From: Candidatus Methanoperedens sp.
GTDB lineage: Archaea; Halobacteriota; Methanosarcinia; Methanosarcinales; Methanoperedenaceae
Reading direction: 5' to 3'
DNA: 49,219 nucleotides
Assembly (NCBI GenBank): GCA_026552955.1
Contig: JAPMTS010000024.1
Location: 1-49,219, forward strand
Position numbers and translations under genes: made by a program. Below, in pieces: positions 1-49,219 of the stretch. The notes under the pieces were generated by a model. The model searched no databases and was not told where the DNA came from. It saw nothing but the letters and a program-made list of their open reading frames with translations. The number at the start of each line of letters is the position of its first letter. Positions within the stretch are counted from its first letter, which is position 1.

Positions 1-1
1 C

Positions 2-2137
2 AGTGTAAGTGGAATATCCAATTCTACCGGTATTGTTATCTTACCTGTACATCCAACCGATGTGGGTATAATTACTGCCAATGCAACTAAGTTAGGATTT
101 AATAATGGGATAATAACAATAAATGTGACTGCACCAACACCAACATTGAAAGTCGTAGCGAATCCAGCTAATGTAACAGTAGGCACACCTACCAGTGTGA
201 CCTTCAACGTGACCCGATCGGATACTAATGCGCCCGTAAGTAATGCAACAGTCACCCTGAGCGGTCCGGGTGTCAGCACAAACGGAACATCTAATTCTAT
301 CGGAATTTTTTCCACAATTATAAATTCAACAGGAACAGGTGTAATTACTGCAACTGCAAACAAGACAGGATTTAAGGATGGAACAGCAACAATAAATGTG
401 ACTGCACCAACACCAACATTGAAAGTTGTAGTAAATCCAGCAAATATAACTGCAAGAACACCGACCAATGTGAACTTCACAGTGACCCGAATGGATACAA
501 ATGCGCCCGTAAGTAATGCAACAGTCACCCTGACCGGCGCAGCCACAGGTACTGGAACAACGTCGTCTGTCGGAACTACTGTAATAAGCGTTAATGCAAC
601 TTCAGCAGGCGCAATTACTGCAACAGCAAAGATTTCAGGATTTAAGGATGGAACAGCAACAGTGACCGCAAATGCACCACCAACACCACCACCAACAACA
701 CAACCAACAACACAACCAACACCACCACCAACACCACCACCAACACCACCACCAACACCACCACCAACACCACCACCAACAACATCACCATTACCAACAA
801 TCCCAACATTGAAAATCGTAGCAAACCCCATCAATGTGACAGCAGGTACACCTACCAGTGTGACCTTCAACGTGACCCGATTGGATACTAATGCGTCAGT
901 AAATGGTGCAACAATCACACTGACAGGTACTGCTAATAGTACTGGAACAACTTCGTTAGCCGGCACAGTCGCATTAAGCGTAAATGCATCTTCAGCAGGC
1001 AGAATTACTGCGACTGCAAGCATGGCAGGATGTAACAACGGAACAGCAATAATATCTGTGTTTCCAACACCAACATTGAAAGTTACAGCAAATCCAACCA
1101 CGGTAACAGTAGGTACACTGACCGACGTGACCTTCAACGTGACCCGATTGGATACTAATGCACCAGTAAATAGTTCAACCGTCACCCTGAGCGGTCCAGG
1201 TGTCAGCGCAAGTGGAATATCCAATTCTACCGGTATTGTTACCCTAACGGTAAATACAACAGGGACAGGCGCAATTATTGTTAATGCAACCAAGACCGGA
1301 TTTAACAATGGATCAACAACAGTGACATCGGACTCTGTACAAACAACACCACCTCGCAATTCAGGCGGAGGGGGAACGGAGATCAGCTATACCACCAGTG
1401 GCGGGGGCGGCGGTGGAGGTTCGGGAGAGAATCCATACAATATCGAGTTGATCGAAAAATATGACCTGGAAATATCAAAGGATAAGACCACATCTTACTG
1501 GTTCAGGCATTTGAAGAATCCTATAATGTACATCAACATAACGGGCAACACTAACATGGGCATAATCACGACATCCACGGAAGTACTGAAAGGTACCTCA
1601 ATACTCGTAAATAATCCACCGGGAGGTCTTGTCTATAAAAATGTCAATATCTGGGTGGGAACATCTGGTTTTGCAACACCGAGGAACATAAAGGAAGCCC
1701 TCATTAAATTCAGGGTAGACAACACATGGATGAGCAGTAATAGTGTCAAAGGCAGCGATATCGTGTTAGTGAAATGGAACGGAACGGCCTGGATACAGCT
1801 TGAAACAATCGAATTGTCAAGAGATGACGCATATACATTCTTCCAGGGAAAGACAAACGCATTCTCTCCGTTTGCAATAACTACGAAGGTAGCCGGGGCA
1901 AGAACCGGTCTCACATTTACAGACCTGGAAGTTCCGATAGAGTCCGGGGGCATAATGCCGATTAATGATGGAATATCAAATCAGCCCTCTCAAACAGCGA
2001 TTATCACACAAATCGCATCCTCGGGGACCTCGACATGGTCGATTATTTTGGTCCTATTTGTCATCGGAATTATTGCGATTGCAATTTACTTTGTGAGGGT
2101 AAAAAAATGGGAAATCAAATCTTTGGTTCATAAATGA
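2..2137 (+). CDS. Surface protein with Ig-like repeats and PGF-pre-PGF domain (5' end outside window)
   Basis: The frame is open to the left edge. Codons 2-61 continue the same repeat, so the GTG at 62 is not a real start and the gene is partial. About four copies of an Ig-like repeat of roughly 85-90 residues are visible, each opening with a TPTLKV-type strand followed by the VTFNVTR and DTNAPV motifs. A Thr/Pro linker (nt ~676-800) sits between copies two and three. After a Gly-rich stretch comes a domain at about nt 1430-1900 that matches the archaeal PGF-pre-PGF type (key segment YWFRHLKNP), then one C-terminal membrane segment and a short basic tail. Many N-x-S/T sites suggest glycosylation. 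No clear PGF-CTERM sorting motif was seen, so anchoring is probably by the helix itself. It is likely an S-layer-associated or adhesion-type surface protein. Ligand and partner are unknown. Confidence 0.85.
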   Translation, partial: SVSGISNSTGIVILPVHPTDVGIITANATKLGFNNGIITINVTAPTPTLKVVANPANVTVGTPTSVTFNVTRSDTNAPVSNATVTLSGPGVSTNGTSNSIGIFSTIINSTGTGVITATANKTGFKDGTATINVTAPTPTLKVVVNPANITARTPTNVNFTVTRMDTNAPVSNATVTLTGAATGTGTTSSVGTTVISVNATSAGAITATAKISGFKDGTATVTANAPPTPPPTTQPTTQPTPPPTPPPTPPPTPPPTPPPTTSPLPTIPTLKIVANPINVTAGTPTSVTFNVTRLDTNASVNGATITLTGTANSTGTTSLAGTVALSVNASSAGRITATASMAGCNNGTAIISVFPTPTLKVTANPTTVTVGTLTDVTFNVTRLDTNAPVNSSTVTLSGPGVSASGISNSTGIVTLTVNTTGTGAIIVNATKTGFNNGSTTVTSDSVQTTPPRNSGGGGTEISYTTSGGGGGGGSGENPYNIELIEKYDLEISKDKTTSYWFRHLKNPIMYINITGNTNMGIITTSTEVLKGTSILVNNPPGGLVYKNVNIWVGTSGFATPRNIKEALIKFRVDNTWMSSNSVKGSDIVLVKWNGTAWIQLETIELSRDDAYTFFQGKTNAFSPFAITTKVAGARTGLTFTDLEVPIESGGIMPINDGISNQPSQTAIITQIASSGTSTWSIILVLFVIGIIAIAIYFVRVKKWEIKSLVHK
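676..800 (+). repeat. Tandem 12-bp repeat encoding a Thr/Pro linker
   Basis: An in-frame run of the 12-bp unit acaccaccacca (Thr-Pro-Pro-Pro), about five units long, is flanked by ACA CAA/CCA variants. It lies between the second and third Ig-like repeats of the surface protein and encodes an extended, probably rigid spacer. Such a run is prone to slippage, so the copy number may vary between strains or be compressed in assembly. Confidence 0.85.
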
Positions 2138-2177
2138 ACCTGAAAAAAATAGTGAGAAAAAAAATAATGCGAACTGA

Positions 2178-2197
2178 AACGAACTCGTGAGTTCGTT
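2178..2197. terminator. Perfect 9-bp inverted repeat between convergent genes
   Basis: AACGAACTC and GAGTTCGTT form a perfect 9-bp stem around a 2-nt GT spacer, followed on the plus strand by an AT-rich stretch. It lies in the 77-bp gap between the stop of the surface-protein gene and the stop of the minus-strand glycosyltransferase gene, so it could act as a bidirectional terminator. The very short loop would in practice open to four or more bases. Confidence 0.5.
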
Positions 2198-2214
2198 GTT
2201 AATTTTTGATTATT

Positions 2215-3183
2215 TCAGGACGTATTCCAGGGATTATTGAAAGAATCATGTTTTGCGTTCATTTCAACCTCTGGATCAGGGGTTGATAAAATAATTACCT
2301 TTTTCTTATTTTCATTGATCAGTTTGGACATGGCATCAAGTATTATACCGGTGAACATCATGAACGTCCCGATGAGTACGAAAAGTATCATCAACAGCGT
2401 CGGTCCAAAATATAGGCCACCTCCATAATAGAATATTCTCAGAAAACTAAGACCCATCGTCAGTCCAATAATACTTAATATCAATCCTGGTACTGTGAAA
2501 TAAATGAGAGGTCTGTTAAGTTCCATATCATGAATAACATTCGCTAATACTCCGAATCCGTGTTTGATGGGATTCTCAGATGAGCTGTCCACATCATACC
2601 TCACACTTATGCCTACTTCTTTTATCCGCAATCCGGCATTTGCTGCATCCATAAGCATCTCGCTCTCGATGGCAAGCCCATTCGATTTGAATCTGAAAGC
2701 AGGAAAAGTGTGCCTGGCAAACGCCCGAAAACCACTCTGCGTATCAGTGATCTTGAGTCCAGCATTAAGATTTGTTGCCTTATCAAGAATGTTTTGCCCT
2801 ATTCGTCGATAAAAAGGAGTGTTTTCATCATTTCCATTTAAATATCTGCTGCCATTCACCATATCTGCTTCTCCTTTAAGTATAGGAGAAACAAGTTTCC
2901 GGATATCATCAGGGTTATGCTGGCCATCACAATCCATAGTTATTACAACCTTACAGCCGTTCTTTTCCACATGCTCAAAACCTGTCTTAAGTGCCTTGCC
3001 TTTTCCCCTATTTTTAGGATGACGTATCACTTCTGCACCAGCAAGTTTTGCCATCTCTGATGTCCTGTCAGTGCTGCCGTCATCTATTACTAATACGTGG
3101 TCAACATGCTGTTTTGTATGAAGCACCATGCTACCTATAGAAACTTCTTCGTTGTATGCTGGTAAGATCGCTATTATTGTCAT
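2215..3183 (-). CDS. Family 2 glycosyltransferase, dolichyl-phosphate sugar synthase-like, membrane-anchored
   Basis: This 322-residue protein has a GT-A catalytic domain at about 1-215. It shows the nucleotide-binding start IAILPAYNEE, the VIDDGSTD motif and the metal-binding TMDCDGQHNPDD motif. The C-terminal third holds two membrane segments (about 226-250 and 255-282). This is the build of dolichol-phosphate mannose or glucose synthases and related enzymes that move a sugar from a nucleotide onto a polyprenyl-phosphate at the cytoplasmic membrane. A role in N-glycosylation of surface proteins is an inference, supported weakly by the N-glycosylation-site-rich surface protein next door, which is convergent and so not in the same operon. 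The exact sugar cannot be told. The ATG at 3183 fits the family's usual start just before the first beta strand. Confidence 0.85.
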   Translation of the reverse strand: MTIIAILPAYNEEVSIGSMVLHTKQHVDHVLVIDDGSTDRTSEMAKLAGAEVIRHPKNRGKGKALKTGFEHVEKNGCKVVITMDCDGQHNPDDIRKLVSPILKGEADMVNGSRYLNGNDENTPFYRRIGQNILDKATNLNAGLKITDTQSGFRAFARHTFPAFRFKSNGLAIESEMLMDAANAGLRIKEVGISVRYDVDSSSENPIKHGFGVLANVIHDMELNRPLIYFTVPGLILSIIGLTMGLSFLRIFYYGGGLYFGPTLLMILFVLIGTFMMFTGIILDAMSKLINENKKKVIILSTPDPEVEMNAKHDSFNNPWNTS

Positions 3184-3371
3184 AATATCTGAATTACCTT
3201 TATTTCAAGCTCCCTTAATCTATTTTTTTTTTTATGGTGTCTGTTAAATACAATTTCCACCAGAATATAGTAAATATCCCAAGGTACTTAAATTTAACTT
3301 ACAATAATTATTTAATGGCAATTATAATGATTATACTTATTATCATCTGCTATCATAAATATAGATAATTT

Positions 3372-3403
3372 GAACCTCTGCGCGGCTGAAGCCGGGAGAT
3401 TCC
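3372..3403 (-). repeat. Hairpin relic, possible TnpB-element (IS200/IS605 type) end, copy 1
   Basis: Read on the minus strand this segment contains CTCCCG, CTTCA, CG and AGAGG in the same order and spacing as 7101-7132 on the plus strand. The core CGGC-TTCA-GCCG forms a short stem-loop. Hairpins of this style are familiar from the right end (the guide-RNA end) of TnpB-carrying elements in methanogens. That family link rests on memory, whereas the homology between the two copies is visible here. No transposase gene is nearby. Confidence 0.4.
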
Positions 3404-3611
3404 AAGTTCAAATAACCTCTCTGTGGCTCTCATCTTCATTGATTACAGCATCTTCAGCCCCATTTATAGTTGCTTCCGGTTCACTGGTGCAATTTGATCG
3501 TCTCTTGTAAAAGACATATGCGTTAATATAATTTCAAACTAATTTACCTTCCTGTTCAGGACTTCATTTTATGGAAAAAATATTTGTTTGATATGTAGGG
3601 TAAAGTGTGGG

Positions 3612-3672
3612 AAAAACCATTTAAACATGAAAACCAGGTTACCTAATAAGTGGTATCGGAAAGGATAGGTTG
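3612..3672 (+). promoter_or_regulatory. Promoter-like repeat shared with 34135-34200
   Basis: AAAAACCATTTAAAC (3612-3626) is identical to 34135-34149 and looks like an archaeal BRE plus TATA box. GTGGTAT (38 nt downstream, against 39 nt at the other site) and GATAGGTTG (52 against 57 nt) follow in the same order. No gene starts directly downstream here, so the transcript, if any, would be non-coding. Confidence 0.4.
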
Positions 3673-3938
3673 GGATTGTAGTGGGGGTTTGTAAATTTTC
3701 TGGTAAGGTAGTGTTTTTTTTTTTCTGCAATTTTTATGGTGGTTGAGGAAGCCAAAAAATTATCTTTTTTGGTGGACAGTATAGGGGTGGCGAAAATGGC
3801 TCCCTCATTTTACTAATACATCTTATACAAATATAAATAATCCGACAATTATTTTAGTTCTATTTCAGTTTTAATGGTATTGTGAAGTATATTTTAGTTT
3901 TTATTGGTTTATAAGTGGATATAATATGATAAAAATGC

Positions 3939-6005
3939 CTATTTTACTTTAGATCGTAATAATTCCAGCATTTTCCCCGGTTCCGTTTCTGGTAATGCGC
4001 AATTGAAATTTCGGCATACATAGGCAGTAGCCTTGCCCTTCCTGCCTGGAAGGTTTTTTGTATATTCTGAAATATGCGTTATTTCACTTTCTCCATCCGG
4101 CCGGAAAATTACGACCTTATTTGGGATAAATTCTTTTCGAAGGGCTTTTAGCATATCCTTTGTATCAACTGCATGCAAATCCCCTGCAATAACAATTTCC
4201 TGCGAAGGTCCCAAAGCGAAATCAAGCGCTGACATAAGCATAGTAAAACCAACTGGTCCTTTCTCAATTATCCGTGAGAATGCCTGCCCGATAGCTTCTG
4301 CTTTGCGTTCAAGTTCAGGATCAGCCTTTATCCTGCCTAGCCTGACAAGGTTTAACATTGCTACTGAGTTGCCTGAGGGAACTGCCCCATCGTATATGTC
4401 TTTTTTCCTGACCAGGATATTCCCGGCATCCTCAGATGTCATGAAAAATCCACCCTCCCTGTTATCCCAGAAATGCATACGTTGATCTTCATTAAGTTCA
4501 ATAGCTGCTTTCAAATAATGGATATCAAAAGTAGCCTCATAAAGTTCCAATAATCCCCATATAAAGAAAGAATAATCATCTAAAAATCCGGGAATTGCAG
4601 TTTCTCCATCCCTGTAGCGGTGGAAAAGCATCCCTTTTTCGCTACGCATTTTGGAAAGAATAAAATCGGCGGCTTTTTTAGCGGCTTTTGAAAATCCGGG
4701 CTCGTCAAAAGCCTGGGAAGCCTTAGCCAGGGCTGCTATCATCAACCCATTCCAGTCAGTCAGGATCTTGTCATCTTTTCCCGGATGAACGCGGTTTTCA
4801 CGAGCCTTAAATAATTTACCTCGCAATGAGTCAATCATGTTTGCATCTGGAAAATCAGATTCTTCGGGGACAGTTTTTAATAAATAAAAGATATTTCGCC
4901 CATTTCCATCCGGGAAATTACCGTTCCCTTTGATATTGAAGATCTTTGTGACCACTTCATCTTCTTCATTAGCAAGTACCTGGCGTATTTCGTTTTGGGT
5001 CCAGAGATAAAATTTCCCTTCTTCACCCTCACTGTCAGCATCTTCACCTGAATAAAATCCTCCCTCATGTGAGGTCATATCCCTCATTATATAGGTAAGG
5101 ATTTCACAGCTTGTTTTTTTATATTCTTCTTTCCCTGTTGCCTGGTAAGCTTCGGTATACGCCATTACCAGCATCGCCTGGTCGTAGAGCATTTTTTCAA
5201 AATGGGGTATAATCCATTCCGGATCAACCGAATATCGGTGAAAACCAAACCCAATGTGGTCATATATCCCGCCATTATGCATAGCTGAAAGTGTTTTTTC
5301 AACCATCATGAGGGCCATCTTATCTCCCGTTCTCTTCCAGTAACGAAGAAGGAACATAAGGTTATGAGGTGTTGGAAATTTAGGCGCATGACCAAAACCA
5401 CCATGCTCTTCATCGAACAATCCCAGGACCTGTTCATAAGCTTGATGTAATATATCAACACCTGGCTTAACACCTGCGGATGATCCTGTATCAAGTGCAT
5501 CTAAATTTCGGTCTGCTGCATCCTCAACCATATCCCTGTGCGAGTCCCAGAGTTTTTTAACCTGGGGTATGAGTTCCATCATTCCGACCCTGTCGAACCT
5601 GTTTTCTTTCGGGATATAGGTCATAGCGTGAAATGGTTTCTTGTCCTGTGTCAGTATCAAATTAAGCGGCCATCCTCCGCTTCCGGTCATCGCCTGGCAT
5701 AATGCCATATAGATGCTGTCGATGTCAGGTCTTTCTTCCCTGTCAACTTTGATACTTACAAACACATCATTCATCAAAGCGGCAACTTCATTGTCCTCAA
5801 AGGATTCCTTTTCCATAACATGGCACCAGTGGCATGTAGAATATCCGATCGATAGAAAAACAGGTTTATCTTCATTTTTTGCCTTTTCAAATGCTTCCTC
5901 ACCCCATGGATACCAATTTACGGGATTATTTGCATGCTGTAGAAGGTACGGGCTTTTTTCATTGATCAACCTGTTAGGTTTTGTTTTCTTCATGCCTGCA
6001 TTCAT
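3939..6005 (-). CDS. DUF255 thioredoxin-domain protein (YyaL/SPATA20 family)
   Basis: The 688-residue protein has the full-length build of the family. An N-terminal thioredoxin-like domain (about 1-170) carries the typical opening [17 protein letters not shown] and the redox-type motif [13 protein letters not shown] long alpha/alpha-barrel region resembling N-acylglucosamine epimerases follows (about 180-600), then a small C-terminal domain. The family is widespread and conserved, but its reaction is not firmly established. The start ATG at 6005 overlaps the stop of the upstream UPF0316 gene in an ATGA, so the two are translationally coupled. A second in-frame Met four codons later could also serve. 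The two cysteines of the CxxC are intact, so redox activity is possible. It is likely cytoplasmic because no signal peptide is present. Confidence 0.9.
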
Positions 6006-6607
6006 TTTCCCGGCCTCACAAGCCTGAAAAAACCCGGGAAATCACCCATTGATCTTTGTTTGTGGGGCGGAAATATACCTTCACTTGCAGACCTGACCTC
6101 CTCTATGGAGTAAAAAGCCCTGGGATTGAACCTTTTAATTATTCCTGTAATTTTTTCAAGGTCTCGTCGCTTAATGATAGTATAAATGATTTTTACACTT
6201 CCCGTCGCTCCCTCCGCGTTAATGCTCGTAACACCAAAACTCTCTGACCTGAGTAATTCTATTAGCATGGATCCTTCATTTTTTGTAATAATTCGAACGA
6301 TAAGGGTACCTATTGCCATTTTCTCTTCTATCCAGATACCCACGAAGTTTCCACAGGCAAAACCCCCTGCATAGGCAACATAATAAGTAATATTTGTCAA
6401 ATTGCCAAAGACCTGGCCGATCGCAAAGAGCCAGATAATTATTTCAAAAAATCCAAAAACCGGGGCAAGCCATTTCATGCCCCTTGAAACAAATATTATC
6501 CTGATAGTTCCGAATGTAACATCTGCAATACGAGCTAAAAAAATAAGAATTGGCAATATGATCAACGAAAAAGTTCCTGAATCAAAGATATTTTCCATAT
6601 TCTCCAC
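6002..6607 (-). CDS. UPF0316 membrane protein (DUF5698/DUF2179)
   Basis: The 201-residue protein has three hydrophobic segments in the first half (about 10-105) with the family motifs [15 protein letters not shown] and [17 protein letters not shown] soluble DUF2179-type ferredoxin-like domain follows (about 105-180). UPF0316 proteins are integral membrane proteins of unknown function. The reading begins at a GTG at 6607, and an ATG nine bases downstream is an alternative start. It sits 4 bases after the rpp21 gene and overlaps the DUF255 gene by 4 bases (ATGA), so the three genes form one minus-strand operon. Nothing in the sequence tells what ligand the DUF2179 domain would bind. Confidence 0.88.
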
Positions 6608-6611
6608 TATT

Positions 6612-6929
6612 TTAATAAGGCCATCTCATTTGTTTTCCACATGTTGAACATGTTGTAGATATATGGGTGCCCCGGAGCCTTGTGTGCGCTGTTGCACCCT
6701 GGACCAAATATGCATGACAGTGCCTGCATATCTGCTTCTTAAACTCTTGCGGGATCCTGACCCTGTATCTCATCCCAATTTTCCTTGCCAGCTGCACATA
6801 TCGGTTGCTATAACCGGGATTTTCCTTGAATTCGGTTCGAGCAAGCTCAAAAAGCCGGATGATGCGCTGGTAAGCCATATCTTTTGCCCAATCTTTTTGT
6901 TTTTTGCGCATAAAAGAAGTAATTGTCAC
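6612..6929 (-). CDS. rnp4: Ribonuclease P protein component 4 (Rpp21)
   Basis: This 105-residue protein matches archaeal Rpp21/Rpr2. A helical N-terminal part rich in Lys and Arg (about 8-60) is followed by a zinc ribbon with CRHC near residue 70 and CSTC near residue 96, and a short aromatic tail. It is a protein subunit of archaeal RNase P, which trims the 5' leader of pre-tRNA. In the known complex it pairs with Rpp29 to support substrate recognition by the RNA. The length is normal for the family. It is the first gene of a minus-strand operon with the UPF0316 and DUF255 genes. The start ATG at 6929 is the only Met that keeps the full N-terminal helix; an internal Met at residue 7 is possible. 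Confidence 0.93.
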   Translation of the reverse strand: MTITSFMRKKQKDWAKDMAYQRIIRLFELARTEFKENPGYSNRYVQLARKIGMRYRVRIPQEFKKQICRHCHAYLVQGATAHTRLRGTHISTTCSTCGKQMRWPY

Positions 6930-7100
6930 GGGATTACAAATAATGTTCGTAGAAAAGAAGGTGAAGTTTTATTTTTGAACCAATGGTTCATGGCCGACTC
7001 TGTGGTTGATTTTCTTTGCCAGGACATGATTACCCGGAATAAATGAGAAAATCATAACAGGTCAGGCATATTACAGAAATCTGGTTCAAAGGGGAAAGAA

Positions 7101-7132
7101 AGCTCCCGACTTCAATCGTGGAGAGGGTCTCA
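7101..7132 (+). repeat. Hairpin relic, possible TnpB-element end, copy 2
   Basis: CTCCCGA (7103-7109) pairs with TCG-T-GGAG (7116-7123) around a CTTCAA loop. The segment is homologous, in opposite orientation, to 3372-3403, and differences fall mainly at loop-side or paired positions. It lies in the 219-bp gap between the ubiA stop and the rpp21 start. An inverted repeat TGAACC-aat-GGTTCA lies upstream at about 6976-6990. No transposase gene remains. Confidence 0.4.
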
Positions 7133-7148
7133 ATTAGAACAGCAGGAT

Positions 7149-8036
7149 TTATGTTTTGGCTGCCCTGAAAATTATATCTATTACCGTAAATGCCAGCATG
7201 CTCAAACTCACGGCCGCATTTACATTAAAGAAGGCAACCTGGACTTTGGAAAAATTATCAGCTTTGACAAGAATATGTTCATACAATATAAGAGCGGCAA
7301 TTACCACAAGCCCTATCTTAAAAATATTCCCGAGATCTAGCACGAACATCAACCATACGAGAAGTGCAAGCATCAAAAGATGTGACAGGAACGAAATAAA
7401 AAGCGCTCTTTTTACTCCAAAAACAGCAGGCACCGAATACAACCTGTTCTTAAGGTCAAAATCAATATCCATCAGTGAATATATTATATCAAATCCGGCC
7501 ACCCATAAAGTGACCGCGAACATAAGGATCAGCATCGCGATCTCATTTGTTCCAAAAGGATAATTGAATTGTCCGGCTACGGCAAGCCATCCTCCCACAG
7601 GCGCATAACCCAGGTTCAAACCAAGGAAGAAATGTGATATGGGAAGGCTTCTTTTAAGATAAGGATATAGTATTGAAGTAACGGGAATAACAGGTGCAAG
7701 TAACAGGCATAATGGATTCAATTTATATGCTGAATAAAAAAGGAACAAATATGATATTATGATTATTGCCCACACTTCTATTAATGATATCCTGCCAGAG
7801 GGAAGTTCGCGATTCAGTGTCCTGGGATTTTTTGCATCAATGTCCCTGTCAATAAGGTTATTCAAAGCCATTGCAGCACTTCGTGCTCCCAGGAAAGCAA
7901 GTCCTACCCAGAACAGAATCGGGATGGCTGGAACGCCACCGCTTGCAAGAAAAGCTCCTAGATAGGCAAAAGGGATAGCAAAAAGCGTATGCTTGAGCAT
8001 CACGAAATCCGAAAATATTTTCAATTTTTTCAGCAT
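7149..8036 (-). CDS. ubiA: UbiA family prenyltransferase (4-hydroxybenzoate polyprenyltransferase-like)
   Basis: This 295-residue integral membrane protein has about eight to nine hydrophobic helices. It shows the two Asp-rich motifs of the family: NLIDRDIDAKNPRT near residue 60 (NDxxDxxxD type) and YSLMDIDFDLKNR near residue 187. These bind Mg-diphosphate of the prenyl donor. The sequence is most like the 4-hydroxybenzoate polyprenyltransferase group, which attaches a polyprenyl chain to an aromatic ring in quinone synthesis. A nearby minus-strand UbiD-type decarboxylase supports a quinone route, but UbiA enzymes also make archaeal lipids and heme O, so the substrate is inferred. The ATG at 8036 is 44 bases from the start of the divergent GPN GTPase gene, and the two share a compact promoter region. 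Confidence 0.88.
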   Translation of the reverse strand: MLKKLKIFSDFVMLKHTLFAIPFAYLGAFLASGGVPAIPILFWVGLAFLGARSAAMALNNLIDRDIDAKNPRTLNRELPSGRISLIEVWAIIIISYLFLFYSAYKLNPLCLLLAPVIPVTSILYPYLKRSLPISHFFLGLNLGYAPVGGWLAVAGQFNYPFGTNEIAMLILMFAVTLWVAGFDIIYSLMDIDFDLKNRLYSVPAVFGVKRALFISFLSHLLMLALLVWLMFVLDLGNIFKIGLVVIAALILYEHILVKADNFSKVQVAFFNVNAAVSLSMLAFTVIDIIFRAAKT

Positions 8037-8080
8037 GAATAATCTTTTCTCTCTTGACCGATATTAACAACCTGATAGCA

Positions 8081-8845
8081 ATGATTAACCTTTATTTTAT
8101 CGGCTCGGCGGGAAGTGGCAAGTCTTCACTTACGAATGCTTTTTTCGGATGGATGGAAAACCAGAGATATGATTCAATTACGGTAAATCTTGACCCGGGC
8201 ATCGAAAAAGCTCCTTATGTTCCTGATGTGGATATCAGGGACTGGGTAAAACTGGATGATGTAATGGAAGAATATAACGTTGGGCCAAATGGCGCCCAGG
8301 TACTTGCTGCTGATCTTCTTGCTTTGAATATCGACGAAATGAAAGAAATAATTGAAAGCTTTGAATCCGATTATGTCATTTTTGATACTCCCGGGCAGAT
8401 GGAATTGTTCGTGCTTCGCCAGTCGGGTAAATTCCTTATTGATACTCTGGGCGCCGACCAGTCAATTATCGGTTTCCTGTATGACCCCATAATTTCAAAA
8501 ACTCCTTCAGGTTTTATTTCATTAATGCTCCAGGCGGCATCAGTTCAGGTCAGGTTCAATGTTCCTTTTCTCAATATCCTGCCAAAATCCGATCTGCTGA
8601 CCGAAGATGAACGAAACAGGATAATCAATTGGAGCATGAATATGGTGGATCTTGAAGATGAAATCCATAATGAGACACCATCAATGCAAAGCCAGCTCAG
8701 TATAGAGTTCCTTTCTGCTTTAAAATCATTCGGGGCAAGCCAGAATATCATCCCTGCCTCATCTACCTATGGTTCAGGAATGGAAGACATATACAACACG
8801 GTTCAGCAGATATATTTCGGAGGCGAGGACCTGAGCAGGGATTAA
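8081..8845 (+). CDS. GPN-loop GTPase
   Basis: The protein is 254 residues from the ATG at 8081. That start places the P-loop GSAGSGKS at residues 8-15, as is normal; a TTG 27 bases upstream would add a weak extension. Further motifs are the signature GPN loop within NVGPNGA, DTPGQ in switch II (G3), and PKSDLL as the NKxD-equivalent base-recognition loop. Archaeal members are homodimeric GTPases. Their eukaryotic relatives (GPN1-3) act in RNA polymerase II assembly and nuclear import, and the archaeal role is not settled. The gene is divergent from ubiA, and its last 4 bases overlap the stop of the minus-strand ubiD gene. No operon partner is visible on its own strand. Confidence 0.9.
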   Translation: MINLYFIGSAGSGKSSLTNAFFGWMENQRYDSITVNLDPGIEKAPYVPDVDIRDWVKLDDVMEEYNVGPNGAQVLAADLLALNIDEMKEIIESFESDYVIFDTPGQMELFVLRQSGKFLIDTLGADQSIIGFLYDPIISKTPSGFISLMLQAASVQVRFNVPFLNILPKSDLLTEDERNRIINWSMNMVDLEDEIHNETPSMQSQLSIEFLSALKSFGASQNIIPASSTYGSGMEDIYNTVQQIYFGGEDLSRD

Positions 8846-10281
8846 TCTAATCCCAGCTCTTTCCATATCTTATCGATCCGCGCTGTTACCACTGTATCCA
8901 TTTTCAAAGCATCCGGCCATTCTCGATTAAAACCTTCATCAGGTCCTTTTCGCGTGGCGTCAATTCCCATTTTGGAGCCAAGATTGGGAAGTGGCGATGC
9001 ATGGTCAAGTGTATCTGTTGGCGCTTTATCTATGATTGTAACATCCATGGCCGGATCCATCCGGGTTGTTGTCGCCCACAGGACTTCTCTCATATCCTGG
9101 ACATTCACGTCATCATCAAGTACGATAATAATCTTTGCAAACATCATCTGCCCCATTCCCCAAAGGGCGAACATGACCTTCTTTGCATGCCCCGGATAAC
9201 GCTTCTTTATTGATACGATGCAAAGGTTGTGGAATACAGCCTCAACAGGGAGGTTGATATCCACAATTTCAGGAAGCTGCGCTTTCATGAGCGGCAGGAA
9301 TATACGTTCAGTCGCCTTTCCAAGAAAGGCGTCTTCCATTGGCGGGATTCCAACAATAGTAGCATGGTAGATGGGATTTTTCCGGTGTGTAATGCATGTA
9401 ATATGGAATACAGGGAATTCATCCGCAAGAGAATAATATCCTGTATGATCCCCAAAAGGTCCTTCTCTTAGCCGCTCTTTTTCATCCACATAGCCTTCAA
9501 GTACGATCTCGGCATGAGAGGGCACATAAAGATCAACGTTTTCACATTTTACGAGTTCCACGTTCTTTTTTCGAAGGAAACCCGCAAACATCATCTCATC
9601 AATAGTATCCGGAAGAGGAGCAGTAGCGCTATACACAACAGAAGGGTCAGCTCCTATTGCAACCGCAACTTCAATTTTCCCGTTACCATCGGCATAATCC
9701 CTCGCGCCGTGTTTATGGATATGCCAGTGCATGCCTGTGGTCTTGCCGTCATATACCTGCATCCTGTACATTCCTACATTCTGCTTCCCGGTTTTTGGAT
9801 TTTTTGTGAATACAAGGGGAAGTGTTATGAAGGAGCCCCCATCACCCGGCCAGCATTTCAATATGGGAAAATCATTGAGAGAGAAGTTATCCCTGAGAAT
9901 TACTTCTTTGCAGGGGCCTGATTTTACATATTTTGGAGCAAATGATGTAAGTTCAACCACCTCCGGAAGCTTCTTAATTCCTTCCCATAATCCCGATGGA
10001 GCTTCAAATTCCATAAGTTTGCGGATTCTTGCCCCGATTTCTTCAAGATCATTTACACCAAGTGCAAGGCACATTCTTTCCATAGTACCGAAGGCATTGG
10101 CAAATACAGGCATCCTGTAGCCTGAGACATTTTCAAATAAAATAGCAGGGCCGTTATTTTTCACGCATCTGTCAAGAATTTCAGTAATTTCGAGCTGGGC
10201 ATTCACTTCAATTTTTATACGCTTAAGAAGACCTCTTTTTTCGAGAAGTTCAATAAATTCACGCAAATCCTTATAAGCCAC
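8842..10281 (-). CDS. ubiD: UbiD family decarboxylase
   Basis: The 479-residue protein has the normal length and build of prenylated-FMN-dependent UbiD decarboxylases. It carries the N-terminal DLREFIELLEKRG opening, the central Arg-containing GMYRMQVYDG and MHWHIHKHGA segments, and the active-site region REGPFGDHTGYYS with conserved acidic residues. In quinone pathways UbiD removes the carboxyl group from a polyprenylated hydroxybenzoate. With the UbiA gene on the same strand this fits, but UbiD homologues act on many aromatic acids. The cofactor-making partner UbiX was not seen in the window. The start is a GTG at 10281 that overlaps the upstream small gene's stop by one base (TAGTG), so translation is probably coupled. 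Confidence 0.9.
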   Translation of the reverse strand: MAYKDLREFIELLEKRGLLKRIKIEVNAQLEITEILDRCVKNNGPAILFENVSGYRMPVFANAFGTMERMCLALGVNDLEEIGARIRKLMEFEAPSGLWEGIKKLPEVVELTSFAPKYVKSGPCKEVILRDNFSLNDFPILKCWPGDGGSFITLPLVFTKNPKTGKQNVGMYRMQVYDGKTTGMHWHIHKHGARDYADGNGKIEVAVAIGADPSVVYSATAPLPDTIDEMMFAGFLRKKNVELVKCENVDLYVPSHAEIVLEGYVDEKERLREGPFGDHTGYYSLADEFPVFHITCITHRKNPIYHATIVGIPPMEDAFLGKATERIFLPLMKAQLPEIVDINLPVEAVFHNLCIVSIKKRYPGHAKKVMFALWGMGQMMFAKIIIVLDDDVNVQDMREVLWATTTRMDPAMDVTIIDKAPTDTLDHASPLPNLGSKMGIDATRKGPDEGFNREWPDALKMDTVVTARIDKIWKELGLD

Positions 10282-10523
10282 TATAAGACCTCAGGAATTC
10301 TGCTGTTTTCATCAGGTTTTTGTTTAAAAGAGGACGCTTTTTGAAGACAGGACCGGTGTATGTATCCAAGTTGTTTTTTCTTCCAGTTCCTGGATTCATC
10401 GCTCATTCCTTCAACGGGTTCGTAAATAATGAGCATGTTTTTTGCATCCTCAGGGAACATGAGTTTTACAAAATCATCGCATATCAGGCATTTTTTCCAC
10501 CGGGTATATTTTCGTTCTATCAT
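10281..10523 (-). CDS. Small Cys/His-containing protein upstream of ubiD
   Basis: This is an 80-residue protein that I do not recognise. It starts MIERKYTRWKKCLICDDF. CLIC near residue 13 and an HRSC near residue 56-59 could together bind one metal ion, and the C-terminal tail is polar. Its stop overlaps the ubiD start by one base, so the two genes are cotranscribed and probably translationally coupled. That suggests a role linked to the decarboxylase or its pathway, but no function can be assigned. The reading is supported by this tight junction and by the lack of a competing frame. A TATA-like AT-rich stretch lies upstream in the 10.5-10.6 kb region. Confidence 0.65.
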   Translation of the reverse strand: MIERKYTRWKKCLICDDFVKLMFPEDAKNMLIIYEPVEGMSDESRNWKKKQLGYIHRSCLQKASSFKQKPDENSRIPEVL

Positions 10524-10653
10524 GATATATTGACTGCGTTACGGGAATATATAAATATGCCGTTACGGCAGTTTATTTGAATTTTTCCCTGTAGGGAATA
10601 TAAGGACATTTGATAGATAATATGTCCGATTTTAATGCTCATCATCACTATGA

Positions 10654-10757
10654 CCGTAAACTATAAATACTTTAGTTCGCATAGATACGAATTGTAGTGG
10701 GCAGAGAAAATATTTTTTTTCGATACCACACCACCATAAATCCCAAAAGCCCACTAC
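10654..10757 (+). ncRNA. Candidate small RNA gene with own promoter, tandem copy 1
   Basis: CTATAAATAC (10661-10670) is a good archaeal TATA box with CCGTAAA upstream. About 25 bases downstream lies an imperfect palindrome TTCG-8nt-CGAA (10676-10691), then GTAGTGGGC (10694-10702), which pairs perfectly with GCCCACTAC (10749-10757). A run of eight T's and a CCACACCACC segment lie in the loop. No ORF with a ribosome site is present. Bases 10654-10719 differ from 10804-10869 at only three positions. Transcription and function are inferred. Confidence 0.5.
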
Positions 10758-10803
10758 CTCCTATTTAATAGTCATTGGTACATTATGCTCATGTTTACGA
10801 CAC

Positions 10804-10904
10804 CCGTAAACTATATATACTTTAGTTCGTATATATACGAATTGTAGTGGGCAGAGAAAATATTTTTTTCCATACCACCATAATCCCCTTTTCTGCCCAC
10901 GTAC
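10804..10904 (+). ncRNA. Candidate small RNA gene with own promoter, tandem copy 2
   Basis: This copy lies exactly 150 bp downstream of copy 1. The TATA box is CTATATATAC, and the overlapping palindrome TTCGTATATATACGAA (10826-10841) is perfect. The hairpin uses the same left arm, but a different right arm: GTGGGCA pairs with TGCCCAC, and an inner GAAAA pairs with TTTTC after a two-base bulge. The 3' arms of the two copies differ in sequence yet both keep pairing to the conserved 5' arm, which argues for a selected RNA structure. Confidence 0.5.
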
Positions 10905-10918
10905 CTATCCTGTAAGTA

Positions 10919-11146
10919 TCATTTTCTTAATTTTCCGCCGGCTATCTGTCCAGCTATATCAGATAATAGTAGCAATGGTATAACAGTCCAATTGAAACCT
11001 GAGAATATCCTTAATAAAAAAACAAATGGTACAGGTATATGAACTGCCATCATCCATTTTCTTGAGAACTTTGTAGCGTTGCTTCTCATATATCCAAACG
11101 GAATGTTAATCAAGAACACTATTAACATTAGTTCATTTATAGACAT
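10919..11146 (-). CDS. Small membrane protein of unknown function
   Basis: This is a 75-residue protein with a hydrophobic N-terminal segment (about 4-20), a basic middle (RSNATKFSRKW), a second hydrophobic stretch (about 32-45) and a third (about 50-66) ending in a basic GKLRK tail. It is probably an integral membrane protein with two to three helices. A good AGGAGAA-type ribosome site sits just upstream of the ATG at 11146 on the minus strand, which supports real translation. It stands alone between the tandem hairpin repeat and the enolase gene. The nearest small-RNA candidate runs toward its 3' end. No family could be named. Confidence 0.6.
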   Translation of the reverse strand: MSINELMLIVFLINIPFGYMRSNATKFSRKWMMAVHIPVPFVFLLRIFSGFNWTVIPLLLLSDIAGQIAGGKLRK

Positions 11147-11262
11147 TTTTCTTCTCCTATCCTTATCCTAATGTTTTTAGGCTATTCTTGAATATGTAGT
11201 TTGTGGTGGTCTGGAAATGATGGAGAGTCCGTAATTGATAGTAATGAAAAATTGCAGATTAT

Positions 11263-12510
11263 TCATACTCCCACAAATCGCGCCGCTTTCCCCAATTCCT
11301 CTTCTATCCTGAGCAACTGGTTATATTTTGCGTTCCTCTCGCTGCGCGCCGGCGCACCGGTTTTTATAAGCTCGGCGCCGATCGCGACCGAGATATCCGC
11401 AATAGTGGTGTCTTCGGTTTCTGCGGACCTGTGGCTTACTACGACCTTGAACCTGTTCTTTTGCGCAAGCTGCGCCGCATCAAATGCCTCTGAAAGAGTG
11501 CCAATCTGGTTCACCTTGAGGAGCAGTGCATTCCCAGCTTTCATTTTTATCCCCTTCTCAAGCCGCTTTACATTCGTCACAAAAAGATCATCGCCTATGA
11601 TTATGGTATTCTTTAATTTTTTTGTCAATTCAGCAAAATCCTGGAATGATTCCTCCTCAAAAGGATCTTCTAGTGAAAGGATCGGATATGTTTTGACAAG
11701 GTCAGAATAGAAATCCACCAATTCCCCGCCTGAGAATTTCTTTCCATCAACGTTATATTTACCATCCTTGTAGAACTCAGTGGCTGCAGAATCAAGGCCG
11801 ATTGTTATTTTCTTATTATAACCTGCTTCTTCTATAGCCCCGGCAAGAGCATCAAGCGCATCTGACGTATTCTTAAGAGGGGGAGCATATCCGCCTTCAT
11901 AGCCCACATTGACCGCTGAATTGCCATATTTTTTTGCAAGTATGGCGCCGAGTATATGGTATGTTTCAGCTCCCATGCGCAGTGCTTCTGAAAAAGTCTT
12001 TGCGCCGCCGGGCTGTATCATGAATTCCTGTATTGCAAGCTCATTACCTGCGTGTTTTCCGCCGTTGATCACATTCATGGTGGGAACAGGAAGTGTAAAT
12101 GCATTCGTTCCGCCAAGGTATCGGTATAGTGAAATACCGAGGGAATCAGCCGCCGCATGAGCAACACCAAGTGAAACCCCAAGAATGGCATTGGCGCCAA
12201 GCTTAGACTTGTTTTCCGTTCCGTCAAGTTCCAGCATTATTGCATCTATTTCGCGCTGGTCGCGTACGTCCAGGCCAAGGAGAGCTTGCGCTATTTCAGT
12301 ATTGACATTATTTATGGCTTTGACCACACCTTTGCCCAGGTATCTCTTATCCTTATCCCTTAGCTCAAGCGCTTCGAACGTGCCTGTGGACGCTCCTGAT
12401 GGAACGCTTGCGCGCCCAAATCCGCATTCTGTATAAACATCGACTTCAATGGTTGGATTTCCCCTTGAATCCAGGATTTCTCTTGAATGAATATGTTCAA
12501 TCGTAAACAA
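11263..12510 (-). CDS. eno: Enolase (phosphopyruvate hydratase)
   Basis: The 415-residue protein is a full-length enolase. It opens with IHSREILDSRGNPT, includes GGKHAGNELAIQEF near residues 150-165, the metal-site SLEDPFEEE segment, the VNQIGTLSEA strand with the catalytic Lys, and SHRSAETEDTTIAD near the end. It interconverts 2-phosphoglycerate and phosphoenolpyruvate, in gluconeogenesis or glycolysis. The start is a TTG at 12510. An AGGTGAT ribosome site seven bases upstream on the minus strand supports it, and no ATG is available before the first conserved strand. The gene is monocistronic by spacing: the next minus-strand gene is more than 100 bases downstream, and the upstream neighbour is divergent. 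Confidence 0.96.
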   Translation of the reverse strand: MFTIEHIHSREILDSRGNPTIEVDVYTECGFGRASVPSGASTGTFEALELRDKDKRYLGKGVVKAINNVNTEIAQALLGLDVRDQREIDAIMLELDGTENKSKLGANAILGVSLGVAHAAADSLGISLYRYLGGTNAFTLPVPTMNVINGGKHAGNELAIQEFMIQPGGAKTFSEALRMGAETYHILGAILAKKYGNSAVNVGYEGGYAPPLKNTSDALDALAGAIEEAGYNKKITIGLDSAATEFYKDGKYNVDGKKFSGGELVDFYSDLVKTYPILSLEDPFEEESFQDFAELTKKLKNTIIIGDDLFVTNVKRLEKGIKMKAGNALLLKVNQIGTLSEAFDAAQLAQKNRFKVVVSHRSAETEDTTIADISVAIGAELIKTGAPARSERNAKYNQLLRIEEELGKAARFVGV

Positions 12511-12624
12511 TGAATATCACCTTTTTGACTTAATAGTCTGAGACCCTACTTAATTCTAACGAAAAATTAAATCAAAAACATAATATTGAAACAACAATCA
12601 TACACAAATAAATTGGAGAAAAAT

Positions 12625-13413
12625 ATGGAAAATAAGCGATTTAAAAAATGGCATTTAACATTAAAAGTTTTGCCAATAGTAATCTTAATTATCTTTTTAA
12701 AACTTCTTGCCCATCAATTCAACCTGGAGTTCCTCACTTTAAATCCGTTATTTACCGGCATTGTTACTGCTAATATATTCCTCCTGGGTTTTCTCATCGC
12801 TGGTGTTTTGTCTGATTATAAGGAAAGTGAAAAATTACCCGGAGAGCTGGCAACGAGCATTGAAACGATCGTTGATGAATGTTTGATAATCTATAAGAGC
12901 AAGAAAGCAAAGCCGGCAGAAGAATGTTTACAGCATACTTTACAATTGATATGTTCCATTAACGACTGGTTTTACAAAAAAGAACATACAAGAGCATTAA
13001 TGGATAAACTTTCCAATTTTAATGATTTTTTCCTTGTTTTTGAGTCGTTAACCCAGGCGAATTTTATTGCCAGATTAAAACAGGAACAAACTGCTATCCG
13101 ACGCATATTGATCCGAATTCATACTATTCGTGAAACCTCTTTTGTATCGAGTGGCTATGCAATTGCAGAAGCAATTGCTCTAATTCTTGCTATCGGGCTA
13201 ATATTCGTCAAGATCGATCCTTTTTATGAGGCACTATTTTTTGTGAGTGCCATCACGTTCCTACAAATATATATGATCCTTTTAATTAAAGATCTTGATA
13301 ATCCATTCGATTATTATGGTGACGATAGAGGATACGACGAGGTTTCTTTAAAGCCTCTGTATGATTTAAAGGTAAGGATTGAAGAAAAAATAAGTTTGCA
13401 TATTTTAAAATAA
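12625..13413 (+). CDS. Bestrophin-like (DUF4239-like) membrane protein
   Basis: The protein is 262 residues from the ATG at 12625, chosen because a GGAG ribosome site precedes it; a TTG at 12586 would add 13 residues. Two membrane helices in the first 70 residues are followed by a helical cytosolic stretch of roughly 110 residues, then two more helices (about 180-225) and a polar tail. The segment GFLIAGVLSDYKESEK after the second helix and DNPFDYYG after the fourth resemble the bestrophin-like DUF4239 family, but the match is by eye. It is probably a channel or channel-like protein. Only 11 bases separate it from the metallophosphoesterase gene, so both are likely cotranscribed. Base composition is more AT-rich than the enolase side. 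Confidence 0.6.
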   Translation: MENKRFKKWHLTLKVLPIVILIIFLKLLAHQFNLEFLTLNPLFTGIVTANIFLLGFLIAGVLSDYKESEKLPGELATSIETIVDECLIIYKSKKAKPAEECLQHTLQLICSINDWFYKKEHTRALMDKLSNFNDFFLVFESLTQANFIARLKQEQTAIRRILIRIHTIRETSFVSSGYAIAEAIALILAIGLIFVKIDPFYEALFFVSAITFLQIYMILLIKDLDNPFDYYGDDRGYDEVSLKPLYDLKVRIEEKISLHILK

Positions 13414-13424
13414 AAATACAAGTT

Positions 13425-14426
13425 ATGAAAATAAAAAAACACAAAATCAATATAAATATTATCCTAATTATTATTAGTATAATAATATTATTAATAGCAT
13501 TTTATATTACCTCAATAATTCCAATTGAAATGTGTTCAGGAAATGATTGTCCAACTCAAACACCATCATCCGGGGTAATTCCAGCACAGGATAAATCGCC
13601 GGGTCTAACAATCGCATATATTGGCGATGCAGAACCTGAGAGTTCTTCTGATGTAAAAGAATTAACCAAAGACCTTAATCAGGTCATACCACAGTCACCA
13701 ACCGGTAGAGTGGATGCCATATTTTTTATGGGAGATATGACCAAAATATCACTAACAATAAAAGCTGTTGAGTCATCAGATGTAAATAATGTACCTGTAT
13801 ATTTTGTGATAGGAAATCATGAGGCTCAATCAAGCGATGAAACAGCTATAATTCGAGGAAGATATTCAGCTTCAATATTTCTATTAAATCCCGGACCGCC
13901 AGGAACAGATAAAACCACTTATTCGATGAATGTCGGAAATATGCATGTTATAAACATGAATGAATATTGGAATGGCGCAACAGATGATTCATATCTGAAA
14001 TATTCCTCAACTGATGGCGGTTATATTCCGGACACCTTATATGATTGGATGAGTGCTGACCTATCAAAAACATCTGATTGGAAAATAGTGGTTGGACATG
14101 ACCCATTGTATCCCAAGTCAAAACATGTAGGTAATTCGTTAGACGCAAATAAAGCCAACAGGGATAAACTTCAGGCATTATTTGAATCCAAAAATGTTGA
14201 CCTTTTCATCGGCGGGCATACCCATAACGCAGGTGTTCAAAACGTAAGAGGAGTATATCATGCCAATACAGGCGTAATCGGTCCAGGTGCTGATGGTTCA
14301 GGTGACGGGGTCGCATCAATTTCATATACTTATACTACTGCAAATAGCTTGATAGTGACAATAAAACAAGAAGATCCGACATGGAGTACACCAAGAACAT
14401 TAATAACAAAGACAATTAGCAGATGA
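13425..14426 (+). CDS. Membrane-anchored or secreted metallophosphoesterase
   Basis: The 333-residue protein has a basic start, one hydrophobic segment (about 9-32) as a signal anchor, then a calcineurin-like phosphoesterase domain. Visible metal-site motifs are FMGDMT (block II), GNHE (block III), VVGHDPLY and GGHTHN (last block). The first block reads IGDAEPE rather than the usual D-x-H, so one metal ligand may be altered. Its catalytic domain would face the outside of the cell. Substrates for the family range over nucleotides, phospholipids and phosphoproteins, and nothing here narrows this. It follows the bestrophin-like gene by 11 bases and overlaps the convergent deaminase gene by 11 bases. 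Confidence 0.83.
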   Translation: MKIKKHKININIILIIISIIILLIAFYITSIIPIEMCSGNDCPTQTPSSGVIPAQDKSPGLTIAYIGDAEPESSSDVKELTKDLNQVIPQSPTGRVDAIFFMGDMTKISLTIKAVESSDVNNVPVYFVIGNHEAQSSDETAIIRGRYSASIFLLNPGPPGTDKTTYSMNVGNMHVINMNEYWNGATDDSYLKYSSTDGGYIPDTLYDWMSADLSKTSDWKIVVGHDPLYPKSKHVGNSLDANKANRDKLQALFESKNVDLFIGGHTHNAGVQNVRGVYHANTGVIGPGADGSGDGVASISYTYTTANSLIVTIKQEDPTWSTPRTLITKTISR

Positions 14427-15681
14427 TGCCTGACTTTGCTTTTCTTGCATCCTCCATTATTTTTTCCTCATCAAAGCCAATTATTTTATGATCTTCCATT
14501 AATACTTTCCCATTTACTATTGTTGTTCTCACGTGACAGCCCGATCCCCCATTCACCAGCGAGCTAATAAGATCGCAAGATATGAATGTGGGCTCATCCA
14601 CATCTACAATAATGATATCTGCAAGGCACCCTGTCTTAAGCATCCCTGCATTTATCCCCATTGCTCGCGCACCATTCACCGTGGCCATTTCAAGCACTTG
14701 CAGCGCTGGCATAGTCCGCGGGTCCTTGCTCTTATGAAGCAGCGAAGCAGCCCTCATTTCCTTCCACATGTCAAGACTCACGCCTGATGCTGCGCCGTCA
14801 GTGCCCAGGGCTACATTTATGCCCTTTTCAAGCATTTCAGGGATACGCGCGATCCCGGCGCCAAGCGCCATATTGCTTGAAGGGCAATGAACGACGTTCA
14901 CCCCTTTATTTTTCAATATTCCAATATCGTCATCAGATAACCAGATGCAGTGTGCTGCGAGCACATTCGGGCCAAGCATGTTGATATCGTCCAGAAGGTT
15001 AACCGAGCACATCCCGTAACGTTTTTTCATCAAATTGAGTTCATCTTCCGTTTCAAGCACATGGATATGGATTCTTGTGCCTGTTTTTTCGGCCAGTTCC
15101 CTGACCTTGATCAAAAATTCTTTTGAACAGGATTCTGCAGAATGAGGTGCATACATCGTTGTTATCCTGCCCCGGGCTGCACCATCCCATTTTCTTACGA
15201 AATCTTCCCTGTTCTTAAGTTTAGTCCGGGAATCTTCATTGAGCCCTTGTATCATCCCATATCCCAGCGCTGCTCTCATGCCTGTTTCTTCTACAGCTTT
15301 TGCCACTTCATCCATATAAATATACATATCAGCAAACGATGTTGTCCCGGATCTTATCATCTCAAGCGCTCCAAGGCGCGCACCCGCCCGAACATCCCCA
15401 GGCGTGAGTTTCGCCTCAGCCATCCTGATTTTTTGGGTCCATTCCATATGAGGCAGGTCCCTGGCATACCCCCGTAAAAGCGTCATGGGAAGATGCGTGT
15501 GGGCATTGATAAGACCGGGCAATACTGCGCATCCTTTTGCGCTGATAACCTTTTGTGCGTCTTCTTTTATTTCCTTACCCACAAATGTTATGACACCATT
15601 TTCGATGCAAACTGTGCCATTTTCAATAATTGAACCATTCATTGTGAGCAATGTGCCCCCTTTGATTACCAGGTCTGCCAT
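14416..15681 (-). CDS. mtaD: 5-methylthioadenosine/S-adenosylhomocysteine deaminase (amidohydrolase)
   Basis: The protein is 421 residues from the ATG at 15681, where the family's usual MADLVIKGG opening begins; the frame runs 22 codons further upstream but into the promoter region. It is an amidohydrolase with NAHTHLPMTLLRG (the HxH metal site), HIHVLETEDE, AAHCIWLSDDD and LGTDGAASG (the catalytic Asp). The group deaminates S-adenosylhomocysteine, methylthioadenosine or 5'-deoxyadenosine to the inosine form and is used in methanogens to recycle SAM products. Its first bases lie 83 bp from the divergent argG start. Substrate preference among the three nucleosides cannot be read from the sequence. 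Confidence 0.88.
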   Translation of the reverse strand: MADLVIKGGTLLTMNGSIIENGTVCIENGVITFVGKEIKEDAQKVISAKGCAVLPGLINAHTHLPMTLLRGYARDLPHMEWTQKIRMAEAKLTPGDVRAGARLGALEMIRSGTTSFADMYIYMDEVAKAVEETGMRAALGYGMIQGLNEDSRTKLKNREDFVRKWDGAARGRITTMYAPHSAESCSKEFLIKVRELAEKTGTRIHIHVLETEDELNLMKKRYGMCSVNLLDDINMLGPNVLAAHCIWLSDDDIGILKNKGVNVVHCPSSNMALGAGIARIPEMLEKGINVALGTDGAASGVSLDMWKEMRAASLLHKSKDPRTMPALQVLEMATVNGARAMGINAGMLKTGCLADIIIVDVDEPTFISCDLISSLVNGGSGCHVRTTIVNGKVLMEDHKIIGFDEEKIMEDARKAKSGIIC

Positions 15682-15764
15682 GAATTGTACTAATAGCAGG
15701 TATAATAAAATAAGTTTTCCAGATGCAAAAACTTTTAATCTTCTCATGCTTTTAAGCTTAAACC

Positions 15765-16934
15765 ATGAAGAAAGTTGTACTTGCTTATTCAGGCGGACTT
15801 GACACCTCCGTGTGTATTCCCCTTTTAAAAGAACATTATGGCTGCGATTATGCCGTTACTGTTACGGTTGATGTGGGACAGCCGGAAAAAGAGATCGAGC
15901 TGGCAGAGATAAAAGCCCAGAAGATCAGCCAGAAACATTATACCATTGATGCTAAAGATGAATTCGTAAAAGATTATATTTTTCCTCTCATAAAGGCGAA
16001 CGGGAATTATGAAGGATATGTCCTTGGAACATCGATAGCACGTCCTCTTATAGCGAAAAAAGTCGTGGAGATAGCCCAAAAGGAAAAAGCTCAGGCTCTT
16101 GCCCATGGATGCACCGGGAAAGGGAATGACCAGTTGAGATTTGAGACCGTTTTCAGGAGCACTTCCTTTGAGGTTCTAGCCCCCATGCGAGATATGAACC
16201 TAACAAGGGAATGGGAAATGGAATATGCAAAAAAACACGGTATTCCTGTGGCTGCAAGCAAATCAAAACCATGGAGCGTGGATGAAAATATCTGGAGCAG
16301 AAGTATCGAAGGCGGAAGGCTTGAAGAACCGGATTTTATTCCACCTGAGGAGATATATGAATGGACGGTCTCCCCTGAAAAAGCACCTGCTGCTCAGATA
16401 ATTGACATTGGTTTTGAGAAAGGTGTCCCCATATCTCTTGACAGGGAAAAATCAGATGGCATTACATTGATCATGAAACTTAACAGGATTGGCGGCTCTC
16501 ATGGTGTTGGACGCACGGATATGATCGAGGACAGGGTTCTTGGAATAAAAGCGCGTGAGAACTATGAACATCCGGCAGCTACGATATTGCTGACAGCCCA
16601 TAAGGATCTTGAGAGACTCGTACTTACAAGGGATGAATTGAGATTTAAGAGCATCGTTGATGAAACATGGAGCGAGCTTGCATATAAAGGCCTTGTGGAT
16701 GAACCGCTGTATTCGGATCTGAACGCTTTTATCGATAAAACGCAGGAAAGAGTGACAGGGAACGTCAAAATGAGACTCTACAAAGGAAACGCCGGGGTTG
16801 TTGCAAGATTTTCACCCTATGCATTGTATTCTGCCGATATATCCTCATTTGACAGCAAGACCATTGACCAGAAGGATGCAGAGGGATTCTGCAAATATCA
16901 CGGCTTCCAGGCGCGGTTATTCAAAAAGCTGTGA
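15765..16934 (+). CDS. argG: Argininosuccinate synthase
   Basis: The 389-residue protein has the normal length for the family. It carries the ATP-binding N-type loop [10 protein letters not shown] at the N-terminus, [15 protein letters not shown] near residue 110, and [14 protein letters not shown] near residue 160. It joins citrulline and aspartate with ATP to give argininosuccinate, the penultimate step of arginine synthesis. An archaeal TATA-like ACTTTTAAT at 15731-15739 would place the transcription start within a few bases of the ATG, so the message may be nearly leaderless. It is divergent from the mtaD gene, and the next gene is convergent. No other arginine genes are in the window. 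Confidence 0.97.
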
Positions 16935-16993
16935 TGAGCTTCATGGTTCATTCAGGAACTAAAATCAAAAAATGTGGAAATTGAAAAAAAATT

Positions 16994-17866
16994 TCAGCTG
17001 ATGCGAAACAACAACCCATCTTGTTTGATGAACCCCTCATCAACCATTTGTTTGATGATCTTTCGGGTTCTTTCTGGTTCCCTTTTTATACAGATCATGA
17101 GATCCTTTTCGCTGATCTCGCCTTTTTCAAGCATAATTTTTAATACCAAGCCTCGTATCTGGCGGTCAGATCCTTCAAATCGGGACTGTTTAGAATAAGA
17201 ACTACTGCGCCTGTTAGGGTTTGGGACGTTATTTTTGAGCATTGCCCCATAATCCATCAAGGCATAGTACCATTCTCTTGGATTTTCCCTATCAAGAGTC
17301 CTTTCAACGAGTGGAATAATAGCATTATCATTGATCCCTTCCTGATCATGAAAAAAGAAATGAATGAAGACCCTCCTGATATTTGTTTCTATAAAAAGAG
17401 CAGGTTTATTCCATGCAAAGGCAACGATCGATGAGGCAGTCGCTTTACCAATACCGGGAAAGGTCTGGAGGATAGTCTCATCTTCAGGGAGGCGACCATT
17501 GAATTCCGTCATAACTCGTTTGGCTCCTTCTTTGAGAGCCTTAGCTCTTCGGTTGTATCCCATTCCCTGCCATACACGAAGGACCTCTTCCAGAGGAGCG
17601 TTGCTCAAAGAAGAAAAATCCGGAAATACTTTCATGAACTGTGCATATTTTAGAATGACCCGCTCGACCTGAGTTTGCTGGAGCATAATCTCCGATACGT
17701 AGATGTGATACGGTTCAACAGTATGTCTCCAGGGAAGATCTCTCTTGTTGGTGGTGTAATAATTCCATACAATTTCCCTGAAAAGAGAAAAAGACTGGCC
17801 ACATAATCCGTATTTATTCAGATCTCTTCGAAAAGCAGTGAGAGAATCAGTGGTTTGGGATATCAT
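16994..17866 (-). CDS. MutY/endonuclease III-type HhH-GPD DNA glycosylase with C-terminal helical domain
   Basis: The protein is 290 residues from the ATG at 17866. A GTG at 17947 would add 27 residues of low similarity, and neither start has a strong ribosome site. MutY-like motifs are RDLPWR, EIMLQQTQVERV, WQGMGYNRRAKAL and the helix-hairpin-helix FPGIGKATAS. The position of the catalytic Asp of MutY (LDGN in E. coli) appears to read IETN here, and the four FeS-cluster cysteines expected after MDYGAM are absent. The C-terminal ~60 residues look like a winged-helix. I recall other members of this IETN/no-cluster type, so it may be a defined subfamily with a different substrate. Base-excision repair is likely, but the lesion is not known. 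Confidence 0.78.
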   Translation of the reverse strand: MISQTTDSLTAFRRDLNKYGLCGQSFSLFREIVWNYYTTNKRDLPWRHTVEPYHIYVSEIMLQQTQVERVILKYAQFMKVFPDFSSLSNAPLEEVLRVWQGMGYNRRAKALKEGAKRVMTEFNGRLPEDETILQTFPGIGKATASSIVAFAWNKPALFIETNIRRVFIHFFFHDQEGINDNAIIPLVERTLDRENPREWYYALMDYGAMLKNNVPNPNRRSSSYSKQSRFEGSDRQIRGLVLKIMLEKGEISEKDLMICIKREPERTRKIIKQMVDEGFIKQDGLLFRIS

Positions 17867-17980
17867 GATTCGGGATTCTTTTTCTTCGAGGCTGATACAA
17901 ACCGCCCAGGAGAAGTGTCCGATTGCAAGATAATCACCTAAATCCACATGGAATGATTATTTTCCCGTATAGCTCAAGGC

Positions 17981-18703
17981 TCATTTCCTGGGCTCTTTGC
18001 TGTTTTTAAGATCAATTGCAAGTTTGATAATGCCATGAACCATATTCTCTAAATCTTCCTGCGTGTATGGATTTTTTTGTATCTCATCCCAATCTTTTGT
18101 AGTATCCTCATCATTTGGCCCAACCCAGGACGTGATCATATCCTGGGGCATATGGAATCCCAGCCAGTTCAGAAAATTCATGAGATTTCCTGCAACGTGC
18201 TGAACACCATCTACATGACCTATCACGATCAACCCGGCTACTTTATCTTTGATCAATTTCTTACCAAACCAAACATCAGAGTTCTCGATACAGTTCATTC
18301 TTTCAATAAATTTTTGCATCAATGCAGAATGATTATTCCATCGTATTGGTGTGGCAAGGATCAAAACATCAGTCTCAAGGATCGCGTCATAGATTATTTG
18401 CATCTGGTCATCTTCATATTTCATGGAATCCTGGCAGGGATACGTGCAGTAACCAGGATCCTGGGAATAATTACCCTCACAATCATATATTTTCAGATCC
18501 TGCAACCGTATGAAACGAGGAACTGCTCCGGACTCTTTTACCATATCAAGCGCCTGTAACAATATCTGTTCAGATTTGCTCATACCTGCTTTCTGTCTGG
18601 CTGAGCCGGATATGCCAAGCACTTTGATCCCCTGTGCTTTTACCTCATCTGGGGCTGGGATCACATGGACTCCCAATTTCCTTCCACTCGGGTGTGCAGT
18701 CAT
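17981..18703 (-). CDS. NADPH-dependent FMN reductase / flavodoxin-fold protein
   Basis: The 240-residue protein has a flavodoxin-like fold. KVLGISGSARQKAGMSKSE near residue 27 is the FMN phosphate loop, LATPIRWNNHSALMQKFIERM (about 105-130) is the family's isoalloxazine loop and following helix, and VIGHVDGVQH follows. The insert with CEGNYSQDPGYC-TYPC holds several cysteines but lacks the compact spacing of the iron-sulfur flavoprotein cluster motif, so it is better called an NAD(P)H-dependent oxidoreductase. The first 25 residues precede the fold, and the ATG at 18703 has no competing start. The DUF2769 gene begins 62 bases away on the opposite strand, so the two share a promoter region. 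Electron partner and substrate are unknown. Confidence 0.85.
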   Translation of the reverse strand: MTAHPSGRKLGVHVIPAPDEVKAQGIKVLGISGSARQKAGMSKSEQILLQALDMVKESGAVPRFIRLQDLKIYDCEGNYSQDPGYCTYPCQDSMKYEDDQMQIIYDAILETDVLILATPIRWNNHSALMQKFIERMNCIENSDVWFGKKLIKDKVAGLIVIGHVDGVQHVAGNLMNFLNWLGFHMPQDMITSWVGPNDEDTTKDWDEIQKNPYTQEDLENMVHGIIKLAIDLKNSKEPRK

Positions 18704-18765
18704 AAGGAAGTATTATATCTTAGTAATATTAAACATTGTTCTATTGGCAAAGTGAGGTGTTTTAT

Positions 18766-19056
18766 TTGGATAAATATGAAGCATCTGTTGCGCAGATAAT
18801 GAAAATGGGCGATAAAGAACGAGAAGAAATGGTCGCTATCAGGAAAAAATTATGTATTTGCGGCAGGTGCCCTACGTATAATGATTGTGCACAAGAAAAA
18901 AAGGAAATATGGTATTGCGCCCTTGGAAAAAGTCCTGAATGCATCAAGGGGAAAATGGGATGCATTTGCCCAAAATGTCCAATATTCGAAGATATGGGGC
19001 TTAAGAAATCATATTTCTGTGTGCGAGGATCTGAACGAGAACAAAGGGGGATGTGA
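18766..19056 (+). CDS. DUF2769 Cys-rich protein
   Basis: The protein is 96 residues from the TTG at 18766, selected because a GAGGTG ribosome site lies about six to seven bases before it; the upstream ATG at 18736 has none. The Cys pattern is CICGRCPTYNDC, then YCALGKSPEC, then CICPKCPIF and YFC. DUF2769 proteins of this kind are common in Methanosarcinales. They are thought to bind metal through these cysteines, but no function is established. It is followed by a signal-peptide protein whose start is 88 bases downstream. The neighbouring flavoprotein is divergent, and a joint redox or metal-stress role would be a guess. Confidence 0.82.
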   Translation: MDKYEASVAQIMKMGDKEREEMVAIRKKLCICGRCPTYNDCAQEKKEIWYCALGKSPECIKGKMGCICPKCPIFEDMGLKKSYFCVRGSEREQRGM

Positions 19057-19144
19057 TCTTTCATATATATGCTGTAAAATCAATATTTTTCGATACAAAA
19101 TTATTAATAGTCCGGGGAGATATGTAATTCATGGGGATAACAAC

Positions 19145-20176
19145 ATGAAACAAACAAACGCATACGTTCGAACATTTTCAGTATTCATCTGTTTCTTGCT
19201 TTCTGCAACACAAATATATGCTCATTCCCCGCTCATTCCCGGTATTAATGATGGTCTCAACTCAGCAACTTTCATATCTGACCCTACAAAATCATGGGCG
19301 ATCTATGGAGAACTCCATGAAGGCAAAGAGGCACAGTATTACCGATTCGACATCAATGAAACCCAGAAGATCCATATATCCCTGCTAAAATCCACTGATC
19401 CCGATAACCGGGATTTTGTTCCCAGCTTTGCGCTCATGGGTCCGGGATTACAAGGCCAGGGCGATCTCCCGGCATTTGTGGAAGTACCGGCTGGAGCAAA
19501 TGCCAATGTTATCTCAGGCGTGCAACCTACCCTGGGAACATATGAACCTTTCTCAGCGAGCAGTTTTTATTCACTCGCTGATCTGGAAATAGATGCCCCG
19601 GTATCGGGTTCGTATTACATTGCAGTCTATGAACCCAGACGAGGCGGTCAATATAGCCTTGCTGTAGGTGACCGCGAAGCTTTCTCGCTCAGTGAATGGA
19701 TATTCATACCTATCAAATTACTATCCATATATCAATGGGGAGGACAAAGCCTTTTCATAATATTCCTCCCCATTATCGCGACTCTTGCCATCGGTCTTTG
19801 GATCTTTCGAAGAAAGGGCTGGATGCCAAAGACGCCTTTTGAATGGGCCGGGATCCTGGCTGGTCTTTTATTTTTTGGCAGTGGAGTTCTGTTTTTATTC
19901 GAAATGTTCCTGGCGCTGACCCGGGTTTCACCGGTGCCAGAGATCGTGATCACCATTATCCTGGGTATTTTGCCCATCATTCTGGGCATCGCAGTCATTC
20001 GAATTATCGTGAAAAACAGGGAAAAGGTTGTCATGGGAAAGAGGGCTTTCCTTTTCGTCATAGGGATACTGGCCTTCTTCTTGTGGGCTGGTTTCTTACT
20101 GGGTCCTGCCCTTGCAATAGCAGCCAGTTTCATGCCCCAAAAAAAAAACTATAATCTCAGGAAATCAATACATTGA
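19145..20176 (+). CDS. Secreted-domain membrane protein of unknown function
   Basis: The protein is 343 residues from the ATG at 19145, where a typical signal peptide begins (Met-Lys, hydrophobic core, AHS cleavage region); the frame is open upstream but overlaps the DUF2769 gene. A beta-rich extracytoplasmic domain (about 25-185) includes AQYYRFDINETQKIHISL and GSYYIAVYEPRRGGQYSLAVG. These strands resemble pre-peptidase C-terminal (PPC) domains. Three to four membrane helices follow (about 200-330), then a short basic tail. I do not recognise a named family. The start is preceded by a GGGGATAA purine stretch. The PPC-like strands recall those inside the multiheme cytochromes in this window, but no heme motif is present. 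Confidence 0.72.
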   Translation: MKQTNAYVRTFSVFICFLLSATQIYAHSPLIPGINDGLNSATFISDPTKSWAIYGELHEGKEAQYYRFDINETQKIHISLLKSTDPDNRDFVPSFALMGPGLQGQGDLPAFVEVPAGANANVISGVQPTLGTYEPFSASSFYSLADLEIDAPVSGSYYIAVYEPRRGGQYSLAVGDREAFSLSEWIFIPIKLLSIYQWGGQSLFIIFLPIIATLAIGLWIFRRKGWMPKTPFEWAGILAGLLFFGSGVLFLFEMFLALTRVSPVPEIVITIILGILPIILGIAVIRIIVKNREKVVMGKRAFLFVIGILAFFLWAGFLLGPALAIAASFMPQKKNYNLRKSIH

Positions 20177-20217
20177 ATTGAGGTAAACCATGAAAGAAAA
20201 GAAATTTAATAATCATT

Positions 20218-21561
20218 ATGTTCTTTAACGAAAACATTGAAACCCTGAACAGGAGCGAGTTAGATTCGCTTGTAGAAGAGCGCATACGCTATACGGTCAA
20301 ATATGCCAGTGAGCACTCCCCATTTTACAGGAAATGGTTCAAAGAGAATGGGATAGATCCGTGCAATGTTCGCACGCATGAAGACCTCAGGGAATTGCCC
20401 ATAATATCAGGAAGGACAATACGCGAGAACCAGCCTCCTGAGACTGCGGATTTCCAGTTCAAAAGCGTAGCGTGGAAGGATGTTTTCACCCTCCATGAAA
20501 CATCAGGGACGAGCGGTAATCCCAAGGCTTTCTTTCTCACCTGGGAAGATTGGCAGCGATACGCAGAAAAATATGCACGGATCTTTGTTTCCCAGGGTCT
20601 TGGGCCAGAAGATCGCGTGATCGTGTGCGCTTCATACGGCATGAACGTGGGCGCCAACACGATGACACTTGCCGCTCGCGATATCGGCATGACCATTATC
20701 CCGGAAGGGAAATGCACGTTTCCTCTTCGAGTCATGAAGAACTATCAACCAACCGCTATTGTTGGAAGCATCTTCAAGCTCATTGGACTTGCACGGCAGA
20801 TGAATAAGGAAAATATGATTCCTCAAGAATCCAGTATCAAGCGTCTTATTGTAGGGGGTGAAAGTTTTGCAGAAGAGTCCCGCGCATACCTTGCAGAACT
20901 GTGGGATCGGGATGTATATAACTCGTATGGAAGTACCGAAGGAACGATGTGCGGTGAATGCACAGATCTGAGTGGCCTCCATGTGCCTGAAGACTTCGTA
21001 CACCTTGATATTTATGACCCGAAACTGAAAGATTTCGTTGCGGATGGCGAATGCGGAAGGATGGTACTTACAACGCTGTTACCGGTGGGTGCCAAGAGCG
21101 GAACTCTCCTGCTTAATTATGATACGGATGACACAACAGTTGTTACAACAAGAGATAAGTGTGCATGCGGAAGAACGCACATGAAAATCCTTAACCCACA
21201 GCGTGAATCTGAAACATTCTGGGTCGCAGAGACCCCATTTAATCGTGTGGATATGGAGCGGGGCGTATTCCAGCGTGAGAATATGGAATACCTTACCGGT
21301 GAATATGAGGCCTTCCTGTACGGCGGGGATGATGAAGGAGAGACCATAATGAGAGTGAGTGTGGAATGCCTTGACCAGCAAAAGTGCGACCGAAAACTGG
21401 TTGAAGAGAACTTCCTGAAGGCTTTTTTTACGTATAAGCTGCGTCTTGCAGAAGCGTATGCCAGTGGGACTTTCAAGATCGTCTTTAACTTTGTGGGTCT
21501 TTCGGAACTTGAATTGTATCGTATCAAAGGAAGACCAAAAAGGATAGTGGATAGAAGATAA
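20218..21561 (+). CDS. Phenylacetate-CoA ligase / coenzyme F390 synthetase-like adenylate-forming enzyme
   Basis: The 447-residue protein has the length and order of the PaaK family. ANL-type motifs are HETSGTSGNPKAFFLT (phosphate loop), NSYGSTEG (A5), and a CACGRTH segment followed by the C-terminal lid. Euryarchaeal homologues are often annotated coenzyme F390 synthetase, which adenylates F420 under oxidative conditions, whereas PaaK itself activates aryl acids to CoA thioesters. The sequence alone does not settle which. Its start lies 41 bases after the upstream membrane protein, and the TspO gene follows after 33 bases. The Cys pair (CACG) could bind a metal, as seen in related ligases. 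Confidence 0.8.
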   Translation: MFFNENIETLNRSELDSLVEERIRYTVKYASEHSPFYRKWFKENGIDPCNVRTHEDLRELPIISGRTIRENQPPETADFQFKSVAWKDVFTLHETSGTSGNPKAFFLTWEDWQRYAEKYARIFVSQGLGPEDRVIVCASYGMNVGANTMTLAARDIGMTIIPEGKCTFPLRVMKNYQPTAIVGSIFKLIGLARQMNKENMIPQESSIKRLIVGGESFAEESRAYLAELWDRDVYNSYGSTEGTMCGECTDLSGLHVPEDFVHLDIYDPKLKDFVADGECGRMVLTTLLPVGAKSGTLLLNYDTDDTTVVTTRDKCACGRTHMKILNPQRESETFWVAETPFNRVDMERGVFQRENMEYLTGEYEAFLYGGDDEGETIMRVSVECLDQQKCDRKLVEENFLKAFFTYKLRLAEAYASGTFKIVFNFVGLSELELYRIKGRPKRIVDRR

Positions 21562-21594
21562 ATATAAACAATATTATTAAACAGGTGACACCAT

Positions 21595-22083
21595 ATGATA
21601 AATATGACATTTTCAGACCAGAAGAAATTGATCTTCAGCATATTCATCTGTCTGTTCGCGGGTTTTATAGGTTCGTATTTTACCACCCCGGCGATCCCGA
21701 CATGGTTTGCAACACTTCAGAAGCCATCTTTTGCCCCCCCAAACTGGGTATTTGCCCCTGTATGGACCTCTCTTTATATAATGATGGGGATCTCATTATT
21801 TCTCGTGTGGCAAAAGGGCCGGGAGGACAAAACAGTAAAAGCGGCCATATATCTTTTCGCAGGTCAGCTTGTCCTCAATGCGTTGTGGTCTTTTGTGTTC
21901 TTTGGGCTCAGATCGCCTCTTTTGGGTCTCATTGAAATAATCATTCTGTGGATCGCAATATTAGCGACGATAATGAGTTTCATGAAGGTATCAAGAACAG
22001 CGGCCTATTTGCTCATTCCATATTTCCTATGGGTAAGCTTTGCTTCGATCGTAAATTTCTCAATATGGAGCCTCAATCGTTGA
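21595..22083 (+). CDS. tspO: TspO/MBR family protein
   Basis: This 162-residue protein has five hydrophobic helices. Its family motifs are WFATLQKPSFAPPNWVFAPVW in the loop and second helix, and LNALWSFVFFG near residue 105. TspO proteins bind tetrapyrroles and lipids in membranes, and in bacteria they influence porphyrin handling and stress responses. A link to heme management in an organism with many c-type cytochromes is possible but is inference. The ATG at 21595 is preceded by a GGTGA ribosome site at a proper distance; an internal ATG nine bases later is less likely. It is the last gene before the 205-bp gap that precedes the molybdopterin genes. Confidence 0.9.
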   Translation: MINMTFSDQKKLIFSIFICLFAGFIGSYFTTPAIPTWFATLQKPSFAPPNWVFAPVWTSLYIMMGISLFLVWQKGREDKTVKAAIYLFAGQLVLNALWSFVFFGLRSPLLGLIEIIILWIAILATIMSFMKVSRTAAYLLIPYFLWVSFASIVNFSIWSLNR

Positions 22084-22288
22084 GATTGTGGATATGATAT
22101 AATCAATGAAGATAGAACGACTTGGGACTCTAAAAGTCGAACTCAGAGTTGTCTGAGAGACTGTTCCCTACAAACGTGTGGGTAGCAAACTCACATTAGC
22201 TATTTATCAAAGTATACATGATTTACAACTAATTATTAGAATAGATTCAGACCCTAAGATTAAAAAATGGAGTTTATCAAAGGTTATC

Positions 22289-23113
22289 ATGAAAATAATC
22301 TCGGTTATAGGATATAAGAAAACAGGGAAAACCACATTAGTGGAAAAACTTGTATGCGCCTTGAAAAACTATGGCTCCGTAGGAACAATAAAACATTTGC
22401 ATGAACATAATATGAACAATCCAGGTACAGACACATGGAAACATGCCAGTGCTGGCGCTGATGTGGTTATTGGTGTCACTCAAAGTGAACTTATAAAATT
22501 CTCGCGTGAAAATAATCTTACAAAGGCCCTGGATGAACTTGCAGATACAGGAGTGAATTTTGGAGTGATCGAGGGTTTTAAAGAAAGTAAATTGCCTAAA
22601 ATAGCGCTGGGTAATGTTGAGGCCATTAATATTCTCAAAAGGTTGGATAAACCTGAGAGTGCGGATATTGAAGCCATTATCAATATAATACGTGAACAAC
22701 CGGAATATCATACTTTGAACTCATTACTTGCCACAATCCGTAGTTCCAGGGATATAGACAAAAGTGGAGCCATCGGGACTTTCACAGGATTTGTCCGGGC
22801 AGCAGAAAAAGAAATCCGAACAGAGTTTCTCGAATTTGAGGAATATAGGGATGTTGCTAGAAAAAAGATGAATGAACTATGCTCAGAACTTAAACAAAAA
22901 GATGGGATTATCGATGTCCTGATGCATCATAAAACAGGCATCATTTTGAAAGGAGAGGATATAGTGTATATTGTCGTGGCTGCAGCACACAGGGAACAAC
23001 TTTTTTCTGTTCTAAGGGAAGCTATCGAACGTTTGAAGGCGCAAGTGCCAATCTGGAAAAAGGAGCATACGCAAAATGGTGAATTCTGGGTGCACGACAC
23101 AAACAATAGTTAA
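22289..23113 (+). CDS. mobB-moaE: MobB-MoaE fusion: molybdopterin-guanine dinucleotide GTPase and molybdopterin synthase large subunit
   Basis: The protein is 274 residues from the ATG at 22289. An upstream in-frame GTG would add 37 residues with no MobB similarity. The MobB half (about 1-140) opens MKIISVIGYKKTGKTTL (P-loop) and has TDTWKHASAGADVV. The MoaE half (about 150-274) has IGTFTGFVRA, LEFEEYRDVARKKM and PIWKKEH, which carries the two conserved lysines of the sulfur-transfer site. MoaE inserts sulfur into precursor Z with MoaD, and MobB assists MobA in nucleotide attachment. The fusion puts both steps on one chain. MobA follows 7 bases downstream. MoaD is not in the window. Partner genes MoaA/C would be needed elsewhere. 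Confidence 0.9.
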   Translation: MKIISVIGYKKTGKTTLVEKLVCALKNYGSVGTIKHLHEHNMNNPGTDTWKHASAGADVVIGVTQSELIKFSRENNLTKALDELADTGVNFGVIEGFKESKLPKIALGNVEAINILKRLDKPESADIEAIINIIREQPEYHTLNSLLATIRSSRDIDKSGAIGTFTGFVRAAEKEIRTEFLEFEEYRDVARKKMNELCSELKQKDGIIDVLMHHKTGIILKGEDIVYIVVAAAHREQLFSVLREAIERLKAQVPIWKKEHTQNGEFWVHDTNNS

Positions 23114-23120
23114 ATGAGAT

Positions 23121-23720
23121 ATGTCCTGTTCAGCACTCATTCTCGCTGGCGGAAGAGGCAGCCGCCTGGGATTCCGGGAAAAAGCCCTTCTTGATATAAG
23201 TGGGAAACCTTTGATAGCTTTTGTCATCGAAAGCCTGGAAAAAGTAGTTGACGAAATAATAATTTCCGTTCGCGATGAGGCACAGGGTGAGCTTTTAAAG
23301 ACGTTATTTCCGGACATGCGGTATGCTTATGACATGTATGAAAACACAGGTCCGCTCGCAGGCATACTTTCAGGGCTTTCCATCTGTAAGGACGAGTATT
23401 GTTTTATTGCAGCATGCGATATGCCTTTTATTAATGAAAAGGCCGTACATTTGCTTTTTTCAAAGTGCAGGGATTATGATGCAGCTATCCCACGACAGGG
23501 TGATGGATTTCTCGAACCCCTTCATGCTGTTTATAACAGCAGATCAATGATGAGTGAAACAAAGAAATCTCTCGAAAAAAGTGAAACTACTATACTTGCA
23601 CCTATTTCAAGACTGAATGTAAATTATGTGCCTTTTGAAGAGATAAGCAAAATAGACCCTGAATTAGCAACATTTATGAATATCAACACCTGCGAGGATA
23701 TAAAAAAGATTGATTTATGA
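23121..23720 (+). CDS. mobA: Molybdenum cofactor guanylyltransferase
   Basis: The 199-residue protein opens SALILAGGRGSRLGFREKALL, the nucleotidyltransferase signature with the GTP-binding Gly-rich loop and catalytic Lys. NTGPLAGILSGL follows near residue 75, and FIAACDMPF near residue 95 supplies the Mg-binding Asp. It attaches GMP to molybdopterin to give the bis-MGD cofactor used by DMSO-reductase-type enzymes such as formate dehydrogenase, formylmethanofuran dehydrogenase and nitrate reductase. It follows the mobB-moaE gene by 7 bases and its stop overlaps a decayed mobB in ATGA. Length is typical. Start at 23121 is the only Met before the conserved strand. Confidence 0.92.
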   Translation: MSCSALILAGGRGSRLGFREKALLDISGKPLIAFVIESLEKVVDEIIISVRDEAQGELLKTLFPDMRYAYDMYENTGPLAGILSGLSICKDEYCFIAACDMPFINEKAVHLLFSKCRDYDAAIPRQGDGFLEPLHAVYNSRSMMSETKKSLEKSETTILAPISRLNVNYVPFEEISKIDPELATFMNINTCEDIKKIDL

Positions 23721-24004
23721 AGCCTCCGATAATCTGCATAGGAGGAAAAAGTAAAAGCATGAAATAATGATCATGGAAGTATGCAAAAGCAGGAGCGGAT
23801 ACAGTGGCTATTTCATCATCGATGAAATTTGCAGTCATAATAAAAGCAAGTGGCGAACCCGATATTGATGACATCATTGAAAAACACTTCGCAGAGGATA
23901 TTGAGTTATTCAAACGAGGGTGCGAAGTTGTAGCAGTTATCGACAAAAATGTTGGAAGGGAGGACATACCAGGACTTGCAAATATAGTGGCAAGATTTTT
24001 GTGA
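23717..24004 (+). pseudogene. Decayed second mobB, translationally overlapping mobA
   Basis: The ATG at 23717 overlaps the mobA stop as ATGA. The frame reads MKPPIICIGGKSKSMK, an obvious MobB opening whose P-loop would normally be GKSKSGKT, then two stops (TAA TGA at 23765-23770). The same frame then continues with SWKYAKAGADTVAIS, which matches the middle of MobB (TDTWKHASAGADVVIG in the fusion upstream), and ends at 24004 with a reasonable MobB C-terminus. About 35-45 residues between the P-loop and the TDTWK region are missing. It is therefore a deletion-plus-nonsense relic. The fused mobB upstream may have taken over its role. Confidence 0.75.
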
Positions 24005-24018
24005 GAGCAAGAGGTAGT

Positions 24019-25038
24019 TCACTTCCCAACATACGGATTGAACTCATTTGTATAGAAATCTGATGGTTTATACTCACCATCTTTTATTCTTCCATCCTTT
24101 ACTAACTCATCGATCCAGAACTGCACATCGCTATCCCGAAGGAGTGCATGTTCCCTGACACCAAAACCTTTCCAATATTGTGCAATTTCAGGATTCCCGC
24201 CCTTAGCTTTCATTATGTTAGCTGCCAGCTCCTTCGCTTTGTCCGGATGGTCTTTTGCCCAGTCCGCAGCTTTCGCGCTTGCCTCTACGAACTGCCTCAC
24301 AGCCTCAGGATTTTCTTTTATGAATTTTTCTGACATGAACATACCGCAATGGGTCTGGTTCCCGATGATATCATAATCAGTAAACAGCACCCTTATGCCG
24401 CCTCCTGCTTCCATTTTGTCGATCTGGGCACCCACAGGGGCGACTACATCAACAAGTCCCTGGCGCAGCACTTCTTCATGATGGCTCATTACAAGAAGCT
24501 GCACATCATCTTTTGACATATTGTTCCTTGAAAGATATTCACGCGTCACATAATCAGCATGTCCTCCCAGTGTATGTACTGCGATTTTTTTGCCTTTCAA
24601 GTCTCTTGCGCTCCTGATACTGCTGTTTTCAAGTACGATCCACTTGGACAGGTATGGTGACCCTTCATACCAGCTCTCAGGCGAGTTACCCATTGGACCT
24701 GCCACTGCTTTAATTTCCGCGCCTCTCACTTTTGCATTGATTATCGGGACCCAGGCTGAATGTCCCACATCACTGCTGCCTGTAGCCACGGACATGATAT
24801 CTTCAGGACCTCCTGTTGTTGAGCCCAGACGGTTTATGGTTATTCCCCTGAAATATCCGAGTTCATGTGCAAACTCATACGGTTCAACAACTGCTGATGA
24901 TGAGAGATAACGTATGGTAACAACGTTTTCTTTTGTTTGATTGTCTTCTTGCAGGCTTTTCTCATCTGTTAAACATCCAGCCACGGCGATAATGGCTATG
25001 ACAATAACAGCTACCCATATTTTTATTTTATTGTTCAT
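24019..25038 (-). CDS. ABC transporter substrate-binding lipoprotein (NitT/TauT family)
   Basis: The protein is 339 residues from the ATG at 25038, which has a GGGTG ribosome site; eight further codons upstream are unlikely. The signal peptide ends in a lipobox-like AVAGC, so the mature protein is probably anchored by a lipidated Cys. The SsuA/THI5-like fold has a beta strand VVTIRYLSS, a helix with ELGYFRG and the segments VATGSSDVGHSAW, LKGKKIAVHTLGGHAD and QFVEASAKAADW. It is the third gene of a minus-strand operon: ATPase, permease, binding protein. The family carries sulfonates, nitrate, taurine, pyrimidine precursors or related small anions, and the substrate here is not readable. It lies convergent to the molybdopterin genes. 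Confidence 0.88.
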   Translation of the reverse strand: MNNKIKIWVAVIVIAIIAVAGCLTDEKSLQEDNQTKENVVTIRYLSSSAVVEPYEFAHELGYFRGITINRLGSTTGGPEDIMSVATGSSDVGHSAWVPIINAKVRGAEIKAVAGPMGNSPESWYEGSPYLSKWIVLENSSIRSARDLKGKKIAVHTLGGHADYVTREYLSRNNMSKDDVQLLVMSHHEEVLRQGLVDVVAPVGAQIDKMEAGGGIRVLFTDYDIIGNQTHCGMFMSEKFIKENPEAVRQFVEASAKAADWAKDHPDKAKELAANIMKAKGGNPEIAQYWKGFGVREHALLRDSDVQFWIDELVKDGRIKDGEYKPSDFYTNEFNPYVGK

Positions 25039-25075
25039 TTTGAACACCCGTATATATTTCACTATATTTCATCAT

Positions 25076-25828
25076 CTATATTTCCTCTTTCCATTTGACC
25101 ACTTTTTTTTCAATCCACACAAACGAGTAATTCGTGATCAATCCCATAGCTGCAAGCACAACGATTGCCGCATACATTTCCGGGATCATGAAATTGAACT
25201 CCCAGTTCTTGATCGAATACCCTAAGCCGGATGTTGCACCTATCATTTCCGCAGCCACCAGCACAAGTATGGAATGAGTGGCAGAGAGCCGCAAACCCAC
25301 GAACAATGAGGGAAGCGAAGAAGGAAGAACCACTTTCCTGAAAATGGAGAGGTCATTTGAACCCATGGAACGCGCTGATTTTATCAACAGGAGATCAACG
25401 GTTTTTACACCGTTTATGGTATTGAGCAGTAACGGCCACTGGGAGCCCCAGAATATCACAGCGATCTTTGATATCTCACCTATCCCGAAGAACAACAAAA
25501 ATACAGGGAACAGGGACAACGATGATACCTGGCGCATGGCCTGTACAAGACCGTCCGATATCTCTTCAAAACCCTTATACCAACCCATCAGGAATCCTAA
25601 AGGTATCATTGTTATTACAGCAAGCGCAAATCCCGTGAAAGCACGCTTGAGACTGATACTCATGTGAATCCAGAGTTCACCGGATTCGATAAGCCTGACA
25701 AGCGCCTGAAAAACTTCAGATGGCGGTGAAAGAAATGTTTTACTGATTATCCCGCTTACCGGCAACAACTCCCATACGATAAAAAAAATAACAAGAGCGA
25801 CACTTCTCTTAAAATGCCTATATAGCAT
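25076..25828 (-). CDS. ABC transporter permease (NitT/TauT family)
   Basis: The protein is 250 residues from the ATG at 25828, chosen because a GGGAG ribosome site precedes it; an ATG 33 bases upstream is possible. It has about six membrane helices with the EAA-loop region at about 150-170 (KSARSMGSNDLSIFRKVVLPSSLPSLFVGL) that contacts the ATPase. It is the membrane subunit of a SsuC/TauC-type importer. It overlaps the end of the ATPase gene by 11 bases and ends 37 bases before the binding-protein start, so the three are one operon in the order ATPase, permease, binding protein. No unusual residue was noted. Confidence 0.9.
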   Translation of the reverse strand: MLYRHFKRSVALVIFFIVWELLPVSGIISKTFLSPPSEVFQALVRLIESGELWIHMSISLKRAFTGFALAVITMIPLGFLMGWYKGFEEISDGLVQAMRQVSSLSLFPVFLLFFGIGEISKIAVIFWGSQWPLLLNTINGVKTVDLLLIKSARSMGSNDLSIFRKVVLPSSLPSLFVGLRLSATHSILVLVAAEMIGATSGLGYSIKNWEFNFMIPEMYAAIVVLAAMGLITNYSFVWIEKKVVKWKEEI

Positions 25829-26591
25829 TCGCTCCCTCCCTGACAAGTGTTCCCACATCATGTCTCAGTTTCATGAAATCCTGTGTAAGCCTGTGTTCTT
25901 CCTGCCGCGGCCTTGATAAGGGCACATCAATTATCTTTTTAATAGCACCAGGTCTTCCCGACATAACAGCTATTCTGTCAGCAAGGAAAACCGCTTCTTC
26001 AATATTATGAGTTACGAACAGCACTGTCTTCCTGGTTTCATTCCAGATACGAAGAAGCTCAACCTGCAGGATTTCCCTTGTCTGGGCATCAAGTGCAGCA
26101 AATGGTTCATCCATCAATAGAATATCCGGATCATAAGCAAGCGCCCTTGCAATAGCTACGCGCTGCTTCATTCCGCCGCTTAATTCATGAGGATAATGTT
26201 TTTCAAATCCCAAAAGGCCAACAAGTGAGATATATTTTCTACAGATTTTATCTCTTTCGGGCTGCTGCACACCCTTTTCCTCAAGTCCATATGAAATATT
26301 TCCTATCACGGTACGCCAGGGGAAGAGTGCATATCCCTGGAATACGATCCCCCGGTTATGGTCAGGTCCGGTTATCATTTCATCATCGATATAGATGCTG
26401 CCTGATGTAGGTTTTATGAGTCCTGCCACTATCTCAAGAAACGTTGATTTCCCGCATCCGCTTGGGCCTATGATTGCAAAGAATTCCCCTTTTTCTATCC
26501 TGAGGTTTATACCCGCAAGAGCGATTGATCCCTGTCCTTTGTCCTTTTTTTGGAATTCTTTTGTTATGTTCTCTGCTCTTACTTTTATCAT
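25818..26591 (-). CDS. ABC transporter ATPase (NitT/TauT family)
   Basis: The 257-residue ATPase has Walker A GPSGCGKST near residue 43, the Q-loop with QGYALFPWR, signature LSGGMKQR, Walker B ILLMDEPFAALD, and the H-loop TH in FVTHNIEEAV. All catalytic positions are intact. It powers the adjacent permease and is the first gene of the operon. The family supplies NitT/TauT-type uptake systems. The ATG at 26591 is followed by the expected N-terminal strand IKVRAENITKEF. The upstream 330-bp gap separates it from the divergent 141-residue gene of the mutase operon, so transcription probably starts in that gap. Confidence 0.93.
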   Translation of the reverse strand: MIKVRAENITKEFQKKDKGQGSIALAGINLRIEKGEFFAIIGPSGCGKSTFLEIVAGLIKPTSGSIYIDDEMITGPDHNRGIVFQGYALFPWRTVIGNISYGLEEKGVQQPERDKICRKYISLVGLLGFEKHYPHELSGGMKQRVAIARALAYDPDILLMDEPFAALDAQTREILQVELLRIWNETRKTVLFVTHNIEEAVFLADRIAVMSGRPGAIKKIIDVPLSRPRQEEHRLTQDFMKLRHDVGTLVREGANAI

Positions 26592-26921
26592 TCTCTTCTC
26601 ACGATAGTTATCTTACTCTCGATATTCGTTAAGCATCCTCATATAAGTTTTTATGCCAGATACCGATGCAATAGTAATGGTCAGCGTGCCAGCTTTCTGA
26701 CAGCAGCCTTGAAGTCCTTCTAATCTCATGAAAGGCATTGGAATGTAGTTATGGAAAGGGCAAAGTACCCACAGCACTTTATTTTCGATGGGATTGGTTA
26801 TTGATAAGAATTGCCAAAAGGAGAGCTGTTGTGTATCGGCTTGACTGATGATGGTTATGCACCAGTGCGTAAGGTTTATAAGTTACTGTGGGCAATTATA
26901 TATTAAGGGACGGGGGATATT
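26592..26921. other. Divergent intergenic region, 330 bp
   Basis: The gap lies between the divergent ABC transporter operon and the mutase operon. No ORF or stable repeat was found. A TATA-like ATTATATATTAA at about 26896-26907 stands shortly upstream of the 26922 start and could drive the plus-strand operon. A GGGG purine stretch just before the ATG is its likely ribosome site. The middle holds nothing I can identify. Confidence 0.5.
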
Positions 26922-27347
26922 ATGCTTAAAACATACAAGAAAAAATTTTCCAGAGCAATAGCTGATAAAGATTTCGTCAATTCAATATCTGAATACATAA
27001 GTGAACTGGGTATTTGCCCCGAACATGTATGTCGATATTGCAAGGGTCGATCTTGTAAAGATCATGAAGGATTCTATGATATTGATGAATGCCCAGCTAA
27101 TCTGAAAAAGAGATTAGGAAATTGGTTTGTTTTACCCAAATCAGCCTGGAATCCTCAGTGCCAGGGAAGAGATTGTGATATTCTTATGATCTGTTTTGTA
27201 TCTGCTGTCAGAGAACTTTTTTATGACACGCATGGGAGAATCTGGTATCCTGAGGTAATTGAGAAAATCAAACAATACGATTTGTGGGAACAACCTGGAT
27301 TTGAGCCTGTTGATTGGATGAGTCAGCAAAGGAGCAAATTCACCTGA
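26922..27347 (+). CDS. Cys-rich protein of unknown function, first gene of the mutase operon
   Basis: This is a 141-residue protein that I do not recognise. The Cys pattern is CPEHVCRYCKGRSCKDH (residues 32-48), then DECPAN (near 57), and QCQGRDC near 86-92, enough to hold one or two metal ions or clusters. Aromatic residues near the C-terminus and a neutral end suggest a compact soluble domain. The ATG at 26922 follows a GGGGGA ribosome site. It ends three bases before the thiolase start, so it is the head of a co-transcribed run with thiolase, DUF35, both mutase subunits and MeaB. A regulatory or electron-transfer role there would be a guess. Confidence 0.68.
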   Translation: MLKTYKKKFSRAIADKDFVNSISEYISELGICPEHVCRYCKGRSCKDHEGFYDIDECPANLKKRLGNWFVLPKSAWNPQCQGRDCDILMICFVSAVRELFYDTHGRIWYPEVIEKIKQYDLWEQPGFEPVDWMSQQRSKFT

Positions 27348-27350
27348 AAT

Positions 27351-28523
27351 ATGAATATGATGAGAGACGTCGCAATCATCGGATGCGGTATAACGAAATT
27401 CGGGCACCTTGATGGAAAAGACCTGATGGACATTCTCGTGGAGGCCTCGCTCAATGCGATCGACGATGCCGGAGCCAGCGAATTTGACTTCGATTCGGTC
27501 TACGTTGGGAACATGCTTGCCGGGGAGCTTTCCCATCAGACTGCAATTGCAAGCGCCCTGGTGGATCGGATCAACCTGATTCCTGCATCTGCCGAACGAA
27601 TTGAGAATGGACCGGCGTCAGGGGGATCGGCGGTTAAGAATGGCTTTTTTGCGGTAGCTTCCGGAGCAAGCGATCTGGTGCTTGTCGCTGGTGGAGAGAA
27701 AATGACCGGGGTTAATACCGGCACAATCTCCGACCTCATGGCTACGCTGAACCACCCTACCGCAGAATATGTACACGGCGCTACAATGCCTGCGATGGCA
27801 GCACTATTTACCCGCCTTTACATGGAACGCTACAGCCTCACCGAACGCCACCTGGCGATGGTAGCTGTGAAAAATCATGCAAATGGTTTGAAGAATCCCT
27901 GCGCTCAACTGCATAAGCTATGCACTGTTGAAGATGCTCTGAGTTCAGCTATGGTTTCAGACCCTTTGAGGCTCTACTACTGCTGCCCGATCAGTGACGG
28001 GGCGGCAGCGGTAGTTTTGTGCCCTGCCAAGAAAGCAAAGGAGTTCACTCCAAAGCCTGTAAAAATCCTTGGTTTTGGACACGCAACAGACACCCATGCT
28101 TTCCAGGAGCGAGAAGATCCGATAGTCCTCAAATCTGTCAAGATCGCAGCACAGCAAGCGTTCAAGATGGCAAATATCAAGCCCGAAGATATCGATGTCG
28201 CCGAACTGCATGATGCATTTGAGATCCTGGAAATTGCAGAGAGTGAAGATATCGGATTTTTCAAAAAAGGCGAGGGACAATTGGCGGTTGAGAAAGGCGT
28301 CACAGCTATCGATGGCGAGCTTCCCATAAATCCTTCTGGTGGATTAAAAGCCAGGGGTCATCCTGTGGGAGCGACTGGAGTTGCGCAGATCGTGGAGCTT
28401 GTCTTGCAGCTGCGCGGCGAAGCCGGCGAGAGACAGGTCAGGGATGCACAGCGAGCACTGGCATGCAATTTTGGCGGTTTTGGTAACAATACGCTTGTTC
28501 ACATTCTGGAGCGAGGCAATTGA
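27351..28523 (+). CDS. Thiolase-family protein (SCPx/archaeal type) with altered nucleophile site
   Basis: The 390-residue protein has the thiolase fold: RDVAIIGCGITKFG at the N-terminus, GGLKARGHPVGATG near residue 330 (the catalytic His), and NFGGFGNN at the end. At the usual nucleophile position the archaeal pattern ACASGG reads GPASGG here (residues 87-92), so the Cys appears replaced by Pro at residue 88. If the alignment is right, it may not act as a normal acetoacetyl-CoA thiolase. It is coupled to a DUF35 zinc-ribbon protein one base downstream, as in archaeal thiolase/DUF35 complexes. It is encoded with methylmalonyl-CoA mutase, so an acyl-CoA route is likely. GC content is higher than in many neighbours. 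Confidence 0.88.
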   Translation: MNMMRDVAIIGCGITKFGHLDGKDLMDILVEASLNAIDDAGASEFDFDSVYVGNMLAGELSHQTAIASALVDRINLIPASAERIENGPASGGSAVKNGFFAVASGASDLVLVAGGEKMTGVNTGTISDLMATLNHPTAEYVHGATMPAMAALFTRLYMERYSLTERHLAMVAVKNHANGLKNPCAQLHKLCTVEDALSSAMVSDPLRLYYCCPISDGAAAVVLCPAKKAKEFTPKPVKILGFGHATDTHAFQEREDPIVLKSVKIAAQQAFKMANIKPEDIDVAELHDAFEILEIAESEDIGFFKKGEGQLAVEKGVTAIDGELPINPSGGLKARGHPVGATGVAQIVELVLQLRGEAGERQVRDAQRALACNFGGFGNNTLVHILERGN

Positions 28524-28524
28524 A

Positions 28525-28866
28525 ATGCAGGAAAAAATGATGGGATTCATGTGCAAGAAGTGCGGCAAGGTCATGTACCCAAAACACGAGCGTTGTTTGG
28601 GTTGTAAGAACACAGAATTTGATGAAGTCAGCCTTGGAGATGAATGCCATTTAATCACTTTTACGAAGCTCTATGCTCTGCCCAGAGGGATCGAAATGTC
28701 CCCTTTGACCCTGGGCATAGTGGAATTCAATAACAAAGTTCGAGCAATGGGGCAAATAATGGCCGATGACCCAGAGCCGGGCATGGACCTGCATCCGGTG
28801 TGGGCGAAGCTGCGCACAATCGATGAGAAAGAGGTATATGGATTCAAATTCGATTCTATAGTATAG
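28525..28866 (+). CDS. DUF35 zinc-ribbon/OB-fold protein, thiolase partner
   Basis: The 113-residue protein has an N-terminal zinc ribbon with [18 protein letters not shown] (residues 10-27) and an OB-fold that follows (about 45-110, with [15 protein letters not shown]). This is the DUF35 architecture, which in methanogens bridges acetoacetyl-CoA thiolase and HMG-CoA synthase and channels CoA intermediates. Here it would hold acyl-CoA for the upstream thiolase-like protein. The start ATG at 28525 is one base after the thiolase stop; an upstream in-frame extension inside the thiolase gene lacks similarity. The mutase large subunit begins 7 bases downstream. Confidence 0.88.
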
Positions 28867-28873
28867 GAGTGAT

Positions 28874-30580
28874 ATGATTTTATCAGAAGAAGAACTGAAA
28901 GAAATAGAAAAAAAAGCGAAGGAATGGGAGAGCACGACTCTCAAGAATGTGCTCGAGAAAGTTCCCGAGAGTAAACAGACGTTTACGACCATTTCAGGAA
29001 TTCCGATAAAAAGGATCTACACGCCAACAGATATAGCGAACATGGATTACGCAGAGGATCTTGGTTTCCCCGGGGAATTCCCGTACATCAGAAATATATA
29101 TCCTACTGGTTACCGGGGTAGAACGTGGACGATGCGACAGTATGCAGGTTTTGGTTCAGCTGAGGAAGCCAATGCACGATACAAATTTTTGCTCTCTCAG
29201 GGTCAGACCGGCCTCAGTGTTGCCTTCGATTTACCCACTCAACTCGGCTACGACTCAGACGATGCAAAAGCACTTGGCGAGGTTGGGAAAGTGGGCGTAT
29301 CAATAAACTCTCTTGAAGACATGGAAATCCTTTTCAATGGTATACCTCTTGACAGGGTCAGCACATCTATGACTGCAAACGCGCCCGCTGCGATTTTGTT
29401 GGCAATGTATATACTTATAGGGGAAAAGCAAAACGTATCTGTGGATAAACTCGCCGGAACAATCCAAAATGATATATTCAAAGAATATATAGCAAGGGGG
29501 AATTTCATATTTGCGCCGGAACCTTCGATATGCATAGCAGCAGACATACTGGAGTACTGCGCAAAATTCATGCCTAAATGGAATTCGATAAGCATAAGCG
29601 GATATCACATGAGAGAAGCAGGAGCGAATGCGATACAGGAACTCGCTTTTACGCTTGCAAGCGGAATGGCTTATGTCGAGGCAGCGCTCAAAAGGAGACT
29701 CAACATTGATGATTTCGCTCCCCGTCTTTCATTCTTTTTCAACTCACACAATGACTTCTTCGAAGAAATTGCAAAATTTCGCGCAGCACGCAGAATTTGG
29801 GCGCGGATAATGAAAGAAAAATATGGAGCAAAAAATCCTGCTTCATGGATGCTCCGTTTCCATACACAGACTTCAGGATATTCTCTGACTGCCCAGCAGC
29901 CAGAGAACAACATCGTTCGCACAACAATTCAAGCCCTGGCAGCAGTCCTTGGAGGAACTCAATCGCTTCATACAAATTCGATGGATGAAGCATATGCGCT
30001 GCCTACTGAGAACGCTGTGCGCATTTCACTTCGCACGCAGCAGATACTGGCATACGAGAGTGGAGTGATCAATACTATCGACCCTCTTGCTGGTTCATAT
30101 TTCATTGAGGCACTCACCAACGAACTGGAAGAGAGAGCTATGAAATACATAGGGACTATTGAGTCTTTTGGAAGCGGAGAATGGAAAATGCTTTCTGGCA
30201 TGATAAAAGGTATAGAGACCGGGTTCTTCCAGAGAGAGATTGCGGACGCATCATACCTGTACCAGAAGGAAGTGGAAAGGAACGAGAGAGTCGTTGTAGG
30301 GGTGAATCAATTCACTGTAGATGAAAAAAGGCCTATAGAGACGCTAAAGATAGATGAGAAGGTGCAAGAAAAGCAGATCGAGAGACTGAAGCAGTTGCGC
30401 TTGAAAAGGGACACGAAAAAGGTTGAAGAGACGCTGGATGATCTTAAGAAAGCTGCACAGAGGGAAGGAAATCTGATGTATCCGATACTTGAGTGCGTTA
30501 AGTGTTATGCCACCGTTAGAGAGATATGCAATGTTCTTCGTTCAATATATGGAGAATACAGAGAAAAAGCAATATTTTGA
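28874..30580 (+). CDS. mcmA1: Methylmalonyl-CoA mutase large (catalytic) subunit
   Basis: This 568-residue protein is the catalytic chain without its B12 domain, as in two-gene archaeal mutases. Active-site residues match the Propionibacterium enzyme: Tyr90 (TMRQYAGF), Gln198 and Arg208 ([15 protein letters not shown]), and His245 ([12 protein letters not shown]). Tyr and Arg at these places fit methylmalonyl-CoA rather than isobutyryl-CoA. The enzyme interconverts succinyl-CoA and R-methylmalonyl-CoA with adenosylcobalamin. The AGGAGTG ribosome site precedes the ATG. It is followed after one base by the B12-binding subunit. The epimerase is not in the window. Direction of flux cannot be told. 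Confidence 0.95.
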
Positions 30581-30581
30581 G

Positions 30582-30986
30582 ATGAATAACATGGGGGAGA
30601 AAAACATAAGGATCTTGATGGCAAAACCAGGTTTGGACGGCCATGACAGGGGAATAAAAGTCGTCTCAAGAGCCCTCAGGGACGCTGGAATGGAGGTTAT
30701 ATATATGGGTCTTCACCAGACGCCGGAGCAGATAGTTGAAGCGGCGATACAGGAGGATGTTGATGCTCTTGGTCTATCCATCCTCTCAGGTGCGCACATC
30801 ATCCTTTTCCCGAAGATAATGGAATTGTTGAAAGAGAACAGGGTTGATATAATTGTTTTCGCAGGGGGTATAATACCAGATGAGGATGTGCCTGCTTTGA
30901 AGAATATTAACATTGCAGAAATTTTTGGCCCTGGTACTAACACCGAGGATATCGTCAAATTTGTCAAGGAAAAAGTAGCGAAATAG
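30582..30986 (+). CDS. mcmA2: Methylmalonyl-CoA mutase small (cobalamin-binding) subunit
   Basis: The protein is 134 residues from the ATG at 30582; an ATG nine bases later is an alternative. It is the B12-binding domain alone. The base-off motif DGHDRG (DxHxxG) near residue 21-26 holds the His that coordinates cobalt. SILSGAH near residue 65 and AGGIIPDED near residue 95 complete the binding pocket. It pairs with the large subunit encoded one base upstream to form the active mutase. MeaB starts 7 bases downstream. The frame also stays open upstream inside the mcmA1 gene but without similarity. Confidence 0.95.
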
Positions 30987-30993
30987 AAATAAC

Positions 30994-31959
30994 ATGGCTG
31001 AACCAGACATTGAAGTCCTAACAACTCAACTATTGAAAGGGGACAGGCGGGCGGCAGCGAAATTAATAACCATAGTCGAGAACGATCCAGATGCTGTAAA
31101 AAGAGTGATAAGCAGGATATACAAGAACACCGGGAAGGCTCAGATCGTGGGCATAACAGGTCCTCCCGGGTCTGGTAAGAGCACCCTTATAAACCAGCTT
31201 GCTTCATATCTTCGACAGAAGGGAAGAACTGTTGGGATTATAGCAGTGGATGCCTCGTCTCCTTTTGGCGGTGGCGCCTTCCTGGGAGACAGGATACGGA
31301 TGAAGGATATTACAACTGATAAGGGGATTTTCATACGAAGTATGGCAACCAGGGGATGCAAAGGCGGAATTGCACGGGCAACGGGTGATGCGATAAAAAT
31401 TCTTGACGCTCTCGGATATGACATAATACTTGTTGAGACCGCTGGTGCAGGTGAGGCCGAGGTAGATATAATGAACGCCTCTCATACGACAATAGTTATT
31501 ACAGTTCCCGGTCTCGGGGACGATATACAGGCTAACAAGGCTGGAATGATGGAGATCGCTGATCTATTTGTGGTCAACAAGGCAGATAGAGAAGGTGCAG
31601 ATATTGTAGTCTATGAGATTGAGTCAATGTTTCGTTTCACTGACAAACGAGGATGGAAACCACCTGTTTTGAAAACAGCAGTAATAGAGGCAATTGGAAT
31701 AAGTGAACTTGCCGAAAGGATAGACGAACACTTCAATTATCTGAAAGAGAACGACCTTATTGGAGAAAGGCTCAAAAGAAGAGTGGAGATGGAAATAGCA
31801 AACATAGCAAAAGAAGTGATGGTGAGAGAGTTGGAGGAAATAAGGAAGAGCGAGGCATATAAGAAACTCATCGAGGAAATCATTGAGAAAAAAACAGACC
31901 CGCACTCTGCAGCAGATGAAATTATGATGATGGTGAAGGCCAGATATATCGAGAAATGA
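30994..31959 (+). CDS. meaB: MeaB/ArgK-type GTPase chaperone of methylmalonyl-CoA mutase
   Basis: The 321-residue G3E GTPase has the P-loop GPPGSGKSTLINQL near residue 55, the Mg-site DASSPFGGGAFLGDRIRM, ETAGAGEAEVD (Walker B region) and NKADREGAD as the base-recognition loop. It guards the mutase: it gates delivery of adenosylcobalamin and removes the damaged cofactor. It is the last gene of the operon, 7 bases after mcmA2. The archaeal members have long been annotated ArgK or LAO/AO kinase, a name now considered wrong for this group. All motifs look intact. Confidence 0.95.
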   Translation: MAEPDIEVLTTQLLKGDRRAAAKLITIVENDPDAVKRVISRIYKNTGKAQIVGITGPPGSGKSTLINQLASYLRQKGRTVGIIAVDASSPFGGGAFLGDRIRMKDITTDKGIFIRSMATRGCKGGIARATGDAIKILDALGYDIILVETAGAGEAEVDIMNASHTTIVITVPGLGDDIQANKAGMMEIADLFVVNKADREGADIVVYEIESMFRFTDKRGWKPPVLKTAVIEAIGISELAERIDEHFNYLKENDLIGERLKRRVEMEIANIAKEVMVRELEEIRKSEAYKKLIEEIIEKKTDPHSAADEIMMMVKARYIEK

Positions 31960-31966
31960 AATAATA

Positions 31967-32761
31967 CTATTTTTGTGATGATTGTGAAAGACGATGGAGG
32001 TTGTAGCGGATTTTCTTTTTAATAGTATAATACATAAAAAAACTAAAGAAAGATATTAATAAATTTAAGAACGTTAGAGGCATAAGGGTAAGAACGCCGT
32101 TGCCTTTATTGAAATCAGGATTTAGATCAATATAAAACCGTACGTGTGGATTATTACAACTTTGCCAGAAGACTCTTTCCTCCTCAGTAGCCTGCGTAAT
32201 CCAACCTACTTTTCTGACGAAAGGATTGTTTTGGTCAATTATTTTCAAATCGAATTCATCAGCCAATTGCATCATCAATTTCTTAATGTGTGGAGGAATA
32301 ATGCAATCATATTTCGGATATGCTTTATACATATACTTTGCAAATCTGGCATACACGCTTGGATTGACAGGACAAACGAAATAATACATCTCTTCATTCG
32401 GATGAACGATCTTGAATTTCATTGCCTCCTTAAACCAGAAATAAATATCGGCGTTTTTATGTCGATACTCAGGTACTAAGCCTGCTTCTGCTCTGAATAT
32501 GACCAATGGCTTATCATCAACACGTTTTTCAAAACGATGAACAGCAAAATATCCTACTATTTCTTCGTTACATTTATTTTTATATATAAATATTTTTGTG
32601 ACTTTAGCAGGGGAATTAACCACGTAATGATCAAAGTCCTTTTCATTAAGGCCTTTAAAAATACGTTTATGAACCTTGAATAAGATTTCGCTAAGATTTT
32701 TCCGTGCCTCAGGTGTTAGTTTGGAAGGAAAAATTGTTTCAGCAGTGATGACTTTTGTCAT
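31967..32761 (-). CDS. Acetyltransferase-like protein with C-terminal membrane segment
   Basis: The 264-residue protein is probably a GNAT-fold relative. It has a first helix with EILFKVHKRIFKGL, strands KIFIYKNKCNEEIVGYFAVHRF and LVIFRAEAGLVPEYR, the usual order of GNAT beta4/beta5, but the acyl-CoA loop is not clear. A single hydrophobic segment lies near residues 225-245, then a basic tail, so it may be membrane-attached. It is convergent with meaB, 7 bases apart, and lies on the strand opposite its neighbours. The base composition is more AT-rich than the mutase operon. No closer family was recognised, so the function is open. Confidence 0.55.
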   Translation of the reverse strand: MTKVITAETIFPSKLTPEARKNLSEILFKVHKRIFKGLNEKDFDHYVVNSPAKVTKIFIYKNKCNEEIVGYFAVHRFEKRVDDKPLVIFRAEAGLVPEYRHKNADIYFWFKEAMKFKIVHPNEEMYYFVCPVNPSVYARFAKYMYKAYPKYDCIIPPHIKKLMMQLADEFDLKIIDQNNPFVRKVGWITQATEEERVFWQSCNNPHVRFYIDLNPDFNKGNGVLTLMPLTFLNLLISFFSFFMYYTIKKKIRYNLHRLSQSSQK

Positions 32762-32885
32762 GCTTTGTTCAGCTTTTTATTCCCCCCTTAAATTCATGGT
32801 TTTATGTTACTTAAATCTTTTCTATGAGAATGCAGATTATCTTATAGAAATATTATTAATAAAAGCCTGACATTAATACTATTCC

Positions 32886-33779
32886 ATGAAATGCCAGCGA
32901 TGCAGTAAGAGCGCAGTCATATACCAGAAATACTCCAACGCTCACCTTTGCAAATCTCATTTTATCGAAGATGTTGAGCGAAAGATCAAGCGCGACATCC
33001 GTAAATTCAACATGGTGGGCAGAAGTGAAAAAATCGCTGTAGCATTAAGCGGCGGAAAGGACAGCATCGCTTTATTGTATATACTTCATAAGATATTCCG
33101 GAATCGGCCTGACCTTGAATTTATAGCCATTACTATAGATGAAGGAATAAAGGGTTACCGTGAAAATACACTTGAACATGCCATAACACTCACCGGTGAA
33201 CTTGGGATAGGGCATATTATCAGGTCTTTTAAGGATGAGTTCGAAACAACACTTGACGCTTTGACCCGGGAAAAAGAGAATCGTGCCTGCACATTGTGTG
33301 GTGTGCTTCGAAAAAATATCCTGAATAAAGCCGCCCGCGAACTCGGGGCAAACAAGATCGCAATAGGGCATAATCTTGACGATGAATCCCAGACGATCTT
33401 AATGAATTACATGCGCGGGGACATCAACCGGTTAAAAAGAATGATCCCAGGGACTATCCAGAAAGGAATGGTGCCCAGGATCAAGCCGCTTCGCAGTATT
33501 CCGGAAAAAGAGGTGGCTCTTTATGGATTGTTAAATAACCTTCCTGTAAGTATGGATGAATGCCCTTATGCAGGCTTTGCCTTACGAAATGAGATAAGAG
33601 AACTGCTTAATAATTATGAGGTAAATCACCCCGGGACAAAATACTCCTTGCTGGGCGGTTATGAATCAATTTCGGAATTCTTGCATCCGGCTGATACGCA
33701 AATCGTGTTCTGCGAAAAATGTAAAGAGCCAGGCAGTGAAAGGATCTGCAAGACCTGCAGGCTGCTTGGGCGAAACTGA
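32886..33779 (+). CDS. ncsA: tRNA 2-thiolation protein, NcsA/TtuA/CTU1 family
   Basis: The 297-residue protein has an N-terminal zinc site (CQRC, then CKSH), the PP-loop ALSGGKDS at residues 53-60, and three cysteines C135, C138 and C226 in CTLC and DECPYA. These match the [4Fe-4S] site of TtuA. A C-terminal zinc ribbon CEKC...CKTC follows. It activates tRNA uridine by adenylation and transfers sulfur, at U34 (NcsA/CTU1) or U54 (TtuA). The archaeal candidates cannot be separated by eye. A TATA-like ATTATTAATAAAAG about 30 bases upstream suggests a short leader. It is convergent to the small membrane protein 5 bases downstream. Confidence 0.9.
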   Translation: MKCQRCSKSAVIYQKYSNAHLCKSHFIEDVERKIKRDIRKFNMVGRSEKIAVALSGGKDSIALLYILHKIFRNRPDLEFIAITIDEGIKGYRENTLEHAITLTGELGIGHIIRSFKDEFETTLDALTREKENRACTLCGVLRKNILNKAARELGANKIAIGHNLDDESQTILMNYMRGDINRLKRMIPGTIQKGMVPRIKPLRSIPEKEVALYGLLNNLPVSMDECPYAGFALRNEIRELLNNYEVNHPGTKYSLLGGYESISEFLHPADTQIVFCEKCKEPGSERICKTCRLLGRN

Positions 33780-33783
33780 ATAT

Positions 33784-34041
33784 TTAGCCGATCATCAGCA
33801 TCAATATTCGGATTATTATGAATACCCACCCTATAACCACGACGATCCAGATAGCCTTTTTAGCAACTTCCGCAATTGCCAGGAATATTGTAAGAATTAC
33901 AAGCATCCCGATGGCATCCACGACAGATGGCGGGATCAGGATTCCGGAAATATATTGAATAAGCTCAACGATCTTTGCGCCAATCCAGTGTCCTATGGTA
34001 TATATAAAAGAAAGAACGTTTTCCAATAATGTTTCTGCCAT
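33784..34041 (-). CDS. Small hydrophobic membrane protein
   Basis: This is an 85-residue protein with an N-terminal amphipathic segment (about 4-35) and two strongly hydrophobic stretches (about 40-60 and 63-84). It ends almost at the membrane. The sequence is rich in Ile and Val and has little else. A GAGGG ribosome site precedes the ATG at 34041 on the minus strand. It is convergent with the tRNA thiolase gene, separated by 4 bases, so no shared operon. The function is unknown. A channel-like or holin-like role cannot be argued from the sequence. Confidence 0.55.
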   Translation of the reverse strand: MAETLLENVLSFIYTIGHWIGAKIVELIQYISGILIPPSVVDAIGMLVILTIFLAIAEVAKKAIWIVVVIGWVFIIIRILMLMIG

Positions 34042-34134
34042 GATTTACCCTCAAGCGGATATCAATAGTTTATATACTATATATGTATTGCCTCATACAT
34101 ATGCTAATTTTGATAATTTTGATGCTATAACAGC

Positions 34135-34200
34135 AAAAACCATTTAAACCTTCACAGTAATACAGGTAACTAAGTGGTATTTGTATAAGTTGATAGGTTG
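34135..34200 (+). promoter_or_regulatory. Promoter-like repeat shared with 3612-3672
   Basis: AAAAACCATTTAAAC (34135-34149) is identical to 3612-3626, followed by GTGGTAT and GATAGGTTG in matching order and near-matching spacing. Here a small zinc-finger gene begins at 34292, about 140 bases after the TATA-like box, so the leader would be long. The conserved leader part may therefore act as a regulatory element or small RNA. Confidence 0.4.
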
Positions 34201-34291
34201 CTTTAACCGGATATGTTTTGGGAACGGGATATTTCTTGATTTTCCTCGATCTAAAATGCATCCGAACAATGAATTTGAAGGAGAATGCAAC

Positions 34292-34432
34292 ATGGAAATA
34301 GTCGAAGTAAAATGCAAGAATTGCAGCAAAGAAATATATATACGGCGTGAACAAGTCAGGGAAAAAATGTTCTGTACCCTGGGGTGCATGAATTCATATA
34401 AAGTCCCTCCTCAAGAAAAAGACTTTTTCTGA
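34292..34432 (+). CDS. Small zinc-finger protein
   Basis: The protein is 46 residues from the ATG at 34292, chosen because an AAGGAGA ribosome site lies directly before it; the frame is open further upstream but without a ribosome site. CKNC (residues 8-11) and CTLGC (residues 28-32) would form one treble-clef zinc site resembling MYM/FCS or TRASH-type fingers. The C-terminal tail is charged. Proteins of this size may bind metal or nucleic acid, but no role can be assigned. It stands alone downstream of the repeat at 34135-34200, so that repeat may be its promoter with a long leader. Confidence 0.6.
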   Translation: MEIVEVKCKNCSKEIYIRREQVREKMFCTLGCMNSYKVPPQEKDFF

Positions 34433-34516
34433 TGGTTTTTTTACTTTCTTTATATTTTAAAATGGAAAATTGAATCACTAAAAAAACTTATTAATTACCT
34501 GTGCATAGTTGGGAAC

Positions 34517-35029
34517 ATGATCGTATCGATGACCCTAGAGCTTAAGGATATACCAGGGCAACTGGTGCTGGCGCTCTCGCCAATATCGGAATTCCATGGG
34601 AATATAATGAGCGTTATCCACCAGCATGATGAGAAAACCCCGCGCGGTACAATCCCGGTGCAGATAACATTTGAGATAGAGCACAGGGTATTGGATAAAC
34701 TTATCGAACGTCTTGAAAACAGCGGCGTAAAGGTGGCAAGGGTTGGAGAAGAAAGACTCAGGTCAACTGTTTCTGTCATTCTCATAGGTCATATTGTTCA
34801 TTCTGATATGGGAGATACGATAGATAAAATAGATTCAACTGGCTTTGCGGAAGTCGTTGACATGTCCCTTTCAATGCCTGCCGTTGAAAAAACATCTTCG
34901 GCTTATCTTGTAATTAATGCTGTTGGTGAAGATGAATTAGGCAAAGCGCTCGATATCATGAGAGAAGTTGCGAATAAAAAAGATCTTCTCATGATAGAAC
35001 CTATTCGCATGAATTCGGTGGGAACATGA
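34517..35029 (+). CDS. ACT-domain amino acid-binding protein, linked to homoserine dehydrogenase
   Basis: The 170-residue protein has an N-terminal ACT domain (about 1-75, with LELKDIPGQLVLAL) and a second domain of similar size (about 80-165). ACT domains bind amino acids and regulate enzymes of amino acid synthesis. It overlaps the homoserine dehydrogenase start by 4 bases (ATGA). The dehydrogenase itself lacks a C-terminal ACT domain at 332 residues, so this protein may supply feedback control in trans, for example by threonine or methionine. That control is inferred. A TATA-like CTTATTAA at 34487-34494 suggests a nearly leaderless message. Confidence 0.8.
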   Translation: MIVSMTLELKDIPGQLVLALSPISEFHGNIMSVIHQHDEKTPRGTIPVQITFEIEHRVLDKLIERLENSGVKVARVGEERLRSTVSVILIGHIVHSDMGDTIDKIDSTGFAEVVDMSLSMPAVEKTSSAYLVINAVGEDELGKALDIMREVANKKDLLMIEPIRMNSVGT

Positions 35030-36024
35030 AGACCGTAAAAATTTCAATCATCGGCTTTGGTGCGGTGGGCCAGGGTGTGGCACGTTCGATCTTATCAAAA
35101 AGGGAATACCTGAAAAAACAGGGAATAGACCTGCGCATTGTGGGGATTTCCGATTCAAAAGGCAGTGAAATAAATGCCGGGGGCATTGATATAGAAAAAG
35201 CCCTTTTGAGAAAGAAACAAAAAGGTTCAGTCGCAGTTGGTACCAGCAATGCAGTTGATATCATAGGTAATGTGGAACATGATATTGTTGTTGAAGCCAC
35301 CCCTACTAATATCAATAATGGAGAACCAGGTCTCGATAATATGCGTCTGGCTCTTAAATCGGGAAAGCATATTGTGACTTCCAATAAAGGTCCTCTTGCA
35401 TTGCATTTCAATGAATTGAAAGAAGCAGCCCAGGACAATGGGCTTTTCTTCAGGTACGAAGCAACGGTTGGCGGGGCTGTACCGATTTTTAATCTTGTTC
35501 ATGAAGCACTGGCTGGAAATACTGTCGTGGGAATAGAAGGAATACTCAATGGCACATGCAATTATATCCTTACGAGAATGTCAGAAGAGAGAATGCCCTA
35601 TGACCTGGTGTTAAAAGAAGCGCAGGAATTGGGGATAGCGGAAACAGATCCCACGTATGATGTTGAAGGTATAGACTCTGCCATCAAGCTTGTAATAATT
35701 GCAAACTCCATTTTCGGGCTGGATTCGACTTACAGGGATGTTGATGTCACAGGTATTACCAAGATCACGCCTGAAGCTCTTGACCTTGCCAATCGGAATA
35801 ATTGTGTTGTCAAGCTGGTATGCGAGGCAAGGGATGGAAAACTTACAGTTGCACCGCGGCTGGTTCCCAGGCGCCATCCTCTTGCTGTGGGAGGCACACT
35901 GAACGTAGCATCAATATTGACTGACCTTGCAGGAAGGATCACTATCAGCGGCAAAGGTGCAGGTTCGATCGAAACTGCAAGCTCGATCCTTAGCGATATC
36001 CTGTATATTGTAAGAAATTCATGA
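35026..36024 (+). CDS. hom: Homoserine dehydrogenase
   Basis: The 332-residue protein has the NAD(P)-binding loop IIGFGAVGQGVARSI at the N-terminus and the catalytic-domain segment YEATVGGAVPIFNL, followed by EGILNGTCNYILTRM near residue 170. It reduces aspartate semialdehyde to homoserine, the branch to threonine and methionine. It lacks the C-terminal ACT domain of many bacterial enzymes, and the upstream ACT-domain protein may replace it. It overlaps both neighbours by 4 bases (ATGA at each end), so the ACT, hom and Taw2-like genes are tightly coupled, although the last acts on tRNA. Confidence 0.95.
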   Translation: MKTVKISIIGFGAVGQGVARSILSKREYLKKQGIDLRIVGISDSKGSEINAGGIDIEKALLRKKQKGSVAVGTSNAVDIIGNVEHDIVVEATPTNINNGEPGLDNMRLALKSGKHIVTSNKGPLALHFNELKEAAQDNGLFFRYEATVGGAVPIFNLVHEALAGNTVVGIEGILNGTCNYILTRMSEERMPYDLVLKEAQELGIAETDPTYDVEGIDSAIKLVIIANSIFGLDSTYRDVDVTGITKITPEALDLANRNNCVVKLVCEARDGKLTVAPRLVPRRHPLAVGGTLNVASILTDLAGRITISGKGAGSIETASSILSDILYIVRNS

Positions 36025-37013
36025 AGGCAGTTCGCGTAAGTTTTGAAGAATCAGAATCAGTCCGCAGACAACTTCTCAATGATTCAGTTCTGGATAAGAC
36101 CAGGAAGTTAGTGAAAAAGAATGGTTTTATTGAGATCCCGGTCACGGAATCATTTGATAAATATGAATTTACACTTGTTGAGCAGGACAGGCCGCAATAT
36201 TATATGCAGAAAAAAACCCTTGACATCAGTTTGAATATTCCGGAAAATGAAAAAAAATTGTTACCCCGGGGATGGAATATCCTTGGCAATATAATAATTG
36301 TAACACTTAATGAAGAACTGGAACATCGCAGGAAAGAAATAGGTGAAGCATTACTTTGCCTTTATCCCGGATGCAAGACCGTGCTCCTTGACCGGGGGAT
36401 AAGCGGACAAATGAGGCAGCCCCTGCGTGAGATCATAGCAGGCAACGGCACCGAAACAATTCATAAAGAGAACGGCTGCTTTTTTAGGCTTGATGCCATG
36501 CGGATCATGTTCTCCCAGGGAAATCTCGCAGAAAAAGAACGCATGAGCAAACTGGGACGGGATGAAACGGTTGTTGATATGTTCGCAGGGATCGGATATT
36601 TTTCAATACCAATGGCTGTTCATTCAAAACCAAAAAAAATTATCTCCATAGAAATAAATCCTGTTTCATTTGGTTATTTAAAAGAAAATATCAAAATCAA
36701 TAAAGTGAAAGATATCGTAGAACCCATATCAGGGGATTGCTCGAAACGAACTCCCCGAAGTATGGCAGACCGCGTCATTATGGGATACCTGGATGGCCGG
36801 GAATACCTTCCCCACGGGATCGACGCTTTGCTGCCTGGCGGGATACTCCATTATCATGAGGCTGTGCCGGAAGCTGTAGAGAACCGCCCTGTTGAAAGGA
36901 TATTGGAAGCCTCAAACAGAATGGGAAGGCATGTGCATATCCTGGGTGTGCGAAGGATCAAGAAATATGCACCCGGGGTCTGGCATATTGTGGTGGATGC
37001 TCTTATCAAATAG
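36021..37013 (+). CDS. Class I SAM-dependent tRNA-modifying enzyme, Trm5/Taw2 family (Taw2-like)
   Basis: The 330-residue protein has an N-terminal THUMP-less region (about 1-170) and a Rossmann SAM domain with VDMFAGIGYFSIPMA (motif I) and SIEINPVSFGYLKENI. Trm5 m1G37 methyltransferases carry an NLP-type motif after the DRV strand, whereas this one reads DRVIMGYLDG, which fits the Taw2 aminocarboxypropyl transferases that add the ACP group of wybutosine to tRNA-Phe. The assignment between Taw2 and Trm5 is by that motif only. It overlaps the homoserine dehydrogenase end by 4 bases. The stop lies about 80 bases before the first cytochrome gene. Confidence 0.8.
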   Translation: MKAVRVSFEESESVRRQLLNDSVLDKTRKLVKKNGFIEIPVTESFDKYEFTLVEQDRPQYYMQKKTLDISLNIPENEKKLLPRGWNILGNIIIVTLNEELEHRRKEIGEALLCLYPGCKTVLLDRGISGQMRQPLREIIAGNGTETIHKENGCFFRLDAMRIMFSQGNLAEKERMSKLGRDETVVDMFAGIGYFSIPMAVHSKPKKIISIEINPVSFGYLKENIKINKVKDIVEPISGDCSKRTPRSMADRVIMGYLDGREYLPHGIDALLPGGILHYHEAVPEAVENRPVERILEASNRMGRHVHILGVRRIKKYAPGVWHIVVDALIK

Positions 37014-37093
37014 AAAAATATATACAGTTTGAAACGAATTGAATTCTAAGGATAGGGAATTCCAGGGATGGGAAATTCCAGAGATGGAAAGTT

Positions 37094-38974
37094 ATGATTT
37101 CACTAAAAAGGACAAGCAAATACATATTTATAATATATTTTGGAATTCTGGTGATGTCTGTCGGACATGTAAGTGGGGAGATAGAAGCGATGGCATCAGA
37201 AATTCATGCTGTGGATCCAGGAAATGACTGCATAAACTGTCATAAGGACGATTTTGACCCAATAGAAACGGAAAGTTCAATACCGAATACAGTAGGAACA
37301 GTATCAAAAGTTATTGGGTCGAATAATATTTTGCAGGGAGAAGGTGGGGAAGATTGCGTTTTATGTCATGACATGGGGGGATCAGGCGCAACCAAACACA
37401 TTGATGCTTCAGCAATAAAGCAGGGCGTCCATGGAAATCTGAATAACGGCGCTGCGAATTCAACTGTCCTTTCAGATCTGGTAGATAAAGCATGCTGGGC
37501 ATGTCATGGTGATGGTACAGAACCCACAGGTCAGCATCACACAAACTATGCAACACCCTATTCATGTGAAGATTGCCATAACAGGACCGACAACCTGTCA
37601 TTCACAAATTCCACTATAATTTACAATATCACAACAAGGAAAGTATCCGAGCACATCCAGCCGCCATTTTTTGATCAAATAAATTCAACGGTCAATGATT
37701 CAAATGCAAACTGTGAGGGATGTCATGATAAAAGTAAAGTTCTTTATTCGGATTCCGGGTTTTCCCGCGCGGCTAATATCTCTCATTATGCATCCAGAAC
37801 CGACCTTGTTAAACCCAGCATTAATTGCAGTTTGTGCCATAAGAATTCACAAAATGCAACTGCATATTGGGCTAATACGATACGGCATCCAGCAAGATCA
37901 CAAGAGGATTCTTTCTGTGACAATTGCCATAATACAAGCAATGCTTCTGACCTTCATAGCAAGGAAATTGTGAAGCCAAATAATATTCACTATGGATTCG
38001 ACTGGCAGAATGATGATCATAACGACATCAATCCGATCGGAACAAATGAAGCGTGTATGTCATGCCATGGTACTCATTATACAGTATATAGACTGTGTGA
38101 AGACTGTCATATTGAGAATAGGAGCGGTCCTGTAGCAGGTTATTATACCCGGTCCGATATCAACGATACATTACCTCGTGTATATGCTCATACAAATTTC
38201 TCCAGTACAGTGAATGTACCAAACCAGTCTACAGTTTACTCTCCATCACAATCAGCAAAAACATTTTCTTCATGTTATGCATTCAACAATGTTACACTTG
38301 AAGGAACATGTCACGGGAATTCTTATAAGAACCTTTCTGCAGGCGGCGGCTTTTATGCATTCAAACGGATATCCAATGATGTCAGGAGTACACCATATCA
38401 CTTCACCCAGACCATCGATAGACTGCCGGACACGACAAACTGCGTGTTCTGTCACATCCAGACCGATGCGGTGATAAGAAAAGCGTGGGGGAATGCGACC
38501 CAGATAACTTCCGGAAAACACAGCTGGTATACAGGAAGCAATAATAGCAACTGCTGGAGCTGCCATGTTAACACAGGCACTGCACCAATGGATTTCCACT
38601 CTGACAGTGTAACAGCAGGAGGGGGTAGTGACTGCATCTCATGCCACTCTCCCAATGATGTTAATACTACCAGATTCGCCCGTCATGCCAACTTAAACAC
38701 AAGTGATGGCGGTCCGGATAATGTTACGAATAGCGACTGCTGGACATGTCATTATCAGAAAGACATGGATAGAAATCATGTTTACCTGTGTGATAGCTGT
38801 CATGAGAACAGCAGTGGAATAGTCTATGTAACAGATCCTGCACTTATAAAGACTGATTTCATGCATGGAATGACATCCTGTAAAACCTGTCATGCTCCAA
38901 ATGGATATCATGGAAAGGGTACAGTGGGTCCTCTGGGAGTCGTAGAAAATATATTAAAAAAAATACAGCAATGA
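37094..38974 (+). CDS. Secreted multiheme cytochrome c, 15 CxxCH plus one CX11CH candidate
   Basis: The 626-residue protein has a signal peptide (about 1-28) and no other membrane helix. Canonical CxxCH motifs begin at residues 46, 88, 134, 158, 207, 245, 275, 321, 335, 450, 487, 514, 549, 566 and 596. A further C394-x11-CH (C406, H407) lies between the ninth and tenth and may be an unusual heme site. The last ~115 residues, with DCWTCHYQKDMDRN and GTVGPLG near the end, are the module shared by all five cytochromes here. It has fewer non-heme domains than the others and is the most heme-dense, consistent with an electron conduit outside the cell. Partner proteins are not known. Confidence 0.93.
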   Translation: MISLKRTSKYIFIIYFGILVMSVGHVSGEIEAMASEIHAVDPGNDCINCHKDDFDPIETESSIPNTVGTVSKVIGSNNILQGEGGEDCVLCHDMGGSGATKHIDASAIKQGVHGNLNNGAANSTVLSDLVDKACWACHGDGTEPTGQHHTNYATPYSCEDCHNRTDNLSFTNSTIIYNITTRKVSEHIQPPFFDQINSTVNDSNANCEGCHDKSKVLYSDSGFSRAANISHYASRTDLVKPSINCSLCHKNSQNATAYWANTIRHPARSQEDSFCDNCHNTSNASDLHSKEIVKPNNIHYGFDWQNDDHNDINPIGTNEACMSCHGTHYTVYRLCEDCHIENRSGPVAGYYTRSDINDTLPRVYAHTNFSSTVNVPNQSTVYSPSQSAKTFSSCYAFNNVTLEGTCHGNSYKNLSAGGGFYAFKRISNDVRSTPYHFTQTIDRLPDTTNCVFCHIQTDAVIRKAWGNATQITSGKHSWYTGSNNSNCWSCHVNTGTAPMDFHSDSVTAGGGSDCISCHSPNDVNTTRFARHANLNTSDGGPDNVTNSDCWTCHYQKDMDRNHVYLCDSCHENSSGIVYVTDPALIKTDFMHGMTSCKTCHAPNGYHGKGTVGPLGVVENILKKIQQ

Positions 38975-39024
38975 TTAATAATTTAAAGATAAAATATTTG
39001 AATGTCAGGAAATGGGGATAGTAT

Positions 39025-41259
39025 ATGAATGATAAAAAAATAGTAGACAATATTATTTTGTATAGCTATAAAGATATAAAATGTTTAAAAACTATTGTAT
39101 TTAAATATATATTATTTTTATTAATAATTTCTATGTCCATATTCCCTTCTCTGGCTGTTTCACCACATGAAAATCAAGATGGGATTCCGGAAAATAAAAC
39201 CTGTATTGATTGTCATACTCCTCATCAAACGGATGGTACCCCTTCAAAATCATTAAATGTAACCATAGCAAATACTCCTCCTGTTTCTGAGCCTATCATC
39301 ATCCAATCTTTTGCGGCATCAAATGTTGCAGGGAATATCACACTTATATCCAGTATGGGACAGAACTGGTATCAACAGGGGATATTTGGGCCAAATACAG
39401 GTAATGACAAAAGCTGGGGATGGACATTTTTCGATGAAAATCCGCCAAGCGGATTTATGACTCCCAATGAAAGTGTAACTCAGAGAGAAAATATATATGC
39501 TCTCCTGCTTGATGATGGAAACAATAGCAATCCGATAAGTGGGGCAATTGTTGTAGCAAATGTTACATATTGGACATATGATAATGTAAGCTATTCGAAT
39601 CATACCATTCCTGTCCAGCTTGCAGAAGATACCAATCGAAAAGGATTCTACAGGGGAATATTTGACTTCTATGGAGGTACAAGCTATGCAGGCCCTGGCA
39701 TGAGATCATGTGATGGTTGTCATTCTTCAATTTATGGTAAAAACGATAATCAAATAGGATATTTCCCTGGAAATTACTCAGTTTCAATTCGAGCAGAAGC
39801 TGATGGAAAAATAAAATATTCAAATTTGAATTTCGAAGTAACTCCATGGGGATGCGAAGATTGTCATGGGAGTGGAAATCAGCATAGGGCATCGGCAGAT
39901 ATGGATTCAGCCTGCTATATTTGTCATGGAATAAATAATATTTCTGGTATGTCCGATGCAGGAAATCCTCATCAGAACAGTGCACATCAATCTATTGAAT
40001 GCACACAATGCCACACAAATAAAATCCTTTCCTCCCAGACATTCACTAACGTTACGTTCGTCCCGGGGGGTATCAACAACAATAGATCCGTGCCAATATA
40101 CAACAACATAGCAACTCAATTAAATAGTGGAAAACATACAACTCTCACATGCAATACTTGTCACAATAATTTGACATTGCCTGATCCTCAGGGAGGCTAT
40201 GGTAGCTATAATGTTAGTGGTATCGTTAATAATTATTATCCGAGTTTTGCAAGTTTAGAGCAATTTGAGGACTATTACGTCATAAATGTGGAATCGTCGG
40301 ATCAGCTTAATATCAGTCTTGACTGGAACAGTACAGCTAATCTTGGATTTTATCTGTACCCTCCTGATTTTAATCCAAAAAATGGAATCAGGCCGCCATA
40401 TTATGGCGGTGCGACTCCCACAACTAAACCGGAGATCTACGTTATTGGTGCACCTATGGCAGGCAAATGGATACTTGAAGTATATGGCTATGATTTGCGA
40501 TATGATTTCCCTGGCTGGAATAGCTGGGGGGGCGTTCTTCAGCCACCGATAAATTATACGGTAAATTCTACCCATCCAATTCAAAGAAAAGATCTTCCCT
40601 CTACACCGGAATGCAATAATTGTCATAATTCTGGAGCTACCGATGGGGCAAATACAATATATGAGATCCCGGATTGGAACCCTGGCTTTGCCCATGTTGA
40701 TACCAATGGAGATGGTACTCTTGACATTCAGTGCAGGATGTGTCATGATGCGATGCATAATATCGGAATTAAAACCTGTCAAAATTGCCATACAACTGCA
40801 CCCACAGATCACCCTATACATGACCCTGCTTTCTCTGGATATTCATCAACTCAGTGCCTTGCCTGTCATGGAGATCCGCACAGGGTAATACTTACAGGAG
40901 GGACTGACTGCGTTGGATGTCATGTACCAGGAGATGTTAATGCCTCTAAATTCGCCCGGCATGCTGACTTAAACACAACTGATGGTGGACCTAATAATGT
41001 CACAAATAGCGATTGCTGGACATGTCATTATCAAAAAGATATGGATCGAAGCAATGTTTACCTGTGCGAAAGCTGTCATAATAACAGTACCGGTATCGTT
41101 ATTGTAACCGACCCTGCACTTATTAAAAGTGATTTTATGCATGATAGTACCGTCTGCAGAACATGTCATGCCCCAACAGGCTCTGGCTATCACCTCAATG
41201 GCACAGTGGGTCCACTTGGAACTGTCGAGAAAATATTAAGAAAGATCCAGAATCCTTAA
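39025..41259 (+). CDS. Secreted multiheme cytochrome c, 14 CxxCH, with internal beta domains
   Basis: The 744-residue protein has a signal segment (about 22-44). CxxCH motifs start at residues 60, 229, 277, 297, 326, 376, 530, 570, 585, 611, 629, 664, 681 and 711. One beta-rich domain (about 95-225, with SSMGQNWYQQGIFGP) separates the first heme from the rest. A second, PPC-like domain (about 405-515, with SFASLEQFEDYYVINV and GKWILEVYGYD) separates hemes six and seven. The C-terminal eight hemes form the shared module. It follows the first cytochrome by 50 bases and may be cotranscribed. A hairpin plus T-run after the stop likely ends the message. It is probably extracellular. Confidence 0.94.
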   Translation: MNDKKIVDNIILYSYKDIKCLKTIVFKYILFLLIISMSIFPSLAVSPHENQDGIPENKTCIDCHTPHQTDGTPSKSLNVTIANTPPVSEPIIIQSFAASNVAGNITLISSMGQNWYQQGIFGPNTGNDKSWGWTFFDENPPSGFMTPNESVTQRENIYALLLDDGNNSNPISGAIVVANVTYWTYDNVSYSNHTIPVQLAEDTNRKGFYRGIFDFYGGTSYAGPGMRSCDGCHSSIYGKNDNQIGYFPGNYSVSIRAEADGKIKYSNLNFEVTPWGCEDCHGSGNQHRASADMDSACYICHGINNISGMSDAGNPHQNSAHQSIECTQCHTNKILSSQTFTNVTFVPGGINNNRSVPIYNNIATQLNSGKHTTLTCNTCHNNLTLPDPQGGYGSYNVSGIVNNYYPSFASLEQFEDYYVINVESSDQLNISLDWNSTANLGFYLYPPDFNPKNGIRPPYYGGATPTTKPEIYVIGAPMAGKWILEVYGYDLRYDFPGWNSWGGVLQPPINYTVNSTHPIQRKDLPSTPECNNCHNSGATDGANTIYEIPDWNPGFAHVDTNGDGTLDIQCRMCHDAMHNIGIKTCQNCHTTAPTDHPIHDPAFSGYSSTQCLACHGDPHRVILTGGTDCVGCHVPGDVNASKFARHADLNTTDGGPNNVTNSDCWTCHYQKDMDRSNVYLCESCHNNSTGIVIVTDPALIKSDFMHDSTVCRTCHAPTGSGYHLNGTVGPLGTVEKILRKIQNP

Positions 41260-41268
41260 CTGAATAAG

Positions 41269-41310
41269 AAAAAAGAATAATGTTAGATAATTATTCTTTT
41301 TTATTTTTTT
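41269..41310 (+). terminator. Hairpin with T-run after the second cytochrome
   Basis: AAAAAAGAATAAT (41269-41281) pairs perfectly with ATTATTCTTTTTT (41290-41302) over 13 bp, followed by a further T-run to 41310. It begins 10 bases after the stop of the cytochrome at 39025-41259 and could end its transcript. The 170 bases to the next gene could hold a separate promoter. Confidence 0.6.
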
Positions 41311-41479
41311 AATAATATGTATAAAAAATGATCATATAAACTCTTATTACATTAAATTTAAATAGAATGCAATTCAATATTTAAATGGATAGATTTGGAT
41401 AGAAACTGGTTGTATATTTACAATCAAGATAGGACATGAAAATCATACGGTATCCAAAATAACATATAGGAGATAGGAT

Positions 41480-43648
41480 ATGTTGGATATTCAGAAATAT
41501 AAATTTAAGAACATGAAATATATTTTCTTACAATGTATTTTGTTGTTGACTTTTTGCCTGATCGCGGTCGGAACGTCATCCGCGGATTCAATTACCGATA
41601 TACATGAAAATCTAGATGAAAATCTGGGTGACTCCGAATGTATGCGATGCCACACTTCACATGATGTGTCAGGAACACAGACTCTCCCTGTCAACACCTT
41701 AAAGGATTTCCAAACATCACAGAGCTTCCAGTCTCTTGGAACAACTCAGGTTATTGGTGACATTACCCTTATACCGAGTATGGGACAAAACTGGTACCAG
41801 CAAGGGATCAACGGGCTTGGACCGAAAACATGGGGATGGACCTTCTTTGATGAAATAGTTGATAATGGTGGATATTCAACGGGAAAAATCATACCTCCGG
41901 AACAGATTACTCAGAGGAATAATATATCTGCTCTTTTGCTTGATAGCGGAAACAACAGCGCCCCCATTCAGGGGGCCCAGGTAAGCGCGAATGTAACCTA
42001 CTGGGAATACGATGGAGCAACTTATACCAGCAATACAGTCGGGGTTCAACTCAATGAGGATATGAATCACAGTGGTTTTTATAGCGGGAACTTCTATTTC
42101 AAGGGCGGCCCGACAAAAAATAATTATGGTTGCAGTTATTGCCACCTGATGCATGGTCAAAATACACCACAAGTGGGTTATTTCCCCGGGAACTATTCTG
42201 CGATTATCACCGCCCAGGCAGATAGCAAAATTACAACACAGGAAATAAGTTTTCAAGTAACTCCATGGGGATGTGAAGACTGCCATGGAAGTCCAAATTA
42301 TCATATATCTCGATCAGCAGCGTCTGGTGAAGCATGTTATATATGTCATAGCTTGAACGGTATAGGACATGCTTTTGCAGAAAATCCACATCAGAACATT
42401 GCCCATCGGTCTATTGACTGCACAAAATGCCATACAAATAAAACCCTTTCCTCCCAGACATTCACTAACGTTACGTTCGTCCCGGGGGGTATCAACAACA
42501 ATAGATCAGTGCCAATATACAACAACATAACAACTCAATTAAATGGCGGGGCCCATTCAAATCTCACCTGTACATATTGTCATAACGACCTGAAACTCCC
42601 GATTCAGCAAGGAAGCTATAAAGAGGACAATTACACCATCAATAACACGGCAAACAACTATACTCCAAGCTTTGCCAGCATACAGCAATTCCAGGATAAT
42701 TATGTAATAAATGTGACATCTGGTGGACCTTTAAATCTAAGTCTTAACTGGACAGGAACATCAAATATTGGATTCTATTTATTTCCACCTGGTTTCATCC
42801 CGAATACATCTAATAACCCCTACTCTAATGGTTCAACTTCAAATCAACCAGAAATCTATCGTAACAGCGATCCGATTCAAGGTGATTGGATACTTGTGGT
42901 ATATGGCTATGATTTTAATTCTGGATTAAAAATTGGAACGTTACAGTCAGCATTGGACTATACATTAAATTCAACATATCCTATCCAAGAAAAGAAACTT
43001 CCACGAATACCTGAGTGTAACAGTTGCCATAATTCCAATGGCGCAGGTAATGCGTTAACGACAGATGATATACCCGACTGGAATCCGGGCTTTGCCCATG
43101 TGGATACCAACAATGATGGCAATCCTGACATACAATGCAGGATGTGCCATGATGCGATGCATGAAATAACGGTCAAAGACTGCCATAATTGCCATACCAT
43201 AGCTCCGCTCAATCACCCGATCCAGGAACCAGTATTTGCTAATTATTCGCCCGCCCAGTGTCTCAATTGTCATGGGGACCCTCACCAGGTTACATCCGCA
43301 GGAGGCACCGATTGCGTCGCATGTCATTCTCCAGGGGATGTTAATATTTCTTTGTTTGGCCGTCATGCAGATATTAATACCAGCGACGGTGCCGGGAATG
43401 TGACGAATGATGATTGCTGGACCTGTCACTACCAGAAAGATATGGACCGAAGCAATGTTTACCTGTGCGAAAGCTGCCATATAAACAGCACCGGTATAGT
43501 AAATGTAACAAACATTTCACTTATCAAGAGTGATTTTATGCATGGTATGACCACATGCAAAACGTGTCATGCTTCAACTTCCTACCATCAACAGGGTACA
43601 GTGGGTCCCCTGGGGGCAGTAGAGAAGGTATTAAGAAAAATATCCTGA
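41480..43648 (+). CDS. Secreted multiheme cytochrome c, 14 CxxCH
   Basis: The 722-residue protein is a paralogue of the cytochrome at 39025-41259: the same order of 14 heme motifs, the same N-terminal beta domain (SMGQNWYQQG) and the same PPC-like domain (SFASIQQFQDNYVINV and GDWILVVYGYD), with similar spacing. The signal peptide ends near residue 35. The last eight hemes (CNSCH, CRMCH, CHNCH, CLNCH, CVACH, CWTCH, CESCH, CKTCH) are the shared module. A 100-base block at 42445-42544 matches 40026-40125 at 98 positions. An AGGAG ribosome site lies shortly before the ATG at 41480; an internal ATG at 41513 is an alternative start of the signal peptide. Confidence 0.94.
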   Translation: MLDIQKYKFKNMKYIFLQCILLLTFCLIAVGTSSADSITDIHENLDENLGDSECMRCHTSHDVSGTQTLPVNTLKDFQTSQSFQSLGTTQVIGDITLIPSMGQNWYQQGINGLGPKTWGWTFFDEIVDNGGYSTGKIIPPEQITQRNNISALLLDSGNNSAPIQGAQVSANVTYWEYDGATYTSNTVGVQLNEDMNHSGFYSGNFYFKGGPTKNNYGCSYCHLMHGQNTPQVGYFPGNYSAIITAQADSKITTQEISFQVTPWGCEDCHGSPNYHISRSAASGEACYICHSLNGIGHAFAENPHQNIAHRSIDCTKCHTNKTLSSQTFTNVTFVPGGINNNRSVPIYNNITTQLNGGAHSNLTCTYCHNDLKLPIQQGSYKEDNYTINNTANNYTPSFASIQQFQDNYVINVTSGGPLNLSLNWTGTSNIGFYLFPPGFIPNTSNNPYSNGSTSNQPEIYRNSDPIQGDWILVVYGYDFNSGLKIGTLQSALDYTLNSTYPIQEKKLPRIPECNSCHNSNGAGNALTTDDIPDWNPGFAHVDTNNDGNPDIQCRMCHDAMHEITVKDCHNCHTIAPLNHPIQEPVFANYSPAQCLNCHGDPHQVTSAGGTDCVACHSPGDVNISLFGRHADINTSDGAGNVTNDDCWTCHYQKDMDRSNVYLCESCHINSTGIVNVTNISLIKSDFMHGMTTCKTCHASTSYHQQGTVGPLGAVEKVLRKIS

Positions 43649-43777
43649 GCTTACGCAAGTTTTATTGCCACAAAAATCAAACGTGAATCAAGGCAATCAT
43701 TATGATTAGGAAAATCATCGGGATAGGAAGAATAAATCAAGATAGTTATACTGATCCAGCTGAGGAAGGGGTATTCG

Positions 43778-45955
43778 ATGGGAAATATAAATATATCACA
43801 TACTTATGGGAATTTTCATAGATTTTTGATAGTTTCGATAGTGGTTTTTCTATTTTCCATTCCTCCCTCGTATGCGATTATGCATGAAAATAGTACAGGG
43901 AAAATCTCTGATCCGAAATGCAGTGGTTGTCATTTGATAACTCAACCGGAATATTCACAACAAGGATATTCACAAATAGAATATTCTCAACAAGAATATA
44001 TATCAAAGAATTTCATTCCTTTTTTTAATTCAATGGATGTTTCTGATTATACTGCGATCCTTTCAATTGGGCAAACACCGTATCAGCTGGGTCCATTCTT
44101 CAAGGGGGGAGGAAACGGCTGGTCATGGTGGGATGCGGATAATTTCGGAAATGAAAAACAGAAAAATGTCATAGCTATTATGATCCTGAATAAAACCACA
44201 GGGAAACCGGTTACAGGGCTCACCTCAACGCTCATTGCCAATGTCTCTTATCCCTCTCTGACGCTTATAAATCCAACAGATCCGCTTACATCAGCAACAA
44301 CATTACAATATACAACTCATATGCAACAGGTAAATTTACAGGAAAATATTAATCATCCAGGGACATACTTTGGTTATTTCACGTATGATCCGTTCACAGA
44401 ACAGTACTCAGGTAATTATTCTGTGAGGTTTGATACTTTTATTAACGGCTCTTTGGTTACAGCCAGCACACAGTTCCAGACCACAATCCTGGGATGCCAG
44501 GGCTGCCATAACAAGAAATTAAGCGGTGTTGAAACAAGCTTCGCTCATGGGGACGCAGGCGGTATGAAATCCTGTATGTTCGTATGTCACGGCGGTTCGC
44601 GCGGCTTCTATGGAGGTTCACCTCCTTTTATGGGCCCTCAATTAACAGCGAATCCAATGCATGTACATGAAATGCAATATGGGCATAGTGGTGGTTTCCT
44701 TGCGGGAATGTATTATCTGCAGCCTCCGTATAATGTGCAATCCCATGTAAGCACAGCCACATGCGTACAATGCCACACATCGTTCCTTCATGATAATACC
44801 GGAACCGATACAACCAGTATCGGAAGCTATACTCTTTATGGTACGAACATAGATTTTTCCTCTGGTACGCATGAAACCCTTTCCTGTGAGTATTGTCACG
44901 GTTCATTGGCCTATCCAGAAATACCCCTTGACCAATATCAATTACAGGGAAGCCTTGGAAATTATTCACCGAGCTTCACGTCTCATGAATCCTTTACAGA
45001 CACCTATATAATAAATGTGAGCGGACAAGATAACCTGACAATAACGGTAAATGGGGATAATATTTCACAAATAATTGAACTATACGCTATTGGCCCTGTG
45101 GATAATACAACAACAGCATTACAGGGGCCATGCGGCGGTAATCCATGTGATATTTCCCGTACATCACCGATCAATATGGAAATTGCATATCCATACCATG
45201 GTACATGGATAGTAAAGTTGACCGGGCGGCAGGAAGGCCAGATTAATTATTCAATATCCAGCAATTATCCAATAGAAAGAAAACCTATAATCAAGATACC
45301 CGAATGCAATAGCTGCCATAAACTAAATGGGGATGGTAACGCTTCAACCACTGATCAGATCCCTGATTGGAACCCGGGTTTTGCACATGCCGATACCAAC
45401 GATGATGGAACCCTTGATGTCCAGTGCAGGATGTGCCATGATGCAATGCATAGTATAACGATCAAAGACTGTCGCAACTGTCATACCATAGCCCCGACAA
45501 ATCACCCGATCAAGGAACCGGTATTTACTGAATATATACCTTCACAGTGTCTCAATTGTCATGGGGATCCGCATAAAGTCACATCTGCTGGAGGCACGGA
45601 TTGCATCGCATGTCATTCTCATGAAGTCAATATTTCCTTATTTGGCCGTCATGCAAATATCAATACCAGTGACGGTGATGGAAATGTCACGAATTACGAT
45701 TGCTGGACATGTCATTACCAGAAAGATATGTCACGAAGTAATGTTTACCTGTGTGAAAGCTGCCATATAAACAGCACGGGTGTAGTAAATGTAACAGACA
45801 CTTCACTTATTAAAAGTGATTTTATGCATGGCATGAGCGCATGCAAAACATGTCATGCCCCGGCTACCCCCAATAACGCTGCAGCCTATCACCAAAATGG
45901 CACTGTTGGTCCTCTTGGGGTCGTGGAAATAATAGTTATGAAGAAATCCGGATAG
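43778..45955 (+). CDS. Secreted multiheme cytochrome c, 12 CxxCH plus one CX3CH
   Basis: The 725-residue protein has a signal peptide (about 12-33). Twelve CxxCH motifs and one C266-x3-CH (CMFVCH, conserved as CMFICH in the next cytochrome) are present. A short run of YSQQ-type repeats (about 58-74) is found only here. A beta domain (about 85-235, with SIGQTPYQLGPFFKGGGNGW) follows the first heme, and a PPC-like domain (about 400-495) precedes the eight-heme C-terminal module. An added CGGNPC pair in that domain may form a disulfide. It shares long near-identical DNA with the next cytochrome, mainly in the second half. It is probably extracellular. Confidence 0.94.
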   Translation: MGNINISHTYGNFHRFLIVSIVVFLFSIPPSYAIMHENSTGKISDPKCSGCHLITQPEYSQQGYSQIEYSQQEYISKNFIPFFNSMDVSDYTAILSIGQTPYQLGPFFKGGGNGWSWWDADNFGNEKQKNVIAIMILNKTTGKPVTGLTSTLIANVSYPSLTLINPTDPLTSATTLQYTTHMQQVNLQENINHPGTYFGYFTYDPFTEQYSGNYSVRFDTFINGSLVTASTQFQTTILGCQGCHNKKLSGVETSFAHGDAGGMKSCMFVCHGGSRGFYGGSPPFMGPQLTANPMHVHEMQYGHSGGFLAGMYYLQPPYNVQSHVSTATCVQCHTSFLHDNTGTDTTSIGSYTLYGTNIDFSSGTHETLSCEYCHGSLAYPEIPLDQYQLQGSLGNYSPSFTSHESFTDTYIINVSGQDNLTITVNGDNISQIIELYAIGPVDNTTTALQGPCGGNPCDISRTSPINMEIAYPYHGTWIVKLTGRQEGQINYSISSNYPIERKPIIKIPECNSCHKLNGDGNASTTDQIPDWNPGFAHADTNDDGTLDVQCRMCHDAMHSITIKDCRNCHTIAPTNHPIKEPVFTEYIPSQCLNCHGDPHKVTSAGGTDCIACHSHEVNISLFGRHANINTSDGDGNVTNYDCWTCHYQKDMSRSNVYLCESCHINSTGVVNVTDTSLIKSDFMHGMSACKTCHAPATPNNAAAYHQNGTVGPLGVVEIIVMKKSG

Positions 45956-45966
45956 AAATTTCTATC
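45951..45966. terminator. Perfect 16-bp palindrome over the stop codon of the fourth cytochrome
   Basis: GATAGAAATTTCTATC spans the TAG stop at 45953-45955 and is followed by ATTTTC. Eight base pairs are formed without a loop, so a hairpin would need opening of the centre. It may instead be a protein-binding site or a weak terminator. No matching palindrome was seen after the other cytochromes. Confidence 0.35.
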
Positions 45967-46113
45967 ATTTTCAAAAAAGATTTTCTGGAAAAAGCTCCAC
46001 AAGATTTATTACCCTATAAATTAAACTCAAAATGAGCCTACAAAAGGATAATTGAATAGGAATAGGGATGAGTTTCCTTGATAGGTAAAAGTCAGGATAG
46101 GATGTGATTATTG

Positions 46114-48774
46114 ATGATAAACGGGATAGTGTTCTTTAACCATGATTATAAGAATAGGACGAATGGAATTTTAATTATATGTAGTTTCATATTGATTTAC
46201 TTATTGGGCATTAATGCTGCATCTGCAGTATCTGTCCAATATGTGCATACGAATGTAACAGGGAATATAACAGATCCGGAATGTAGTGGATGTCACTTTC
46301 CTTCTCAACCGCCTGAACAGAAATTTTTTCCACCCGTAAATGAGCCGATTTTTAATTCAATGGCAGATTCTAATTATACAGCTATCCTTTCAATCGGACA
46401 AACACCTTATCAGCTCGGTCCATTCTTCAGGGGCGGAGGAAATGGCTGGTCATGGTGGGATTCAAATGACTTTGGAACAGAAAAACAAAAAAACCTCATA
46501 AATCTCATGATCCTGGATAAAACCACAGGAAAACCTGTTCCCGAGCTGACCTCATATCCTTCCTGGCCGCAGGCAAGCTTCAGGAAATATGGTGGATCCT
46601 ACAGTTACAAGGCCGACACTGAGCCATCTCCTATAACCACCCAAACCAATTATCCCGATAAGACTGAAATATGGATGATAAAGGAAGTGGATCTTACATT
46701 ATATTCAAATGCAAACCTGACGTTTATGACATGGTATGCAATGGAAACGGATTGGGATTACGGTTACGTGGCAGTTTCAATGGATGGGAATATCTGGGAC
46801 AATCTTCCCGGAACTCATACAACAACTACGAATCCGAACGGCAACAACCTTGGAAATGGGATAACCGGTAGCAGTGGTGGATGGATACAGGAAACTATGG
46901 ACCTGGCGCCTTTTGCAGGAAACAAGATACTCCTTGGCTTCAGGTTTACATCCGATGATTATACAAATGAAGAAGGCTGGTATGTCGATGACATCAATGT
47001 TGTTTCAGGAACGAACATATTTAGTGATGATGCTGAAACTCCGGCAAGAACGCTCAGTGTCAATGTTTCTTATCCGCATCTAACGCTCTTAAATCCAACA
47101 GATCCGCTTACAACCGCAACAACCCTGCAATATACAACTCATATACAGCAGGTAAATTTACAGGAAGACATTAATCATCCGGGAACATACCTTGGTTATT
47201 TTAAGTTCGATCCGTTTGCAGAACAGTACTCAGGTAACTATTCTGTGACACTTAGTACTATTATTAACGGCTCCCAGGTTACTGCTAATACACACTTCCA
47301 GACCACAGTCCTGGGGTGCCAGAGCTGCCACAATAAGAGACAGGGTGGTGTTGAAACAAGCTTGGCTCATGGGGACGGGGGCGGCATGGAATCCTGTATG
47401 TTCATATGTCACGGTGGTTCACGCGGCTTTTATGGTGGCTCACCTCCATTTATGGGCCCTCAATTAACAGCAAATCCGATGCATGTCCATGAAATGCAAT
47501 ATGGGCATAGTGGTGGTTTCCTCCAGGGAATGTATTATCCACAGCCATCGTATAATGTGCAATCCCATGTAAGCGCAGCCACATGCGTACAATGCCACAC
47601 ATCGTTCCTTCATGATAATGCCGGAACCGATACAACCAGTATCGGAAGCTATACTCTTTATGGTACGAACATAGATTTTTCCTCTGGTACACATGAAACC
47701 CTTTCCTGTGAGTATTGTCACGGTTCATTGGCCTATCCGGAAATACCACCTGACCAATATCAATTACAGGGAAGCCTTGGAAATTATTCACCGAGCTTCA
47801 CGTCTCATGAATCCTTTACAGACACCTATATAATAAATGTGAACGGACCGGATAACCTGACAATAACGGTAACTGGGGATAATACCGAACAAATAGTTGA
47901 ATTATACGCTATTGGCCCGGTGGATAATACCACCACAGCACTACAGGGGCCATGTGGAGGTAATCCATGTGATATCGCCCAGAGCTTTGCGTCACCAATT
48001 AATATGGAAATTCCGTATCCGTACATTGGTACATGGATAGTAAAGGTGACCGAATGGCAGGAAGGCAAGATAAATTATACAATAACCAGCAATTATCCAT
48101 TGGAAAGAAAACCGATAATCAAGATACCCGAATGCAATAGCTGCCATAAACTAAATGGGGATGGTAACGCTTCAACCACTGATCAGATCCCTGATTGGAA
48201 CCCGGGTTTTGCGCATGCCGATACCAACGATGATGGAACCCTTGATGTCCAGTGCAGGATGTGCCATGATGCAATGCACAATATCGTTGTCAAGGATTGC
48301 CATGATTGCCATACCGCAGCCCCTGTCAACCATCCTATTGAAGAGCCAATATTTTCTCAATATAATACTACCCAGTGTCTTGATTGCCATGGGGATCCGC
48401 ATAAGATAACTGGTGGCACCAATTGTATCGCATGCCATTCTCCCGGGGATGTCAATATTTCCAATTTTGGGCGTCATGCCAATATCAGTACGATGGATGG
48501 TACTGGAGTTGTTTCAAACAATGACTGCTGGACCTGTCACTACGAAAAGGATATGAACCGAAGCAATGTTCACATGTGCGAAAGCTGTCATAATAACAGT
48601 GGTATAGTACCTGTAGATCCTTCACTTATCATAAGTAATTTAATGCATGGTAGTACTACCGAATGCAGAACGTGTCATGCCCCGGCAAAGCCGCCTCATG
48701 TCCCAGCCTATCACCTCAATGGCACTGTTGGTCCTCTGGGATTAGTAGAGAGCATATTTAGGAAAGTAATTTAG
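46114..48774 (+). CDS. Secreted multiheme cytochrome c, 12 CxxCH plus one CX3CH, with inserted jellyroll-like domain
   Basis: The protein is 886 residues from the ATG at 46114 (a TTG just before it at 46111 is possible). It is the closest paralogue of the cytochrome at 43778-45955, with the same heme order, but it has an extra ~165-residue segment after the first beta domain (about residues 149-312). That segment has SWPQASFRKYGGSYSYK, DWDYGYVAVSMDG and EEGWYVDDINV, typical of the immune-inhibitor-A/choice-of-anchor-J beta-sandwich type. The C-terminal module has the usual eight hemes. CMFICH (residues ~428-433) is the CX3CH site. A hairpin follows the stop, probably the end of the cytochrome run. 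It is the largest of the five. Confidence 0.94.
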   Translation: MINGIVFFNHDYKNRTNGILIICSFILIYLLGINAASAVSVQYVHTNVTGNITDPECSGCHFPSQPPEQKFFPPVNEPIFNSMADSNYTAILSIGQTPYQLGPFFRGGGNGWSWWDSNDFGTEKQKNLINLMILDKTTGKPVPELTSYPSWPQASFRKYGGSYSYKADTEPSPITTQTNYPDKTEIWMIKEVDLTLYSNANLTFMTWYAMETDWDYGYVAVSMDGNIWDNLPGTHTTTTNPNGNNLGNGITGSSGGWIQETMDLAPFAGNKILLGFRFTSDDYTNEEGWYVDDINVVSGTNIFSDDAETPARTLSVNVSYPHLTLLNPTDPLTTATTLQYTTHIQQVNLQEDINHPGTYLGYFKFDPFAEQYSGNYSVTLSTIINGSQVTANTHFQTTVLGCQSCHNKRQGGVETSLAHGDGGGMESCMFICHGGSRGFYGGSPPFMGPQLTANPMHVHEMQYGHSGGFLQGMYYPQPSYNVQSHVSAATCVQCHTSFLHDNAGTDTTSIGSYTLYGTNIDFSSGTHETLSCEYCHGSLAYPEIPPDQYQLQGSLGNYSPSFTSHESFTDTYIINVNGPDNLTITVTGDNTEQIVELYAIGPVDNTTTALQGPCGGNPCDIAQSFASPINMEIPYPYIGTWIVKVTEWQEGKINYTITSNYPLERKPIIKIPECNSCHKLNGDGNASTTDQIPDWNPGFAHADTNDDGTLDVQCRMCHDAMHNIVVKDCHDCHTAAPVNHPIEEPIFSQYNTTQCLDCHGDPHKITGGTNCIACHSPGDVNISNFGRHANISTMDGTGVVSNNDCWTCHYEKDMNRSNVHMCESCHNNSGIVPVDPSLIISNLMHGSTTECRTCHAPAKPPHVPAYHLNGTVGPLGLVESIFRKVI

Positions 48775-48783
48775 GAAAATGAA

Positions 48784-48818
48784 GAATTGAAGTCGCAAAA
48801 TATTTAAGACTTCAATTC
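48784..48818 (+). terminator. 11-bp stem-loop after the last cytochrome
   Basis: GAATTGAAGTC (48784-48794) pairs perfectly with GACTTCAATTC (48808-48818) around a 13-base loop. It begins 9 bases after the stop of the fifth cytochrome and ends 21 bases before the next start. It could terminate the cytochrome transcript, or mask the start of the short flavin-binding gene relic. Confidence 0.55.
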
Positions 48819-48839
48819 AAATTTGAATGAGGAGTAATT

Positions 48840-49058
48840 ATGGAGTTAAAAGATTATATTGAATTTGCAAATAAGAATCCTGCATGTTTTATTGCCACCA
48901 CTGATGGCGACCAGCCCAGAGTAAGGGGATTTCTGTTATGGTATGCGGATGAGAGCGGATTCTATTTTCATACCGGGACTCCCAAGAATGTATGCAAGCA
49001 ATTAAAGAAGAATCCTAAGATTGAACACCGATTTTCGAATGCGCTTAAATCGTCATAA
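48840..49058 (+). pseudogene. Truncated pyridoxamine 5'-phosphate oxidase-family (FMN-binding split barrel) gene
   Basis: It opens MELKDYIEFANKNPACFIATT, GDQPRVRGFLLWYAD and SGFYFHTGTPKNVCKQLKKN, the usual N-terminal half of small archaeal PPOX-like flavoproteins. A GAGGAG ribosome site precedes the ATG. After KNPKIE (residue ~62) the family similarity stops and an unrelated HRFSNALKSS tail runs to the stop at residue 73. The intact members I know are about 130-150 residues, so roughly half is missing. The break near nt 49026 may be a deletion or rearrangement junction. Whether the stub is still expressed cannot be told. Confidence 0.7.
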
Positions 49059-49219
49059 TTCTCTGTAGCTTTTTTGGGATTCTTATCCATCTTATTTTTA
49101 TAATCACTATCTGATGATGGTCCCATTCTTATAACCCATCTTTGAGAACTCAATTTTTAAAAAAAATCACTAGCTATATCATCATTTTTTGAAATCGCCC
49201 CTGATATTCATCACTTCTA

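Follow-up and report, generated by a model that had tools for sequence, protein, structure and literature searches.

How electrons from methane are passed from the S-layer of ANME archaea to minerals, electrodes and partners is an open question, and the five large cytochrome genes which lie in a row at the end of a Candidatus Methanoperedens sp. contig raise it in a particular form: what would a series of secreted heme proteins which begin differently and end alike be docking to, if to anything? The window we analysed is the whole 49,219 nt stretch of contig JAPMTS010000024.1 (GenBank assembly GCA_026552955.1), and its genome is 95% complete. An ORF check agreed with an earlier note, made from the DNA alone, in placing five consecutive plus-strand reading frames (626–887 aa), referred to here as genes A–E, exactly where the note had put them (Table 1), and counting confirmed 15, 14, 14, 12 and 12 CxxCH motifs in A–E, or 67 in all, with residue shuffles of the same five proteins giving means of 0.03–0.11 and a maximum of two. 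The three atypical heme candidates proposed at the same time are the CX11CH of gene A and the CX3CH of D and E, all of them conserved in relatives (the CX3CH in eight of the eight homologues checked). Of the cysteines outside these motifs, D and E have a CxxxxC pair, and a few others lie in the N-terminal leader. Gene E has a TTG start in the ORF list, with ATG as the next codon.

Table 1. Positions in the window of the five cytochrome genes and of features within and between them.
Feature	Position	Strand	Remarks
Gene A	37094..38974	+	Secreted 626-aa cytochrome, 15 CxxCH plus one CX11CH
Atypical CX11CH, gene A (C394-H407)	38273..38314	+	Four A orthologues keep it, as CX9CH or CX11CH
Shared-module part, gene A (final four hemes, GTVGPLG end)	38597..38971	+	
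Gene B	39025..41259	+	744 aa, 14 CxxCH, BC-type body
PPC-like beta domain, gene B	40267..40488	+	Scores below Pfam cut-off
Eight-heme C-terminal module, gene B	40588..41256	+	
B–C gap	41260..41479	.	220 nt; T-runs and TATA-like sites, a sequence reading only
Gene C	41480..43648	+	722 aa, 14 CxxCH, BC-type body
Eight-heme C-terminal module, gene C	42989..43645	+	
Gene D	43778..45955	+	725 aa, 12 CxxCH plus CX3CH, DE-type body
Atypical CX3CH, gene D (CMFVCH, residue 266)	44573..44590	+	
Eight-heme C-terminal module, gene D	45281..45952	+	
Gene E	46111..48774	+	887 aa, 12 CxxCH and CX3CH, DE-type body that includes a MAM domain
InhA-like MAM domain, gene E	46675..47046	+	PF20773, E 3.2e-29
Atypical CX3CH, gene E (CMFICH, residue 429)	47395..47412	+	Aligned with the MHC-B CX3CH
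Eight-heme C-terminal module, gene E	48109..48771	+	

The expectation that all five proteins are secreted was upheld, with a single N-terminal hydrophobic stretch in each and none later, and no hydrophobic window above threshold past residue 60 which might form a C-terminal transmembrane helix in any of A–E. All five carry an excess of N-glycosylation sequons (19–26 per protein vs 9–12 in shuffles), as expected for exported archaeal proteins. A single operon for the five genes is unproven, as the T-runs and TATA-like sites of the B–C gap mark a possible boundary between two transcripts. The array is followed (window:48840-49219) by the start of a short ORF which by eye is pyridoxamine-phosphate-oxidase-like and is apparently interrupted near the contig end, and elsewhere in the window (27351-31959) thiolase, methylmalonyl-CoA mutase and MeaB genes are clustered.

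It had been suggested that the five proteins share an identical C-terminal end. A common end does exist, in that B–E share an eight-heme module of which gene A has the last four hemes, but the ends are similar rather than identical: the module is 65–78% identical among B–E and gene A shows 49–58% identity with it, while A and B or C share 23–25% identity ahead of the last four hemes and 70–75% inside them. GTVGPLG ends all five array proteins. We rejected the idea that this motif is a sorting or docking tag in its own right, because residues continue past a GTAGPxG version of it in the related genomes LFW-280_3_2 and MnB_21, and we therefore regard it as the end of the heme domain. Across 11 sequences the eight hemes of the module are conserved, and seven histidines outside the motifs are invariant; the ligand still needed might come from a conserved KDM close to heme six, the Met of which is invariant. 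A scan of IMG/VR with the module found no relative. We note a 202-aa ORF in METP1, another related genome (L067:7403-8011, G030:C38), with a signal-like start, seven CxxCH motifs and a GTVGPLG end, which by its sequence is a putative small separate cytochrome made of the module's end.

The earlier note knew of no named cytochrome which the module matched, and this claim fell, as each of the eight hemes has its counterpart in one part of the extracellular head of ANME MHC-B, a described class of S-layer cytochrome from other ANME families and a proposed S-layer conduit (Chadwick et al. 2022, PMC9012536). Searched across the class, the module gave a second circle of matches; these lie in further families of the order, and proteins of ~2150 aa account for many of them. 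The two large comparators we read have 35 CxxCH motifs, an S-layer domain, an InhA-like MAM domain and a C-terminal transmembrane segment, and a cytochrome c assembly gene adjoins the one checked for this; we identified them as MHC-B because these features are those given in PMC9012536. Gene E is the closest of the array to the MHC-B head, with residues 27–849 aligned at 36% identity to a 2153-aa, 35-heme protein (E 2e-77). In a comparison of individual hemes, E and MHC-B correspond at the CX3CH, at the two hemes which follow it and throughout the eight-heme module, and the first two hemes of E have no MHC-B counterpart.

Homology to the heme-rich ectodomain was found for B–E, and the likeness of the array to MHC-B extends over about 820 residues in which the CX3CH and the eight module hemes correspond. 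MHC-B is described as having a heme-free N-terminal region like peptidase M6; of the array, E shares the InhA-type (M6-type) MAM domain (PF20773, 3e-29), which was absent from B, C and D in Pfam searches. In contrast to MHC-B, where seven further hemes come between the module and the S-layer domain and another 17 between that domain and the anchor, B–E end with the module, and none of A–E matched the S-layer domain PF07752 in Pfam, which was present in both comparators. The array proteins also differ in having no second transmembrane segment and in occurring as several tandem copies, and no cytochrome-assembly gene was seen adjoining the array (in a check for a CcmF2 neighbour, the upstream genes were homoserine dehydrogenase-like and Trm5-like, and the contig ends 445 nt after gene E). 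Judged by these alignments, B–E are free-standing MHC-B-like heads, with neither the S-layer domain nor the membrane anchor.

The N-terminal part of gene A resembles a different region of MHC-B, the stretch directly membrane-side of the S-layer domain. As for the half of MHC-B which carries this domain and the anchor, it was found at 53% identity in giant proteins of three other genomes with the cassette, FeB_1, LFW-280_3_2 and MnB_21 (L169, L170 and L171 at G005:C42, G028:C87 and G007:C86, respectively; these giant cytochromes have frames of 3349–5442 aa and other N-terminal parts), and had no match at E ≤ 1e-20 in the window's genome, where a 22-heme MHC/S-layer protein is encoded on contig C37. 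In two genomes of another family of the order (G047 and G050) we observed D/E- and B/C-type cytochromes (L139, L140 and L141) with 54–61% identity to those of the cassette, and as these are far closer to the cassette than MHC-B is, they suggest transfer between families.

Pfam returned general heme families for A–E, a sub-threshold PPC domain in B, the MAM domain in E and, only in A, the MtrC/MtrF domain II/IV (PF22113, 90.3 bits vs a gathering cut-off of 30), and gene A is accordingly best described, from its sequence, as a putative MtrC/MtrF-like heme chain fused to the terminal part of the shared module. OmcA/MtrC (TIGR03507) gave 13–17 bits for B and C, against a cut-off of 209, and no match for the others. 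Apart from the above-cut-off likeness of gene A, the array differs from the MtrC/MtrF/OmcA outer-membrane cytochromes in architecture and in its host, which is an archaeon with S-layer proteins. The pectin-lyase-like N-terminal domain of ANME MHC-C was not found in A–E by Pfam.

Among named genomes, the closest loci are in the Candidatus Methanoperedens/Methanoperedenaceae MAGs FeB_1, METP1, MnB_21 and LFW-280_3_2. We refer to B, C and their relatives as BC and to D, E and their relatives as DE, with these groups set by body type and not by the tree of the ends. The FeB_1 cassette also has five genes, preceded as in the window by a homoserine dehydrogenase-like and a Trm5-like gene, and includes the A, BC, D and E types, but differs in its third gene which has a 13-heme body lacking the BC beta domains in place of a BC body. 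In METP1 the A type is found on contig 75 and the BC and E types on contig 30. Two related proteins are encoded elsewhere in the window's own genome: a 1087-aa, 19-heme relative of D (L017:5257-8520, contig C9) with a heme-rich stretch like the FeB_1 third gene lying inside the module, and, away from the cassette, an 896-aa E-like paralogue (L016:6405-9095, contig C5) which has a MAM domain and whose end has diverged to GTAGPKG.

Trees of the bodies split BC and DE with 100/100 support, and for the ends (about 112 aa) a tree which keeps any one body type together was rejected (AU p of 2.5e-6 for A, 1.4e-9 for BC and 7e-131 for DE). Ends on different body types agreed at 56% of fourfold sites within genomes vs 43% between genomes (p = 0.0016 when genome labels were permuted within body type; it should be noted that a pooled Fisher p of 7e-10 for these sites is unusable as it treats non-independent pairs as independent), and because agreement is higher within genomes, protein constraint alone is insufficient as an explanation. 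METP1 and LFW-280_3_2 show this synonymous homogenisation of the ends strongly, FeB_1 to a moderate degree and the window's genome weakly (48% within genomes, 46% between them). Gene C's end is most like the one carried by the third FeB_1 cassette gene (78% of fourfold sites), and the two bodies differ; at the third cassette position, the end appears to have stayed in both genomes with a different body attached. The earlier proposal of a common end with variable bodies gains from this, in that the ends evolve in part independently of the bodies, which fits a shared partner. We suggest that recombination has paired bodies with ends in new combinations, such that several heads can share one end; our literature search for gene conversion among multiheme cytochromes returned nothing of relevance.

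A conserved and recombining heme domain could stay similar without any docking partner, and the alternative which survives best is that A–E are plain tandem paralogues having an easily recombining heme domain as their common end, with no docking, and working as separate soluble or matrix-bound carriers in extracellular electron transfer. This would suit the tandem layout, the exact DNA matches between paralogues which also occur outside the module (63 nt in the B and C bodies, and 98 nt between D and E), the weak homogenisation in the window's genome and the existence of the end as a small seven-heme protein. It is harder to reconcile with METP1, where the ends are shared by body types on different contigs, and with the third-gene end which is kept here and in FeB_1 while the body differs, and we think this explanation rather unlikely, if the most serious of those opposed to ours.

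A role in extracellular electron transfer, as the earlier note supposed, is likely, given that the window's genome has no match to NarG or OmcZ and that a gene A orthologue lies beside OmcZ in METP1. The NarG search of this genome (no match at E ≤ 1e-5) used one family model which a more divergent nitrate reductase could escape, and the METP1 NarG match was above the curated cut-off; the OmcZ query finding no match here picked up OmcZ-like genes elsewhere in the genus, in eight of 31 genomes. In METP1, a relative from an electrode culture, the gene order is OmcZ, an S8 protease, a 36-heme protein and then the gene A orthologue, which is full-length with 15 hemes and a GTVGPLG end. On anodes, one cluster with OmcZ, OzpA and MHCs of 37 and 15 hemes was up by > 3.5 log2 units (PMC10874420); of the five array genes these data bear on A alone, through its orthologue in another strain. 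We take the METP1 locus to be the same kind of cluster from the order of its genes and the numbers of their hemes (36 where the paper has 37), and note that the window contains none of OmcZ, the protease and the 36-heme protein. Several OmcZ-like genes are found in a row in FeB_1 (G005:C21:13645-23023). The highly expressed MHCs reported for metal-reducing strains (PMC9058156, PMC7082337) could not be tied to the cassette.

Cytochrome filaments occur in archaea (PMC12954529), and as the array encodes secreted multiheme chains in a genome with no OmcZ match, which could need another wire, the module might instead be a polymer interface by which at least one of the five proteins forms filaments like OmcS, OmcE, OmcZ or the archaeal ones. 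Seven invariant non-motif histidines for eight hemes would permit a ligand in trans, but we rejected this deficit as proof of a polymer, since a histidine-swapping homopolymer still has one distal histidine per heme, and it is no polymer signature. PDB sequence and profile searches found no similarity to the solved filament cytochromes and nothing informative (no OmcZ was among the PDB matches of gene C or of profiles A1–A3; the METP1 OmcZ matches 8D9M at 3e-60), and the bulky beta domains and MAM domain of the array are unlike the compact subunits of known filaments, making filament formation improbable. AlphaFold2 gave mean pLDDT values of 40 for gene C (13 sequences) and 28 for gene A (5 sequences), with the heme parts near 25 and meaningless. 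Only a jelly-roll part of the gene C model was usable, in the same region as the PPC-like domain of gene B, and the Foldseek matches of this model at E ≤ 0.001 were two Thermococcus subtilase chains and one phage tail fibre. Finally, that the proteins are carriers which remain between the membrane and the S-layer and feed the conduit from below is very improbable, for while the N-terminal part of gene A is like the membrane-side stretch of MHC-B and none of the five has an anchor, B–E match the region on the outer side of the S-layer domain, are large and have many sequons.

The reading we favour, with somewhat more confidence than doubt, is that B–E are MHC-B heads made as separate proteins and probably glycosylated, with the module as the conduit-side end seated on an S-layer cytochrome and the bodies turned toward the acceptor. 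MHC-B runs from the head through a heme stalk, the S-layer domain and an inner heme stretch to the membrane anchor, and the chains of B–E stop just past the eighth heme of the module. We read the module as the conduit-side end by analogy, as the module of MHC-B sits where the head meets the stalk to the S-layer. Similarly, B–E most likely act outside the S-layer, a placement made because the homologous region of MHC-B is N-terminal of the S-layer domain and is outside in the published model. Here we infer the direction of electron flow, the docking, the identity of the partner and the acceptor: electrons would pass from the membrane via another cytochrome across the S-layer to the module, and then along the chain into the variable N-terminal bodies, which would meet a mineral, an electrode, other cells or other cytochromes. 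The best candidate in this genome for the S-layer conduit, and this is a guess, may be the 22-heme protein on contig C37, and the gene A product may link conduit and heads or serve as an extra head.

More tentatively, one module might be kept compatible by recombination within each genome so that exchangeable heads can be mounted on a single S-layer conduit, a possibility we would not put higher than doubtful; were it true, the range of acceptors would shift by swapping bodies with the plug unchanged. Our literature search, which was not exhaustive, found no description of free-standing tandem heads with a reshuffled common end. What the array presents is the outer head of a known candidate conduit in the form of separate proteins whose end is constant, and the genome has no NarG or OmcZ match. 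These are defined soluble pieces which could be expressed and tested for binding to S-layer cytochromes, and the combination of a constant end and separate heads suggests an evolutionary route by which the range of acceptors could change.
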